Assembly (NCBI RefSeq): GCF_002245655.1
Contig: NZ_NOIH01000012.1
Location: forward strand, 62,001-126,000
Direction of reading: 5' to 3'
DNA from: Thauera propionica
GTDB taxonomy: Bacteria > Pseudomonadota > Gammaproteobacteria > Burkholderiales > Rhodocyclaceae
Length of the DNA: 64,000 bases
This document shows, in pieces, positions 1-64,000 of the stretch (within the stretch, counting starts at the first letter, position 1; each line of letters begins with the position of its first letter). Below the pieces are notes generated by a model. The model searched no databases. It saw only the letters and a program-made list of their open reading frames with translations, and was not told the origin of the DNA. The translations under genes and the position numbers were made by a program.

Positions 1-111
1 GACTTCTTCTTCGTCACCGAGGACCTGGTGCCGCGTGTGCGGAGCGTGCAGGTGCTGGCTGACACACCCGCCTCGGACCACCAGCCGGTGGTGCTGGAGC
101 TGAGCGACTGA
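1..111 (+). CDS. Endonuclease/exonuclease/phosphatase-family protein, C-terminal fragment
   Basis: Only the last 36 codons are in the window and the gene begins to the left. The visible tail ends with an S-D-H-Q-P motif about ten residues before the stop. In the EEP superfamily (DNase I-like, Mg2+-dependent nucleases and phosphatases) the C-terminal SDH triplet supplies the catalytic histidine, and the preceding 'DFFFVTEDL' strand is also typical. The substrate cannot be told from this piece. The following gene is convergent. Confidence 0.6.
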   Translation, partial: DFFFVTEDLVPRVRSVQVLADTPASDHQPVVLELSD

Positions 112-141
112 GGGACGACTGAGTTTGCTTCAGCGCTTGCG

Positions 142-957
142 TCAGGTCTTTCCCGCCGGCGGTTCGACCAGGTCGCGGTAGGCGTGCCAGGTGGCGTGGC
201 CGACGATGGGCATCGTCAGGACCAGTCCGACGTGAAAGGTGAGGAAGCCGATCAGGGTCAGTGAGACGATCAGCACGGCCCACAGCAGCATCGGTGCCGG
301 GTTGCGCAGCAGGGCGCCGAAACTGGCCAGCATGGCGCTGACGGCATCCTGGTTGCGGTCCAGCATCAGCGGGATGGAGACCACGCTGGCGGCGAAGGCG
401 ACGAAAGCGAAGATCAGGCCCACGCCGAAATACACGGCGATGAACTCGAGGTTCTCGAGCCGCAGCATCTGCCCGACGAAACCCGACAGGCTGGGCATCT
501 CCTCGGTGTAGAAGAGGGCGAACACGACCAGCGAGGCGCGCGCCCAGACCAGGAAGACGACACCCAGCACGACGGCGAATACGCCGATGTTGCCGGCGTT
601 GCGCCGCCACACCGTCAGTGTCGGGACGAGCGTGCAGGACTCGCCGCGTTCGCGCCGGCGGCTGAGTTCGTACAGGCCCATGGCGAGGAATGGGCCGAGG
701 ATGAGGAAGCCCGACGTCAGCGCTGCCGTGTATTCGTAGGCGTGCCGGAAGATGATGGTGAGCAGCAGTCCCATGCCGGTGAAGCAGAAGCCGTAGAACA
801 GGCTGGGGATGGGGCAGGCGCGGAGATCGCCGAGGCCCCGTCCGATCCAGCGCAAGGGGGCGGCGGCCGGTACCTCGCGCACGCGAGGGAAGGGCGGCCC
901 CGGGTCATCGTCCGCCGGTTTGTGTGAGGCTGGGCGGTTTTCGTTCTGCTGCGCCAT
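142..957 (-). CDS. DUF2189-type integral membrane protein
   Basis: 271-residue membrane protein. It has a polar Pro-rich N-terminus (1-50) and hydrophobic segments at about 53-70, 77-97, 124-150, 170-198 and 221-256, giving five or six membrane passes. The pattern and the conserved 'FYGFCFTGMG' and 'GHATWHAY' stretches resemble the DUF2189 family of uncharacterised proteobacterial inner-membrane proteins. Function is unknown. It is transcribed away from the alpha/beta hydrolase gene and converges on the EEP gene, so it is probably monocistronic. Confidence 0.7.
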   Translation of the reverse strand: MAQQNENRPASHKPADDDPGPPFPRVREVPAAAPLRWIGRGLGDLRACPIPSLFYGFCFTGMGLLLTIIFRHAYEYTAALTSGFLILGPFLAMGLYELSRRRERGESCTLVPTLTVWRRNAGNIGVFAVVLGVVFLVWARASLVVFALFYTEEMPSLSGFVGQMLRLENLEFIAVYFGVGLIFAFVAFAASVVSIPLMLDRNQDAVSAMLASFGALLRNPAPMLLWAVLIVSLTLIGFLTFHVGLVLTMPIVGHATWHAYRDLVEPPAGKT

Positions 958-1031
958 GTCTCTCTCCTGTCGGGTCGTTGTTCGTGGCAGCGGAACGGGG
1001 GCAGCACCTGTTGTTGTTCACCCGGAGGGTG

Positions 1032-1829
1032 TCAGTTCGGCCCCCGCAAGGCGTCGACCAGGGCGTGCGGTGCTTCCTGCATCATCGCGTGGCCGGCGCC
1101 GGCAAGCACGATGATACGCGCGCTGCAGCCTGCCTTTTCAAGCGAATCGGATAGGGGTTTTACCGCATCAGCGGGGGTCATGCGGTCGAGTTCGCCGCAG
1201 ATCAGCAGCGTGGCACAGCGTACCCGCGCCGCTGCGGCCAGCCCGTCCTGCCAGGTGTCGCAGGCCGCAAGGTCGCTGGCCAGCACACGTGCGCCCTGTT
1301 GCTGCATGCGCTGCAGGTTGGCCGCCTCGAGGTCGGCGCGACGTGCTTCGCCCAGCACGTCCGCTGGCGCGAAGGAGAACTTGTTGATCAGGGCGAAGGC
1401 GCGCTCGGGTTCGTTGTGCGCGGCGTCGAGCAGAAAGGGCGAAACCGGCATCGGCACGCTGCAGCCGACCAGCGCGAGGCCTTCGATACGGTCGGGCGCC
1501 TTGCCCGCCGCGGCGAGTGCGACCAGCGAGCCCATGCTGTGGCCGCACAGGCGGATGCGGTCGAGGCCGAGCGCGTCGCCGAGCGCAAGCACCCACGCGG
1601 CGATCGTGTCGATGTCGGCCAGGGGCGCACCTGCCGAGCCGCCATGGCCGGGCAGGTCGGGCACGAACACCCGCGCGCCACCGGCTGCGAGGCCCGCGGC
1701 AATGTCGTCCCACACCGCATGATCGTGGCCGGCGCCGTGGATGAGCAGCCAGGGCGCCCTGTCGGTTTGCTGTTGCGGGGCGTGTTCGAACAGGGCGACC
1801 GGCTGGCCCTGGAGGTCGAGTTGTTTCAT
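1032..1829 (-). CDS. Alpha/beta-hydrolase fold protein
   Basis: 265 residues with a full alpha/beta-hydrolase layout. There is an oxyanion-loop HGAG at 31-34, a nucleophile elbow GHSMG with Ser98, an acid in GELD (Asp215) and a catalytic His in GAGH (His247). No signal peptide is evident, so the enzyme is probably cytoplasmic. Such proteins hydrolyse esters, thioesters or C-C bonds; nothing here fixes the substrate. The ATG at 1829 lacks a strong Shine-Dalgarno but fits the start of the first beta strand. Confidence 0.8.
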   Translation of the reverse strand: MKQLDLQGQPVALFEHAPQQQTDRAPWLLIHGAGHDHAVWDDIAAGLAAGGARVFVPDLPGHGGSAGAPLADIDTIAAWVLALGDALGLDRIRLCGHSMGSLVALAAAGKAPDRIEGLALVGCSVPMPVSPFLLDAAHNEPERAFALINKFSFAPADVLGEARRADLEAANLQRMQQQGARVLASDLAACDTWQDGLAAAARVRCATLLICGELDRMTPADAVKPLSDSLEKAGCSARIIVLAGAGHAMMQEAPHALVDALRGPN

Positions 1830-1935
1830 CGGCAGCGTCCGTTGTGAATCTGGGTTGATGGTGGAGGCGGAAGCGTGGCGTCCGGCCGGCGCGAGCGCTT
1901 GGGCAGGATACGGGGCATGCGTTGGCGACGCGGGT

Positions 1936-2151
1936 TCAGGCGCGCTCGTCCGGCTCCAGCAGGTGCTCGATGGCGACGATGCGGTCCTTGAGCGCGAGCT
2001 TGCGTTTCTTGAGCCGGCGCAGCATCAGTTCGTCGCCGAGCGGGAGCTGGGCCAGCCGGTTGATGGCCTCGTCCAGATCGTGGTGCTCGGTGCGCAGTTC
2101 GTCGAGCCGGCGGCGCAGGCTGGTGACATCGTCGAGGGGTTCGTCGCTCAT
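1936..2151 (-). CDS. YdcH/DUF465 family small protein
   Basis: 71-residue, highly charged, predicted helical protein. The 'LRRRLDELRTEHHDLDEAI' and 'LRRLKKRKLALKDRI' stretches are typical of the YdcH (DUF465) family, short two-helix coiled-coil proteins of unknown role. The ATG at 2149-2151 gives the usual family length, and a longer open frame running to 3015 is an antisense shadow of greB. It lies divergent from greB. Confidence 0.8.
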   Translation of the reverse strand: MSDEPLDDVTSLRRRLDELRTEHHDLDEAINRLAQLPLGDELMLRRLKKRKLALKDRIVAIEHLLEPDERA

Positions 2152-2385
2152 GATTGACCTGTGCGCTGGGCGCGAGGGAAATGAAGGGCAGGGTGCGGAC
2201 ACCCGGCAGGCCTGCCCGATGGTATTCGCCACCCCGCATGCTGACAACCTGCGCCGGGCGGCCGAGGATGGCGGTGGTCGGCCTTGCGCCGCCTTCCTGT
2301 CCTGGACTCCGCCACAGAGGTCTGCCGCCGCGCGCGCGGATTCCCTATCATGCGCGCCTTGGAACATGAACTGGAGCAGCGCGCA

Positions 2386-2940
2386 GTGAACAAGGCGTTC
2401 GTGAAGGAAAACGACGGCGGGGACGACGACGAGGAACTCGCGCCCGCGCTGCGCCTGCCGGCGGGCAGCAAGAATTACATGACCCGGCGCGGCTACGACG
2501 CGCTGCGGGCCGAACTCGACCAGCTGGTGCGCATCGAGCGCCCGAAGCTGGTCGAGACCGTGGCGTGGGCGGCCGGCAACGGCGACCGATCGGAAAACGG
2601 CGACTACATCTACGGCAAGAAGCGCCTGCGCGAGATCGACCGCCGGATACGCTTCCTCATCAAGCGCATCGAGAACGCCGAGGTGGTCGACCCCGAACGC
2701 CAGCAGGACCTGGAGCAGGTCTTCTTCGGTGCCACGGTGAGCTTCTGCGACCTCGATACCGAGGAGGAGCAGACCTGGCAGATCGTCGGCGTGGATGAGG
2801 CCGACGCCTCGCAGGGGCGGATCAGCTGGATCTCGCCGCTGGCACGCGCGGTGCTGAAGGCGAGGGTGGGCGACGTGGTGCGCTTCCAGAGCCCGGCGGG
2901 GATACGCGAGATCGAGGTGGTGGAGATCCGCTACGTCTGA
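2386..2940 (+). CDS. greB: Transcription elongation factor GreB
   Basis: Rescues backtracked RNA polymerase by stimulating transcript cleavage. The N-terminal coiled coil carries the acidic tip context '[15 protein letters not shown]', and the C-terminal FKBP-like half contains '[15 protein letters not shown]' and '[12 protein letters not shown]'. I chose the GTG at 2386 because a GGAG lies 9 bases upstream and the protein then starts MNKAFVKE, as in relatives, giving 184 aa. In-frame ATGs at 2284 and 2350 have no such support. A TATCAT box at 2346-2351 could be a -10 element, which would also exclude the upstream starts. Confidence 0.92.
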
Positions 2941-3083
2941 TTTGCTCGAGTGCGGCCCAGCGTGAATTTCTTCCGGGATCTTCGCTAAAGGTCTGGCCGG
3001 CGCCGCCGAAAACAAAGTCAGACGACCCGGTGTGGTCGCTCCTCCGTGCGTCCGCGGAGCCCAAGTCTTTCAGGAAGAACAAG

Positions 3084-4718
3084 ATGTCGCTCAAGAGCCT
3101 GTCCGTGTCGCAACGGTTCGTCCTTCTCATCATCGCCTCCCTCCTCGGCATGCTGCTGCTTGCTGGTTTGGGTTTGAACGGTACACGCAACGCGATGGAG
3201 GACGGCAACAACAAATCCATCCGCAGCCTGGTCGAAAGCGCCCATGGCGTTGTCGCCCACTACGAGGCGCTGGAGCGCGCCGGCAAGATGAGCCGTGCCG
3301 AGGCACAGTCGGCCGCTATGGAGGCCCTGCGCCCGGTGCGCTACGACACCACCGAGTACTTCTACATATGGTCGCTCGAGGGTGTGTCGGTGATGCATCC
3401 GGTCCGTCCTGAGCTGCAGGGCCAGAACATGATCGGCAAGATCAAGTACGCTGGGGGCCGCGACCTCGTCAGCGATATGACGGCCTTGGTGCGCAATGCG
3501 CCTGAAGGCTACCTGATGGCGGAGTTTCCGCGCCCGGGGTCGGATTTGCCTGTGCCCAAGTTGCTGTTCTTGAAGAAGGTGGACAGCTGGGGCTGGATCG
3601 TGGGCTCGGGGATCTACGTGGATGACGTCGATGCCCGGTTCATGTCCGGCGCGCTGCAGTTCGGTGGCATCGTCGCCGTGCTGCTCATCGTGCTGATCGT
3701 GATCGCCTGGCGCGTGGCGCGCAGCGTGACGACGCAGCTCGGCGGCGAGCCGGCGTACGCGACCGAGATCATGCAGCGCGTGGCCGACGGCGACCTGCGC
3801 GTGGAGGTCGATGTCAAGGGTGGTGCCGACAGCCTGCTCGGGACGCTGGCCGGCATGGTCAACCAGCTGCGCGGCATGATGCGCGACATCGGGCGTAATG
3901 CCGAACAGGTGGCCGACAACTCGCGCGAGATCTCCGGCGTGTCGCGCTCGGTGTCGCAGGCGACCGAGAACCAGACCGGTGCGACGGCGGCGATTGCGGC
4001 TGCCATCGAGGAGATGACGGTCAGCATCGGTCAGATCACGGAGAGTGCGGTCGGTGCCGAGCGCAACTCGGCGCGGGCGAGCGAGCTGGCAGGTCAGGGC
4101 GCGACCAAGGCCGAGCGCGCAGCGGGCGAGATGCAGGCGATCGCCGGCACTGTCGGCGAAGCGGCGGGCAAGATCCAGTCGCTGGTTACCAAGGCCAACG
4201 AGGTTGGCACGATTGCGAGCGTGATCAAGGAGATCGCGGCGCAGACCAACCTGCTGGCGCTGAATGCGGCGATCGAGGCGGCGCGTGCGGGCGAGCAGGG
4301 CCGCGGCTTTGCGGTGGTGGCCGATGAGGTGCGCAAGCTGGCCGAGCGCACCAGCACCGCGACGGTGCAGATCGAGCAGGTGATCGCCGGCATCCAGACC
4401 GAGACACAGGGCACGGTGGACGCCATGTCGCGCGTGTCGACGCAGGTCGACAGCGGCGTTGGCCTGGTCATGGACGCGAGCGAGTCGCTGCGCACCATCA
4501 ACCAGGGCACGGCCGAAACCCTGGGGCAGATCCGCAGCGTGGCCGAGGCGACGACCGAGCAGAGTGCGGCCTCGACCGCCATCGCGCAGGAAGTCGAGCA
4601 GATCGCGCAGATGGTCGAGGGCACGAGCGAGTCGATGCGTTCGGCGGTCTCGGCGGTCGAGCAACTTGAGCAACTGTCGCGCGATCTGCACCAGATGGTG
4701 GCGCGCTTCCGCGTCTGA
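3084..4718 (+). CDS. Methyl-accepting chemotaxis protein (single-Cache sensor), copy 1
   Basis: 544-residue chemoreceptor. It has TM1 at about 12-32 and a periplasmic sCache domain at about 35-188, with the signature [10 protein letters not shown] and the later [15 protein letters not shown]2 is at about 193-209, HAMP at about 210-262, and a long cytoplasmic signalling coiled coil has its hairpin tip at 378-420 ([20 protein letters not shown]). There is no C-terminal CheR-binding pentapeptide. The start at 3084 follows GGAAG 7 bases away; an upstream ATG at 3030 would put 18 polar residues before TM1. It is followed by a strong terminator and then a paralogue. Confidence 0.92.
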
Positions 4719-4740
4719 TTCCTGCCACCCGCCCGATGCA

Positions 4741-4778
4741 ACGCCCGCGGGACCGCTGGTCCTCGCGGGCGTTTTTTC
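4741..4778 (+). terminator. Rho-independent terminator after the first chemoreceptor gene
   Basis: Arms ACGCCCGCG (4741-4749) and CGCGGGCGT (4764-4772) pair perfectly. An inner GGACC/GGTCC stem with a GCT loop continues them after a one-base bulge. The structure ends in a run of six T. It lies 22 bases after the stop, so the two chemoreceptor genes are probably separate transcription units. Confidence 0.9.
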
Positions 4779-4870
4779 GTCTGCGTCAAAGTGTCACGGA
4801 TACGCCATCAGCCATGCTTCTTGGTACTTAAGTTTTCTTCATGCGCGTCGATAACTGATCCAGCAGTGTG

Positions 4871-4899
4871 ATCAAATTGCTATAAAAAATAAATTTGAT
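4871..4899. promoter_or_regulatory. AT-rich inverted repeat around a possible -10 box, upstream of the second chemoreceptor gene
   Basis: ATCAAATT (4871-4878) and AATTTGAT (4892-4899) form a perfect 8-bp inverted repeat. The 13-base spacer contains TATAAA (4881-4886), the best -10-like box in the gap. This is the most AT-rich stretch nearby. It could be an operator overlapping a promoter. No convincing -35 hexamer is visible. Confidence 0.4.
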
Positions 4900-5005
4900 T
4901 CATTAAGGTATTAAAAAGAAAGGGCATGAGCCCTCGATGTGCCTGGAGGTGTGGCACTCATGCAGTGTTCATGCCGCGTGCGACACGTTTATCGAGAGAA
5001 GGGAA

Positions 5006-6637
5006 ATGTCACTCCAATCCATGCCGGTTGCGCGCCGGCTGATGCTGATACTGGCGATTGCGCTGACGGGTCTGGTCGCGCTGGCGGCGGGCTCGCTTTA
5101 TGCACAACGGGCCGACATGGAGGCGGGCTACGAGCGCTCGATCAGGGGACATGTCGAGGTGGCGCATGGCATCGTGACTCACTACCACGGCCTTGAGCAG
5201 TCCGGCGCGATGACGCGCGACGAGGCCCAGGCCGCCGCCAAGGCAGCGTTGAGAGGGTTGCGCTACGAGGGCAACGAGTACTTCTGGGTGAACGACAGCC
5301 TTCCGCGCATGCTCATGCATCCGATCCGCCCCGAACTGGAAGGACAGGATCTGAGCGGCAACAAGGATCCCAACGGCAAGTTCCTGTTCCGCGAGTTCTC
5401 GCGCGTCGCCAACGAGTCGGGTCAGGGCGTCGTCGATTACCTGTGGCCGCGTCCGGGCTCGGAAGCACCCGTGCCCAAGATGTCCTACGTGAAGATGTTC
5501 AAGCCCTGGGACTGGATCGTGGGCACCGGCGTCTATGTGGACGACATCGACAACGAGTTCAACGCGGCCGCACTGCGCTTCGGCGGCATCGTGACCGCGG
5601 TATTGGTGCTACTGGTCGTCGTGGCCTGGCGCGTGGTGCGCAGCGTGACGACTCAGTTGGGCGGTGAGCCGGCCTACGCGGCGGACGTCATGCACCGGGT
5701 GGCGGACGGTGACCTGCGTGTCGACGTGAAGGTGGATGGCGGCGCCGACAGCCTGCTGGGCACCCTGTCGTTGATGCTGGGCAAGCTGCGCCACATGATG
5801 GGCGAGATTTCGCACAGCTCGCAGCAGGTGGCGGGCAACTCGCGTGAGATCTCCGACGTGTCGCGCTCGGTGTCGAAGGCCTCCGAAAGCCAGACCGACG
5901 CAACCGCGGCGATTGCGGCCGCCATCGAGGAGATGACGGTCAGTATCAGCCAGATCACCGAAAGCGCGATGGGCGCTGAGCGCAACTCGGCGCGCTCGGC
6001 CGAGCTTGCGAGTCAGGGCGCAGGCAAGGCCGAGCGCGCGGCAGGCGAGATGCAGGCCATTGCCGGCACGGTCGACGAGGCCGCGGGCAAGATCCAGCAT
6101 CTGGTCAAGCGGGCGGACGAGGTCGGCACCATTGCGAGCGTGATCAAGGAGATCGCGGCGCAGACCAACCTGCTGGCGCTGAATGCGGCGATCGAGGCGG
6201 CGCGTGCGGGCGAGCAGGGCCGCGGCTTTGCAGTGGTGGCCGACGAGGTGCGCAAACTGGCCGAGCGAACGAGCACCGCGACGGTGCAGATCGAGGAGGT
6301 TATCGCCGGCATCCAGAGCGAGACGCAGGGCACGGTGGACGCGATGTCGCGCGTCTCGACCCAGGTGGGCAGCGGCGTGACGCTGGTGCTCGACGCCACG
6401 GCCTCGCTGCGCGAGATCGCCGGCGGCGCGCAGGAGGCGTTGGGCCAGATCCGCAGCGTGGCCGAGGCGACGACCGAGCAGAGCGCGGCCTCGACCGCGA
6501 TCGCGCAGGAAGTCGAGCAGATCGCGCAGATGGTGGAAGGCACCAGCGCGTCGATGCGCTCGGCAGTGTCGGCGGTCGAGCAGCTCGAAAAGCTGTCGGC
6601 CGATCTCAGCGGAATGGTCGGGCGCTTCCGGGTCTGA
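5006..6637 (+). CDS. Methyl-accepting chemotaxis protein (single-Cache sensor), copy 2
   Basis: 543-residue paralogue of the preceding receptor with the same architecture: TM1 about 12-33, sCache domain with [16 protein letters not shown] and [15 protein letters not shown]2 about 195-210, HAMP, and a methylation/signalling coiled coil. The sensor half has diverged from copy 1 while the signalling half is nearly identical, so ligand range may differ with common output to CheA/CheW. The start at 5006 has GAGAAGGGA just upstream; the ORF opens at 4937 but those residues are not receptor-like. No terminator with a T-run follows. Confidence 0.92.
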
Positions 6638-6661
6638 TCCGTCACCCGTTAGGCGGGCGAG

Positions 6662-6689
6662 CTTGAAATCCGCCGCGCCGCCCCCAGCT
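6662..6689 (+). promoter_or_regulatory. Sigma-32 (heat-shock) type promoter of htpG
   Basis: CTTGAAA at 6662-6668 matches the sigma-32 -35 consensus exactly. After a 13-base spacer, CCCCAGCT at 6682-6689 matches the -10 consensus CCCCATNT at all defined positions but one. Predicted transcription start is about 6695, some 30 bases before the htpG ATG. A heat-shock promoter is the expected control for htpG. Confidence 0.8.
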
Positions 6690-6724
6690 AAGGCTCCGTT
6701 CGAATAACCCCGACGGAGCCTTAG
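6688..6724. repeat. Perfect 12-bp inverted repeat covering the htpG Shine-Dalgarno
   Basis: CTAAGGCTCCGT (6688-6699) and ACGGAGCCTTAG (6713-6724) are exact reverse complements separated by 13 bases. The right arm contains the GGAG ribosome-binding site (6715-6718), 10 bases before the ATG at 6729. The left arm overlaps the predicted sigma-32 start region. It could be a DNA operator, or an RNA hairpin hiding the ribosome-binding site if transcription starts upstream. It is not the HrcA CIRCE sequence. Confidence 0.65.
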
Positions 6725-6728
6725 CGAC

Positions 6729-8663
<1,935 letters not shown>

Positions 8664-8718
8664 AGCGTCAGCCGGCCAGCGGTCGGTGTGACAACCGGTA
8701 CAAGTGCCTGAAACGAGT

Positions 8719-8750
8719 GGGCGGCGGGACGTGAGTCTCGCCGCCCATTT
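8719..8750 (+). terminator. Probable terminator after htpG
   Basis: GGGCGGCG (8719-8726) pairs with CGCCGCCC (8739-8746), with an inner GAC/GTC extension, followed by ATTT. The T-run is short, so this may be a weak or Rho-assisted terminator. The rest of the 277-base gap before the ABC transporter genes shows another 7-bp hairpin (8778-8796) and no gene. Confidence 0.5.
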
Positions 8751-8940
8751 GCGTTTGCAGCACGTCGTGCCGGGATGGCTGCCCGTCCTGGGCAGCTTGC
8801 CGCAATCGGGGTAAACGATGCTTGCCCGGGCGATGGTCCGAAGCAAGACTGATGGTGGAATAAGAAAAAGCAATACGCAGCAGCGCGAACCTCATCTTCT
8901 GCCCGGCCGTCAGCGGCGGGGCAGCCTGCCGGGACGGAAC

Positions 8941-9708
8941 ATGAGCGAGTTCATCCTCGAAACGCAGGGCCTGACGAAGGAGTTCAAGGGCTTCGTCGCG
9001 GTCTCGAATGTCGACCTGAAGGTGCAGCGAGGGCACATCCACGCCTTGATCGGCCCCAACGGTGCCGGCAAGACGACCGTCTTCAACCTGCTGACCAAGT
9101 TCCTGCCCCCAAGCTCGGGTTCGATCCTGTTCGAGGGGCGGGACATTACCCGCGAGGCACCGGTGGCGACCGCCCGCCGCGGCATGGTGCGGTCCTTCCA
9201 GATCTCGGCGACCTTTCCGCACCTGACGGTGATGGAGAACGTGCGCATCGGCCTGCAGCGCACGCTGGGTACGGAGTTCCACTTCTGGCGCTCGAAGAAG
9301 TCGCTGGACGTGCTCAACGGCCGTGCGATGGAATTGCTCGAATCGGTGGATCTGGCGGGTTTTGCCGACACGGTCACCGCCGAGATGCCCTATGGCCGCA
9401 AGCGTGCGCTGGAGATCGCGACCACGCTGGCGCTCGACCCCAAGATGATGCTGCTCGACGAGCCCACCCAGGGCATGGGCAGCGAGGACATCGCGCGCGT
9501 GGTCGATCTGATCCGCAAGGTGTCCGCCAACCGCACCATCCTGATGGTGGAGCACAACCTGTCGGTGGTCGCCAACCTGTGCGACCGCATCACCGTGCTC
9601 ACCCGCGGCAGCATCCTCGCCGAAGGGCCCTATGCCGAAGTGTCCAAGAACCCCAAGGTGCTCGAGGCCTATGTCGGTTCCGACGACATCAACGATGCCC
9701 ACCACTGA
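8941..9708 (+). CDS. livG: Branched-chain amino acid-type ABC transporter ATPase (LivG family)
   Basis: 255-residue nucleotide-binding subunit. Walker A is GPNGAGKTT at 38-46. The signature region is the LivG-type MPYGRKRALEIA instead of canonical LSGGQ, Walker B is KMMLLDEP, and the H-loop is VEHN. The ATG at 8941 has GGGACGG upstream; in-frame codons back to 8818 are not family-like. It is the first gene of a five-gene importer (livG, livF, binding protein, livH, livM). Gene order alone does not tell whether the substrate is a branched-chain amino acid, an aromatic acid or an amide. Confidence 0.9.
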   Translation: MSEFILETQGLTKEFKGFVAVSNVDLKVQRGHIHALIGPNGAGKTTVFNLLTKFLPPSSGSILFEGRDITREAPVATARRGMVRSFQISATFPHLTVMENVRIGLQRTLGTEFHFWRSKKSLDVLNGRAMELLESVDLAGFADTVTAEMPYGRKRALEIATTLALDPKMMLLDEPTQGMGSEDIARVVDLIRKVSANRTILMVEHNLSVVANLCDRITVLTRGSILAEGPYAEVSKNPKVLEAYVGSDDINDAHH

Positions 9709-9726
9709 TCCGCGGCGGACGCAGAC

Positions 9727-10449
9727 ATGACCAGTGCTTTCCATCCCCATCCCGAAATGCTGCGGATCCATGATCTGCATGCGTTCTACGGCGAGTCGCA
9801 CATTCTGCACGGCATCGACCTGAAGGTGGCGCGCGGCGAGTGCGTCACCCTGCTGGGGCGCAACGGCTCGGGGCGGTCGACGACCCTCAAGTCGGTCCTC
9901 GGCCTTGTCGGCCGGCGCAGCGGCTCGATCATGGTCAATGGCAAGGAAGTCATCGCCGAGCCGACGCACCGCATGGCGCGCTATGGCGTGGGCTACGTGC
10001 CCGAGGAGCGCGCGATCTTCGCCTCGCTGTCGTGCGAGGAGAACCTGCTGCTGCCGCCGCAGGTCGCCAGTGGCGGCATGTCGGTGGATGAGATCTACCG
10101 CATGTTCCCGAACCTGCTCGAGCGTCGCAACAGCCCGGGCTCGAAGCTCTCCGGCGGCGAGCAGCAGATGCTGGCGATGGCTCGCGTACTGCGCACCGGC
10201 GCCAAGCTGCTGTTGCTGGACGAGATCACCGAGGGCCTGGCGCCGGTCATCGTCCGCAAGCTCGGCGAGGTCATCATCGAGCTGAAGTCGCGCGGCTTCA
10301 CCATCGTGATGGTGGAGCAGAACTTCCGCTTCGCCGCGCCGCTGGCCGATCGCCACTACGTGCTGGAGCACGGGGAAATCATCGCCACCATCAGCGCCGA
10401 GGAACTGCCCGGCCGCATGGATTGGCTGCACCAGACGCTCGGGGTGTGA
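9727..10449 (+). CDS. livF: Branched-chain amino acid-type ABC transporter ATPase (LivF family), Arg in Walker A
   Basis: 240-residue second ATPase subunit of the importer. The signature LSGGEQQMLAMAR and Walker B LLLLDEI are normal. The Walker A reads GRNGSGRST (44-52), with Arg50 where almost all ABC ATPases have the phosphate-contacting Lys; the codon is an unambiguous CGG. LivG, its presumed heterodimer partner, keeps the Lys. From memory, Arg also occurs in some LivF-like proteins, so this may be a subfamily trait, not a defect. It starts 18 bases after livG. Confidence 0.88.
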   Translation: MTSAFHPHPEMLRIHDLHAFYGESHILHGIDLKVARGECVTLLGRNGSGRSTTLKSVLGLVGRRSGSIMVNGKEVIAEPTHRMARYGVGYVPEERAIFASLSCEENLLLPPQVASGGMSVDEIYRMFPNLLERRNSPGSKLSGGEQQMLAMARVLRTGAKLLLLDEITEGLAPVIVRKLGEVIIELKSRGFTIVMVEQNFRFAAPLADRHYVLEHGEIIATISAEELPGRMDWLHQTLGV

Positions 10450-10505
10450 GCGGCTCTGCCGCCCGACTCCTGCGTATCACCACCAAAACGAGACGGAGAC
10501 GAACG

Positions 10506-11720
10506 ATGCACACGAAGAAGCTGACGACGCTGGCCTGCGCGGCCGCCCTGGCGACCTTGTCGGGTGCGGCAAGCGCACAGATTTCGGGCAACACGGTGAA
10601 GGTCGGCGTGCTCACCGACATGTCGGGGACCTATTCCGATCTCGCGGGTGCAGGTGCGGTGCTGGCCACGCAGATGGCGATTGACGATTTCATGGCCGAG
10701 GCCAAGCCGGCCTTCAAGGTCGAGATGGTGTCCGCCGACCACCAGAACAAGGCCGACATCGCATCGAACAAGGCGCGCGAATGGTTCGAGCGCGAAGGCG
10801 TGGATACCGCGACCGAACTGGTCACGACCTCGACCGCGCTGGCGGTGATGAAGATTGCCAAGGAAATGAACCGCGTCGCCCTGATGAGCGGGCCGGCCTC
10901 GACGCCGATCACCAACGAGCAGTGCAACGACGTCACCGTCCATTACACCTACGACACCTACGCGCTGGCCAACGGCACGGCCAAGGCGGTGACCCAGCAG
11001 GGCGGCGACACCTGGTTCTTCCTCACCGCCGACTACGCCTTCGGCCAGGCGCTGGAGAAGGATTCCTCCGCGGTCGTCACCGCCAACGGCGGCAAGGTGC
11101 TGGGCTCGGTACGCCATCCCTTCCCGGCCTCGGACTTCTCCTCCTTCCTGCTGCAGGCGCAGGCCTCGGGCGCCAAGATCATCGGTCTGGCCAATGCCGG
11201 CGCCGACACCACCAATGCCATCAAGCAGGCAGCCGAGTTTGGCGTCACGCCCAAGCAGTCGCTTGCGGGCCTGCTGATGTTCATCTCCGACGTGCATTCG
11301 CTGGGGCTCAAGAACACGCAGGGCATGTACCTGACCACCGGCTTCTACTGGGATCTCAACGATGAGACCCGCGCGTGGTCGAAGCGCTTCTTCGACAAGC
11401 ACAAGCGCATGCCGACCATGGTGCAGGCGGGGCAGTATTCGTCGGTGCTGCACTACCTGCGTGCGGTCAATGCAGCCGGCTCGGACGAGGCGAGCAAGGT
11501 CATGGCGCAGATGAAGAAGACGCCGATCAATGATTTCTTCGCCAAGAACGGCCAGATCCGCGACGATGGCCGCATGGTGCATGACATGTACCTCGCCCAG
11601 GTCAAGAAGCCGGATGAGTCGAAGTACCCGTGGGACTACTACCACATCCGCCAGACCATCCCGGCGGCCGAGGCCTTCCAGCCGCTGTCGCAGTCGAAGT
11701 GCCCGCTGGTGAAGAAGTGA
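10506..11720 (+). CDS. ABC transporter periplasmic substrate-binding protein (LivJ/K-like, Peripla_BP_6)
   Basis: 404 residues with a clear Sec signal peptide ending GAASAQ (cleavage near residue 25). The mature protein begins with the type-I periplasmic binding fold signature VKVGVLTDMSGTYSDLAGAG. It captures the ligand for LivH/LivM. It resembles the large group of Liv-like binding proteins often linked to aromatic acids, amides or branched-chain amino acids; the ligand is not inferable. Its position between the ATPase and permease genes is less common than at an end of the cassette. Confidence 0.9.
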   Translation: MHTKKLTTLACAAALATLSGAASAQISGNTVKVGVLTDMSGTYSDLAGAGAVLATQMAIDDFMAEAKPAFKVEMVSADHQNKADIASNKAREWFEREGVDTATELVTTSTALAVMKIAKEMNRVALMSGPASTPITNEQCNDVTVHYTYDTYALANGTAKAVTQQGGDTWFFLTADYAFGQALEKDSSAVVTANGGKVLGSVRHPFPASDFSSFLLQAQASGAKIIGLANAGADTTNAIKQAAEFGVTPKQSLAGLLMFISDVHSLGLKNTQGMYLTTGFYWDLNDETRAWSKRFFDKHKRMPTMVQAGQYSSVLHYLRAVNAAGSDEASKVMAQMKKTPINDFFAKNGQIRDDGRMVHDMYLAQVKKPDESKYPWDYYHIRQTIPAAEAFQPLSQSKCPLVKK

Positions 11721-11790
11721 TCTGATCGCGGAAGCTTCCGCTCTTCACGACGCACGGGGCGGCTGGACCGTCCCCGTGCGGGAGTCGCAC

Positions 11791-12672
11791 ATGGAAATCT
11801 TCGGTGTCCCGAGCGCGCTGCTCGGCAGCCAGTTGCTGGTCGGCCTGATCAACGGATCCTTCTACGCGATCCTGAGCCTGGGCCTGGCCATCATCTTCGG
11901 CCTGCTCAACATCATCAACTTCACCCACGGCGCCCAGTACATGATGGGCGCCTTCGTGGCGTGGATCGCGCTGAACAAGCTCGGCATCAACTACTGGGTG
12001 GCACTGCTGCTGGCGCCACTCGCCGTCGGTGCGCTCGGCGTGCTGATCGAACGCACGATGCTGCGCAAGCTGTACAAGCTGGATCACCTCTACGGCCTGC
12101 TGCTCACCTTTGGCCTGGCGTTGATCTTCGAGGGCATCTTCCGCGACCAGTACGGCATTTCGGGGCAGTCCTACCCGGTGCCCGAGCTGCTGCAGGGTGG
12201 CGTGAACCTGGGATTCATGTTCCTGCCGATCTATCGCGGCTGGGTGGTCGTGGCCGCGCTGACGGTGTGCTTCGCCACCTGGTTCATCATCGAGAAGACC
12301 AAGCTCGGCGCCTACCTGCGCGCCGGCACCGAGAACCCGCAGATGGTGCAGGCGCTGGGCATCAACGTGCCGCTGCTGATCACCTTCACCTACGGCTTCG
12401 GCGTCGCGCTGGCGGCCTTTGCCGGCGTGCTGGCGGCACCGATCTATCAGGTCAGCCCGCTGATGGGCTCGAACCTGATCATCGTGGTGTTCGCGGTGGT
12501 GGTGATCGGCGGCATGGGCTCGATCATGGGTTCCATCCTCACCGGCATCGGCCTGGGCCTGATCGAGGGCCTGACGCGGGTGTTCTACCCCGAGGCGTCG
12601 GCGGTGGTGGTGTTCGTGATCATGGTGATCGTGCTGCTGGTGCGGCCGGCCGGCCTGTTCGGCAAGGCCTGA
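11791..12672 (+). CDS. livH: Branched-chain amino acid-type ABC transporter permease (LivH family)
   Basis: 293-residue inner-membrane permease with about eight hydrophobic segments. It has the LivH signature NGSFYAILSLGLAIIFGLLN near the N-terminus and GGMGSIMGSILTG near the C-terminus. The ATG at 11791 has GGAG six bases upstream; the GTG at 11776 would add five residues without a better site. It forms the membrane channel with LivM. Confidence 0.92.
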   Translation: MEIFGVPSALLGSQLLVGLINGSFYAILSLGLAIIFGLLNIINFTHGAQYMMGAFVAWIALNKLGINYWVALLLAPLAVGALGVLIERTMLRKLYKLDHLYGLLLTFGLALIFEGIFRDQYGISGQSYPVPELLQGGVNLGFMFLPIYRGWVVVAALTVCFATWFIIEKTKLGAYLRAGTENPQMVQALGINVPLLITFTYGFGVALAAFAGVLAAPIYQVSPLMGSNLIIVVFAVVVIGGMGSIMGSILTGIGLGLIEGLTRVFYPEASAVVVFVIMVIVLLVRPAGLFGKA

Positions 12673-12696
12673 GCGACTCGACGAGGATAGACGCAG

Positions 12697-13650
12697 ATGA
12701 ACAACACGAATTCGATGTTCGCACGGGCCACGCCGCTGCTGTTCGGTGCACTGTTCGTGATCGGGCTGATCGCGCCGTTCGCGGTGTATCCCACCTTCCT
12801 GATGAAGATCCTGTGCTTCGGGCTGTTCGCCTGCGCGTTCAACCTGCTGCTGGGCTTCGTCGGGCTGCTCTCCTTTGGTCACGCGGCCTTTCTGGGTTCG
12901 GCGGGCTACATCTGCGGCATGCTGGTGCGGGACATGGGGGTCACGCCCGAGGTCGGCATCATCGGCGGCACGCTGGCGGCGGGCGCGCTGGGTTGGGTGT
13001 TCGGGGTGCTGGCAATTCGCCGTACCGGCATCTACTTCGCGATGATCACGCTGGCGCTGTCGCAGATGGTGTATTTCGTCGTCCTGCAATGGAAGGCGAC
13101 CGGCGGCGAGGATGGCCTGCAGGGCGTGCCGCGCGGCCACCTGTTCGGCCTCATCGACCTGTCGAACAACATCGCGATGTACTACCTGGTGTTCGCGGTG
13201 TTCTGCATCGGCTTCTTCATCATCTACCGCACCATCCATTCACCCTTCGGCCAGATCCTGAAGGCGATCCGCGAGAACGAACCGCGCGCGATCTCGCTCG
13301 GCTATGACGTGGCGAAGTTCAAGCTGCTCGCCTTCGTGCTGTCGGCCTCGCTGGCCGGCATGGCGGGGGCGACCAAGACCCTGGTGTTCCAGCTCGCCTC
13401 GCTGACTGACGTGCATTGGCACATGTCGGGCGAGGTCGTGTTGATGACCCTGCTCGGCGGCCTCGGCACCATCCTCGGCCCACTGGTCGGCGCGGCGACC
13501 ATCGTGTCCTTGCAGACCGAGCTGGCCGACTCGGTCGGCTCCTGGGTCACGGTCATCATGGGCGCCATCTTCGTGATCTGCGTGCTGCTGTTCCGCCGCG
13601 GCATCGTCGGAGAATTGCAGGCGCTGATCCAGCGCGCGGGTATCCGCTAA
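12697..13650 (+). CDS. livM: Branched-chain amino acid-type ABC transporter permease (LivM family)
   Basis: 317-residue permease with multiple membrane segments and the LivM hallmarks NLLLGFVGLLSFGHAAFLG and LGGLGTILGPLVGA. It is the last gene of the cassette. Its stop codon overlaps the stop codon of the convergent ClC gene (shared CTAA at 13647-13650), leaving no room for a dedicated terminator. Confidence 0.92.
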   Translation: MNNTNSMFARATPLLFGALFVIGLIAPFAVYPTFLMKILCFGLFACAFNLLLGFVGLLSFGHAAFLGSAGYICGMLVRDMGVTPEVGIIGGTLAAGALGWVFGVLAIRRTGIYFAMITLALSQMVYFVVLQWKATGGEDGLQGVPRGHLFGLIDLSNNIAMYYLVFAVFCIGFFIIYRTIHSPFGQILKAIRENEPRAISLGYDVAKFKLLAFVLSASLAGMAGATKTLVFQLASLTDVHWHMSGEVVLMTLLGGLGTILGPLVGAATIVSLQTELADSVGSWVTVIMGAIFVICVLLFRRGIVGELQALIQRAGIR

Positions 13651-15053
13651 GTTGCGGATGGAGGGGCGACGCGGTGCAGCCGCCCTTCCGCCTTGCGCAA
13701 TGCCGGGTAGGCGAGGGCGTGGTACAGCGGCACTGGCGCAACCGAACGCGAGATACCGTGCGCGACGACGGCGGTGGCCATCAGCGGCAGCAGCATCTGG
13801 TGGTTGGCGGTCATCTCCATCACGATCACGAAGGACGTGATCGGCGACTGCGTCATCGCGGCCAGGAAGGCCACCATGCCCAGCACCAGGACCGCCGCAT
13901 TCGCATCCGCCTCACCTGGCAGCAGGAGCGCAATGTCCGAACCCAGGCCGGCTCCGACCGCCAGCGCGGGGGCGAATACGCCACCGGGGATGCGTGACAC
14001 GAAGGCGAGCCAGATCACCGCCAGCTTGGCCACCATGAACAGGACGGGCAGCGTGGCCGAGCCTTCGAGTGCGGCTTTTGACTCGGCATAACCGGTGCCG
14101 TAGGTCATGCCGCCGCTAAGGAGGCCAATGACGCCGGTTGCAAGACCGCAGGCGGCCGCGAACGCGACCGGCCGGGACAGCGCGAACAGGCCTAGCTTTC
14201 CCGGCAGACCACGCGCTGATGCGATCAGAAGGCGAGAGAACCCGCCGCCCAGCAAACCACCGGCGAAGCCGCAAGCCAGCACCGGCCAGAGGCCGCCCGG
14301 CCACGCGAGTGCTGCGGGGGTGCGACCGAAATACGTGTAGTTCCCCAGAACCGCAAGCGACATCAGGCCGGCGAAGATCACCGCGGTGAGGGTGGTGCTG
14401 TTGGCCCGAAAGGCCCGGTGGCGGCACATCTCCTCGATGGCGAACATGATGCCGCCCAGAGGCGTGTTGAACGCCGCCGCGATTCCAGCTCCGCTACCCG
14501 CGACGATCAGGTCGCGGCTCGAGGCAATGCGGCCGCGCTTGCGGCCCGCCAGCATGTGCATGACCGACGCGCCAATCTGCACCGACGGACCTTCACGTCC
14601 GATCGAGGCGCCTGAAAGCAGCCCGCCCAGGGTCAGCACGACCTTGCCGAGCGCGATCCTGAACGACAGGAACTGACGGCGTACGGCGCCGTCGTCGGAA
14701 AGCGATGCCGCGATTGCCTGAGGAATGCCGCTGCCCTCGGTGCCCGGGAACAGGCGCCGTGAGAGCCAGGCCATGGCCGCGAACCCGGCGGGTGCGATCA
14801 ACAGGGTGAGCCAGGGGCGCTCCTGCATGATGCTTGCGTGAGTTTCGATGGCGATTTCGGCGCCGATGGCAAACAGGATGGCGATCAGTCCGGCCAGCAG
14901 GGCTGCGCCGACGAGCAGCAGGCGCTTGTGCCAGCGCCCGATCGAAAGCCAGGGCAGCGCATAGCGACGGCCGCCGCGCGCGAGCTGCCTGAAGGCCTTG
15001 CGGGTTGAAGACGGCTGATCGGCTGGCGGCGGAGCGTTGGGCGGCATATCCAT
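13647..15053 (-). CDS. ClC-family chloride/proton antiporter
   Basis: 468-residue ClC protein. The selectivity-filter motifs are all present: GSGIPQ (107-112), GREGPS (152-157, gating Glu154) and GGVFAP (357-362), plus Tyr444 in PLYHAL. The Glu pair in AIEEM (207-208) matches the internal proton-transfer glutamate of EcClC, which supports a 2Cl-/H+ exchanger over a channel. There are no CBS domains after the membrane part. It may serve acid resistance or ion balance. It is divergent from the marR-like gene. Confidence 0.9.
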   Translation of the reverse strand: MDMPPNAPPPADQPSSTRKAFRQLARGGRRYALPWLSIGRWHKRLLLVGAALLAGLIAILFAIGAEIAIETHASIMQERPWLTLLIAPAGFAAMAWLSRRLFPGTEGSGIPQAIAASLSDDGAVRRQFLSFRIALGKVVLTLGGLLSGASIGREGPSVQIGASVMHMLAGRKRGRIASSRDLIVAGSGAGIAAAFNTPLGGIMFAIEEMCRHRAFRANSTTLTAVIFAGLMSLAVLGNYTYFGRTPAALAWPGGLWPVLACGFAGGLLGGGFSRLLIASARGLPGKLGLFALSRPVAFAAACGLATGVIGLLSGGMTYGTGYAESKAALEGSATLPVLFMVAKLAVIWLAFVSRIPGGVFAPALAVGAGLGSDIALLLPGEADANAAVLVLGMVAFLAAMTQSPITSFVIVMEMTANHQMLLPLMATAVVAHGISRSVAPVPLYHALAYPALRKAEGRLHRVAPPSAT

Positions 15054-15169
15054 TGATAGGGCTGGGCAGGCAGGGAGTGATGCGTGTTGGCAACAGGCGC
15101 GGCGCGTGGCGCATGCACAAGCCGAACGATACCGCTACCATGCCGGGGAGTGTGGAACGTGATGTATTT

Positions 15170-15199
15170 TTGACAATATTGATTCAGACAAATATAGTC
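15170..15199 (+). promoter_or_regulatory. Sigma-70 promoter with an overlapping operator-like repeat, upstream of the MarR gene
   Basis: TTGACA (15170-15175), a 17-base spacer and TATAGT (15193-15198) make a near-consensus promoter. GACAATATT (15172-15180) and AATATAGTC (15191-15199) form an inverted repeat matching at 8 of 9 positions across the same bases. That is where a MarR repressor would bind to regulate itself and perhaps the divergent ClC gene. The predicted start near 15205 leaves only about nine bases before the ATG. Confidence 0.7.
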
Positions 15200-15213
15200 G
15201 GAGCAATTGGTAA

Positions 15214-15717
15214 ATGGCGGAAACGCAACAGAAGGTGAAAAAGGCGGCCTCGCAGGTCACGCCACTGTCGGTGCTCCAGCGCTTCAGGGTGCTCATCCGC
15301 ACCGCCCAGCGTCATTCGCAATGGATCGAGCGCCAGAGCGGCGTGACGGGTGCGCAGTTGTGGGCGCTGCAGGAACTGGCTGAGGCGCCGGGCTTGCGCG
15401 TGGGCGAGCTTGCGAACCGCATGGCACTGCATCAGTCGACGGCGTCGAACATGGTCGATCGCCTCGAGACCGCAGCACTGATCCGAAAGGAGCGCACCAG
15501 CGCCGACCAGCGCGTCGTGCGGTTGTACCTGACGGACGCAGGTACCGCCTTGCTTGGGCGTGCGCCTTCTCCGGCGCGTGGCGTATTGCCCGAGGCGCTG
15601 CGCCTGCTCGATCCCGAGGCGCTTGGGCGCCTGCAGGGCGAGCTGGACGGGTTGCTGCTGCAGATCCGCGATCTGGACGAAGGTTTTGGCATGCAGCCGC
15701 TGCCCTTTACCGAATGA
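15214..15717 (+). CDS. MarR-family transcriptional regulator
   Basis: 167-residue winged-helix regulator. The recognition region 'LRVGELANRMALHQSTASNMVDRLE' lies at about residues 68-92, followed by the wing with 'RKERTSADQRVVRLYLTDAG'. MarR proteins bind as dimers to short palindromes and release on ligand binding. The palindrome over its own promoter suggests autoregulation; the divergent ClC gene is the other likely target. The ligand is unknown. Start ATG at 15214 has GGAG at 15200-15203, although that may lie upstream of the transcript start. Confidence 0.87.
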   Translation: MAETQQKVKKAASQVTPLSVLQRFRVLIRTAQRHSQWIERQSGVTGAQLWALQELAEAPGLRVGELANRMALHQSTASNMVDRLETAALIRKERTSADQRVVRLYLTDAGTALLGRAPSPARGVLPEALRLLDPEALGRLQGELDGLLLQIRDLDEGFGMQPLPFTE

Positions 15718-15766
15718 GTTCCCTGTATCTGGGGGGGTGTGATGCCCTGGGTGCAGACAGCAGCTT

Positions 15767-15793
15767 GAGCGGCCGGAAGGCCGCTCTTTTTTG
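15767..15793 (+). terminator. Rho-independent terminator after the MarR gene
   Basis: GAGCGGCC and GGCCGCTC pair around a GGAA tetraloop and are followed by six T. It lies about 50 bases after the marR-like stop. Confidence 0.88.
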
Positions 15794-15850
15794 TCTGCTG
15801 GAAATGCATATGGAATGATTTTCTGGGTGGTTTCTCTGTAATCCGAAGAC

Positions 15851-15893
15851 AACAGCAAAAAGGCGCTCTCAAGAGCGCCTTTTTGCTGTTTTC
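15851..15893. terminator. Bidirectional terminator between the MarR gene and bamD
   Basis: An 18-bp perfect stem (15851-15868 with 15873-15890) encloses a TCAA tetraloop. GC core GGCGCTC/GAGCGCC is flanked by an A-run on one side and a T-run on the other, so it can terminate in both directions. It lies just past the bamD stop on the minus strand. Confidence 0.92.
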
Positions 15894-15914
15894 GCCCGCT
15901 TCGTCAGCGAGTGC

Positions 15915-16724
15915 TTACCAGAGCTGCCACCAGGGTTTGTCGCTCTTGGGGCCGCCGCGGAAATACACGCTGTCCGGGAAGTTGGTGCGCATCACCCGGT
16001 CAGCGTCGTCACGCAGCTGCGTCATGCCGAGCGCGTCGTAGCTCTTGACCATCAGGAACAGGGCTTCTTCGTTGGCCGGGGCCTGGGGAAAGTTGGTGAT
16101 TGCCGCCTGAGCGCGGTTGATCGCCGCGACATAGGCACCGCGGTTGTAGTAGTAGCGCGCTACGTGAACCTCGTGCGAGGCGAGCGAATTCACCAGATAC
16201 TGCATCCGCGCACGCGAATCATCCGCATAACGGCTTTCGGGGAAACGGGTGACCAGTTCGCGGAAGCTGTCGAAGGCCTCGCGCGCGCCTTTCGGGTCAC
16301 GCTCGGACAGATCCTGGCGCGACAACCCGGCGAGCAGGCCAAGATCCTCGTTGAAGTTGACCAGCCCCTTCAGGTAATAGACGTAATCGACATTGGGGTG
16401 GTTGGGGTGCAGCTTGATGAAGCGATCTGCCGCGGCGAGGGCGAGGGCCTGTTCGCCCTGCTTGTAGTAAGCGTAGGCGACCTCGATCTGGGCTTGCTGG
16501 GCGAAGCGGCCGTAGGGGTAGCGCGCCTCGAGCTTCTCGAACATCTGAATGGCGCGGTCGTAGGCGCCCTCGGTCATCGACGCCTTGGCCTCGGAGTAGA
16601 GCTTCTGCGCGTTCCAGCCTGCAGTCTCGTCGATCTGTTCGGGCAGCAGGCCGCAGCCGCCGAGCAACAGGGCGCCGATCAGCGCCGCTTTTCCCGCTAA
16701 ACTTCCAAGGGTGAACCTGGCCAT
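15915..16724 (-). CDS. bamD: Outer-membrane assembly lipoprotein BamD
   Basis: 269-residue lipoprotein of the BAM complex, which folds beta-barrel proteins into the outer membrane. A type-II signal peptide ends in LLGGC with acylated Cys24. The remainder is TPR-like repeats: SEAKASMTEGAYDRAIQMFE, then AYAYYKQGEQALALAAADRF, and others. Length and order are typical. A possible -10 (TATAAT on the minus strand, 16754-16759) precedes it. Its first codons overlap the longest possible reading of divergent rluD. Confidence 0.95.
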   Translation of the reverse strand: MARFTLGSLAGKAALIGALLLGGCGLLPEQIDETAGWNAQKLYSEAKASMTEGAYDRAIQMFEKLEARYPYGRFAQQAQIEVAYAYYKQGEQALALAAADRFIKLHPNHPNVDYVYYLKGLVNFNEDLGLLAGLSRQDLSERDPKGAREAFDSFRELVTRFPESRYADDSRARMQYLVNSLASHEVHVARYYYNRGAYVAAINRAQAAITNFPQAPANEEALFLMVKSYDALGMTQLRDDADRVMRTNFPDSVYFRGGPKSDKPWWQLW

Positions 16725-16737
16725 CGAAAAAACTCGC

Positions 16738-17694
16738 GTGAATGAACGCGCCGATTATATAGCAGGCGACGAGTCCGACTCGCCTGCCGTGATGACGATT
16801 CCTGCCGAGCTTGGCGGGCTGCGGCTCGACCAGGCGCTTGCTCGGCTTTTTCCCGAGCATTCCCGTAGCCGCCTGCAGGCGTGGCTCAAGGACGGTCGGA
16901 TCCGGCTCGACGGCGAATCGGCCGGATCGCGACAGAAGGTGAGTGGCGGCGAGCGCGTCGAGCTTGATGTCGCGCAGCCGCCCGAGATCGCCGCCGAGCA
17001 GCCCGAGGACATCCCGCTGCGAGTGGTGTTCGAGGATGCGCATCTGCTGGTGATCGACAAGCCGGCCGGGCTGGTCGTGCACCCTGGTAGTGGAAACTGG
17101 AGCGGAACGCTGCTCAATGCCCTGTTGCATCACGCGCCGCAGGTTGCGGAGGTGCCCCGCGCCGGCATCGTGCATCGGCTCGACAAGGACACCAGTGGCC
17201 TCTTGGTGGTTGCCAAGACGCTGACGGCGCAGACCGACCTTGTGCGCCAGCTGCAGGCACGGACGGTCAGGCGCCATTATTGGGCGCTCGCGCAGGGGCG
17301 GGTGCAGGCCGGCGGTATGGCCGATGCGCCGATCGGCCGCCATCCGACGCAGCGCACCAAGATGGCCGTAGTCGGCAACGGCCGTCCGGCGGTCACGCAT
17401 TACAAGGTCGTCGAGCGCTTTGCGCGTGCGACGCTGCTCGAATGCAGGCTGGAAACGGGGCGCACCCACCAGATCCGGGTGCATATGGCGCACATCGGTC
17501 ATCCACTGGTCGGCGACCCGGTGTATGCCGCGCGCCGGGTTGCGGACCCCGCATGGGCGGGTTTCGAGCGCCAGGCGCTGCACGCTTTCCGGCTCGGGTT
17601 GATTCATCCCGCCACGGGCGAGGCGATGGAGTGGGAGATCCCGATGGCGGAGGATCTCGACGCGCTGTTGCAGCGTCTGAGGGCGGCCCAATGA
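16738..17694 (+). CDS. rluD: 23S rRNA pseudouridine synthase RluD
   Basis: Makes pseudouridines 1911/1915/1917 in 23S rRNA helix 69. An N-terminal S4 domain (about 19-80; LRLDQALARLFPEHSRSRLQ) is followed by the RluA-type catalytic domain with HRLDKDTSG, catalytic Asp149, and the late GRTHQIRVHM motif. The start is uncertain: GTG 16711 overlaps bamD and lacks a spaced Shine-Dalgarno, GTG 16738 (used here) gives 318 aa, and ATG 16792 also keeps the S4 domain. The stop overlaps the pgeF start (ATGA). Confidence 0.9.
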   Translation: MNERADYIAGDESDSPAVMTIPAELGGLRLDQALARLFPEHSRSRLQAWLKDGRIRLDGESAGSRQKVSGGERVELDVAQPPEIAAEQPEDIPLRVVFEDAHLLVIDKPAGLVVHPGSGNWSGTLLNALLHHAPQVAEVPRAGIVHRLDKDTSGLLVVAKTLTAQTDLVRQLQARTVRRHYWALAQGRVQAGGMADAPIGRHPTQRTKMAVVGNGRPAVTHYKVVERFARATLLECRLETGRTHQIRVHMAHIGHPLVGDPVYAARRVADPAWAGFERQALHAFRLGLIHPATGEAMEWEIPMAEDLDALLQRLRAAQ

Positions 17695-18431
17695 CGCAGG
17701 ACGCCGGCTTCATCGCGCCTGACTGGTCCTTGCCGACGCGCGTGCGTGCGCTGGTGACCACGCGCGCCGGCGGAGTCAGCTTGCCGCCCTACGCCAGCTT
17801 CAACCTGGGCGATCATGTCGGCGACGATCCGTCTGCGGTCGCACGCAACCGTGCGCGTTTGCGCGCTAGTCTGCCGGCGGAGCCGACCTGGCTCGCCCAG
17901 GTGCACGGCATCGTCGTGGCTGACGCCAATGAAGCTTCCGGTGTGCCGGAAGCCGATGCGGTCGTCGCGCGTGGGGCGGGGGCTGTGTGCGCGGTGCTGA
18001 CGGCGGACTGCCTGCCGGTGCTGTTCTGCGATGACGCAGGCTCGGTCGTCGCTGCCGCGCATGCGGGTTGGCGCGGGCTGGCGGCCGGGGTGCTGGAAGC
18101 GACGGTGGCGCGCATGGCGGTTGCGCCGTCCTTGATCCGGGCCTGGCTGGGGCCGGCCATTGGCCAGGGCGCCTTCGAGGTCGGTGACGAGGTGCGCCAG
18201 GCTTTCGTCGAAGGCGATCCCGGGGCGGCCGCAGCCTTCGTGCCCGGTGCGGTGCCGGGCAAATGGATGGCCGACCTGTTCCTGCTGGCGCGGCGACGGC
18301 TGTCGCGGGTTGGCGTGCATCGCGTCGAGGGCGGAGGCGTGTGTACTTACGCGGATGCCGCGCGCTTCTACTCATACCGCCGCGACGGCCGCACCGGGCG
18401 CTTCGCCTCATTGATCTGGATCGAGTCCTGA
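17691..18431 (+). CDS. pgeF: Peptidoglycan editing factor PgeF (YfiH/multicopper-like)
   Basis: 246 residues of the YfiH/DUF152 family, cytoplasmic enzymes that remove mis-incorporated amino acids from peptidoglycan precursors. Older annotations call them laccase-like or purine nucleoside phosphorylase-like. Metal-ligand residues are visible: His72 in QVHG, Cys107 in TADCLPV and His124 in AAHAGWRG. The ATG overlaps the rluD stop by four bases, indicating translational coupling. Confidence 0.88.
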   Translation: MTQDAGFIAPDWSLPTRVRALVTTRAGGVSLPPYASFNLGDHVGDDPSAVARNRARLRASLPAEPTWLAQVHGIVVADANEASGVPEADAVVARGAGAVCAVLTADCLPVLFCDDAGSVVAAAHAGWRGLAAGVLEATVARMAVAPSLIRAWLGPAIGQGAFEVGDEVRQAFVEGDPGAAAAFVPGAVPGKWMADLFLLARRRLSRVGVHRVEGGGVCTYADAARFYSYRRDGRTGRFASLIWIES

Positions 18432-18489
18432 TGAGGCATGCAACCCCGTGGCGCGGAACTCCCGGAAGGGGCAACTCCCCCGCGTGGCG

Positions 18490-18705
18490 CTATTGATCGG
18501 CGTTCGATTCAGCTCTATCGTTGAGGCCGCTTGCTTCCCGTTCGCGCTGCCTGCGGCGCCTTGCGGAGGTGCCGAATAGCCAGAAGAACAAGGCCATCGG
18601 GGCAATTCCGTAGAAAATGAAGGTGAGCACGCCGCCAACGACCGTGGTGTCGGAGATGGCGGCGAGTAGCGCGACGTAGAGCCAGGCGATTGCGATCAGA
18701 TACAT
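18490..18705 (-). CDS. Small two-helix membrane protein, function unknown
   Basis: 71-residue protein. It has hydrophobic segments at about 3-17 and 21-44, then a strongly basic Arg-rich stretch (SARRRRQRERE), consistent with an inner-membrane hairpin and a cytoplasmic tail. The ATG at 18703-18705 begins directly with the first hydrophobic helix; the frame stays open further upstream without membrane-like content. I do not recognise a family. It lies between convergent pgeF and divergent phaC. Confidence 0.6.
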   Translation of the reverse strand: MYLIAIAWLYVALLAAISDTTVVGGVLTFIFYGIAPMALFFWLFGTSARRRRQREREASGLNDRAESNADQ

Positions 18706-18800
18706 GCCCTCGATTCTAAGCCCGTCGAGCACCGGGCAAGCGATGAAGAAGGGTAAATCCGGGTGCAGACCTCGTGTCGCGCCGTAACCAGGAGACAGGG

Positions 18801-20546
18801 ATGTCGGATTCCGAAGGCAGGCAGGACAACCCGGGCATGCAGGCCATGCTCGCCGCCGGTCAGGCCATGGCGCAGCAGTTCTTCGATGCGCTGGCGCGTC
18901 AGCACGTCGCCATGCAGGATTCGTCCGGCCTTGCCGCCCCCAAGCTGCCGATGCCCGAGACCGAGGCATTCGCGAAGCTGCAGAAAGACTTTGCCGAGAA
19001 GCACGCCGCGCTGTGGTCGGCGATGCTGGCGCGTAAGCCGGGTGCTGCAAGCGAGCCCGTCGTGCAACCGGAGCCGGGCGATCGGCGTTTTGCTGCGCCC
19101 GAATGGTCCGAGAGCCCGGTGTTCGACTATGTCCGCCAGGCCTACCTGCTCAACGCCGGTTTCCTGAAGGACGTCGCCGAGGCCTTGCCGATGGCCGACG
19201 GCCGGGCGAAATCCCGGCTGCAGTTCCTGACGCGCCAGTACATCGACGCGCTGGCGCCGACCAACTTCGCGCCGACCAATCCCGAATTCATCAAGACGGC
19301 CATCGAGACCAAGGGCGAGAGCATCGCGCGCGGCGTGCGCAACATGCTCGGCGACCTCGAGAAGGGGCGCATCTCGATGACCGACGATTCCGCTTTCGAG
19401 GTCGGGCGCAATCTCGCGCTGACGCCGGGTGCGGTGATCTTCGAGAACGAGCTGATGCAGTTGATCCAGTACGCACCGTTGACCGACAAGGTCGCGCAGG
19501 TGCCGCTGCTGATCGTTCCGCCCTGCATCAACAAGTTCTACATCATGGATCTCCAGCCAGAGAACTCTCTGGTCCGGTTCATCGTTGAGCAGGGCGTCAC
19601 CGTATTCCTCGTGTCGTGGAAGAATCCCCGCGCCGACAGCGACGGCCACCATACCTGGGACGACTATCTCGACAAGGGGCCGCTGAAGGCGCTCGAGGTC
19701 GTGCGTGCGGTGACACGGGTCAAGAAGCCCAACGTCCTCGGTTTCTGCGTCGGCGGCACGATGCTGACCTCGGCGCTGGCGGTCGCGCGTGCGCGCGGCG
19801 AGGAGCCGGTGACCAGCCTGACGCTGATGACGACACTGCTCGACTTTGCCGACGCTGGCGAGATCGGTTGTCTGGTGGACGAAGCCAGCGTCACCGCACG
19901 CGAGGCCGCAATCGGCAAGGGGGGCGTGCTGCGCGGGCAGGAACTCGCGAACGTGTTCTCGTCGCTGCGGGCGAACGACCTCGTGTGGCAGTACGTGGTG
20001 GGCAACTACCTCAAGGGCAACACGCCGCAGGCGTTCGATCTGCTGTACTGGAACTCGGACTCCACGAACCTGCCCGGCCCCTTCCTGACCTGGTACCTGC
20101 GCAACATGTACCTCGAGAACAATCTGCGCGTGCCGGGCAAGCTCAAGATGCTGGGCGAGAAGATCGATCTCGCCAAGGTCGACATGCCGGCCTACCTGAT
20201 GGCGGCGCGCGAGGATCACATCGTGCCGTGGAAGAGCGCCTACCTCGCCCGCAACCTGCTGGGAGGGGAGACGACGTTCGCGCTGGGTGCCAGCGGACAC
20301 ATCGCCGGTGCGATCAACCCGGCCTCGAAGAACCGCCGCAGCTTCTGGACCGCCAGCGTCAGGGCCACCGATCCGGACGAGTGGCTCGAGCAGGCGGTCG
20401 AGCACAAGGGAAGCTGGTGGTTGCACTGGATCGACTGGCTGCGTCAGTATGGCGGCAAGCAGGTTGCAGCGCGTGGCCGGCTTGGCAGTACGAAGTACGA
20501 GCCGATCGAACCCGCGCCCGGAAGGTACGTCAAGGAGCGTGCCTGA
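18801..20546 (+). CDS. phaC: Class I poly(3-hydroxyalkanoate) synthase
   Basis: 581-residue polymerase that links (R)-3-hydroxyacyl-CoA units into PHB at the granule surface. The lipase-like box GFCVGG carries catalytic Cys316, with Asp472 (EDHIVPW) and His500 (GHIAGA) completing the triad. Length and the alpha/beta-hydrolase C-terminal half fit class I, which needs no PhaE/PhaR synthase subunit. The ATG at 18801 has AGGAGA about eight bases upstream. Two acetoacetyl-CoA reductase genes and phaR follow; no thiolase phaA is in the window. Confidence 0.96.
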   Translation: MSDSEGRQDNPGMQAMLAAGQAMAQQFFDALARQHVAMQDSSGLAAPKLPMPETEAFAKLQKDFAEKHAALWSAMLARKPGAASEPVVQPEPGDRRFAAPEWSESPVFDYVRQAYLLNAGFLKDVAEALPMADGRAKSRLQFLTRQYIDALAPTNFAPTNPEFIKTAIETKGESIARGVRNMLGDLEKGRISMTDDSAFEVGRNLALTPGAVIFENELMQLIQYAPLTDKVAQVPLLIVPPCINKFYIMDLQPENSLVRFIVEQGVTVFLVSWKNPRADSDGHHTWDDYLDKGPLKALEVVRAVTRVKKPNVLGFCVGGTMLTSALAVARARGEEPVTSLTLMTTLLDFADAGEIGCLVDEASVTAREAAIGKGGVLRGQELANVFSSLRANDLVWQYVVGNYLKGNTPQAFDLLYWNSDSTNLPGPFLTWYLRNMYLENNLRVPGKLKMLGEKIDLAKVDMPAYLMAAREDHIVPWKSAYLARNLLGGETTFALGASGHIAGAINPASKNRRSFWTASVRATDPDEWLEQAVEHKGSWWLHWIDWLRQYGGKQVAARGRLGSTKYEPIEPAPGRYVKERA

Positions 20547-20655
20547 GAGCAGGGGCTGCACCATCGGATTATCCGGACGGCAGCGAGTGGGGAGGGCGCT
20601 GTGCGGTCCACGATCACCCACCCCCATAAGAACCCATTAGGGAGAGGAGAGGCGT

Positions 20656-21396
20656 ATGTCGAGAGTTGCACTGGTTACTGGTGGTATGGGCGGCCTTGGT
20701 GAGGCGATCTGCATCAAGCTCGCCGCGCTGGGCTACCGTGTCGTCACCACCCACTCGCCTGGCAATACCAAGGCGGCGGAGTGGCTGCAGACGATGAACA
20801 ACATGGGCTACGGCTTCAAGGCCTATCCGTGCGACGTGGCGGACTTCGATTCGGCCAAGGCTTGCGTTGAGCAGGTGACGCGCGAGGTGGGGCCGGTCGA
20901 CGTGCTGGTCAACAACGCGGGCATCACACGCGACATGACCTTCAAGAAGATGACCAAGGCCGACTGGGACGCGGTCATCAGCACCAACCTCGATTCGGTG
21001 TTCAACATGACCAAGCAGGTCATGGACGGCATGGTCGAGCGCAAGTGGGGGCGCGTCATCAACGTGTCGTCGGTCAACGGCCAGAAGGGGGCCTTCGGTC
21101 AGACGAACTACTCCGCGGCCAAGGCCGGCATGCACGGCTTCACCAAGGCCCTGGCACTCGAGGTGGCGCGCAACGGCGTCACGGTGAACACGATCTCGCC
21201 GGGCTACATCGGCACCAAGATGGTGATGGCAATCCCGCAGGAGATTCTCGACTCCAAGATCCTGCCCCAGATCCCGATTTCCCGTCTCGGCAAGCCGGAG
21301 GAGATTGCCGGCCTCGTCGCCTACCTGGCGTCCGAGGAGGCGGCGTTCGTGACTGGCGCCAACATCTCCATCAACGGTGGTCAGCACATGTTCTGA
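20656..21396 (+). CDS. phaB: Acetoacetyl-CoA reductase, paralogue 1
   Basis: 246-residue short-chain dehydrogenase that makes (R)-3-hydroxybutyryl-CoA for PhaC with NADPH. The nucleotide-binding motif is TGGMGGLG (8-15), the NNAG motif is at 86-89, and the catalytic residues are Ser139, Tyr152 and Lys156 (NYSAAK). The ending NGGQHMF is the PhaB pattern. An AGGAGAGGAG ribosome-binding site precedes the ATG. A terminator follows, so it is separated from its neighbour paralogue. Confidence 0.93.
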   Translation: MSRVALVTGGMGGLGEAICIKLAALGYRVVTTHSPGNTKAAEWLQTMNNMGYGFKAYPCDVADFDSAKACVEQVTREVGPVDVLVNNAGITRDMTFKKMTKADWDAVISTNLDSVFNMTKQVMDGMVERKWGRVINVSSVNGQKGAFGQTNYSAAKAGMHGFTKALALEVARNGVTVNTISPGYIGTKMVMAIPQEILDSKILPQIPISRLGKPEEIAGLVAYLASEEAAFVTGANISINGGQHMF

Positions 21397-21424
21397 TTTC
21401 GGGCTTTCCGCCTGATGGTGAGAG

Positions 21425-21455
21425 ACGGCGCGTCCCGGAGGGGCGCGCCGTTTTG
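21425..21455 (+). terminator. Rho-independent terminator between the two phaB genes
   Basis: ACGGCGCG (21425-21432) pairs with CGCGCCGT (21444-21451), with an inner TCCC/GGGG extension, followed by TTTT. It isolates the second phaB from phaC-phaB1. Confidence 0.85.
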
Positions 21456-21515
21456 CTTTTGGCATCACGGGCTTGCGTGATGTATTGCATTGCAGCAAGA
21501 GTCTCCGAGAGTGTT

Positions 21516-21521
21516 TATAAT
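21516..21521 (+). promoter_or_regulatory. Candidate -10 box of the second phaB gene
   Basis: Consensus TATAAT at 21516-21521, about 110 bases before the ATG. No good -35 lies at 16-18 bases, and the nearest TTGCAG (21490-21495) is 20 bases away. The leader between it and the gene contains a short GCAGC/GCTGC hairpin and no ORF. Confidence 0.4.
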
Positions 21522-21632
21522 GCAAGAGCAAGGCAGCTGACGCGCTGCGGCAAATATGCGCCGAAAGCCCCATCCGGGCGTGGTTTCGTGATGGACGCTC
21601 GGTATCGAAAATTGCTCCAGAAGGAATTCAAG

Positions 21633-22373
21633 ATGTCGCAGAAAATCGCTCTCGTTACGGGCGCCATGGGTGGTCTTGGCACGGCAATCTGCCAATCGCT
21701 GGCCAAGGATGGCATGAAGGTCGTGGCCAACTGTCTGCCGGGTTTCGAGCAGAAGGACGCCTGGCTGGCTGCCCAGCGCGACCTCGGCTTCGACTTCGCC
21801 GTCGCTGAAGGTGACGTGTCGAACTACGAATCCTGCGCCGCGATGGTTGCGAAGGTCGAGGCCGAAGTCGGTCCGATCGACGTGCTGGTCAACAACGCCG
21901 GCATCACCCGCGACAAGTTCTTCCCGAAGATGGAGAAGGGCCAGTGGGATGCGGTCATCAACACCAACCTGAACAGCCTTTTCAACGTTACTCACCATGT
22001 TTCGGCCAAGATGGCCGAGCGCGGCTGGGGGCGCATCATCAACGTGTCGTCGGTCAACGGCGTCAAGGGCCAGGCTGGCCAGACCAACTATTCGGCCGCC
22101 AAGGCCGGCGTGCTGGGCTTCACCAAGGCGCTTGCCGCCGAACTGGCCAACAAGGGCGTCACCGTCAACGCGGTTGCGCCGGGCTACATCGGCACCGAAA
22201 TGGTCATGGCGATCCGTGAGGACATCCGCCAGGGCATCATCGACACCGTGCCGATGAAGCGCCTGGGCCGTCCGGACGAGATCGGCGACCTGTGCGCCTA
22301 CCTCGCATCCGACAAGGCTGCCTACATCACCGGCGCCACGATCAACATCAACGGTGGCCTCCACATGTGCTGA
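21633..22373 (+). CDS. phaB: Acetoacetyl-CoA reductase, paralogue 2
   Basis: 246-residue PhaB-type short-chain dehydrogenase with TGAMGGLG, NNAG, the Ser/NYSAAK catalytic set and the C-terminal NGGLHMC. It resembles paralogue 1 along its full length but is clearly diverged. The ATG at 21633 follows AAGGAATTC; in-frame upstream codons to 21045 read through paralogue 1 in another frame and are not coding. Terminators on both sides indicate its own transcript, so the two reductases may be expressed under different conditions. Confidence 0.93.
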   Translation: MSQKIALVTGAMGGLGTAICQSLAKDGMKVVANCLPGFEQKDAWLAAQRDLGFDFAVAEGDVSNYESCAAMVAKVEAEVGPIDVLVNNAGITRDKFFPKMEKGQWDAVINTNLNSLFNVTHHVSAKMAERGWGRIINVSSVNGVKGQAGQTNYSAAKAGVLGFTKALAAELANKGVTVNAVAPGYIGTEMVMAIREDIRQGIIDTVPMKRLGRPDEIGDLCAYLASDKAAYITGATININGGLHMC

Positions 22374-22400
22374 TGTTGCACTGTGCCATGTGCGAAATCA

Positions 22401-22432
22401 CGAAACCCCGTCGATTGGCGGGGTTTCGTTTT
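22401..22432 (+). terminator. Rho-independent terminator after the second phaB gene
   Basis: CGAAACCCCG (22401-22410) and CGGGGTTTCG (22419-22428) form a perfect 10-bp stem with an 8-base loop, followed by TTTT. Confidence 0.88.
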
Positions 22433-22497
22433 CGCGGCGCGATATAATTCAATATGAAATTGAAGAGCGGGATGACCGCCGCCGAGGAGATGGGGAA

Positions 22498-23097
22498 ATG
22501 CCTGAGCAGTCGCGCCTGATCAAGAAGTATCCGAACCGCCGCCTGTACGATACGCGCACCAGTTCGTACATCACGCTTGCGGACGTCAAGGAACTCGTGC
22601 TCAATCACGAAGAGTTTCAGGTCGTCGATGCCAAGACGGGCGAGGAGCTCACCCGCAGCATCCTGCTGCAGATCATCCTCGAGGAAGAGGCGGGCGGTGC
22701 CCCGATGTTCACCAGCGACCTGCTGGCGCACATGATCCGCTTCTACGGCAATGCGATGCAGGGCATGATGGGCAAGTATCTCGAGAGCAACATCAAGGCG
22801 TTCACCGAGATGCAGGGCAAGCTGCAGGACCAGGCACGTGCCATCTATGGCGAGAACAGCCCGGTTGGCCAGGATCTCTGGGCCCAGTTCCTCAACTTCC
22901 AGGGCCCGGCCCTGCAGAGCATGATGGGCGCCTACGTCGATCAGTCGAAGAAGATGTTCGAGCAGATGCAGCAACAGCTCGAAAGCCAGACGCGCAACAT
23001 GTTCACCGGCTTCAAGTTTCCGAATTACGGTGCGGCAGGCGAAGAGCCGTCCGCACCCCAGGGTGCCGCCGCCGACAAGAGCGGCGCACGCAAGTAA
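22498..23097 (+). CDS. phaR: Polyhydroxyalkanoate synthesis repressor PhaR
   Basis: 199 residues. The N-terminal PHB/PHA accumulation regulator DNA-binding domain begins with [14 protein letters not shown] (6-19), followed by the PHB_acc helical repeat and a disordered Ala/Gln-rich tail. PhaR binds PHB and represses phasin and its own gene when granules are absent. The ATG at 22498 follows GAGGAGATGGGGAA. TATAAT at 22443-22448 is a possible -10. rimO follows 56 bases on. Confidence 0.93.
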
Positions 23098-23153
23098 GCT
23101 CCCCGACGGCTGCCGTGGACGGCGGCCGCGCCGACCCCGACAGGCCTTTACGC

Positions 23154-24485
23154 ATGACCACTTTCAAGACCCCGGACCTGCCGCGCGTCGGCTTCGTATC
23201 CCTCGGCTGCCCGAAGGCGACCGTCGATTCGGAACATATCCTGACCCGTCTGCGGGCCGAGGGCTACAGCATCACCGGTTCCTATGACGATGCCGATCTG
23301 GTGGTCGTCAATACCTGTGGCTTCATCGACGCCGCAGTCGAGGAGTCGCTCGATGCGATCGGCGAGGCGCTCAACGAGAACGGCAAGGTCATCGTGACCG
23401 GCTGTCTTGGTGCCAAGGACGACGTGATCCTCGCGGCGCACCCACAGGTGCTCGCGGTGACCGGGCCGCATGCGACCGAAGAGGTCATGCACGCGGTGCA
23501 CAAGCATCTGCCGAAGCCGCACGATCCCTTCACCGACCTGGTTCCGCCGCAGGGCATCCGGCTAACCCCGCAGCACTACGCCTACCTGAAGATCTCCGAA
23601 GGCTGCAACCACCGCTGCACTTTCTGCATCATCCCGTCGATGCGGGGCGATCTGGTGAGCCGGCCCATCCACGAGGTGATGCGCGAGGCCGAGGCGCTGG
23701 CCGATTCCGGCGTCAAGGAGATCCTCGTCATCTCGCAGGACACCTCGGCCTACGGCGTGGACGTGAAATACCGTACCGGTTTCTGGGGCGGGCGGCCGAT
23801 CAAGACGCGCCTTCTGGAGCTGGCCAAGGCGCTGGGTGAGCTGGGCATCTGGATCCGCATGCACTATGTCTATCCCTATCCCAGCGTGGACGAGCTGATT
23901 CCGCTGATGGCGGAGGGCAAGATCCTGCCTTACCTCGACGTGCCTTTCCAGCACGCCAGCCCGAAGATCCTGAAGGCGATGAAGCGACCGGCCAACGCCG
24001 AGAACGTGCTCGAGCGCGTGCGCAAGTGGCGCAGCATCTGCCCGGAACTCACGATCCGCTCGACCTTCATCACCGGCTTCCCCGGCGAGACCGAGGAAGA
24101 TTTCGAGATGCTGCTGAATTTCCTCGAGGAAGCTCAGCTGGATCGCGTCGGTGCGTTCGCGTATTCGCCGGTCGAGGGTGCGGCGGCCAACGAGCTGCCC
24201 GATGCTGTCCCGGACGAGTTGCGCGAAGAACGTCGTGCGCGCCTGATGGATTTCCAGGAGGACATCTCCACGCAGCGCCTCGAGGCCAAGATCGGCCGCG
24301 AGATGACAGTGCTGGTTGATGAGGTGGATGAAGAGGGTGCACTTGCGCGTTCGCCTGGCGATGCGCCCGAGATCGACGGCCTCGTCGTCATTCCCGATGG
24401 CGAAGGCCTGCAAGCCGGCGATTTCGTGCGCGTGCGCATTACCGATTGCGATGTCCACGATCTCTACGCCGAACGCCTCGACTGA
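23154..24485 (+). CDS. rimO: Ribosomal protein S12 methylthiotransferase RimO
   Basis: 443-residue radical-SAM enzyme that methylthiolates Asp89 of ribosomal protein S12. The N-terminal MTTase domain has cluster ligands Cys19, Cys55 and Cys84. The radical-SAM motif CNHRCTFC supplies Cys151/155/158, and a TRAM domain ends the protein. '[12 protein letters not shown]' distinguishes RimO from MiaB. The ATG at 23154 is preferred over GTG 23115. Confidence 0.95.
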
Positions 24486-24515
24486 GTTCCCGCGGCCAAT
24501 GCGCGGCGGCCGGCG

Positions 24516-25505
24516 GTGGTTGTGAGCAGGCCGCTCTCCCGCCCCGTCGTTGAGGCGCCACGGGTTTCTAGCGGCGACGGGCGCGAGCCGGTCATCGGTC
24601 TTGCGCTCGGCAGCGGTGCCGCACGTGGCTGGTCGCATCTTGGCGTGTTGAAGGCTCTGGCGGCCGAAGGTGTCGTGCCCCGGGTCATCTGCGGCTGCTC
24701 GATAGGCGCCTTCGTGGGTGCGGCGGCGGCGTCGGGCGATCTCGACAAGCTCACGCAGTGGGCAGAATCCCTCAAATGGCAGGACGTGGTGTCCTTGCTC
24801 GATGTCTCGCTGCGTGGCGGGCTAATCAAGGGTGACAGACTCATCGGTTTCTTCGAGCGCAATTTCGTCGATCGCGACTTCACCGAGCTCGACACGCGCT
24901 TCGCCTGCGTCGCCACCGAGCTGACCACGGGCCGGGAGATCTGGCTGCAGGAGGGGAGTGTTTCCGCGGCGGTGCGCGCCTCGATCGCGTTGCCAGGCCT
25001 GATGACCCCGGTCCTGCATCATGGCCGCCTGCTGGTCGATGGCGGGCTGGTGAATCCGGTGCCGGTGTCGCTGTGCCGGGCGATGGGCGCGGATATCGTG
25101 ATCGCCGTTGATCTCGGTTCGGACATGGTGGGGCGGGCCTTCCGCCATACCGCCATCGAGCCGACGCCACCGGAAGAGACCGAGGCGGGCTGGACCGAGC
25201 GCCTGCTCGCCCGTTTCGGGTTCGCAAGCGGCGAGGAGCTGGCCGTTCCGCGGCCCGCGAGTTCGAGCAGCGAAGCCCTGCCATCGCTGGTTTCCGTCAT
25301 CAGTTCGAGCATCAACATCATGCAGGTCCGCATCGCACGCAGCAGGCTGGCGGGCGAGCCCGCCGATGTCATGATCTCGCCACGCGTGGGCCAGCTCGGC
25401 CTGATGGACTACCATCGGGCGGCAGAGGCGATCGCCGAGGGCGAGGCCGCCGTCGTGCGCATGCGGCCGTTATTGCGCTACGTGCTCGGTCACGATCCTG
25501 ACTGA
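24516..25505 (+). CDS. Patatin-like phospholipase (RssA-like)
   Basis: About 329 residues with the patatin catalytic dyad: oxyanion loop GSGAARG (32-38), nucleophile Ser62 in GCSIG, and Asp in VDGG (about 175). The fold is that of bacterial lipid acyl hydrolases such as RssA. No signal peptide is seen, so it is probably cytoplasmic. The GTG at 24516 or the in-frame GTG at 24522 could be the start; neither has a strong Shine-Dalgarno. The substrate is unknown. Confidence 0.85.
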   Translation: MVVSRPLSRPVVEAPRVSSGDGREPVIGLALGSGAARGWSHLGVLKALAAEGVVPRVICGCSIGAFVGAAAASGDLDKLTQWAESLKWQDVVSLLDVSLRGGLIKGDRLIGFFERNFVDRDFTELDTRFACVATELTTGREIWLQEGSVSAAVRASIALPGLMTPVLHHGRLLVDGGLVNPVPVSLCRAMGADIVIAVDLGSDMVGRAFRHTAIEPTPPEETEAGWTERLLARFGFASGEELAVPRPASSSSEALPSLVSVISSSINIMQVRIARSRLAGEPADVMISPRVGQLGLMDYHRAAEAIAEGEAAVVRMRPLLRYVLGHDPD

Positions 25506-25553
25506 CTGTCACCGCCCGCGACACGTGGGGGTGCGCTTGCTGGAGCCTTTCAA

Positions 25554-26999
25554 GTGGACGCTTTCATCCGTGCCGTGAACGCCGTGGTCGGCGCCGAGCA
25601 TGTCCTGTCCGACCCGGTCGACATGGCGCCTTACCTGACGGACTGGCGCGGGCGTTACCGTGGCGCAGCGCGTGCGGTCGTGCGTCCGGCGAGCACGCAC
25701 GAGGTCGCTGCGGTCGTCAGCCTGTGCGCCGAGCATGACGTGCCCGTCGTGCCGCAGGGCGGCAATACCGGGCTGTGTGGCGGGGCGACGCCGGGTGTGG
25801 ACGGCGAGGCCATCGTCCTGGCTCTGGGCCGTCTCAATCGCATCCGCGAGGTCGATGCGGACAACAATACGATCGTCGTCGAGGCCGGATGCACGCTCGC
25901 TGCGTTGCAGGCGGCTGCGTTGGGGGCAGGGCGGCTGTTTCCGCTGTCGCTTGCGTCCGAGGGCAGCTGCACCATTGGCGGCAACCTGTCGACGAACGCC
26001 GGCGGCGTGCAGGTGCTCCGCTACGGCAACGCCCGCGAGCTCGTGCTCGGCTTGGAAGCGGTGCTGCCCGACGGGCGCGTGTGGAATGGCCTGCGAGGCT
26101 TGCGCAAGGACAATACGGGTTACGACCTCAAGCAGCTCTTCATTGGTGCAGAGGGCACGCTCGGCATCATTACCGCCGCAGTGCTGAAGCTCTTTCCGGC
26201 GATTCATCAGCGTGCCACCGCCTGGGTGGCCGTGCCCGACCCGGGTGCTGCCGTGCGTCTGCTGGGGTTGATGCGCCGGCAGTGCGGCGATCGTGTCACC
26301 GCCTTCGAGATCGTCGGGCGGTCGGCGCTGGATCTGGTGCTTGCCCACATCCCGGACAGTCGCGATCCCTTGCCGGGACGGCCTGAATGGAGCGCGCTGA
26401 TCGAGTTGTCGGACCCGGCCGAGACGACAGATGCTGCGGCGCTTCTGGAGACGGCGCTGTCCCGTGGCGTCGAAGAAGGGTTCGCGTCCGATGCGGTGAT
26501 CGCGAACAGTATCGCCCAGGCGTCCGCGCTGTGGGCCTTGCGCGAGAACATCTCCGAAGCCCAGCGTCTGGAAGGCGTCAGCATCAAGCACGACGTGTCT
26601 GTGCCGGTGAGCCGCATTCCGGAGTTTCTCGAGCGCGCGCGGGATGCCCTGAGGCAGGCGTGGCCGGACGTCCGCATCGTGGCGTTTGGCCATATCGGCG
26701 ATGGCAATCTGCACTACAACCTGTCCAAACCGGCAGCGGAGGACAACACGGCCTTCGTCGGCCGGACGAATGAGGTCAATCGGATCGTGCATGATCTGGT
26801 CGCCGTGCTCGGTGGATCGATTTCCGCCGAGCACGGCCTTGGGCAGCTCAAGCGGGACGAAATCCTGCGCTACAAGACTGGCGTCGAGATGGGGCTGATG
26901 CGAAGCATCAAGCGCGCCCTGGACCCCAAAGGCCTGATGAATCCAGGCAAGGTGCTGGACGTGATTGCACGGGCAGGCTGCGGTGACGAACAAATCTGA
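25554..26999 (+). CDS. FAD-linked 2-hydroxyacid dehydrogenase (GlcD/D-lactate/D-2-hydroxyglutarate type)
   Basis: 481-residue flavoprotein. The PCMH-type FAD domain (about 35-215) includes PQGGNTGLCGG and IGGNLSTNAGG. The C-terminal FAD-oxidase domain has the metal-site motif GHIGDGNLH and ends with NPGKVL. Architecture fits enzymes oxidising D-lactate, glycolate or D-2-hydroxyglutarate with electrons passed to quinone or ETF; which one is not decidable here. The GTG at 25554 is the likely start. It stands alone, without glcE/glcF partners. Confidence 0.85.
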   Translation: MDAFIRAVNAVVGAEHVLSDPVDMAPYLTDWRGRYRGAARAVVRPASTHEVAAVVSLCAEHDVPVVPQGGNTGLCGGATPGVDGEAIVLALGRLNRIREVDADNNTIVVEAGCTLAALQAAALGAGRLFPLSLASEGSCTIGGNLSTNAGGVQVLRYGNARELVLGLEAVLPDGRVWNGLRGLRKDNTGYDLKQLFIGAEGTLGIITAAVLKLFPAIHQRATAWVAVPDPGAAVRLLGLMRRQCGDRVTAFEIVGRSALDLVLAHIPDSRDPLPGRPEWSALIELSDPAETTDAAALLETALSRGVEEGFASDAVIANSIAQASALWALRENISEAQRLEGVSIKHDVSVPVSRIPEFLERARDALRQAWPDVRIVAFGHIGDGNLHYNLSKPAAEDNTAFVGRTNEVNRIVHDLVAVLGGSISAEHGLGQLKRDEILRYKTGVEMGLMRSIKRALDPKGLMNPGKVLDVIARAGCGDEQI

Positions 27000-27008
27000 A
27001 AAAAGGTG

Positions 27009-27037
27009 TTTACAGGGCCAGGTTGCAGACCTATAAT
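27009..27037 (+). promoter_or_regulatory. Promoter of the first tRNA cluster
   Basis: TTTACA (27009-27014), a 17-base spacer and TATAAT (27032-27037), followed by the GC-rich discriminator GCGCGCTC. Such discriminators are typical of stable-RNA promoters under stringent (ppGpp) control. The start site would be about 27044, just before tRNA-Ala. Confidence 0.82.
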
Positions 27038-27054
27038 GCGCGCTCTTCGGTGAT

Positions 27055-27130
<76 letters not shown>

Positions 27131-27153
27131 AATCGAAGTTTTGCAGCATCTTA

Positions 27154-27229
27154 GTCCCCATCGTCTAGAGGCCTAGGACACCGCCCTTTCACGGCGATAA
27201 CCGGGGTTCGAATCCCCGTGGGGACGCCA
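27154..27229 (+). tRNA. tRNA-Glu (UUC), copy 1
   Basis: 76 bases with encoded CCA. Acceptor arms GTCCCCA/TGGGGAC, anticodon loop CTTTCAC (anticodon TTC) and T-arm GGGGTTCGAATCCCC. Confidence 0.97.
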
Positions 27230-27236
27230 ATTCAAG

Positions 27237-27264
27237 GCCTTTCAGCTCGAATGGGCTGAAAGGC
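27237..27264 (+). other. Hairpin in the tRNA-Glu/tRNA-Asp spacer
   Basis: GCCTTTCAGC (27237-27246) and GCTGAAAGGC (27255-27264) form a perfect 10-bp stem with an 8-base loop and no T-run. It may guide processing of the tRNA precursor. The equivalent spacer in the second cluster has a different sequence. Confidence 0.5.
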
Positions 27265-27296
27265 AGGGCCGGCAGATTGCCGGAGCAGTTTAGTGC

Positions 27297-27373
27297 GGAG
27301 TGGTAGTTCAGTCGGTTAGAATACCGGCCTGTCACGCCGGGGGTCGCGGGTTCGAGTCCCGTCCACTCCGCCA
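27297..27373 (+). tRNA. tRNA-Asp (GUC), copy 1
   Basis: 77 bases with encoded CCA. Acceptor arms GGAGTGG/CCACTCC, anticodon loop CTGTCAC (anticodon GTC) and T-arm GGGTTCGAGTCCC. Close to the E. coli tRNA-Asp layout. Confidence 0.97.
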
Positions 27374-27422
27374 GTTTTAAGTCGGGCCATGGTTCAAGCT
27401 GGATCTTCAAAGGCCGAAGGTC

Positions 27423-27451
27423 TTGCAAAGAGCTCAAGCAGTGGCTATGAT
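27423..27451 (+). promoter_or_regulatory. Promoter of the second tRNA cluster
   Basis: TTGCAA (27423-27428), a 17-base spacer and TATGAT (27446-27451), then a GC-rich discriminator. The spacing is ideal and it sits 14 bases before the second tRNA-Ala, so copy 2 can be transcribed independently. Confidence 0.7.
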
Positions 27452-27465
27452 CGCCGGCTCGTTGT

Positions 27466-27541
<76 letters not shown>

Positions 27542-27564
27542 AAAGGTTGTAAGGCAGTACCGCA

Positions 27565-27640
27565 GTCCCCATCGTCTAGAGGCCTAGGACACCGCCCTTT
27601 CACGGCGATAACCGGGGTTCGAATCCCCGTGGGGACGCCA
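27565..27640 (+). tRNA. tRNA-Glu (UUC), copy 2
   Basis: 76 bases, identical by eye to the copy at 27154-27229. Encoded CCA, anticodon TTC. Confidence 0.97.
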
Positions 27641-27701
27641 ACATCGCAGGCTGGCGAAGCCAGTCGGCAATGCCGGAGAAGTCCGGTAGCAAGGTCAGTG
27701 C

Positions 27702-27778
27702 GGAGTGGTAGTTCAGTCGGTTAGAATACCGGCCTGTCACGCCGGGGGTCGCGGGTTCGAGTCCCGTCCACTCCGCCA
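27702..27778 (+). tRNA. tRNA-Asp (GUC), copy 2
   Basis: 77 bases, identical by eye to the copy at 27297-27373. Encoded CCA, anticodon GTC. A terminator follows directly. Confidence 0.97.
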
Positions 27779-27784
27779 AACGAA

Positions 27785-27810
27785 CAAGGGAGCCAATAGG
27801 CTCCCTTTTT
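27785..27810 (+). terminator. Terminator of the tRNA cluster
   Basis: AAGGGAGCC and GGCTCCCTT form a perfect 9-bp stem around AATA, ending in TTT, seven bases after the last tRNA. Confidence 0.92.
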
Positions 27811-27932
27811 CGCGTCCACGTCCCGCAAAGCGCTGCAAGCAACAGCATCGTCCCACCCCTCTCGTCCTCCTCGGCGATTGCCAAGCCGCTTGCCTCGCTG
27901 GCGCGTGCTGGTCAAATCCGTTAAAGTCACGC

Positions 27933-27952
27933 TCCATACGCAACAGTATGGA
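27933..27952. promoter_or_regulatory. Inverted repeat upstream of hbd (possible operator)
   Basis: TCCATAC (27933-27939) and GTATGGA (27946-27952) form a perfect 7-bp inverted repeat with a 6-base spacer, about 60 bases before the hbd ATG. Size and position suit a dimeric repressor. No clear -35/-10 pair was identified around it. Confidence 0.35.
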
Positions 27953-28009
27953 ACGCGAGGTCTCGCGGTTCCTGCTCGCGTAGCGAACCTGATTGGGAGA
28001 GTTTTCGAG

Positions 28010-28861
28010 ATGACTATCAGCAAGATCGGTGTGGTGGGTGCGGGCACAATGGGCAACGGCATTACGCAGGCCTTCGCGGTCGCGGGCCTCGACGTGGTGA
28101 TGATGGACATCGGCGAGCCGCAGGTGCAGCGCGGCGTGGCGACGATCGGCGCAAGCCTGGACCGGCTGATCAAGAAGGAAAAGATGAGCGCCGACCAGAA
28201 GGCGGCGGCGATGGCGCGGATCTCGACTGCCACCGCGGTGACGGCTCTTGCCGATTGTGATCTGGTCATCGAGGCAGCCACCGAGAACCTCGATCTGAAA
28301 CTCAACATCTTTGCGCAACTCGACGCCGTGATGCGTCCTGACGCGATTCTTGCGAGCAACACGTCCTCGATCTCGATCACCAAGCTTGCTGCGGCGACCG
28401 GCCGTTCCGCCCAGGTGATCGGCATGCACTTCTTCAACCCGGTGCCGATGATGGCGCTGGTGGAAGTGATCCGCGGCCTGCAGACCTCCGATGAAACCTA
28501 TGCGAAGGTCGAGGCGGTTGCCAGGGCGATCGGCAAGACGCCGGTCCAGATCAAGAACAGCCCGGGCTTCGTCGTCAATCGTATGCTGTGCCCGATGATC
28601 AACGAGGCCGTCTTTGCGCTCGGCGAAGGGCTTGCGACGGCTGCAGAGATCGACGAGGCGATGAAGCTTGGCTGCAACCATCCGATTGGCCCGCTCGCGC
28701 TGTGCGACCTGATCGGCCTCGACGTTCAGCTGGCCGTCATGCAGGTGCTGTTCGAGGGCTTCAAGGACCCGAAGTATCGCCCGGCGCCGCTGCTCGTCGA
28801 GATGGTGGAGGCGGGTTATCTGGGTCGCAAGACCGGCAAGGGTTTCTTCGATTACGGCTGA
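28010..28861 (+). CDS. hbdA: 3-hydroxybutyryl-CoA dehydrogenase
   Basis: 283-residue NAD(P)-dependent enzyme interconverting (S)-3-hydroxybutyryl-CoA and acetoacetyl-CoA. The Rossmann motif is GAGTMGNGI (about 9-17). The conserved '[12 protein letters not shown]' and '[15 protein letters not shown]' contain the catalytic His/Asn region, and the C-terminal 3HCDH domain ends [14 protein letters not shown]. It has the size of stand-alone Hbd/PaaH proteins. The ATG at 28010 fits the family. It acts with opposite stereochemistry to PhaB, on the beta-oxidation side. Confidence 0.92.
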
Positions 28862-28911
28862 GCCCGGTTTCGCGTGCCGTGTGTCGCGGCATGCGGGAGT
28901 TGCCTCAAAAG

Positions 28912-28937
28912 CAAACGCCACCCTACGGTGGCGTTTG
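28912..28937. terminator. Terminator between convergent hbd and rho
   Basis: CAAACGCCACC (28912-28922) and GGTGGCGTTTG (28927-28937) form a perfect 11-bp stem with a CTAC loop. Read on the minus strand, after rho, it is followed by CTTTT. It probably serves rho mainly and hbd weakly. Confidence 0.8.
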
Positions 28938-28959
28938 TACTTGCGCTATTGACCAGGGA

Positions 28960-30414
28960 TTAGCCGCGGCCGGAACGCATGGCGTCGAAGAATTCCGCGT
29001 TGCTCTTGGTGGCCTTGATCTTATCGAGCAGGAACTCCATAGCGTCGATGTCGTCCATGCCGTACAGCAGCTTGCGCAGGATCCAGACCTTTTGCAGGAT
29101 GTCCTGCTTGAGCAGCAGTTCCTCGCGACGCGTGCCCGAGCGATTGACGTTGATTGCCGGATAGACGCGTTTCTCGGCCATGCGACGATCGAGGTGGAGC
29201 TCCATGTTGCCGGTGCCCTTGAATTCCTCGTAGATCACGTCGTCCATGCGGCTGCCGGTGTCGATCAGCGCAGTGGCGATGATGGTCAGCGAGCCGCCTT
29301 CCTCGATGTTGCGTGCCGCGCCGAAGAAACGCTTGGGCTTCTGCAGCGCGTTGGCATCGACGCCGCCGGTCAGCACCTTGCCCGAGGCCGGCACGACCGT
29401 GTTGTAGGCGCGCGCGAGGCGTGTCAGCGAGTCGAGCAGGATCACGACGTCGTACTTGTGCTCAGTCAGGCGCTTGGCCTTCTCGATCACCATCTCTGCG
29501 ACCTGCACGTGACGCGTGGCCGGCTCGTCGAAGGTGGAGGCCACGACCTCGCCCTTGACCGAGCGAAGCATTTCCGTCACTTCCTCCGGGCGCTCGTCGA
29601 TGAGCAGCACGATCAGCTTCACGTCCGGATGGTTGGTCGTGATCGCGTGGGCGATGTGCTGCAGCATGACCGTCTTGCCGCTCTTGGGCGGTGCGACGAG
29701 CAGGCCGCGCTGACCCTTGCCGATCGGCGCGATCATGTCGATCACGCGGCTGGTGATGTTTTCCTCGCCGCGCACATCGCGCTCGAGCTTCAGGCACTCC
29801 TGCGGATGCAGGGGCGTGAGGTTCTCGAACAGGATCTTGCTCTTGCACTCTTCCGGCGGCCGACCGTTGATCTTGTCGAGCTTGGTCAGCGCGAAATAGC
29901 GTTCGCCGTCCTTGGGCGTACGGATCTCGCCCTCGATCGTGTCGCCGGTGCGCAGGTTGAAGCGCCGGATCTGCGAGGGCGACACGTAGATGTCGTCCGT
30001 CCCCGCGAGATACGAGGTGTCAGGAGAGCGCAGGAAGCCGAATCCGTCAGGCAGCACTTCGAGTGCGCCGTCGCCACAGATCGGTTCGCCCCTGCGGGCA
30101 CGGTTGCGCAGCAGCGCGAAGACGAGTTCCTGCTTGCGCAGCCTGTTTGCCCCTTCGACGCCCGCTTCTGTGGCCATCTGCAGCAGTTCGCTGACGTGCA
30201 GGGCCTTGAGTTCGGACAGATGAAGGGCGGGAACGTCGGGATTGCGGGGCGTGGAACTGCCGTCCTCGCCGCCATTGTCGACGTCGAACAGATCGTCTTC
30301 GGTCTGCGGATTCTGGGGGGGATTACCGTCGCGATTGCGCGCGCCGCGGCGACGGGCGCGCGAGGAACCGCGAGAACGGGCCGGACCCTGGTCCGGCTTA
30401 GATGTTGCTGTCAA
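28960..30414 (-). CDS. rho: Transcription termination factor Rho, with N-terminal extension and TTG start
   Basis: Hexameric RNA-dependent ATPase that ends transcription. The canonical N-terminus [14 protein letters not shown] begins only at residue 65. Then follow the cold-shock RNA-binding domain ([15 protein letters not shown]) and the ATPase with Walker A PPKSGKT (242-248). The frame has no ATG or GTG before residue 65; the only plausible start is TTG at 30414, which lies inside the end of trxA. The extra 64 residues are Arg-rich ([11 protein letters not shown]), then acidic. Total 484 aa, against about 420 in E. coli. Confidence 0.93.
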
Positions 30415-30724
30415 TGAAGGCGGTCAGTTGAGATTTGGAAAGGGCGCCCACTTTGGTCGCCTCGACGTTGCCACCCTTGAACAGCATCAGCGTCGGAATG
30501 CCGCGGATGCCGTACTTGGCTGGGGTGTCCTGGTTTTCGTCGATGTTGAGCTTGGCAATCTTGAGCTTGCCAGCGTAGTCCTTTGCGACGTCATCCAGAA
30601 TGGGGGCGATCATCTTGCACGGACCGCACCATTCAGCCCAGTAATCGACCAGAACAGGGGTCTGAGACTGCAGCACTTCGGCCTCGAAGTTGCCGTCGGT
30701 CACATAGTGGATATGCTCGCTCAT
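30398..30724 (-). CDS. trxA: Thioredoxin 1
   Basis: 108-residue thioredoxin with active site WCGPC (32-36), conserved Asp27 in VDYWAEW, and the cis-Pro motif GIPTLMLF. Cytosolic disulfide reductant. It lies upstream of rho on the same strand, the order usual in proteobacteria. Its last codons overlap the proposed TTG start of rho by 17 bases, so the two are probably translationally coupled. Confidence 0.97.
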
Positions 30725-31013
30725 GATTCCTCACATCAGGGGTGGCGGGTATTGACGCGATGTAAACACACTCGCGGGTACTGCTTGAATGGGGAGGCAA
30801 GGTGTACGGGGCCGCTCACCTTGAAGAGAAAAGTGAATTTCTCTGGAGAATTCGGTCGAAACTTATGCGATGCAGTCGGCCGCGTCAAGCAGATTGGCGC
30901 ATCGGGCGGCACATGCTCGCGCCGATCGTGGCGAAAATGCAAAGGGCTGGACTATATTGTGGCCTGCGCACGCGTCCTCGACGCGCTGCGAACCCAACAG
31001 GCTGGAGAGAACA

Positions 31014-31337
31014 ATGACTTACGTGGTGACCGAATCCTGCATCCGCTGCAAATACACCGACTGTGTGGATGTATGCCCGGTGGACTGCTTTCGTGAGGGG
31101 CCAAACTTTCTCGTCATCGACCCCGAAGAGTGCATCGACTGTACCTTGTGCGTGGCCGAGTGCCCGGTGGAGGCGATCTACGCCGAGGATGACGTGCCCG
31201 CGGACCAGCATCAGTTCATCGCGCTCAATGCCGAGTTGTCGAGGCAGTGGAAGCCGATCGTGGAGCGCAAGGATGCTCTGCCCGATGCCTCGGAGTGGGC
31301 GAAGGTGAAGGACAAGCTGGGCGAGCTGCAGCGTTGA
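31014..31337 (+). CDS. fdxA: Seven-iron ferredoxin FdxA
   Basis: 107-residue ferredoxin. The N-terminal cysteines (Cys9, Cys17, Cys21 of [18 protein letters not shown]) and the [12 protein letters not shown] motif (Cys40/43/46/50) fit one [3Fe-4S] and one [4Fe-4S] cluster, as in the Azotobacter FdI group. The C-terminal tail (60-107) is also usual. GGAGAGA precedes the ATG. TATATT at 30953-30958 may be the -10. The 289-base gap to divergent trxA shows no gene. Confidence 0.93.
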
Positions 31338-31433
31338 CAGCGCCGGGCTCCGCCTTTGCGGCGCCGGTGCGATGCACTAATATGGCGCATCGAACTCACG
31401 GTCCGAAAGACTGAACAAGGCACGGAGAGCAAC

Positions 31434-31886
31434 ATGCTGGTAAGCGAGATTCTCGCCATCAAGGGCAAGGTGCTATTCACCATTGCACCCAACAAGAGTG
31501 TTGCCGAGGCAATCGAGATCATGAACGAGCAGGATGTCGGCTCGCTCGTGGTCTTTTCGCGCGGCGAGATGGTCGGCATGCTGACTTTCCGGCAGGTCCT
31601 GCAGGGCGTCCAGAAGGGTGGGGCGGACTGGCAGGCGCTGACGGTGGATGAAGTCATGATCCGGAATCCGTTTGCGGCTTCCCCCAATATGGAAATGGAC
31701 GAGCTGCGACGCATGATGGTGGAACATCACCAACGCTATCTGCCCGTGATGGATGGCCAGACCCTGCTGGGCGTCGTGAGCTTCCATGACGTCGCCAAGG
31801 CGGTGCTGGAGGAGCAGAGTTTCGAGAACCGTATGCTCAAGAACTACATCCGTAACTGGCCGGCACAGGAGGAAGAAGAGCGCTGA
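31434..31886 (+). CDS. CBS-domain protein
   Basis: 150 residues consisting of two CBS motifs (about 8-60 and 73-130), a Bateman pair that usually binds adenosine nucleotides. 'NKSVAEAIEIMNEQDVGSLVV' and 'EMDELRRMMVEHHQRYLPVM' are the repeat cores. No effector domain is attached, so its partner is unknown. CGGAGAG lies before the ATG at 31434. TAATAT at 31378-31383 could be a -10 box. Confidence 0.85.
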   Translation: MLVSEILAIKGKVLFTIAPNKSVAEAIEIMNEQDVGSLVVFSRGEMVGMLTFRQVLQGVQKGGADWQALTVDEVMIRNPFAASPNMEMDELRRMMVEHHQRYLPVMDGQTLLGVVSFHDVAKAVLEEQSFENRMLKNYIRNWPAQEEEER

Positions 31887-32112
31887 TCAGATTTCGGGGC
31901 TGACAGCCCCAGGTGGTGGCGGATGCGGATTCGCTACCCCTCCATGGCAGGCGCGCTGCGCCTGCCGACGTCGACTTCGGCATACAAGACATGGAAGCGA
32001 CGGAGGTTGGAATTCAGTGGTGGGACCGGCTCGGTTCCGCATGACGCCTTGGGAGGGCGGGGCTGGCTGGTAACGAACCGGCCAGCAATTTCCAACAAAA
32101 GGAGGAGACCGC

Positions 32113-33792
32113 GTGGAAAAGATCTGGCTGCAAAGCTATCCGAAGGGCGTGCCGGCCGAGATCGACGTTGATCAATTCAAGTCGATCGGTGACCTGTTCG
32201 AGCAAGGGGTCAAGCGCTTCGGTTCGCGCACGGCCTACGTGTGCATGGGCAAGGGTATCACCTATGGTGAACTTGACGAGTTGTCGCGTCGTTTCGCCGC
32301 GTATCTGCAGGGTGAGCTGAAACTGCCTCGCGGTGCACGCGTGGCGTTGATGATGCCCAATGTGCTGCAGTACCCGATTGCCCTGTTCGGCACGCTTCGT
32401 GCCGGCTACACCGTCGTCAACGTCAATCCGCTCTATACGGCGCGCGAGCTCGAACATCAGCTGTGCGACGCCGGGGCCGATGTGGTCGTCATCCTCGAGA
32501 ACTTCGCCCACACGCTCGAGCAGGTGAGGGGGCGAGTGCCCGTCAAGCATGTTGTCGTCAGCAGCCTGGGCGAGATGCTGGGGTTCCCGAAGTCCGCGCT
32601 GGTCAATTTCGTCGTCCGGCGAGTGAAGAAGATGGTGCCGGCGTGGAAGCTCGATGGCGCCATCACGTTTGCTGCGGCGCTTGCGCGTGGCGAGCGCCAC
32701 CGTCTCCAGGCTGTCGAGGTGGGGCACGAGGACATCGCCTTCCTGCAGTACACCGGCGGTACCACCGGTGTGGCCAAGGGGACCATCCTCACCCACCGCA
32801 ACATCATCGCCAACCTGCAGCAGGCGCATGCCTGGATCAAGCCGTTCGTGCGCGAGGGCGAAGAGCTGATCATCACGGCGCTGCCGCTCTATCACATCTT
32901 CTCGCTCACGGCGAATTGCCTGACCTTCTTCAAGATTGGTGCGACCAACGTGCTGATCACGAATCCGCGCGACATCCCCGGCTTCGTCAAGGAGCTGGCG
33001 AAATACAAGTTCACCGCCATCACCGGCGTAAACACGCTGTTCAACGCGCTGCTCAACAACCCGGATTTCGGCAAGCTCGATTTTTCCCGTCTGCATGTCG
33101 CGCTGGGTGGCGGCATGGCGGTGCAGCAGGCGGTTGCCGAAAAATGGCGCAAGGTGACGGGCATTCCGCTGGTCGAAGCCTACGGCCTGACGGAGACGTC
33201 CCCGGCCGTCACGATCAACCCGCTCGACCTTCCCGAGTTCAATCACTCGATCGGCCTGCCGGTGCCGTCGACCGACATCAGCTTGCGTGACGATGCCGAC
33301 AACGAGGTGCCACTTGGACAGCGTGGCGAACTCTGCGTGAAGGGGCCGCAGGTGACGCGAGGTTACTGGAATCGTCCGGAGGATTCGGCGCGGGCATTCA
33401 CGCCGGACGGCTTCCTGCGTACGGGCGACATCGCAGTGGTCGACGAGAAAGGCTTCGTCTGCATCGTCGATCGGAAGAAGGACATGATCTTGGTGTCGGG
33501 CTTCAATGTCTATCCGAACGAGGTCGAGGACGTGGTCGCCAGTCACCCCGGCGTGATCGAGGTGGCTGCAGTCGGCGTGCCGGACGAGCGTAGCGGCGAG
33601 GCGGTCAAGATCTTCGTCGTGCGCAAGGATCCGGGCTTGACCGAGAAGGCACTGATCGCCTATTGCCACGAGAATCTGACGGGCTACAAGGTGCCGCACC
33701 GCGTCGAGTTTCGCGATGAACTTCCCAAGAGCAACGTCGGCAAGATCCTGCGGCGCGAGTTACGCGAGGGGCCGGTGAGGCAGGACGCATGA
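32113..33792 (+). CDS. fadD: Long-chain fatty-acid--CoA ligase (AMP-forming)
   Basis: 559-residue acyl-adenylate-forming enzyme. The P-loop-like motif [11 protein letters not shown], the A5 motif YGLTETSP and the hinge/A8 region [13 protein letters not shown]...[12 protein letters not shown] are intact, and the catalytic Lys is in [13 protein letters not shown]. Sequence style fits FadD. The GTG start at 32113 is supported by AAAGGAGGAG. The preceding 226-base gap has only a GGGGCTG/CAGCCCC hairpin (about 31896-31911) and no gene. Confidence 0.9.
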
Positions 33793-33880
33793 TGGCCTGA
33801 TCGCACAGGGCATGCACGAGGCGCTTGTGTTGTCGGCGCTTTCGTGCTCTCATCTGTGCCGCAAGTCATTTCGAGTCACC

Positions 33881-33958
33881 ATGCGTTCTTCCACCCGTTT
33901 CTTCGCCGTCGTATCCGTAGTCGTACGCGTAGTAGGCGTAGGCACGCACGCGTCGTAA
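33881..33958 (+). CDS. Valine-rich leader peptide of the ilvBN attenuator
   Basis: 25-codon ORF ATG 33881 to TAA 33956-33958, beginning MRSSTRFF. Eight of its 25 residues are Val, all between codons 10 and 20 (33908-33940) as VV, VVV, VV and V. Six of the eight are GTA, a codon little used in the surrounding GC-rich genes, and two are GTC. Ribosome stalling on these codons when Val-tRNA is short would expose the antiterminator sequence that starts at 33949. Initiation is supported only by a weak GAG six bases upstream. Confidence 0.88.
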   Translation: MRSSTRFFAVVSVVVRVVGVGTHAS

Positions 33959-34025
33959 CGGGACAGAACACTCGAACTGCAGGATTCCAAACCCCCGTCG
34001 GCGCGCAAGCCCGGCGGGGGTTTTT
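33925..34025 (+). promoter_or_regulatory. Transcription attenuator of ilvBN (pause, antiterminator and terminator stems)
   Basis: Three mutually exclusive pairings are visible. The pause stem is ACGCGT 33925-33930 with ACGCGT 33948-33953. The antiterminator is 33949-33962 with 33994-34005, 12 pairs with a two-base UA bulge at the leader stop codon. The terminator is 33989-34001 with 34011-34023, AAACCCCCG paired with CGGGGGTTT plus four inner pairs, followed by T's. The leader stop lies inside the antiterminator arm, so completing the peptide blocks antitermination. Confidence 0.85.
33989..34025 (+). terminator. Attenuator terminator upstream of ilvB
   Basis: Stem AAACCCCCGTCGG with CCGGCGGGGGTTT (one U-G pair), 9-base loop, and T-run at 34021-34025. 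It lies 31 bases after the leader peptide stop and 54 bases before the ilvB ATG. Confidence 0.88.
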
Positions 34026-34079
34026 GCATTCTGGGGCCGCGCCGGTGATGTCGCTGAAGTCGAAACCAAGGAGAGCACC

Positions 34080-35747
34080 ATGACTCAACTCACCGGCGCG
34101 CAACTGATCGTGCGCCTCCTCGAGCGCCAGGGCGTGCGCACCATCGCCGGCATCCCCGGCGGCGCCATTCTTCCGTTCTACGACGCCTTGTCCGCGAGCA
34201 CGCAGATCCGCCACGTGCTCGCACGCCACGAGCAGGGTGCCGGCTTCATGGCCCAGGGCATGGCGCGGGTGTCCGGTGTGCCGCAGGTCTGCATCGCCTC
34301 GAGCGGCCCGGGTGCGACCAACCTCGTCACCGCGATTGCCGATGCCTGTCTGGACTCGATCCCGATGGTCATCATCACTGGCCAGGTGCCGCAGTCGATG
34401 ATCGGCACCGACGCCTTCCAGGAGGTGGATATCTACGGCATCACGGTGCCGATCACCAAGCACAATTTCCTCGTGCGTTCGGCACAGGAACTGCTCGACG
34501 TCGTTCCCGATGCGTTCCGTATCGCCATGTCCGGCCGTCCCGGTCCGGTGCTGATCGACGTGCCGAAGGACGTGCAGAACCAGTTGATCGAGGTGGGGGA
34601 GTTGCCGCCGCCCGCGGTGCCCGACATGCCGCCGCAACTGGACATGGTGGCCATCGACGCTGCGGCGCAGATGATCAACGCGGCAGAACGTCCGGTGCTG
34701 TATCTGGGCGGCGGGGTGGTTCATTCCGGTGCGTCGGCGCTGGCCGTGCAACTGGCAGAGCAGGGCGGGCTGCCAACGACGATGACGCTGATGGCGCTTG
34801 GCGCAATGCCGATCGATCACCCCCTGTCGGTCGGCATGCTCGGCATGCATGGTGCCCGTTACACGAACTTCGTGCTCGAAGAGGCCGACTTGCTGATCTG
34901 CGTCGGTGCCCGTTTTGACGACCGCGCCATCGGCCGTGCCGCGCAGTTCTGCCCGAACGCGAAGATCGTGCATATCGACGTCGACCGCTCCGAGCTGCAC
35001 AAGATCAAGAATGCGCACGTTGCGATCCATAGCGATGTCACGGCGGCGCTGGAGGCCTTGCTGCCGCGCGTCAAGCCCGCGCTGCGTACCGACTGGCTGG
35101 CGCATGTCGCCGATCTCAAGCAGCGCTTCCCGATGCAGTTTCCGGGCAGCGACGATCCGCGCAGCCACTACGGTCTGATCAAGGCTGTCGCCGACGCGCT
35201 CGACGACGAGGCGGTGGTTGCCACCGACGTGGGCCAGCACCAGATGTGGGTCGCGCAGGCCTATCCGTTCCGTCGCCCGCGCCAGTGGCTCACCTCGGGT
35301 GGTCTGGGCACGATGGGCTTCGGTCTGCCGACGGCTATCGGTGCGGCCTTGGCCGAGCCCGAGCGGACTGTCGTGTGCTTCTCGGGCGACGGCAGCTTCA
35401 AGATGAACATCCAGGAACTGGCGACGCTGGCCGAGGAAGGGCTCAACGTCAAGGTCGTGCTGATGAACAACAACGCCTTGGGCCTGGTGTACCAGCAGCA
35501 GACGCTGTTCTACGGCAAGCGCCTGTTCGCGTCCAAGTACCGCACCGAACCGGATTTCGTGAAGATTGCCGAAGGCTTCGGCGTGCCGGCGATCGATCTC
35601 GACAAGGCCGATGATCCGCGCGCCGCGCTGGCCGAGGCTCTGAACGCTCCTGGCCCCTGCCTGATCCACGCGACGATCGATCGCGAGCAGTTTGTCTATC
35701 CCATGGTGCCGCCGGGTGCCGCCAACACCGAAATGATCGGAGGCTGA
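34080..35747 (+). CDS. ilvB: Acetolactate synthase, large subunit
   Basis: 555-residue ThDP-dependent enzyme catalysing the first common step of Ile and Val synthesis. Catalytic Glu51 ([10 protein letters not shown]), the FAD-region [17 protein letters not shown], and the ThDP motif GDGSFKMN...NNN are intact. AGGAGAG precedes the ATG. It is controlled by the valine attenuator just upstream and coupled to ilvN by a TGATG stop/start overlap. Confidence 0.95.
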
Positions 35748-36064
35748 TGATGATCGAACAAGTTGCCGACCCGTTGCCGCAAGCCAGCTGCGCCAAGGTC
35801 ATTCTTGAGCTGGATGTGAACAACCACGCCGGGGTGATGAGCCACATCTGCAATCTGTTTGCGCGCCGTGCCTTCAACGTCGAAGGCATCCTGTGCATGC
35901 CGGTGTCCGACGGCAAGCGCTCGCGCATCTGGCTGCTCGTGTTCGACGATCAACGCCTCGAGCAGATGATCCGCCAGGTGGAAAAGCTGGAGGATGTGCT
36001 CGCCGTGCGTCGTCATGGTGCGGAGCACGAAGTGTTCGAGCGTCTGGAAGACTTCTTCCACTGA
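35747..36064 (+). CDS. ilvN: Acetolactate synthase, small regulatory subunit
   Basis: 105-residue ACT-domain subunit (about 17-90; [20 protein letters not shown]) that activates IlvB and mediates valine feedback inhibition. Its short length matches E. coli-type IlvN, not the about 160-residue IlvH type with a second domain. It overlaps the ilvB stop by one base. A possible second start codon follows directly (MM). Confidence 0.92.
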
Positions 36065-36094
36065 GTGCCGTCCGGCGCCAAGCGCGCCGTGGCC

Positions 36095-36137
36095 GAAGGG
36101 GATGGGGCGCGTGCTAGACTCGCGCCCCATCCCCTTC
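36095..36137. repeat. 17-bp perfect palindrome with an extended -10 box as its loop
   Basis: 36095-36111 and 36121-36137 are exact reverse complements (GAAGGGGATGGGGCGCG on the left). The 9-base loop 36112-36120 reads TGCTAGACT, an extended -10 promoter element. A transcript from it would start near 36127 and lead to aroC. As RNA from ilvBN, the stem could act as a weak terminator, followed by TTGTT. Confidence 0.75.
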
Positions 36138-36193
36138 TTGTTCCTCTGCGCCCCGCGGGGCTGCGGGTTCATCGCTGATCAGGCAGGAAAGCC

Positions 36194-37324
36194 ATGTCCG
36201 GAAACACCATCGGTACCCTATTCACCGTCACGTCCTTTGGCGAGTCGCACGGCCCGGCGATCGGCTGCGTCGTCGATGGTTGTCCGCCGGGACTGGCACT
36301 GACAGCGGCTGACATCCAGGTCGAGCTGGACCGGCGCAAACCCGGTACCTCGCGTCACGTGACCCAGCGCCGCGAGCCCGACGAGGTCGAGATCCTGTCG
36401 GGGGTATTCGAGGGCGTGACCACTGGTACGCCGATCGCGCTGCTGATCCGCAACCAGGACCAGCGCAGCAAGGACTACGGCAACATCGCCGACACCTTCC
36501 GACCGGGACACGCCGACTACCCCTACTGGCAGAAATACGGCATCCGCGACTACCGTGGCGGTGGGCGCTCGTCGGCGCGCGAGACCGCGGTGCGCGTCGC
36601 TGCCGGCGCGATCGCCAGGAAGTGGCTGCATGAGCGCTACGGCATCGTGATCCGGGCCTGCATGACGGCGCTCGGGCCGATCGAGATCCCGTTCGTGTCG
36701 TGGGAAGAGGTCGATCGCAACCCCTTCTTCGCGCCCAATGCCGACATCGTTCCGCAGCTCGAGACCTACATGGACGAACTGCGCAAGTCGGGCGACTCGA
36801 TCGGTGCCCGCATCGACGTGGTGGCCAGTGGCGTGCCGGTGGGCTGGGGCGAGCCGGTGTATGGCCGGCTCGATGCCGACATCGCCTACGCGATGATGGG
36901 CATCAACGCGGTGAAGGGTGTCGAGATCGGCGCAGGGTTTGCGTCCGTTGCCCAGCGCGGCACGGAGCATGGCGACGAAATGACGCCGAAAGGTTTCCTG
37001 TCGAACAATGCCGGCGGCGTGCTGGGCGGCATTTCCACCGGCCAGGACGTCATCGCCAGCATTGCGATCAAGCCCACCTCGAGCATCCGCCTCGACCGGC
37101 GTTCGATCGACCGCGCCGGTAACCCGGTCATCGTCAATACCCATGGTCGCCACGACCCCTGCGTCGGCATCCGCGCGACGCCGATCGCCGAGGCCATGCT
37201 GGCGCTGGTGCTGATCGACCATGCGCTGCGTCATCGTGCCCAGTGTGGCGACGTGCGTACCGAGACGCCGCGCATCGCCGCGCTCGCGCCACAGGGACAG
37301 CAGCGCCTGCCGTCGCCGCGCTGA
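36194..37324 (+). CDS. aroC: Chorismate synthase
   Basis: 376 residues. Converts EPSP to chorismate, the last shared step of aromatic amino-acid synthesis, with reduced FMN. Family signatures are [18 protein letters not shown] (near residue 16), [18 protein letters not shown] (near 125) and the C-terminal [18 protein letters not shown] possible promoter with an extended -10 lies in the palindrome 36095-36137. The MFS gene follows 35 bases later. Confidence 0.96.
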
Positions 37325-37359
37325 CGGCCGCTCCCGGTTCGCGCGAGCCGCAGGCGCCC

Positions 37360-38514
37360 ATGCTCCCCTACTGGCGCCTGTCGGCGTACTACTTCTTCTA
37401 TTTCGCCTTCGTCGGCGCCTTCTCGCCGTACTTCACGCTCTACCTGCAGGCGGTCTCGCTGAGCGCGACCGAGATCGCGCTGCTGATGTCGCTGATGCAG
37501 CTGATGCGCATCCTGGCGCCGAACCTGTGGGGCTGGCTTGCCGAGCGGCTCGGCATGCGCGTGGCGATCGTCCGGCTCTCGGCGCTGATGAGCCTGGTCG
37601 GCTTCGCGGGCTTCTTCCTGACCACGTCGTTCGGCGGCCTTTTTGCCGCGATGGCTTTGATGGCCTTCTTCTGGAGTGCCGCACTCCCCTTGATCGAGGG
37701 GCTGACCTTCTCCCACCTCGCGGGGGAGGGGCATCGCTACGGCAGCATCCGTGTCTGGGGTTCGGTCGGCTTCATTGTCGCGGTGCTGGCCTTGGGGCTG
37801 GTGCTGGATCACGTCGCCATCGATGCGGTGCTGTGGGTCACGGCCGCGATCCTGGTCGGTATTCTCGCCTGTTCGTTCACGATTCCTGAGTCGGCGCCCG
37901 CGCAGGTCGAGCGAGCAGCACTCAGCCTGCGTGAAACGCTGCGCAGGCCCGAGGTCAGGGCCTTGCTGGGCGCCTGTTTCCTGATGTCGGCGGCGCACGG
38001 GGCCCTCTACGTCTTCTATTCGATCTATCTTGTGGACAAGGGCTACGACAAGGCGCTGGTCGGCTGGATGTGGACGCTCGGTGTGGTCGCGGAAATCATC
38101 GTCTTCATGCTGATGCCCCGCCTCATGCGGTGCTTGAGTTTGCGGGCGATCCTGCTGCTCTCCTTCGCCTGCGCGGTCGTGCGCTTCGTGCTGATCGGCT
38201 GGGGTGCCGACAGCCTGCCCGTATTGCTGTTCGCTCAGGTTCTGCATGGCGCCACTTTCGGCGCCTACCATGCCGCGGCGATTGCCGCGGTGAACCTCTG
38301 GTTCCCCGGACGACTCCAATCGCGAGGCCAGGCCCTGTATGGCAGTCTGTCGTTCGGCGCGGGCGGCATGCTGGGCGGCTTGCTCAGCGGCTACACCTGG
38401 GAGGTGATCGGCGCGGCGTGGACCTTCACGCTGGGGTCGGCATTCGCGCTGGCGGGGCTCGTGTGGCTGGCGCTCGGCTGGCCGTCGTCGATGCGTGCGG
38501 AGGCCAATTCGTGA
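37360..38514 (+). CDS. MFS transporter (HcaT-like, MFS_1_like)
   Basis: 384-residue permease with twelve predicted membrane segments. The N-terminal LSAYYFFYFAFVGAFSPYFTLYL and the GSIRVWGSVGFI stretch resemble the MFS_1_like group that includes HcaT, a 3-phenylpropionate transporter. The substrate is not inferable. The ATG at 37360 begins MLPYWRLSAYY, directly before the first helix. The M48 gene follows after ten bases. Confidence 0.87.
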   Translation: MLPYWRLSAYYFFYFAFVGAFSPYFTLYLQAVSLSATEIALLMSLMQLMRILAPNLWGWLAERLGMRVAIVRLSALMSLVGFAGFFLTTSFGGLFAAMALMAFFWSAALPLIEGLTFSHLAGEGHRYGSIRVWGSVGFIVAVLALGLVLDHVAIDAVLWVTAAILVGILACSFTIPESAPAQVERAALSLRETLRRPEVRALLGACFLMSAAHGALYVFYSIYLVDKGYDKALVGWMWTLGVVAEIIVFMLMPRLMRCLSLRAILLLSFACAVVRFVLIGWGADSLPVLLFAQVLHGATFGAYHAAAIAAVNLWFPGRLQSRGQALYGSLSFGAGGMLGGLLSGYTWEVIGAAWTFTLGSAFALAGLVWLALGWPSSMRAEANS

Positions 38515-38524
38515 GGAGTGAGGA

Positions 38525-39343
38525 ATGATCAGAGCGATTTCGAGAACCTTGTTGCCTGCCGCGCTGGCGGCCACGATCACCGTCGCCTGCCAGACCGTGC
38601 AGACCACGCAGGCCGGAGCGGTCGGCGTGCAGCGCTCGCAGCTGATGATGGTCTCGGCGCAGGAAGTGGAGCAGGCTTCGAACAAGCAGTACCAGCAGAT
38701 GCTCGACGAGGCCCGCCGCAAGAATGCGCTCAATCGCGATGCTGCCACGGTGCAGCGAGTGCGTCGCATCGTCTCGCGGCTGACGACGCCGACGGCGGTG
38801 TTCCGGCCCGATGCGCCCGCATGGAACTGGGAAGTCAACGTGTTCACGTCGAACGAACTCAACGCGTGGTGCATGGCCGGCGGCAAGATGGCGATCTACA
38901 CCGGACTGATCGATCGGCTCAAGCTCACCGATGACGAAATTGCCGCGGTTATGGGGCATGAGATCGCCCATGCCCTGCGCGAGCATGCCCGCGAGCGCGT
39001 CTCCAAGGCGATGGCGACGGGGATCGGCGTGTCGGTGGCAGGCGCGCTGCTCGGCGTGGGGCAGGTGGGGCAGGACCTGATGAGCACGGTTGCCAGGGTG
39101 ACTTTCGAACTGCCGAATTCGCGTGAGCACGAGATGGAGGCCGATCGCATGGGCGTGGAACTGGCCGCGCGTGCCGGCTACGACCCCAGGGCCGCGGTCA
39201 CGCTGTGGGACAAGATGGCCTCGCAGTCGGCGGGGGCGCCGCCGCAGTGGTTGTCCACCCATCCGTCACATGCGAACCGCCAGCGGGATCTGGCCGAATA
39301 CGCGGCGCGCGTGATGCCGCTGTATCAGGGCGCTCGCCGCTGA
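38525..39343 (+). CDS. M48-family metalloprotease lipoprotein
   Basis: 272-residue peptidase. A type-II signal peptide ends ITVAC (Cys22), so it is probably anchored in the periplasm or outer membrane. The Zn motif is HEIAH (145-149) and the third ligand is in EMEADRMG (about 204-211). It resembles LoiP/YcaL-type periplasmic quality-control proteases that act on outer-membrane proteins. It has the same strand as the MFS gene ten bases upstream. Confidence 0.88.
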   Translation: MIRAISRTLLPAALAATITVACQTVQTTQAGAVGVQRSQLMMVSAQEVEQASNKQYQQMLDEARRKNALNRDAATVQRVRRIVSRLTTPTAVFRPDAPAWNWEVNVFTSNELNAWCMAGGKMAIYTGLIDRLKLTDDEIAAVMGHEIAHALREHARERVSKAMATGIGVSVAGALLGVGQVGQDLMSTVARVTFELPNSREHEMEADRMGVELAARAGYDPRAAVTLWDKMASQSAGAPPQWLSTHPSHANRQRDLAEYAARVMPLYQGARR

Positions 39344-39357
39344 AACCGCACCCGATC

Positions 39358-39405
39358 GATCGGCCCGGGCCGATCTGGTCAGTTTTCGCTGCTTTGTGAA
39401 ATAAT
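39358..39405 (+). promoter_or_regulatory. Candidate leuC promoter region with adjacent palindrome
   Basis: GATCGGCCC (39358-39366) directly abuts its complement GGGCCGATC (39367-39375), an 18-bp palindrome without a spacer. Next come TGGTCA (39376-39381), 18 bases, and AATAAT (39400-39405), a weak -35/-10 pair. No Leu-rich leader peptide is present. Confidence 0.35.
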
Positions 39406-39434
39406 CGATTTCTTTTTTGCGCGGATTACACGGG

Positions 39435-40844
39435 ATGGCAGCTCAAACCCTGTACGAGAAGCTCTGGTCCAGCCACGTCGTTCATGAAGAGGCCGACGGT
39501 ACGGCACTGATCTATATCGATCGCCACCTGGTGCACGAAGTCACCAGCCCGCAGGCCTTCGAGGGGCTGAAGCTGGCCGGGCGCAAGCCGTGGCGCATCA
39601 GCTCGATCGTTGCCACTGCCGACCACAACACGCCCACCGACCACTGGGAGCAGGGCATCCTGGACCCGGTGTCGCGCCAGCAGGTCGAGACGCTCGATGC
39701 CAACATCCGCGAGGTCGGCTCGCTCGCGTACTTCCCGTTCAAGGATGAACGCCAGGGCATCGTGCATGTGATCGGACCGGAGAACGGCGCGACGCTGCCG
39801 GGCATGACCGTCGTCTGTGGCGATTCGCACACGTCCACGCACGGCGCCTTCGGCTGTCTGGCGCATGGCATCGGTACCTCCGAGGTCGAGCACGTGATGG
39901 CCACGCAGTGTCTGCTGCAGAAGAAGTCGAGGACGATGCTGATCAAGGTCGATGGGCAGCTCGGCAAGGGCGTGACCGCCAAGGACGTCGTGCTCGCCAT
40001 CATCGGCAAGATCGGCACCGCCGGCGGTACCGGCTATGCGATGGAGTTCGGCGGAAGCGCCATCCGCGCGCTGTCGATGGAAGGGCGCATGACGATCTGC
40101 AACATGGCGATCGAGGCGGGCGCCCGCGCCGGCATGGTCGGCGTGGATGAGACCACCATCGCCTACCTGAAGAATCGCCCGTTTTCGCCCAAGGGCGAAG
40201 CCTGGGAGCAGGCGGTTGCCTACTGGCGCACGCTTCACAGCGACGAAGGCGCGCAGTTCGACAAGGTGGTCGAGCTCAAGGCCGAGGACATCCTGCCGCA
40301 GGTCACCTGGGGCACTTCGCCCGAGATGGTCACCACGGTCGATGGCCGCGTGCCCGATCCCGCCGCAGTGACCGACCCGGTCCGCCGCGAAGGCGTCGAG
40401 CGCGCGCTGAAGTACATGGGGCTCGAGCCGAACACGCCGATCACCGACATCAAGGTCGATCAGGTCTTCATCGGCTCGTGTACCAACTCGCGCATCGAGG
40501 ATCTGCGCGAAGCCGCTGCCGTGGCCAAGGGGCGCAGCAAGGCTGCCAACGTCAAGCGCGTGCTGGTGGTGCCGGGGTCGGGGCTGGTCAAGCGCCAGGC
40601 CGAAGAAGAAGGCTTGCATGAGATCTTTCTTGCCGCTGGTTTCGAATGGCGCGAACCGGGCTGTTCGATGTGCCTGGCGATGAATGCCGACCGCCTCGAG
40701 CCGGGCGAGCGCTGCGCCTCGACCTCGAATCGCAACTTCGAGGGGCGTCAGGGGGCCGGTGGCCGCACTCACCTCGTCAGCCCGGCGATGGCTGCGGCTG
40801 CGGCGGTGACTGGTCATTTTGCCGATGTGCGCACGCTGGCCTGA
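39435..40844 (+). CDS. leuC: 3-isopropylmalate dehydratase, large subunit
   Basis: 469 residues of the aconitase family. Converts 2- to 3-isopropylmalate in leucine synthesis. The [4Fe-4S] ligands are in GSCTNSR and GCSMC, with substrate-side motifs [13 protein letters not shown] and PGSGLVK. The ATG at 39435 gives [11 protein letters not shown] as in relatives; a TTG at 39417 is rejected. The partner LeuD is encoded downstream after an entericidin gene. Confidence 0.96.
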
Positions 40845-40876
40845 GCGCCGGCCCGATCAAGATTGAGGAGAACGCA

Positions 40877-41005
40877 ATGAAAAAACTTGCACTGATCGCC
40901 GCAGCGCTGGTCGCCGGCTTCGTCTCCATGGCCTGCAACACCGTCCAGGGTGTCGGCAAGGACATTGAAAGGGGTGGCGAGGCCATCCAGAGGGCAGTGA
41001 AGTAA
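40877..41005 (+). CDS. Entericidin A/B-family small lipoprotein
   Basis: 42-residue lipoprotein precursor. Basic start MKK, hydrophobic core, lipobox VSMAC (Cys20), then the entericidin signature [18 protein letters not shown]. In E. coli, entericidins are a paired bacteriolytic lipoprotein and antidote; the role here is unknown. TGAGGAG lies upstream of the ATG. Its TAA overlaps the leuD ATG by one base, so it is embedded in the leu operon. Confidence 0.88.
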
Positions 41006-41643
41006 TGAATCCGTTTACCAAGCTCGACGGCCTGGTCGCACCGCTCGACCGCGCCAACGTCGATACCGATGCAATCATCCCCAAGCAGTTCCTGAAGTCG
41101 ATCAAGCGCAGCGGCTTCGGCCCCAATGCGTTCGACGAGTGGCGCTATCTCGACGTTGGCCAGCCTGGCCAGGACTGCAGCACGCGTCCGCTGAATCCGG
41201 ACTTCGTGCTCAATCAGCCGCGCTACCAGGGGGCGCAGATCCTGCTGACGCGCGACAACTTCGGCTGCGGCAGCTCGCGCGAGCACGCCCCATGGGCGCT
41301 GGAAGACTACGGCTTCCGTGTGCTGATCGGGCCGAGCTTCGCCGACATCTTCTTCAACAACAGCTTCAAGAACGGCCTGCTGCCGATCAAGCTGGCTGCG
41401 GCGGAAGTGGACGAGTTGTTCCGCCAGTGCGAGGCAACCGAGGGTTACCGCCTGGTCGTCGATCTGGCTGCGCAGACCATCACCCGCCCCGACGGCAAGA
41501 CGATCGGTTTCGATATCGATCCCTTCCGCAAGGAATGCCTGCTCAACGGCTGGGACGACATCGGCCTGACCTTGCGCCACGCCGACAAGATCCGCGCGTT
41601 TGAAGACAAGCGCCGCGCTGAACATCCCTATTACTTTGCCTGA
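41005..41643 (+). CDS. leuD: 3-isopropylmalate dehydratase, small subunit
   Basis: 212 residues. Swivel domain of the LeuCD enzyme: [14 protein letters not shown] near residue 20 and the [15 protein letters not shown] motif near 87. Starts on the last base of the entericidin stop codon (TAATG). leuB follows 51 bases on. Confidence 0.96.
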
Positions 41644-41694
41644 GCCCCGCTGGCTGGAGACGGCCAGGCTCGCTGAACCAAGGAAAACGATCCG

Positions 41695-42759
41695 ATGAAG
41701 ATTTGCGTGCTGCCGGGTGACGGCATCGGCCCCGAGATCATGGCGGAAGCCGTGCGCGTGCTGAAGGCGCTCGACCTGAAGCTCGAGATGGAAGAAGCGC
41801 TGCTTGGCGGCTGCGCCGTGGATGCCACCGGCACCCCCTATCCCGAAGCGACGCAGAAGCTCGCGCGCGAAGCGGATGCGGTGCTGCTCGGCGCCGTCGG
41901 CGGTCCGAAGTGGGACGCGCTGCCGCGCGATCAGCGTCCTGAGCGCGGCCTGCTCGGCATCCGCAAGGATCTCGGTCTTTTCGCCAACCTGCGCCCGGCG
42001 ATCCTGTATCCCGAGCTCGCCAATGCCTCGTCGCTGAAGCCCGAGATCGTCGCCGGTCTGGATATCCTGATCGTGCGTGAGCTCACCGGCGACATCTACT
42101 TCGGCCAGCCGCGCGGCATCGAGACGCGCGAGGTAAATGGCACGCAGCAACGCGTGGGCTGGAACACCATGATCTACGCCGAATACGAGATCCGGCGCAT
42201 CCTCAAGGTGGCCTTCGAGGCGGCGCAGAAGCGCGGCAAGAAGCTGTGCTCGGTTGACAAGATGAACGTGCTCGAATGCACGCAACTGTGGCGCGATATC
42301 GCCGAGGAAGTCGCCAAGGACTACCCGGACGTCGAACTGACCCATATGCTGGTCGACAACGCCGCCATGCAGCTCGTGCGCGCGCCCAAGCAGTTCGACG
42401 TGATGGTCACCGGCAACATGTTCGGCGACATCCTGTCCGACGAGGCCTCGATGCTCACCGGCTCGATCGGCATGCTGCCCTCGGCTTCCCTGGATGCCAA
42501 CAACAAGGGCCTGTACGAGCCCTCGCATGGTTCGGCCCCGGACATCGCCGGCAAGGGCGTGGCCAATCCGCTCGCCACCATCCTGTCGGCAGCGATGATG
42601 CTGCGCTATACGTTTAATCAGGAAGCGGCCGCGCAGCGCATCGAGAACGCGGTCAAGAAGGTGCTTGCGCAGGGCTATCGCACCGGCGACATCTTCGAGC
42701 CGGGCACGAAGCGGGTTGGTACGCGCGAGATGGGCGACGCGGTGCTCGCCGCGCTGTAA
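41695..42759 (+). CDS. leuB: 3-isopropylmalate dehydrogenase
   Basis: 354-residue NAD-dependent decarboxylating dehydrogenase of leucine synthesis. It opens with [15 protein letters not shown]. The family signature [26 protein letters not shown] contains the metal-binding Asp residues, and the NAD-site region [14 protein letters not shown] follows. It is collinear with leuCD and asd. Confidence 0.96.
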
Positions 42760-42813
42760 TCTGCTGCGTTGGAACAGGTTTTTCGAGAAACGTCTTAGTT
42801 GAGAGTGATGAAC

Positions 42814-43947
42814 ATGAATCGAGTCGGTCTGGTTGGCTGGCGTGGCATGGTCGGTTCCGTGCTGATGCAGCGCATGGTGGAAGAGGGCGACTTCGCCTTC
42901 ATCGAGCCGGTGTATTTCTCGACCTCTAACGCCGGTGGCAAGGCGCCGTCCTTCGGCGGTAAGGAAGCCGCCGCGCCGCTGCAGGACGCGACGGACATCG
43001 ACGCGCTGAAGTCCTGCGACATCGTGATCACCTGCCAGGGCGGCGACTACACCAAGGAAGTATTCCCCAAGCTGCGCGCCACCGGCTGGAACGGCCACTG
43101 GATCGACGCCGCCAGTGCGCTGCGCATGAACGACGACGCGGTGATCATCCTCGATCCGGTGAACCGCAACGTCATCGACGCCGCGCTCGCCAAGGGCGGT
43201 CGCAACTGGATCGGCGGCAACTGCACCGTGTCGCTGATGCTGATGGGTCTGGGCGGCCTGTTCAAGCACGGCCTGGTGGAGTGGATCTCGGCGATGACCT
43301 ACCAGGCGGCCTCGGGCGCCGGCGCGCAGAACATGCGCGAACTCATCAGCCAGATGGGCACCATCCACGACTCGGTCAAGGATCTGCTGGCCGATCCGGC
43401 CTCGGCCATCCTCGAGATCGACCGCAAGGTCGCCGAGACGATGCGCTCGGACAGCTTCCCGAAAAAGAACTTCCGCAACACCCCGCTTGCTGGCAGCCTG
43501 ATCCCCTGGATCGACGTGCCGGTCGAGCACGGCCAGAGCAAGGAAGAATGGAAGGGCGGCGCCGAGTGCAACAAGATCCTCGGCAATCCGGCCTTCCGCA
43601 GCCCGGGCTCGATCCCGATCGACGGCCTGTGCGTGCGCATCGGCGCGATGCGCTGCCACTCGCAGGCGCTGACCATCAAGCTCAAGAAGGACGTTCCGCT
43701 CGACGAGATCACCGAGATCATTGCTGGCGCCAACCAGTGGGTGAAGGTCGTGCCCAACGACCGTGAGATCACCGAGCGCGAGCTCACCCCGACCGCCGTC
43801 ACCGGCACGCTGACCGTCCCGGTCGGGCGCCTGCACAAGATGGCGATGGGCCCCGAGTATCTCGGCGCGTTCACCGTCGGCGACCAGCTGCTTTGGGGTG
43901 CAGCCGAGCCGTTGCGCCGCATGCTGCGCATCCTGCTCGAGCGCTGA
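42814..43947 (+). CDS. asd: Aspartate-semialdehyde dehydrogenase
   Basis: 377-residue NADPH enzyme making aspartate semialdehyde for Lys, Thr, Met and cell-wall diaminopimelate. [11 protein letters not shown] (9-19) is the nucleotide motif, catalytic Cys137 is in GGNCTVSLM, and QAASGAGAQ and the late [10 protein letters not shown] match. Of three in-frame starts (TTG 42799, ATG 42808, ATG 42814), the last has GAGAG at an eight-base distance and gives the family N-terminus. Confidence 0.94.
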
Positions 43948-43965
43948 GCCTGGGGATGTCCGATG

Positions 43966-43996
43966 AACAAGGGGGCCGCTGGCCCCCTTGTTTTTT
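43966..43996 (+). terminator. Rho-independent terminator after asd
   Basis: AACAAGGGGGCC (43966-43977) and GGCCCCCTTGTT (43981-43992) form a perfect 12-bp stem with a 3-base loop, then T's. It ends the leu-asd transcription unit. Confidence 0.95.
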
Positions 43997-44079
43997 CTAT
44001 GGTTTTTCGGAGCGCACGGAACTAATTCACGACAAAACACTGCGAATCATCGCGGATTGATGCGCCAAGGCCAGGAAAA

Positions 44080-44088
44080 TGCTAGATT
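44080..44088 (+). promoter_or_regulatory. Extended -10 element upstream of fimV
   Basis: TGCTAGATT (44080-44088) fits an extended -10 (TGn plus TAGATT). It is one base different from the TGCTAGACT before aroC. No good -35 is present, as expected for extended -10 promoters. It lies about 65 bases before the fimV start. Confidence 0.5.
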
Positions 44089-44146
44089 CCTAAGCCGCGT
44101 CATGACGCATATGATTAAAAAGCTTGGCTTTCGGGGGAGTTGCAGT

Positions 44147-47100
44147 TTGAAGACCACGATGAATAAGTCGCTCAGGGCATCCGTGATCGCTGTCGCGATC
44201 GCCTCGATTCCGCTTGGGGCTCATGCTGCAGGACTTGGGCAGATCAATGTCTTCAGCGGTCTGGGGCAGCCTTTGCGCGCCGAGATCCAGGTGAGTGCCA
44301 CGGCGCAGGAACTGCAGTCCCTGACAGCGCGGATCGCTTCTCCCGAGGCGTTCCGGCAGGCAAACGTGAACTACTCCTCGGCGGTTTCGGCCATTCGGGT
44401 CAGCGTCGATACGCGTGCCTCGCGTCCCGTGATTCGCCTGTCCAGCGATCGTCCGATCAACGACCCGTTCGTCGACCTGCTGGTCGAGCTGAACTGGGCT
44501 AACGGGCGTATGGCACGCGAGTACACTTTCCTGCTCGATCCTGTTGATCTCGCCGCGCCTCGTCCGCTGGCCGCGGCAGTGGATGCCCCCGCCACGCCCG
44601 CCGCCCGCCCCCTGCCGCCCGCGGTCCGTCCTGCGGCGCAGGCCGGCACCTCAGCCGTCCCGGACAGCTACACCGTTCGCCGTGGAGACACGCTGGGACG
44701 CATCGCCGGTGCCAGCACGCACCCGGGCGTCACCCTCGACCAGATGCTCGTTGCCCTGTACCGGGCCAACCCGGGTGCGTTCGACGGCGGCAACATCAAC
44801 CGTCTCCGTGCGGGTTCGGTGCTCAAGGTGCCGAGTGCGGACGAAGCACTGAAGATCACGACGGCGGAGGCAAGGCGGGAAATTCGTGCCCAATCCGCCG
44901 ATTTCGAAGCCTACCGTCGTAGCCTTGCGACCGCGTCTGCCGAGCGCGCGCCGGCCGTGAGCGAGGAGGCGCAGCAGGAAAGCGCCGGTCAGATCGTGCC
45001 CAAGGTCGAGGAGCCTGCACCTGCAGCCGAGAAGGCCGACCAGGTCAAGGTTTCGCGCAGTCAGGCGGCTGGCGCAGCGGGTGGCGAGGCCGACGTGCGG
45101 CTGCAGGCGCTTGAGGAGGAACTCGCTGCGCGCGAGAAGGCGCTCGAGGAGGCGAATGCACGCCTGATGCAGCTCGAACAGAGTGTGCGCGACATGCAGA
45201 AGCTCCTGGAACTGCGCAGCGGGACGCTGGCTCAGTTGCAGGAAAGTGCAGGCGCGCCGGCGGTGCGCGAGGGCGCTGAGCCCGCGCCCGTTGCCGCAGC
45301 CAGCCAGGAGGCACCGGCGACGCCCGTCGCAGCCGACTCGCCCGCTGCGGTCGAGCCGCAAGCTACGGCGCCTGCGTCCGAGGCGCCCGCGGAGCAGGCA
45401 CAACCCGCACCCCAAGTGGCCCAGGACGAGGCCAAGCCCGCACCCAAGCGTCCGCCCGTCCGTCGTCCTCCGCCCGAGCCCGTTCCGGAGCCCAGTCTGG
45501 TCGACTCGATGATGTCCGATCCCACGGTGGTTGCCGGCGGCGCGGGCATTCTGGCCTTGTTGCTGGGCTACGTCGGATTCAAGCTGCGCGGGCGTCGCAA
45601 GGCTGCGCCGGACGCGTCCGGTAGGGAACAGGTCGGTGATCTGGCACCCAGCGGGCCGGGCGTCTTCTCGGCGACGGGGGGGCAGAGCGTCGATACGGGC
45701 GCGAGCAGCATCATCCAGACCGATTTCAGCCAGTCCGGGCTTTCTGCCATCGATGCTGACGAAGGCGTCGATCCGGTGGCCGAAGCCGACGTGTACATGG
45801 CTTACGGGCGTGATGCGCAGGCCGAGGAGATTCTGCAGGATGCGCTGAAGGCGGATCCCTCGCGACTCGCGATCTACCTCAAACTGCTCGAGATCTATTC
45901 GCTGCGCAAGAGCGCGCGCGAGTTCGAGACCGTGGCGACCGAACTGTTTGCCCGCACAAGCGGTCAGGGGCGTGAGTGGGAGAAGGCTGCGACCATGGGC
46001 CGCAAGCTTGATGCCGACAACCCGCTCTATGCCGAGCAGGGTGTGGCGGACGAGTCTATCGCCCCTCGCACCGAGGTGCCCGCAGGAATCGCACCCGCAG
46101 CAGCCGTAGGCCTTGCGGCTGCAGGTGTTGCGAGCGCAGTGACCCCGCCGCTGGCGGCGGAAGCGGCGCCGCAGGTGGTGGAGGAAGGGGCGAGTGTCGA
46201 GAACCTGGACGAGGCCAAGCCTGCTGCGTCCTTGTCCAGCCTCGACTTTTCGTCGAGCGGGCTGGTCGAGCCGAGTCAGTCGCAGATGCGCGACACGTGG
46301 ACGGTTCCGGGTGATCTGCGTCAGTTCGCGGGTGACAAGCCCGACGGCACGGCGCCCGATGTCGAGGAGCTGAGTGCCGCGATCGCGGCGGGAGCTGATC
46401 TCGCGGCGCCGACTGACGAGCTGGAATCGGTCGACACGGGTGCGCTCGACTTCGAGCTCGATCTTGGCGAGGGTGTTCAGGATGCGCTTGCGGACGTGCC
46501 GACGGCGGAGGAAGGCCTCGGTGCCGAGCCGACGGGGGGCGATGGCGGCCTTGCGTTCGATCTCGATCTCGGCGAAGCGGAGGCGCCTGCTGTGCCGGCT
46601 GCACTCGATGTCGCACAGCCGCAGGTCGCGGGCTTCGATTCCACTGCTGCCACCATCGTTGCCGGTGACGACAATCTGGCGGCTGCGCTCGACTTCGAGC
46701 TGCCCGACCTAGATGTCGGTGTCACGGCTCCCTCTCCCGACATGAGCGCGACGGTGCTGCAGGGTGATGCGCTGCTGCAGTCGGAAATGGAGGAGTCGGT
46801 GACCTCGCCGTCGGTAGCTGCGAAGGCGCCCGAGGCGGTGGTTGACCTGGAGAAGACCAGTTTCGACAGCAGCCTGCTCGACTTCGATTTCGACATCGAC
46901 ACGCCGGTTCAGCCTGCCGCGGCGGCACCGAGCGGTCTCGACCTAGCCGGGATCGACCTCGATCTCGATTCGCTGGATGCGCCGGCCGAAGCCGACGACG
47001 CGGAAGCGCAATCGATGGAGGCCACTCAGCTCGGCGAATTGGGGCCGCAAGGCGGGTTCGACGAAGTGCCAGCGTCCACTGGCGATGAAGTCGATACCAA

Positions 47101-47233
47101 GCTGGAGCTTGCTCGGGCCTACGATGACATGGGCGATAAGGAGGGGGCGCTCGAGTTGCTCGAGGAGGTGGTGCGTGATGGTTCTGCCGAGCAGCAGGCG
47201 GCTGCCCGCGACATGATCGCTCGTCTGTCCTGA
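44147..47233 (+). CDS. fimV: FimV-like pole/peptidoglycan-associated protein
   Basis: About 1028 residues. Signal peptide ending AHAAG, the FimV N-terminal domain (INVFSGLGQPLRAEIQV), a LysM domain (SYTVRRGDTLGRIAG, about 174-228), a coiled coil (about 315-360) and a Pro/Ala-rich linker. One TM follows (about 465-485), then a long acidic cytoplasmic region and a C-terminal TPR-like domain (ELARAYDDMGDKEGALELL). FimV helps type IV pilus assembly, twitching and polar localisation. The TTG at 44147 has GGGGGAG at seven bases; ATG 44159 or ATG 44111 are alternatives. Confidence 0.88.
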   Translation: MKTTMNKSLRASVIAVAIASIPLGAHAAGLGQINVFSGLGQPLRAEIQVSATAQELQSLTARIASPEAFRQANVNYSSAVSAIRVSVDTRASRPVIRLSSDRPINDPFVDLLVELNWANGRMAREYTFLLDPVDLAAPRPLAAAVDAPATPAARPLPPAVRPAAQAGTSAVPDSYTVRRGDTLGRIAGASTHPGVTLDQMLVALYRANPGAFDGGNINRLRAGSVLKVPSADEALKITTAEARREIRAQSADFEAYRRSLATASAERAPAVSEEAQQESAGQIVPKVEEPAPAAEKADQVKVSRSQAAGAAGGEADVRLQALEEELAAREKALEEANARLMQLEQSVRDMQKLLELRSGTLAQLQESAGAPAVREGAEPAPVAAASQEAPATPVAADSPAAVEPQATAPASEAPAEQAQPAPQVAQDEAKPAPKRPPVRRPPPEPVPEPSLVDSMMSDPTVVAGGAGILALLLGYVGFKLRGRRKAAPDASGREQVGDLAPSGPGVFSATGGQSVDTGASSIIQTDFSQSGLSAIDADEGVDPVAEADVYMAYGRDAQAEEILQDALKADPSRLAIYLKLLEIYSLRKSAREFETVATELFARTSGQGREWEKAATMGRKLDADNPLYAEQGVADESIAPRTEVPAGIAPAAAVGLAAAGVASAVTPPLAAEAAPQVVEEGASVENLDEAKPAASLSSLDFSSSGLVEPSQSQMRDTWTVPGDLRQFAGDKPDGTAPDVEELSAAIAAGADLAAPTDELESVDTGALDFELDLGEGVQDALADVPTAEEGLGAEPTGGDGGLAFDLDLGEAEAPAVPAALDVAQPQVAGFDSTAATIVAGDDNLAAALDFELPDLDVGVTAPSPDMSATVLQGDALLQSEMEESVTSPSVAAKAPEAVVDLEKTSFDSSLLDFDFDIDTPVQPAAAAPSGLDLAGIDLDLDSLDAPAEADDAEAQSMEATQLGELGPQGGFDEVPASTGDEVDTKLELARAYDDMGDKEGALELLEEVVRDGSAEQQAAARDMIARLS

Positions 47234-47293
47234 GGTTCAATTCCCTTGCCGCCGCTAGGCTCAGGCCTCGCGGCGGCATTGCCGTTTACGCTC

Positions 47294-47902
47294 ATGCATT
47301 CCGGTTTCCTTCTCCTTTTGTGGTTTGTAGGCGTTGCGTCGGTGCAGTTTCTGCCATCCGCAGGGCTCGGCTTGGTCGTCGCTGCCTGTTTGCTGCTGGC
47401 GCTCGGTCTGTCGCGCGCTCGGGTCGTCCGGCTGTTGCGGCGGGTGAGGGTGCTGGCCGTCGCGATCGTCGTGCTGTTCGGGTGGTTCACCCCGGGCGAG
47501 GCGCTGCTCGCTGAGTGGCCCGGTCTGTCACCGACGCGCGAGGGCGTCGCGATGGCGCTGGTCCATGTCGGACGCCTGGTCGTAGTCGTCAGTGCGGTTG
47601 CGTTGCTGCTCGAGCGTTTGCCGCTCGAGCGGCTTGTTGGCGGTTTGTATAGCCTGGCGCGTCCGTTACGGTTGATCGGGCTGAGCGCGCGGGACGTCGC
47701 CCTGCGTCTCCTGCTCGTGCTGCGTTTCGTCGATGCGTCTCCGCGCGGCGCCGAACCAATGCACTGGAAGGACTGGCTGCGGGACGAGGCGAACGATGAT
47801 GCCTTTCCGCCCATCGAGCTGGTGCGGGAGCGGTTTGGCCGCGGCGATGTCGCGGCTGCCTGCGCACTTGTCGTGCTCGCGCTCGGCTGGGGGATGGCAT
47901 GA
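47294..47902 (+). CDS. Membrane protein, possibly EcfT/CbiQ-like
   Basis: 202 residues with hydrophobic segments at about 3-17, 20-36, 48-63 and 88-107, then a basic cytoplasmic-looking helix region (PLRLIGLSARDVALRLLLVLRF) and a soluble tail. The layout recalls the transmembrane T component of ECF transporters (CbiQ/EcfT), but the Ala-Arg-Gly motifs are not clear and no ECF ATPase is nearby, so this is tentative. The ATG at 47294 precedes the first helix. The stop overlaps the truA ATG by four bases. Confidence 0.6.
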   Translation: MHSGFLLLLWFVGVASVQFLPSAGLGLVVAACLLLALGLSRARVVRLLRRVRVLAVAIVVLFGWFTPGEALLAEWPGLSPTREGVAMALVHVGRLVVVVSAVALLLERLPLERLVGGLYSLARPLRLIGLSARDVALRLLLVLRFVDASPRGAEPMHWKDWLRDEANDDAFPPIELVRERFGRGDVAAACALVVLALGWGMA

Positions 47903-48696
47903 AGCGGATCGCGATCGGCGTCGAGTATGCCGGCGATGCGTTCTGCGGCTGGCAAAGTCAGGCGCATGGGCAGACGGTGCAGGATGTACTCGAGCGCGCG
48001 CTGTCGGAAATCGCTGCCGAACGGGTGCGCCTGCACTGTGCCGGGCGGACGGATACGGGCGTCCATGCCAGCGCCCAGGTGGCGCACTTCGACACTTCGG
48101 CGCGCCGTCCCTTGTCCGCCTGGGTGCGTGGAGTGAATGCGCTGTTGCCGTCCGCTGTGGTGGTGCGCTGGGCGGTGGAGGTGGACGAGGCGTTCCACGC
48201 CCGCTTCCTCGCGACCGAGCGCCAGTACCGCTACATTCTGCACAATGCACCGACCCGGCCGGCGATGCTGGCCGGTCGGGTCGGCTGGTTCCATCAGGTG
48301 CTCGACGAGCAACGCATGGCGGAAGCCGTCGCCTGCCTTGTCGGGACGCACGATTTTTCTTCCTTCCGTGCCGCGGGGTGCCAGGCCAAGACGCCCATCC
48401 GCGTGATGCACGAGGCGCGGGTTGTGCGCCAGGGCGAGTATCTGCTGTTCGACTTTCGCGCCAACGGCTTCCTGCACCACATGATCCGCAACCTCGTCGG
48501 GGCGCTGGTGTACGTGGGTAAGGGACGCTATCCGGTCGAGTGGATGAATGACCTGCTTCAGGCGCGTGACCGTGCGTTCGCGGCGCCGACCTTCTCGCCC
48601 GACGGCCTGTACCTCTGTGGCGTGAGCTACCCGCCGCGCTGGCCGCTCCCCAACGATGGGCGTATCATCGCGCTGCCCCAGCTTCCCCTCGTCTGA
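47899..48696 (+). CDS. truA: tRNA pseudouridine(38-40) synthase TruA
   Basis: 265 residues. Isomerises uridines 38-40 in the tRNA anticodon stem. Catalytic Asp52 lies in AGRTDTGVHA, and the conserved FLHHMIRNLVGALV is near residue 192. The ATG overlaps the previous stop by four bases; trpF begins at the base after its stop. Confidence 0.95.
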   Translation: MKRIAIGVEYAGDAFCGWQSQAHGQTVQDVLERALSEIAAERVRLHCAGRTDTGVHASAQVAHFDTSARRPLSAWVRGVNALLPSAVVVRWAVEVDEAFHARFLATERQYRYILHNAPTRPAMLAGRVGWFHQVLDEQRMAEAVACLVGTHDFSSFRAAGCQAKTPIRVMHEARVVRQGEYLLFDFRANGFLHHMIRNLVGALVYVGKGRYPVEWMNDLLQARDRAFAAPTFSPDGLYLCGVSYPPRWPLPNDGRIIALPQLPLV

Positions 48697-49320
48697 ATGT
48701 CCCGTACCCGAATCAAGATCTGCGGCCTCACGCGGCCGCAAGACGTGCGCGCGGCCGTCGAGCACGGCGCCGATGCAGTCGGCTTCGTGTTCTATCCTCC
48801 GAGTCCGCGCGCGGTCGGCATCGAACAGGCGGCCGAACTCGTGGCGCTTCTGCCGCCCTTCGTGACATCCGTCGGGCTGTTCGTCAATGCAAGCGGCGAA
48901 GAGGTGAACGCGGTGCTCGACCGCGTGCCGCTGCAACTGCTGCAGTTCCATGGCGATGAGACCGACGCGCAGTGCGCACGCCATGGGCGACCGTGGATCA
49001 AGGCGGCACGGATGCGGCCGGGGGTCGATCTGGTAGAATTCTCATCCTTGCATCCGCGCGCCAGCGGCGTGCTCGTCGACGCGTTTGTCGACGGCTACGG
49101 TGGTGGGGGCAAGACTTTCGACTGGTCGCTGATTCCTGCGGGATTCGAGCGACCGTTGGTGCTTTCCGGTGGTCTCGATGCTGACAATGTCGTCGAGGCC
49201 GTGCGTCGCGTCCGCCCCTGGGCGGTCGATGTTTCAAGTGGCGTCGAAAGTGCCAAGGGAATCAAGGATGCAGCGAAGATCGCTGCATTCATCGCCGGAG
49301 TTCGAAATGCAGATGGCTGA
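48697..49320 (+). CDS. trpF: Phosphoribosylanthranilate isomerase
   Basis: 207-residue TIM-barrel enzyme of tryptophan synthesis. Starts [16 protein letters not shown] with catalytic Cys9. [18 protein letters not shown] and [10 protein letters not shown] complete the phosphate and active-site pattern. There is no intergenic space after truA. Its end overlaps the trpB start by 14 bases. Confidence 0.95.
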
Positions 49321-50518
49321 TACGCCTTACCAGTTTCCCGATGCGAGCGGGCATTTCGGCCCCTACGGCGGCGTTTTCGTCGCCGAGACGCTGATGCCGG
49401 CCCTGGCCGAGTTGCGCGAAGCCTACGCGGCCTGCCAGAACGATCCGGAATTCGTCGCTGAATTCGAGTACGAGCTCAAGCACTACGTCGGCCGCCCCAG
49501 CCCGATCTACCACGCCAAGCGCTGGTCGGGCATCCTCGGCGGGGCGCAGATCTACCTGAAGCGCGAGGATCTGAACCACACCGGTGCGCACAAGGTTAAC
49601 AACTGCATCGGCCAGGCGCTGGTGGCCCGCCGCATGGGCAAGCCGCGCGTGATCGCCGAGACCGGCGCGGGCCAGCACGGCGTGGCGACCGCCACCGTGG
49701 CGGCGCGCTACGGCATGGAGTGCGTCGTGTACATGGGCTCGGAGGACGTCAAGCGCCAGGTGGCCAACGTCTACCGCATGAAGCTTCTCGGCGCCACCGT
49801 CGTGCCGGTGGAGTCGGGGTCGAAGACGCTCAAGGACGCGCTCAACGAGGCAATGCGCGACTGGGTCACCAACATCGCCGACACTTTCTACATCATCGGC
49901 ACGGTTGCCGGCCCGCATCCGTATCCGATGATGGTGCGCGACTTCCAGTCGGTGATCGGCAAGGAGTGCCTGGTCCAGATGCCCGAGATGGTCGGACGCC
50001 AGCCCGACTATGTCATCGCCTGCGTCGGCGGTGGATCGAACGCGATGGGCATTTTCCATCCCTACATCGGCGTGCCCGGCGTCAAGCTCATCGGCGTCGA
50101 GGCGGCAGGCGACGGTATCGAGACCGGTCGCCATTCCGCCTCACTGAGCGCAGGCCGTCCCGGCGTGCTGCACGGTAACCGTACCTATCTGTTGCAGAAC
50201 GAGGACGGCCAGATCATCGAGACGCACTCGATTTCGGCAGGGCTCGATTACCCCGGCGTCGGTCCGGAGCACGCCTGGCTGAAGGATGCTGCGCTCGCGG
50301 ACTACGTTGGCATCACCGATGACGAGGCGCTGCAGGCCTTCCACAACCTGTGCCGGCTGGAGGGCATCATCCCGGCGCTCGAGTCGTCCCACGCGCTGGC
50401 CTACGCCGCCAAGCTGGCGCCGACGCTGCCCAAGGACAAGATCCTGCTGGTCAACCTCTCCGGTCGCGGCGACAAGGACATGCACACCGTCGCCGAGCGT
50501 TCCGGTATCCAGTTCTGA
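49307..50518 (+). CDS. trpB: Tryptophan synthase, beta chain
   Basis: 403-residue PLP enzyme joining indole and serine. The PLP lysine is Lys96 in [18 protein letters not shown] and the phosphate-binding GGGSNAMG are intact. The ATG at 49307 has GGAG at six bases and is preferred to the ATG at 49313. The trpF-trpB-trpA order is collinear. Confidence 0.96.
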
Positions 50519-50560
50519 ACCTGCCCCGGGCCGCGCTGCGGCCCGCAGTGTGATCGAGAC

Positions 50561-51385
50561 ATGTCAAGAATCCAGACCGTTTTCCAGCGCCTGCAAGGCG
50601 AAGGCCGCAAGGCGCTGATCCCGTTCGTTACCGCGGGCTTTCCCGAGCCGGCGCTCACCCTGCCTCTGATGCGCGCGCTCGTCGAGGGTGGCGCCGACAT
50701 CATCGAGCTTGGCGTCCCGTTCTCCGACCCGATGGCCGACGGGCCGACCATCCAGCGTGCGTCCGAGTGCGCGCTGGCGCAGGGCATGAGCATGCGCAAG
50801 GTGCTGGATGCCGTGCGCGCCTTCCGCAGCGAGAATGCTGCTACGCCGGTGGTGCTCATGGGCTATGCGAATCCGATCGAGGCAATGGGCGTGGAGACCT
50901 TCGTGGCCGCTGCGCGCGATGCCGGCGTCGATGGCATGCTTGTCGTCGACTATCCGCCCGAGGAGTCGGTGGCATTTGCCGGCGCGGCCAAGGGCGCGGG
51001 TCTTGATCCGATTTTCCTGCTGGCGCCGACGTCGTCGGAGCAGCGCTTTGCTGATGTCGCGGCGGTGGGCAGCGGCTATATCTACTACGTGTCGCTGAAG
51101 GGCGTGACCGGCAGCGGCAAGCTCGACATCGACGAAGTCGCGCGCCGCATTCCGCAGATCCGCGCTGCAGTGGGCATGCCCGTCGGCGTCGGCTTCGGCA
51201 TCCGCGACGCGGACAGCGCGCGGCGCATCGGCGCCGTCGCCGATGCGGTCGTGATCGGTAGCCGCATCATCGAAGAAATTGAACAAAGCCCGCGTGATGA
51301 GGCTGCACAACGGGTTGCCGCATTCATGCGTGGCATCCGCGAGGCGCTCGACACGATCGGGTCGGCGAAAGGAGTAACACAATGA
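50561..51385 (+). CDS. trpA: Tryptophan synthase, alpha chain
   Basis: 274-residue TIM-barrel subunit cleaving indole-3-glycerol phosphate. Catalytic Glu49 ([17 protein letters not shown]) and Asp60, [11 protein letters not shown] and VGFGIRD are present. The stop overlaps the accD ATG by four bases. Confidence 0.96.
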
Positions 51386-52260
51386 GCTGGTTGCAGAAGC
51401 TGCTGCCGCCGAAGATCAAGCGCAGCGACAGCGCTGCCCGCGGCAAATCGTCGATTCCCGAGGGCCTGTGGAGCAAGTGCGGTGCCTGCGAGGCGGTCCT
51501 CTACCGTTCCGATCTCGACAGCAACCAGGGCGTTTGCCCGAAGTGCGGTCATCATCATCGCCTGCGCGCGCGCCAGCGACTCGATCTGCTGCTCGACGCC
51601 GAAGGCCGGTTCGAGATCGGGGCCGAAGTGGTGCCGGTCGATGCGCTGAAGTTCAAGGACTCGCGCAAGTATCCAGAGCGCCTGTCGACGGCGACCTCGG
51701 ACACCGGCGAGGCCGATGCGATGGTGGTCATGCAGGGTGCGATCCAGAGCGTGCCGGTTGTCGTCGCCTGCTTCGAGTTCGAGTTCCTCGGCGGTTCGAT
51801 GGGGTCGGTGGTCGGTGAGCGCTTCGTGCGCGGCGCCAAGGCGGCGTATGAGCAACGCGTGCCCTTCATCTGCATCACCGCATCGGGCGGGGCACGCATG
51901 CAGGAAGGCCTTTTCTCGCTGATGCAGATGGCCAAGACCACTGCCTCGATCACCAGGCTGGCCGAGCGCCGCCTGCCGTTCGTCACCGTGCTGACCGACC
52001 CGACCATGGGCGGCGTTTCGGCCAGCTTCGCCTTCATGGGCGACATCGTCGTGGCCGAGCCCGGCGCGCTGATCGGTTTTGCCGGCCCGCGGGTCATCGA
52101 ACAGACGGTGCGCGAGAAACTGCCGGAGGGCTTCCAGCGCGCCGAGTTCCTGCTCGAGAAGGGCGCCATCGACGTCATCATCGACCGTCGAGAGATGCGC
52201 CAGGAACTTGCCCGCATGTTGACCCTGCTGCTGCGCCAGCCCGCCGCCTCTGCTGCCTGA
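51382..52260 (+). CDS. accD: Acetyl-CoA carboxylase carboxyltransferase, beta subunit
   Basis: 292 residues. The N-terminal zinc ribbon has Cys33/36/52/55. The crotonase-like carboxyltransferase domain includes GGARMQEG and [10 protein letters not shown]. With AccA it transfers CO2 from biotin to acetyl-CoA for fatty-acid synthesis. It overlaps trpA by four bases and folC by one. Confidence 0.96.
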
Positions 52261-53573
52261 TGGACGCGCCGATTTCCGCCCTGCCGCAGACGCTGGACGG
52301 CTGGCTGCAACTGCTCGAGCAGCGCCACGCGCAGAGCATCCGCCTCGGGCTCGACCGGGTTGCGGCCGTGCGTGCTGCGCTCGGGCCTGATCCCGATGCG
52401 GTGGTGATTACCGTCGGCGGCACCAACGGCAAGGGCTCCTGCTGCGCGATGCTGGAGGCCATCCTTCTGGCCGAGGGCTACCGGGTCGGCTGCTACACCT
52501 CGCCGCACCTGTTGAAGTACAACGAGCGTGTCCGCATCGACGGCAAGGACGTCGACGACGAGGCGCTGGTCGCCGGGTTTGCCGCGGTCGAGGCCGTGCG
52601 TGGCGACACGCCGCTGACCTATTTCGAGCACGGCACGCTGGCGGCATGGTCCGTCTTCTGCGCGGCCCGACCGGACGTGATCATCCTCGAGGTCGGTCTC
52701 GGCGGGCGGCTCGACGCGGTTAACGTGTTCGATGCCGATTGTGCGCTGGTGACAAGTATCGCGCTGGATCACATGGATTACCTCGGTGACAGTCGCGATG
52801 CGATCGGGTTCGAGAAGGCAGGCATCTTCCGTGCAGGCCGGCCGGCCGTGTGCGGTGACCCGCAGCCGCCCGCAACGCTTGTCGCGCATGCCGAGGCGAT
52901 TGGTGCCCGGTTGTGGATCAGTGGCCGCGATTTCGGCTTTGGCGGCGATCGCCAGCAGTGGGGTTACTGGCGTTATGAGGCGCCGTCCGCCACGGGAGCG
53001 CTGGTCAAGCGCGGGGGGCTTGCCTACCCGGCGTTGCGCGGCGCCAACCAGCTGCTCAATGCCGCAGCGGTCATGACTGTGCTCGACACCGTGCGCGATC
53101 GTATCCCGGTGTCGATGCAGGCGATCCGCCAGGGACTGATGCTGGTTGATGTGCCGGGTCGGTTCCAGGTGCTGCCGGGGCGTCCGGCGGTGGTGCTTGA
53201 TGTGGCGCACAACCCCCAGGCGGCGGGTGTGCTGGCCGAAAACCTGGGCAGCATGGGTTTCTATCCCGAGACCTGGGCGGTGTTCGGCATGCTCAATGAC
53301 AAGGACGTCGAGGGCGTCGTCGGCCTGATCAAGGGGCGGGTCGACCATTGGCTGCTTACCGATCTGCCCGGGCCTCGCGGGCTCAAGGCCGAGGCGCTCG
53401 CCGAGCGGCTGCGGGCCGCGGGTGTCGAAGCGGACATCCGCTGCTTCGATGGGCCTGCAGATGCCTTTGCTGCGGCGCAGCAGGCGGCCGGCGAGGGTGA
53501 TAGAATCGTGGCCTTCGGCTCCTTCCTGACAGTGGCTGATGTCCTGGCTGCGGTGAAGGCCGCGCGGCACTGA
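52260..53573 (+). CDS. folC: Dihydrofolate/folylpolyglutamate synthase
   Basis: 437 residues of the Mur-ligase fold. ATP-binding GGTNGKGS (53-60), Mg/folate-site YTSPHLLKYNERVRI, LEVGLGGRLDAVNV and the C-terminal DVAHNPQA. Adds glutamate to dihydropteroate and folates. The ATG starts on the last base of the accD stop. Confidence 0.95.
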   Translation: MDAPISALPQTLDGWLQLLEQRHAQSIRLGLDRVAAVRAALGPDPDAVVITVGGTNGKGSCCAMLEAILLAEGYRVGCYTSPHLLKYNERVRIDGKDVDDEALVAGFAAVEAVRGDTPLTYFEHGTLAAWSVFCAARPDVIILEVGLGGRLDAVNVFDADCALVTSIALDHMDYLGDSRDAIGFEKAGIFRAGRPAVCGDPQPPATLVAHAEAIGARLWISGRDFGFGGDRQQWGYWRYEAPSATGALVKRGGLAYPALRGANQLLNAAAVMTVLDTVRDRIPVSMQAIRQGLMLVDVPGRFQVLPGRPAVVLDVAHNPQAAGVLAENLGSMGFYPETWAVFGMLNDKDVEGVVGLIKGRVDHWLLTDLPGPRGLKAEALAERLRAAGVEADIRCFDGPADAFAAAQQAAGEGDRIVAFGSFLTVADVLAAVKAARH

Positions 53574-53585
53574 CGAGAACTTTCC

Positions 53586-54248
53586 GTGAGCGACGCTGAG
53601 AACCTCGAGATCAAGAAACGTGCGCGGCGACGGCTGGTCGGCGCGGTGGCGCTCGCGCTGCTTGCCGCGATCGTGTTGCCGATGATGATGGATCAGGAGC
53701 CGCGCCCGACCAACGCGGATATCCAGATCACGATCCCCGATCGCGACCCGGCGCAGGCCCGACCGATCGCCGCGGCGCCCGATGCCGCTGCTGCACCGGT
53801 CCTGCCGCCGCCTCCCGAGGAGGAAGAGCCTACGACGGTACCTGCGCCACGCGAGGCCGAGCCGCCCAGGGCGCCCGTCGTCGCCCCTGCGCCGGCCAGG
53901 CCCGAACCGAAGCGCGCCGAGCCGCCGTCGCAACCCCTTGCACCACCGAGCGCGACCAAGCCGCCTGCCGAGAGTGCGGAGGCGGCGCGTGCACGCGCTG
54001 CCCTCGAAGGCCGTGAGGTTCCGGCCCGTGGCGAATCCTTTGTGTTGCAGATAGGTGCGTTCAGCGACGCCGCGAAGGCCGCGCGCATCACCGCCGACCT
54101 CAAGAAGCAGGGCTTTCCCGCCTACACTGAGCAGGCCGGCAACGTCACCCGCGTTCGCGTCGGCCCCGTGGCTGGGCGCACGGCGGCAGACAAGACGGCG
54201 GCACAGTTGAAGACCCTCGGCTTCAGCACGGTCGTGACTCCGCGCTGA
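53586..54248 (+). CDS. dedD: SPOR-domain protein (DedD-like)
   Basis: 220 residues. A single N-terminal TM (about 16-34) leads to a Pro/Ala-rich periplasmic linker and a C-terminal SPOR domain (about 145-220; FVLQIGAFSDAAKAARITADL). SPOR domains bind denuded peptidoglycan at the division septum. The GTG at 53586 is the start. It sits between folC and cvpA exactly as E. coli dedD does. Confidence 0.88.
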   Translation: MSDAENLEIKKRARRRLVGAVALALLAAIVLPMMMDQEPRPTNADIQITIPDRDPAQARPIAAAPDAAAAPVLPPPPEEEEPTTVPAPREAEPPRAPVVAPAPARPEPKRAEPPSQPLAPPSATKPPAESAEAARARAALEGREVPARGESFVLQIGAFSDAAKAARITADLKKQGFPAYTEQAGNVTRVRVGPVAGRTAADKTAAQLKTLGFSTVVTPR

Positions 54249-54257
54249 AGCAAGATC

Positions 54258-54749
54258 ATGACGGTCTTCGACTACGTTTTCCTTTCCATCCTCGCGTTGT
54301 CGGCGGCGATTGGCATGTGGCGCGGCCTGGTCAGCGAGATCATGGCGGTGGTCGCGTGGGTGGTCGCACTGGTCGCGGCGTGGCGCTATAACGAAGAAGC
54401 CGCGCGGGTCTTTGTCGGGCTGATTGCCGAGCCGATGTGGCGGCAGGTCGCCGGCGGTGCGTTGGTCGTGATCGGTGTCCTGATTCTGGCGGCGTTGTTG
54501 CGCTATCTTCTGCGCGAGTTGCTGAAAGCGGCCGGGCTCGGTGCTACGGACCGCTTCTTCGGCGCCATCTTCGGCATTGCCCGTGGGCTGCTGGTGGCCT
54601 TCGTCGTCGTGCTGATCGGCGGCCTGGCCGGTGTATCGCGCGAACCCTGGTGGACGCAGGCGCTGTTCTCGCCACCGATGGAAACGGCAGTCATTGCTGC
54701 CAAACCCTGGCTGCCCGGTGTGGTGGCCGACAAGATTCGATTCAGATAG
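54258..54749 (+). CDS. cvpA: CvpA-family membrane protein
   Basis: 163-residue inner-membrane protein with four hydrophobic segments (about 3-20, 25-42, 64-82, 102-122). It opens with DYVFLSILALSAAIGMWRGLVSE, typical of CvpA, needed for colicin V production in E. coli and otherwise poorly understood. It is directly upstream of purF as in E. coli. Confidence 0.9.
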   Translation: MTVFDYVFLSILALSAAIGMWRGLVSEIMAVVAWVVALVAAWRYNEEAARVFVGLIAEPMWRQVAGGALVVIGVLILAALLRYLLRELLKAAGLGATDRFFGAIFGIARGLLVAFVVVLIGGLAGVSREPWWTQALFSPPMETAVIAAKPWLPGVVADKIRFR

Positions 54750-54761
54750 GCGTAAATCTCC

Positions 54762-56297
54762 ATGTGCGGAATTCTCGGGGTCGTTGCAACCTCTCCGGTC
54801 AACCAGTTGCTGTACGACGGGCTGCAGGTGTTGCAGCACCGGGGCCAGGACGCGGCGGGCATCGCCACCTCCGAAGGCGGTCGTTTTCACATGCACAAGG
54901 GTTCGGGACTTGTGCGCGACGTGTTCCGCACGCGCAACATGCGCAATCTCGAGGGCAACTGGGGCATCGGTCACGTCCGCTATCCCACGGCAGGTTCGGC
55001 GTACAACGCCGCCGAGGCGCAACCTTTCTACGTCAATTCGCCCTTCGGCCTGCTGCTGGCGCATAACGGCAACCTCACGAACTCCGAGGCGCTCAAGCGC
55101 GAGATGTTCCTGTCGGACCTGCGCCACATAAACACCAGCAGTGACTCGGAAGTGCTGCTGAACGTGCTGGCGCATGAGCTGCAGGCCGCCTGTAACGGCC
55201 TCAAGCTGGACGAGGATGCCGTGTTCCGCGCGGTGGCGGGCGTGCATCGCCGTTGCCGTGGCGCGTATGGCGTGGTGGCGATGATCGCCGGCTACGGCCT
55301 GCTGGCCTTCCGCGACCCGTACGGTATCCGTCCGCTGGTCATCGGTCGCAACGACACGGAGGCGGGCACCGAGTGGCTGGTGGCGTCCGAATCGGTGGCG
55401 CTGGACGTGCTCGGGTTCAAGCTGCTGCGTGACATCGCGCCGGGCGAGGCGGTGCTGATCGATATCCAGGGCAATTTCCACAGCCGCCAGTGCGCGAGCA
55501 AGACCGTCCAGGCGCCCTGCATGTTCGAGTTCGTCTATCTGGCGCGACCCGATTCGATCATCGACGGCGTGTCGGTGTACGAGTCGCGCATGAAGATGGG
55601 CGAGTACCTCGCCGACAAGATGCGGCGCACGATGCCCAACGTGCACATCGACGTCGTCATTCCGATCCCGGATTCCAGCCGTCCTTCGGCAATGCAGATG
55701 GCCGAGCGCCTCGGCCTGCCGTTCCGCGAGGGCTTCGTCAAGAACCGCTACATCGGCCGCACCTTCATCATGCCGGGCCAGGCCACGCGCAAGAAGTCGG
55801 TGCGCCAGAAGCTGAACACGATCCACCAGGAGTTCAGGGGCAAGAGCGTGCTGCTGGTCGACGACTCCATCGTGCGTGGCACGACGAGCAAGGAGATCGT
55901 CAACATGGCCCGCGAAGCGGGTGCCACAAAGGTCTATCTGGCCTCGGCCGCGCCTCCGGTTCGGTATGCGAACGTCTACGGCATCGACATGCCGACGCGG
56001 GGCGAACTCATCGCATCCGATCGCAACGAAGACGAGATCTGCCGCGAGATCGGTGCCGATGGCCTGATCTACCAGGACCTCGACGACCTGAAGGCGTCGG
56101 TGCGCGCCCTGAATCCGTCGATCAGCTTCTTCGAGACCTCATGTTTCGACGGCTGCTACGTGACGGGCGACATCACTGCGGAATACCTGAACGGTGTCGA
56201 GAACCAGCGCGGTCAGGCCAAACCGTCGAAGAATGACAGTCACGACGACGAGGGCGGTCAGCTCGATCTCAACCTCGCCTCGAATTCCGACAACTGA
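54762..56297 (+). CDS. purF: Amidophosphoribosyltransferase
   Basis: 511 residues. First committed enzyme of purine synthesis. The N-terminal Ntn glutaminase has nucleophile Cys2 (MCGILGV, no propeptide). The C-terminal phosphoribosyltransferase has the PRPP motif [17 protein letters not shown]. Twelve bases after cvpA. Confidence 0.96.
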
Positions 56298-56360
56298 GCC
56301 GATACACAAGCCGATTACCGAGCGGCCGCGAGGCCGCCGCCGCGACACCGACCGACTCCG

Positions 56361-57545
56361 ATGACCCTGCCCGACGACATCAGCCTCCACCCCGACACAC
56401 TGGCGATTCGCGCCGGCATCGACCGCAGCCAGTTCGGCGAGCATAGCGAGGCGATGTACCTGACCTCGAGCTTCGTGTTCGAGAGCGCCGCGCAGGCTGC
56501 GGCGCGTTTCTCGGGAGCGGAGGAGGGCAACGTCTACGCCCGCTTCTCGAATCCGACCGTGACCGCGATGCAGACCCGTCTGGCTGCGCTCGAGGGCGCC
56601 GAAGCCTGTGTGGCCACGGCGTCGGGGATGTCGGCGATCCTGTCGCTGGCCATGGCGGTGCTGCAGGCGGGGGACCATGTCGTCGCGTCGAACGGCCTCT
56701 TCGGCGCAACCCAGCAGTTGTTCGGGAACATCCTGTCGAAGTTCGGCATCGAGACCAGCTTCGTGCCGGCCACCGACCTCAATGCCTATCGCGATGCCGT
56801 CCGCCCGCGCACCCGGCTGTTCTTCATCGAGACGCCATCCAATCCGCTCACCGAGGTGGTCGACATCGCCGGAGTGGCTGCCATCGCCCACGAGGCGGGC
56901 GCGCTGCTGGCAGTCGACAACTGCTTCTGCTCGCCCGCGCTGCAGCGTCCGCTGGAGTTCGGTGCCGATGTCGTCGTGCACTCGGCGACCAAGTACCTGG
57001 ACGGGCAGGGCAGGGTGCTGGGCGGCGCGGTCGCGGGCCGGAAGGCCGTAACCGATGAGGTCTTCAAGTTCCTCCGCACCGCCGGGCCGACGCTGTCGCC
57101 GTTCAACGCCTGGGTCATCCTGAAGGGGCTGGAGACGCTGCGCTTGCGCATGGAGGCGCAGTCTGCGTCAGCGCTGGAACTGGCGCGCTGGCTCGAGGTG
57201 CAACCGGGCGTCGCCCGTGTCTACTACCCCGGTCTGCCTTCGCATCCGCAGCATGAACTGGCGATGCGGCAGCAGAAGACCGGCGGCGCCATCGTCAGCT
57301 TCGACGTCGAGGGCGGGCGCGACGCCGCGTGGAAGGTGGTCGACTCCACCCGCCTGATCTCCATCACCGCCAACCTGGGCGACACCAAGTCCACGATCAC
57401 CCACCCGGCGACCACGACCCATGGTCGCATCTCGCCCGAAGCACGGGCCGCGGCCGGCATCGGCGACGGCCTGCTGCGCGTGGCCGTGGGGCTGGAATCG
57501 GTCGAGGACCTGAAGGCAGATCTCGCGCGCGGACTGGTGCGCTAG
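56361..57545 (+). CDS. metZ: O-succinylhomoserine sulfhydrylase
   Basis: 394-residue Cys/Met-metabolism PLP enzyme making homocysteine directly from O-succinylhomoserine and sulfide. The PLP lysine is Lys211 in SATKYLDGQG. YARFSNPTVTAMQ and the C-terminal THGRISPEAR fit MetZ better than MetB/MetC, though the substrate call rests on family resemblance. It ends the long plus-strand gene run. The next gene is convergent. Confidence 0.9.
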   Translation: MTLPDDISLHPDTLAIRAGIDRSQFGEHSEAMYLTSSFVFESAAQAAARFSGAEEGNVYARFSNPTVTAMQTRLAALEGAEACVATASGMSAILSLAMAVLQAGDHVVASNGLFGATQQLFGNILSKFGIETSFVPATDLNAYRDAVRPRTRLFFIETPSNPLTEVVDIAGVAAIAHEAGALLAVDNCFCSPALQRPLEFGADVVVHSATKYLDGQGRVLGGAVAGRKAVTDEVFKFLRTAGPTLSPFNAWVILKGLETLRLRMEAQSASALELARWLEVQPGVARVYYPGLPSHPQHELAMRQQKTGGAIVSFDVEGGRDAAWKVVDSTRLISITANLGDTKSTITHPATTTHGRISPEARAAAGIGDGLLRVAVGLESVEDLKADLARGLVR

Positions 57546-57606
57546 GCCACATCCCAACCCCCGGGAAGATGGGGTCGTCACGGCGGGTCTTGGGCCTTGG
57601 TGCGGC

Positions 57607-58419
57607 CTAGCTAGAGAAGGGAGTGAAATCCCGTCCGTCGAACGCCAGCCCGCAGGCCTGCCCGTGCCAGTCCGGCAGCACATGCCGGACACAGGTGTGG
57701 CCATCCACCTCGAAGCGATGACAGGCCGGCCGATGGGTGTGGCCGTGCACCAGCGTCGGGTAGCCGTGCGCGCGCAGCAGCGTGGCGACCGCGTCGGCGT
57801 TGACGTCCATGATCTCCATCGTCTTCTCGGCCTTGGCCGTCTCGCTCTGCTGGCGCAGCGAGGCGATGAAGGCCTTGCGCGTGGCGAGCGGTTGGCCGAG
57901 GAAGCCTGCCTGCCATGCAGGGTTGCGCACCTGTCGGCGGAAGGCCTGGTAGGCGTGGTCGTCGGTACATAGCGCGTCGCCATGCGCGAGGAGCAGCGCC
58001 GAGGTGCCGGCGTTGCCGAAGCGCACCAGCGTAGGGTCGTCGAGCAGGGTGGCGCCGATGGTTTCGGCAAATCGGCGACCGGCGAGCAGGTCGCGGTTGC
58101 CGGTCATGAAGAAGACAGCCGTGCCGCCGTCGGCCAGCGCGCGGATCGCGGCAGCGATGCGTGCATTGAAGGGCGTGGTGAGGTCGTCGTCGCCCGCCCA
58201 GTACTCGAACAGGTCGCCGAGGATGAAGAGGCTCGCCGCCCGGCGCGCGGGGCCTGCCAGGAAGCCGAGAAAGGCGTCGACGTTGGCCGGCTCGTCCTCG
58301 TTGAGATGCAGGTCCGAAATGAACAATGCCGGAAGCGCCGCATGGACGGCTTCCGGCATGGGCTGCGGACACCCGCCCGGGGCGGGTGTCGCGTTGCCGT
58401 CGTGCGAGGAATCAGACAA
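57607..58419 (-). CDS. lpxH: UDP-2,3-diacylglucosamine hydrolase
   Basis: 270-residue calcineurin-like phosphoesterase acting in lipid A synthesis at the inner membrane. Metal ligands are in FISDLHL (Asp36, His38), [20 protein letters not shown] and VHGHTHRP. It is about 30 residues longer at the N-terminus than E. coli LpxH. The start overlaps the ppiB end by eight bases. A later start is possible. Confidence 0.92.
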
Positions 58420-58906
58420 CTTCGGCGCGCTCGATGACCACGTCTTCCTTCGGCACGTCCTGGTGGAAACCGCTGGAACCGGTCTTGACCTTGCGGATGG
58501 CGTCGACGACGTCCATGCCCTCGGTGACGCGGCCGAACACGCAGTAGCCCCAGCCCTGCAGGTCAGGCTTGGTGTGGTTGAGGAAGTCGTTGTCGGCGAC
58601 GTTGATGAAGAACTGCGCGGTGGCCGAGTGCGGTGCCTGGGTGCGGGCCATGGCGATGGTGCCGCGTTCGTTCTTGAGGCCGTTGTCGGCTTCGTTCTTG
58701 ATCTGCTCGCCGGTCGGCTTCTGGTTCATGCCGGGCTCGAAGCCGCCGCCCTGGATCATGAAACCGTCGATGACACGGTGGAAGATGGTGTTGTTGTAGT
58801 GGCCCGCCTCGACGTATGCGAGGAAGTTGGCGACGGTGACGGGCGCCTTCTCCGCGTCGAGTTCGAGGGTGATGACGCCGTGGTTGGTGTGCAGCTTGAC
58901 TGCCAT
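58412..58906 (-). CDS. ppiB: Cytosolic peptidyl-prolyl cis-trans isomerase B
   Basis: 164-residue cyclophilin without signal peptide. Active-site motifs [15 protein letters not shown] and [14 protein letters not shown] are intact. The ATG at 58904-58906 gives [16 protein letters not shown], the usual PpiB N-terminus, with AGGAGAACG upstream on the minus strand. It lies between secreted PpiA and lpxH. Confidence 0.95.
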
Positions 58907-58974
58907 GTGTCGTTCTCCTGGGTGATTGTGTCCCCACCACGCTCGGGCGCGGCGGGCGTTTTGTACGCGTGCTC

Positions 58975-59556
58975 TTACTTGGCCGCCTTCTTCGCCGCGG
59001 CCTCGAGCACGCGGGCGCTCTCGACGACGACGGCTTCGACCGGCACGTTCTGGTGGAAGCCGCGGTTGCCGGTGGCGACCTTGCCGATCTTGTCGACCAC
59101 GTCCATGCCCTTCACGACCTTGCCGAACACGGCATAGCCCCAGCCGTCGCGCGACGGGTAGTCGAGGAAGGTGTTGGGCACGAGGTTGATGAAGAACTGC
59201 GAACTGGCCGAGTGCGGATCGGCGGTGCGGGCCATGGCCAGCGTACCGCGCTCGTTCTTGAGGCCGTTCTTGGCCTCGTTCTCGATCGGCGCGCGGGTGC
59301 TCTTCTGCTTCATGTCGGTGTCGAAGCCGCCGCCCTGGATCATGAAGCCGTCGATGACACGGTGGAACACTGTGCCGTTGTAGTGGCCGTCCTTGACGTA
59401 CTGGACGAAGTTCTCTGCCGACTTCGGCGCCTTGTCGGCGAAGACTTCGACCACGATCTCGCCCTGGTTGGTCTTCAGTTCGACCATCGGATTGGCGGCC
59501 AGTGCGCTCAACGCGGTCGTCGCCAGCGCGACAAAGGCGATCAGGTGCTTTCTCAT
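58975..59556 (-). CDS. ppiA: Periplasmic peptidyl-prolyl cis-trans isomerase A
   Basis: 193-residue cyclophilin with a signal peptide ([20 protein letters not shown]) and the same active-site motifs as its neighbour ([29 protein letters not shown]). The ATG at 59556 is preferred because it opens the signal peptide; the frame is open up to 59658. The Ala/Lys-rich tail is unusual but short. Confidence 0.93.
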
Positions 59557-59792
59557 GGAATCTCCGGTACTTGGCCGTGCGGCCCTGGGCTGAATGGGAG
59601 GGGGTCGCAAGCCTTGTGGGCCCTTTCCGGCTGGACGGGCGGACGAAATGGCGGGCAAGGCGGCCGTGGTATATTTGCGGCCTGCCGTTGCGGGCCTCTG
59701 GCTGCAGAACGACGCAAGATTCTAGCAACAAGGCCCACCCCTCACAATCGCGCTGCCAGCGTGGTTTCCCGTTCCGTTTCCCAGTTCTCCCG

Positions 59793-61178
59793 ATGCTCAC
59801 GATCTACAACACCCTGTCGCGCAACAAGGAAGTCTTCACCCCGATCGAACCCGGCAAGGTCCGCATGTACGTCTGCGGCATGACGGTGTATGACTTCTGT
59901 CACCTCGGGCATGCGCGCGTGATGGTCGTGTTCGACATGGTGGCGCGCTGGTTGCGCGCGAGCGGGCTGGACGTGACCTACGTGCGCAACATCACCGACA
60001 TCGACGACAAGATCATTCGCCGGGCGCAGGAGAACGGCGAATCGATCCGCCAGTTGACCGACCGCTTCATCGCCGCGATGCACGAGGACGCCGACGCGCT
60101 CGGCGTGCTGCGTCCCGACCACGAGCCGCGCGCGACCGACTACGTTGCGCAGATGCAATCGCTGATCTCGCGCCTCGAGCAGAAGGGCCTGGCCTACGTC
60201 GCCGCCAACCGCGACGTCTGCTACGCCGTGCGCAAGTTCGAGGGTTACGGCAAGCTGTCGGGCAAGTCGCTCGATGAACTGCGCGCCGGCGAGCGTGTGG
60301 ATGTGGCCCAGGACAAGAATGACCCGCTCGACTTCGTGCTGTGGAAGCACGCCAAGACGGAGGAACCGGGCGAGGTGAAGTGGGCATCGCCCTGGGGCGA
60401 GGGCCGTCCCGGCTGGCACATCGAGTGCTCGGCGATGAGCTCGGACCTGCTCGGCGACCACTTCGACATCCATGGCGGCGGTATGGACCTGCAGTTCCCT
60501 CACCACGAGAACGAGATCGCCCAGTCCGAGGGTGCGCATGGCCACACCTTCGTCAATTACTGGATGCACAACGGCTTCGTGCGCGTTGATGACGAGAAGA
60601 TGTCGAAGTCGCTCGGCAACTTCTTCACCATCCGCGAGGTGCTGCAGAAGTACGACCCAGAAGTGGTGCGATTCTTCATCCTGCGCGCGCAGTACCGCAG
60701 CGCGCTGAACTACTCGGATGCCCACCTGGAGGACGCACGCAGTTCGCTGACCCGTCTCTATACCGCACTGAAGAACGTGCCGGTCGAGGGCGTGGCAGAG
60801 GTCGACTGGAACGAGGCGCATGCGAAGCGCTTCCGCGCGGCGATGGACGACGACTTCAACACTGCCGAGGCGGTCGCCGTGCTGTTCGAGCTGGCGAACG
60901 AGGTCAATCGCAGCATCTCCCCTGGGCTGGCGTGCCAGCTGAAGGCGCTGGGCGGCGTGCTCGGCCTGCTCGAGCGCGACCCCGTCGCCTTCCTGCAGGC
61001 GGGGGCGCCGGATGCCGGGGGCCTCGATGCCGAAACCATCGAGGCCCGCATCGCCGCCCGCGCTGCAGCGAAGAAGTCGAGGGATTACGCGGAAGCGGAC
61101 CGCATCCGTGCCGAGCTGACCGGCGCCGGTGTGATCCTCGAGGACGGTCCCGGCGGCACCACCTGGCGTCGCGCCTGA
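59793..61178 (+). CDS. cysS: Cysteinyl-tRNA synthetase
   Basis: 461-residue class I synthetase. HLGH-type signature (HLGHAR, 37-42), Zn ligand Cys28 and the later GWHIECSAM and [15 protein letters not shown] in [11 protein letters not shown], then the helical anticodon region. The ATG at 59793 gives [10 protein letters not shown], typical of the family. It is divergent from ppiA. The 236-base gap holds no gene. Confidence 0.96.
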
Positions 61179-61257
61179 ACGACCAGGACGAGCGCCGCCA
61201 CCGCGATGGCGGCTGTTCCCTGCCGGCGAGGTCGGCCTGATTCGGCCGGATAGCAAT

Positions 61258-61293
61258 ACGCCCGCCCTGCGCTGACGCAGGAGCGGGCGTTTT
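61258..61293 (+). terminator. Rho-independent terminator after cysS
   Basis: ACGCCCGC and GCGGGCGT enclose an inner CCTGC/GCAGG stem and are followed by TTT. It lies about 80 bases after the cysS stop, before convergent dnaJ. Confidence 0.8.
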
Positions 61294-61343
61294 GCCTGGT
61301 GCGACTGCTCGGGCTTCGCTTGTCGCAGCCTTTCCGCAGGCGC

Positions 61344-62465
<1,122 letters not shown>

Positions 62466-62495
62466 GGTGCGTCGCTCAGTCTGGTATCAAGCAAA

Positions 62496-62537
62496 GGCCG
62501 AGCCGGCACCGGAGCAGGGCTCCGGCGGGGCTCGGCC
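62496..62537 (-). other. Nested hairpin between dnaK and dnaJ
   Basis: Outer stem GGCCGAGCC (62496-62504) with GGCTCGGCC (62529-62537), inner stem CCGGAGC (62509-62515) with GCTCCGG (62519-62525). There is no T-run on the minus strand. It may protect or attenuate the dnaK-dnaJ mRNA and is not a standard terminator. Confidence 0.6.
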
Positions 62538-62561
62538 GCGAAGGATTCGCCAGAGTGACGA

Positions 62562-64000
<1,439 letters not shown>

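Follow-up and report, generated by a model that had tools for sequence, protein, structure and literature searches.

A probable homologue of the enterobacterial ivbL-ilvBN valine attenuator in Thauera propionica, with control codons mostly written GTA

Introduction

Valine attenuation of the ilvBN operon has been worked out in enteric bacteria, and the topic has reportedly been covered by a comparative study of Vitreschak and colleagues. A second attenuator, that of ilvL-ilvGMEDA, senses isoleucine, valine and leucine. It resembles the present case in that it also attenuates an acetolactate synthase operon, but it precedes a different acetolactate synthase and its leader is, by eye, unlike the one described here.

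Leader-peptide attenuation of an ilvBN operon is also known from the actinobacterial ilvBNC attenuators (Corynebacterium; PMC11857589, PMC10272879), which belong to a different lineage and a different operon. According to a further study (PMC3766115), isoleucine/valine attenuators were absent from Rfam at the date of that paper, and those it treats may have arisen in gammaproteobacteria and been transferred only a few times. Our literature search gave, among the matches listed, nothing on an ilvBN attenuator of Rhodocyclaceae or on tRNA-Val(CAC) in connection with leader codons; subscription journals were thinly covered and absence is unproven. As far as this search went, the family-wide extent of the attenuator, its GTA/GTG pattern and the association of this pattern with tRNA genes are new.

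Here we analyze a locus in a 64,000-nucleotide stretch of Thauera propionica DNA (the window), for which the original prediction was a complete valine attenuator in front of ilvBN.

Results

The ilvBN locus and its leader

The attenuator (33881-34025) sits directly 5' of an E. coli-type AHAS I operon, ilvBN (Table 1), with aroC 3' of ilvN and, as 5' neighbour on the same strand, a long-chain acyl-CoA ligase gene that ends at 33792. Translation of 33881-33958 returned all that had been predicted of the leader, i.e. 25 codons with eight Val in an 11-codon block, six of them GTA. Elsewhere in the genome, an 11-codon window holds at most six Val codons and at most three GTA (111,980 windows in 254 ORFs with 114,520 codons; the ORFs, of at least 200 aa, were picked by a GC3 rule and are not annotated genes). 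The pattern GTAxxxGTAGTAxxxGTA occurs once in the genome, at the leader, and the reversed pattern three times.

Table 1. Features of the ilvBN attenuator and operon (positions in the window)
Feature	Position	Strand	Description
Promoter-like footprint	33825..33853	+	TTGTGT-N17-TCTCAT (inferred -35/-10); read by eye from 34 aligned upstream regions
Leader ORF	33881..33958	+	MRSSTRFFAVVSVVVRVVGVGTHAS, 25 codons plus TAA stop at 33956-33958; ORF translation
Val control block	33908..33940	+	codons 10-20; eight Val: six GTA, two GTC
Pause stem, 5' arm	33925..33930	+	ACGCGT; 96.4% of 224 cells paired, 40 distinct rows
Pause stem, 3' arm	33948..33953	+	ACGCGT; pairing and ribosome-mask fold
Antiterminator, 5' arm	33949..33962	+	contains the leader stop codon; alignment pairing
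Antiterminator, 3' arm	33994..34005	+	overlaps the terminator 5' arm; alignment pairing
Intrinsic terminator	33989..34025	+	stem 33989-34001 with 34011-34023 (13 bp), T-run 34021-34025
ilvB	34080..35747	+	acetolactate synthase I large subunit, 555 aa; NCBIfam NF006016 (PRK08155), 1043.6 bits vs cut-off 870
ilvN	35747..36064	+	short acetolactate synthase regulatory subunit, 105 aa; NCBIfam NF006036 (PRK08178), 171.1 bits vs cut-off 128

In most of the 34 aligned upstream regions, that of the window included, CTTGTG or CTTGTC recurs by eye and is followed about 17 nt on by ATTAAACT or TTTCAT. At the attenuator a consensus scan picked up neither a sigma-70 site nor the terminator 33989-34025, and the latter was established by folding and conservation. 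Rfam at the gathering threshold gave tRNAs only and no leader family; at E ≤ 10 the best overlapping match was RF00627, with 14.9 bits against the 70 required, and four related loci gave no leader-family match either. The second acetolactate synthase gene of the genome (C2:50004, locus L170) is 44% identical to this ilvB and lacks a Val-rich leader. The only further R1 matches in this genome (G000) lie at C57, at a single site matched on either strand (E 0.0011 and 0.0017), which was rejected as a further attenuator copy since it holds no ORF with at least five Val in 12 codons (L232).

Relation to ivbL

The locus shares with ivbL-ilvBN of E. coli and other enterics the AHAS I operon, a Val-rich leader ending in VRVV..VG..A[PS] before the stop, a GGG close after the stop codon and a terminator with a CGGCGC(A)A..CCG core and T-run. 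The leaders of seven enteric loci end in ..VVRVVVVVG.AP, and their IlvB proteins are 65-67% identical to this one. The C-terminus of the leader reads AVVVVRVVVVVGNAP in E. coli vs SVVVRVVGVGTHAS here, and two relatives, L161 (VVVVRVVVGVGGNAP) and L162 (SVVVRVVDVGGNAP), have leader ends intermediate between the two. The VRV motif, found in 49 of the 57 leaders of the family (see below), is also present in enterobacterial IvbL peptides. Of 5426 E. coli genomes, 5369 match the upstream region of L008, an Escherichia locus; in the three records listed among these matches, an "ilvB operon leader peptide IvbL" is annotated before ilvB. There are three differences. The enteric leaders carry CTA Leu codons, whereas this one is free of Leu and Ile; they are written in GTG and GTC, whereas GTA predominates here; and tRNA-Val(CAC) is present in this genome but was not found in the seven enteric ones.

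The proposed attenuator of the enterobacterial ilvB/ivbL type is thus borne out by its likeness to the annotated ivbL of E. coli and by an element order that is kept in relatives. We consider the locus very probably a homologue of the enterobacterial ivbL-ilvBN valine attenuator, a judgement that applies to the attenuator and not to the codon tuning discussed below. From leaders and terminator cores compared by eye, and from the identity of IlvB, we infer that the attenuator-ilvBN unit probably shares common descent with E. coli ivbL. Since leader and hairpin resemble ivbL, the mechanism is one already known.

From the lack of Leu and Ile codons, it had been deduced that the sensor responds to valine alone. 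This holds for the present ORF but does not extend to the family, where Leu or Ile codons occur in 45 of 57 leaders, in 22 of the 49 VRV leaders within five codons of the conserved Arg (in L110, L111, L145 and L146, which hold a second VRV motif, codon and Leu/Ile counts were set on the first). Leu codons beside Val are treated here as a variable, not a defining, feature of ivbL-ilvBN attenuators.

Conservation and distribution

The sample consisted of 150 relatives and the genome itself. An ilvB 65-100% identical to this one is present in 57 genomes, all of one family (f1); in the other families of the order within this 151-genome sample ilvB is at most 49% identical. Two relatives that carry names, Tepidiphilus (77%) and Ca. 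Accumulibacter (72%), make it probable that f1 corresponds to GTDB's Rhodocyclaceae. Each locus was searched for an ORF with at least five Val in 12 codons, followed by a terminator of -15 kcal/mol or better. Among the 57 family loci, 55 have the Val-rich ORF, 56 a terminator after the ORF and 54 both (the misses are L147, L150 and L168). AHAS-I-like loci from elsewhere (L003-L012, L209-L219) have Val-rich ORF and terminator in 18 of 21 cases. At other acetolactate synthase loci, namely the 57 with full flanks out of 70 (L013-L082), both elements were found in eight and the Val-rich ORF in nine; five control loci (L169-L173) gave none with the two together. Four of these nine (L024, L031, L036, L060) carry the enteric ilvL leader, which reads MTALLRVISLVVISVVVIIIPPCGAALGRGKA in L024, L031 and L036.

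Conservation of the Val-rich ORF and the stem order in relatives had been named as one of two points on which the prediction would stand or fall, and with 54 of 57 family loci it holds. The same figure bears on a trivial reading of the locus, in which the Val-rich ORF is untranslated and 33989-34025 merely ends transcription of the acyl-CoA ligase gene upstream. That gene does end on the same strand, at 33792, and the scan gave no sigma-70 match; yet the Val-rich ORF and the terminator are kept together before ilvB at nearly all of the 57 family loci, and an equal arrangement precedes ilvB of enterics, where ivbL is annotated. We regard this reading as very improbable.

On a wider scale, a covariance model of the attenuator found a match at E ≤ 0.01 in 64 of 121 family genomes, the weakest matches being near chance and the downstream gene unchecked in several. 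In the class, 21 of 369 genomes, this one included, pass 1e-150 for an AHAS-I-like ilvB. Eleven of these are 47-70% identical (L209-L219), and every one of their loci has an ORF with at least five Val in 12 codons, that of L218 being doubtful. The ilvBN valine attenuator is therefore a unit conserved in a probably betaproteobacterial family and sparser in other families of the GTDB class, which no Rfam model finds. As to nomenclature, NCBI places neither Tepidiphilus nor Ca. Accumulibacter in Rhodocyclaceae.

Terminator, antiterminator and pause stem

The arms proposed for the three stems all pair, with 6 bp in the pause stem, 7 + 5 bp in the antiterminator and 13 bp plus T-run in the terminator. 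In the antiterminator helix the UA of the leader stop codon is bulged between the 7 and the 5 bp, which agrees with the predicted position of the stop (33956-33958) inside the arm 33949-33962, and antiterminator and terminator are mutually exclusive both in sequence and in the fold. The segment 33985-34030 folds with -29.0 kcal/mol (z -4.3; none of 200 shuffles was as good), whereas the pause-stem segment 33921-33970 alone has no stability beyond that of shuffles (z -0.37).

Pairing was assessed in an alignment (A1) of 41 sequences, 40 of them distinct, from 41 of the 57 family loci, in which the rows of L110, L111, L145 and L146 lack the first 12 columns. The terminator is paired in 96.7% of 514 cells vs 41-63% in slid versions, with compensatory changes in two pairs and nine cells; the nine cells were reached by none of 500 shuffles, the two pairs by 174 of 500, and the version slid by +3 also gives two compensatory pairs, with six cells. 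The antiterminator is paired in 92.1% of 480 cells vs 25.6-52.3% when slid by one to three columns. Its double changes amount to one pair and three cells, which 43 of 500 shuffles matched, and sliding by +1 gives two pairs and two cells. In this alignment, terminator pairing is supported by compensatory changes and the proposed antiterminator by conservation, not covariation. For the predicted pause stem, with 96.4% pairing, A1 shows conservation without covariation: there is almost no variation in its pairs, and every shuffle does as well; its A-U pair is missing in eight sequences and the 5' arm in four rows. The fold forms it only with a ribosome over the start of the leader, and this part of the prediction is supported in part.

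Folding with a ribosome mask

The leader was folded for A-site codons 8-26, masking all RNA up to the assumed edge of the ribosome, 15 nt beyond the first base of the P site. The predicted switch was reproduced: with the transcript reaching 34010, the probability of the antiterminator is 0.94-0.95 for an A site at codons 8-19, 0.73 at Val20, about 0.4 at codons 21-22, 0.05 at codon 23 and 0.00 from codon 24 to the stop. Given this fall after Val20, the Val block ends about where stalling no longer helps. Before the 3' arm of the antiterminator exists, the pause stem has a probability of 0.94-0.99 at codons 8-11 and 0.56 at codon 12, and it does not form from codon 13 on. In the fold, ribosome stalling at codons 13-18 thus leaves the antiterminator arm available and keeps the pause stem from forming. 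At equilibrium the terminator wins in every fold of the full-length RNA, so antitermination must be kinetic. With no ribosome, the antiterminator has a probability of 0.89 and the pause stem one of 0.01-0.02, and the textbook termination in the absence of translation was not reproduced by this fold.

Following the ivbL model, RNA polymerase would make a short leader with a ribosome translating close behind. With ample Val-tRNA, the ribosome would reach the stop at 33956 and cover the 5' arm of the antiterminator, and the terminator 33989-34023 would then halt transcription before ilvB. If the tRNA for the control codons is uncharged, the ribosome would instead stall at codons 13-18, leaving 33949-33962 free to pair with 33994-34005, which would pre-empt the terminator and allow ilvBN to be transcribed. 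Anatomy, conservation, resemblance to ivbL, the switch under the mask and the codon bias with its tRNA-Val(CAC) association are all seen by computation; stalling and valine-dependent termination in the cell, as well as an origin of the bias in tRNA tuning, are what these results suggest.

Choice of Val codons in the leaders

The 57 family leaders contain 428 Val codons, with start codons excluded and the shortest ORF with most Val taken: 283 are GTA (66%), 102 GTC, 29 GTT and 14 GTG (3%). In the genome itself the usage is GTG 0.433, GTC 0.407, GTT 0.097 and GTA 0.063. Seven enteric leaders with 65 Val codons have 34 GTG, 29 GTC and 2 GTA.

The original prediction ascribed the GTA codons to a scarce Val-tRNA. 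GTA, with 6.3% of Val codons, is indeed rare; tRNA-Val(UAC), however, shares its status as a single-gene tRNA with tRNA-Val(GAC). A related explanation, that the rarest Val codon is used for slow decoding whatever the tRNA set, is favoured by this genome, in which GTA is that codon, and by Proteus mirabilis, whose leader has GTG at five of nine positions; among the 25 Val codons counted in its ilvB, GTG (0.16) is less frequent than GTT or GTA. As a rule it is contradicted by the other leaders: GTG makes up 34 of 65 enteric codons and eight of ten in the L211 leader, yet it is the commonest Val codon in all seven enteric ilvB genes and in that of L211 (0.42). PMC1183508 calls the rare-codon explanation an oversimplification, and we consider it unlikely here. 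Under the charging model described in the Discussion, avoidance of GTG fits better than use of the scarcest tRNA.

Another explanation would be a constraint at the RNA level, such as a loose leader or the geometry of pause stem and antiterminator, with the attenuator as described and tRNA supply irrelevant. The core GTACGCGTAGTAGGCGTAGGC is highly conserved, GTA accounts for 0.82-1.00 of the Val codons around the Arg codon (49 VRV leaders), and one A of the core pairs in the pause stem. Replacing GTA by GTG tightens the fold of the leader ORF by 7 kcal/mol (-27.1 vs -19.9 kcal/mol), and GTT in place of GTA lowers the antiterminator of the unmasked leader from 0.89 to 0.09 and raises the pause stem from 0.02 to 0.68. 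GTC in place of GTA, however, changes little (-21.4 vs -19.9 kcal/mol; antiterminator 0.83 vs 0.89), and with all GTA changed to GTG the switch is about as before (antiterminator 0.95 vs 0.89, terminator 0.93). Moreover, GTA is also strongly enriched 5' of the core, in a stretch with variable amino acids and without any proposed functional stem: 59 of 126 Val codons are GTA there, 30 of 69 in leaders of the same genus and 29 of 57 in those of other genera. Nor do the other codons of the same leaders point to a general taste for A: A-ending codons are not favoured for Leu (CTA 2 of 96), Gly (GGA 7 of 106), Ser, Thr or Pro, and only slightly for Ala (GCA 24 of 190). An RNA-level origin of the bias is possible but, on this balance, doubtful.

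tRNA-Val genes and leader codons

In the genome, tRNA-Val(UAC) and tRNA-Val(GAC) are each encoded once, and tRNA-Val(CAC) by two tandem genes; the anticodon was left unread in three of 55 tRNA matches, two of 82-90 nt, the length of Ser/Leu tRNAs (C2:2864, C55:324066), and a weak one (C23:618138). A third match to the CAC pattern, on contig C13, is not among these 55.

By pattern, tRNA-Val(CAC) is present in 56 of the 57 AHAS-I genomes (51 by the first pattern, five more by the second), the exception being G015, which is 77% complete, and in none of seven enteric genomes. A D-arm pattern proved unfit for this tRNA and was kept out of the counts. ARAGORN confirmed the CAC anticodon in seven of eight pattern matches, G417 being the one it did not. 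Five complete or nearly complete AHAS-I genomes had seemed to lack the tRNA and to offer a contrast within the family; since the second pattern found it in all five, there is no such contrast. Relatives that lack AHAS I often have tRNA-Val(CAC) too, which is hence not specific to AHAS-I genomes.

Between families, leader codons and tRNA set go together. In the CAC-positive families outside f1 (f118, f176, f174, f110, f200, f134) the share of GTG among leader Val codons is 0.00-0.29 and that of GTA 0.17-0.57, vs 0.22-0.80 and 0.00-0.29 in the CAC-negative ones (f101, f194, f151, f114, f154, enterics, Opitutaceae). GTA equals or exceeds GTG in seven of seven CAC-positive families (f1 counted, two ties) and in none of seven CAC-negative ones (Fisher p 0.0006, kinship reducing this to 2-4 independent contrasts). 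Family f216, where the automatic ORF choice reads the other way, was left out of this count; with that ORF included, Mann-Whitney tests give p 0.011 for GTG and 0.023 for GTA. The ilvB tree yields four independent contrasts, of which two lie on branches with good support; all four agree with expectation, but their number is too small for significance. A search for more contrasts at the level of the order around G312 covered five genomes. The genomes G405, G528 and G431 are, where completeness is stated, 58-82% complete, so that absence of tRNA-Val(CAC) there is weak. In L218, the f216 locus, another ORF can be read by eye, with GTA 3, GTC 1 and GTG 0; this is not a computed count.

Discussion

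The GTA/GTG pattern of the leaders is strong, and a hypothesis for its cause is tuning to individual isoacceptors. A selective-charging calculation was carried out after Elf and Ehrenberg (PMC1183508), with the codon usage of this genome and assumed tRNA abundances, modifications and wobble parameters. In this model GTG retains 0.75 or more of its rate in each of the eight parameter sets because tRNA-Val(CAC) stays charged; the other three codons, GTC, GTA and GTT, slow down. With UAC and GAC at equal dosage, the most sensitive of them is GTC; for GTA to take this place, the dosage of UAC has to fall to about one fifth of that of GAC or below. The model thus explains the near-absence of GTG, but needs an additional assumption to account for the preference of GTA to GTC.

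Isoacceptor tuning is plausible on these grounds, not proven. We give about an even chance to the view that GTA dominates the control codons, and GTG is all but absent from them, because tRNA-Val(CAC) keeps GTG readable in mild valine shortage, while GTA depends on tRNA-Val(UAC). Equally balanced, in our estimate, is the broader proposal that the attenuator is an isoacceptor-specific sensor: in a lineage with a dedicated tRNA-Val(CAC), GTG would be a codon buffered against starvation, and the leader would have been rewritten from GTG to GTA (with GTC) and would read the charging of tRNA-Val(UAC), not that of bulk Val-tRNA.

If isoacceptor tuning is true, the codon choice of leaders would be predictable from tRNA gene content, which would provide a natural evolutionary test of selective-charging theory. 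The codon pattern bears on the question whether the tRNA gene set shapes the evolution of regulatory codons, which that theory (PMC1183508) would predict. Against the tuning speaks a Tepidiphilus MAG (L011) outside the family table, which has no tRNA-Val(CAC) match and a leader with GTA 3, GTG 1 and GTC 1.

Valine-rich leaders and candidate leaders at other loci

A metagenome-assembled contig of Opitutaceae (Verrucomicrobiota) carries an AHAS-I-like ilvB with 63% identity to the window's gene over the portion covered, which is equipped with a Val-rich leader and a terminator. This unit represents either a cross-phylum transfer or a mis-binned contig. The more distant acetolactate synthase genes of three further loci (L037, L039 and L042) share 47 to 51% identity with the window's ilvB; Val-rich ORFs, MSTIVLSVVVVVVCQPPQG among them, precede these genes as well. 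Within the window's own family, Val-rich ORFs at six covariance-model matches are candidate leaders.

In Proteus mirabilis, GTG use in ilvB is low at 0.16, with GTA higher at 0.32. Its ivbL is nevertheless written in GTG (5/9), with no GTA codon. The source record is 4.09 Mb long, although it is labelled a plasmid.

tRNA genes

The window contains a tandemly duplicated tRNA-Ala(GGC)-Glu(TTC)-Asp(GTC) cluster. Its genome also has a tandem pair of tRNA-Val(CAC) genes, whose sequences are not identical: the differences lie in the anticodon stem as well as at other positions.

Loci and features described in this section
Feature	Position	Source
AHAS-I-like ilvB unit	L012 1-3720	Opitutaceae
Val-rich ORFs, distant synthases	L037, L039, L042 (about 2000-2500)	Breznakibacter, Fibrobacteres MAG, Myxococcales MAG
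Covariance-model matches	L234, L235, L236, L237, L238, L239	additional family genomes G169, G198, G190, G182, G196, G171
ivbL	L251, about 440-560	Proteus mirabilis
tRNA-Ala(GGC)-Glu(TTC)-Asp(GTC) tandem duplication	27055-27778	window
Two tandem tRNA-Val(CAC) genes	L129 1501-1721	window's genome
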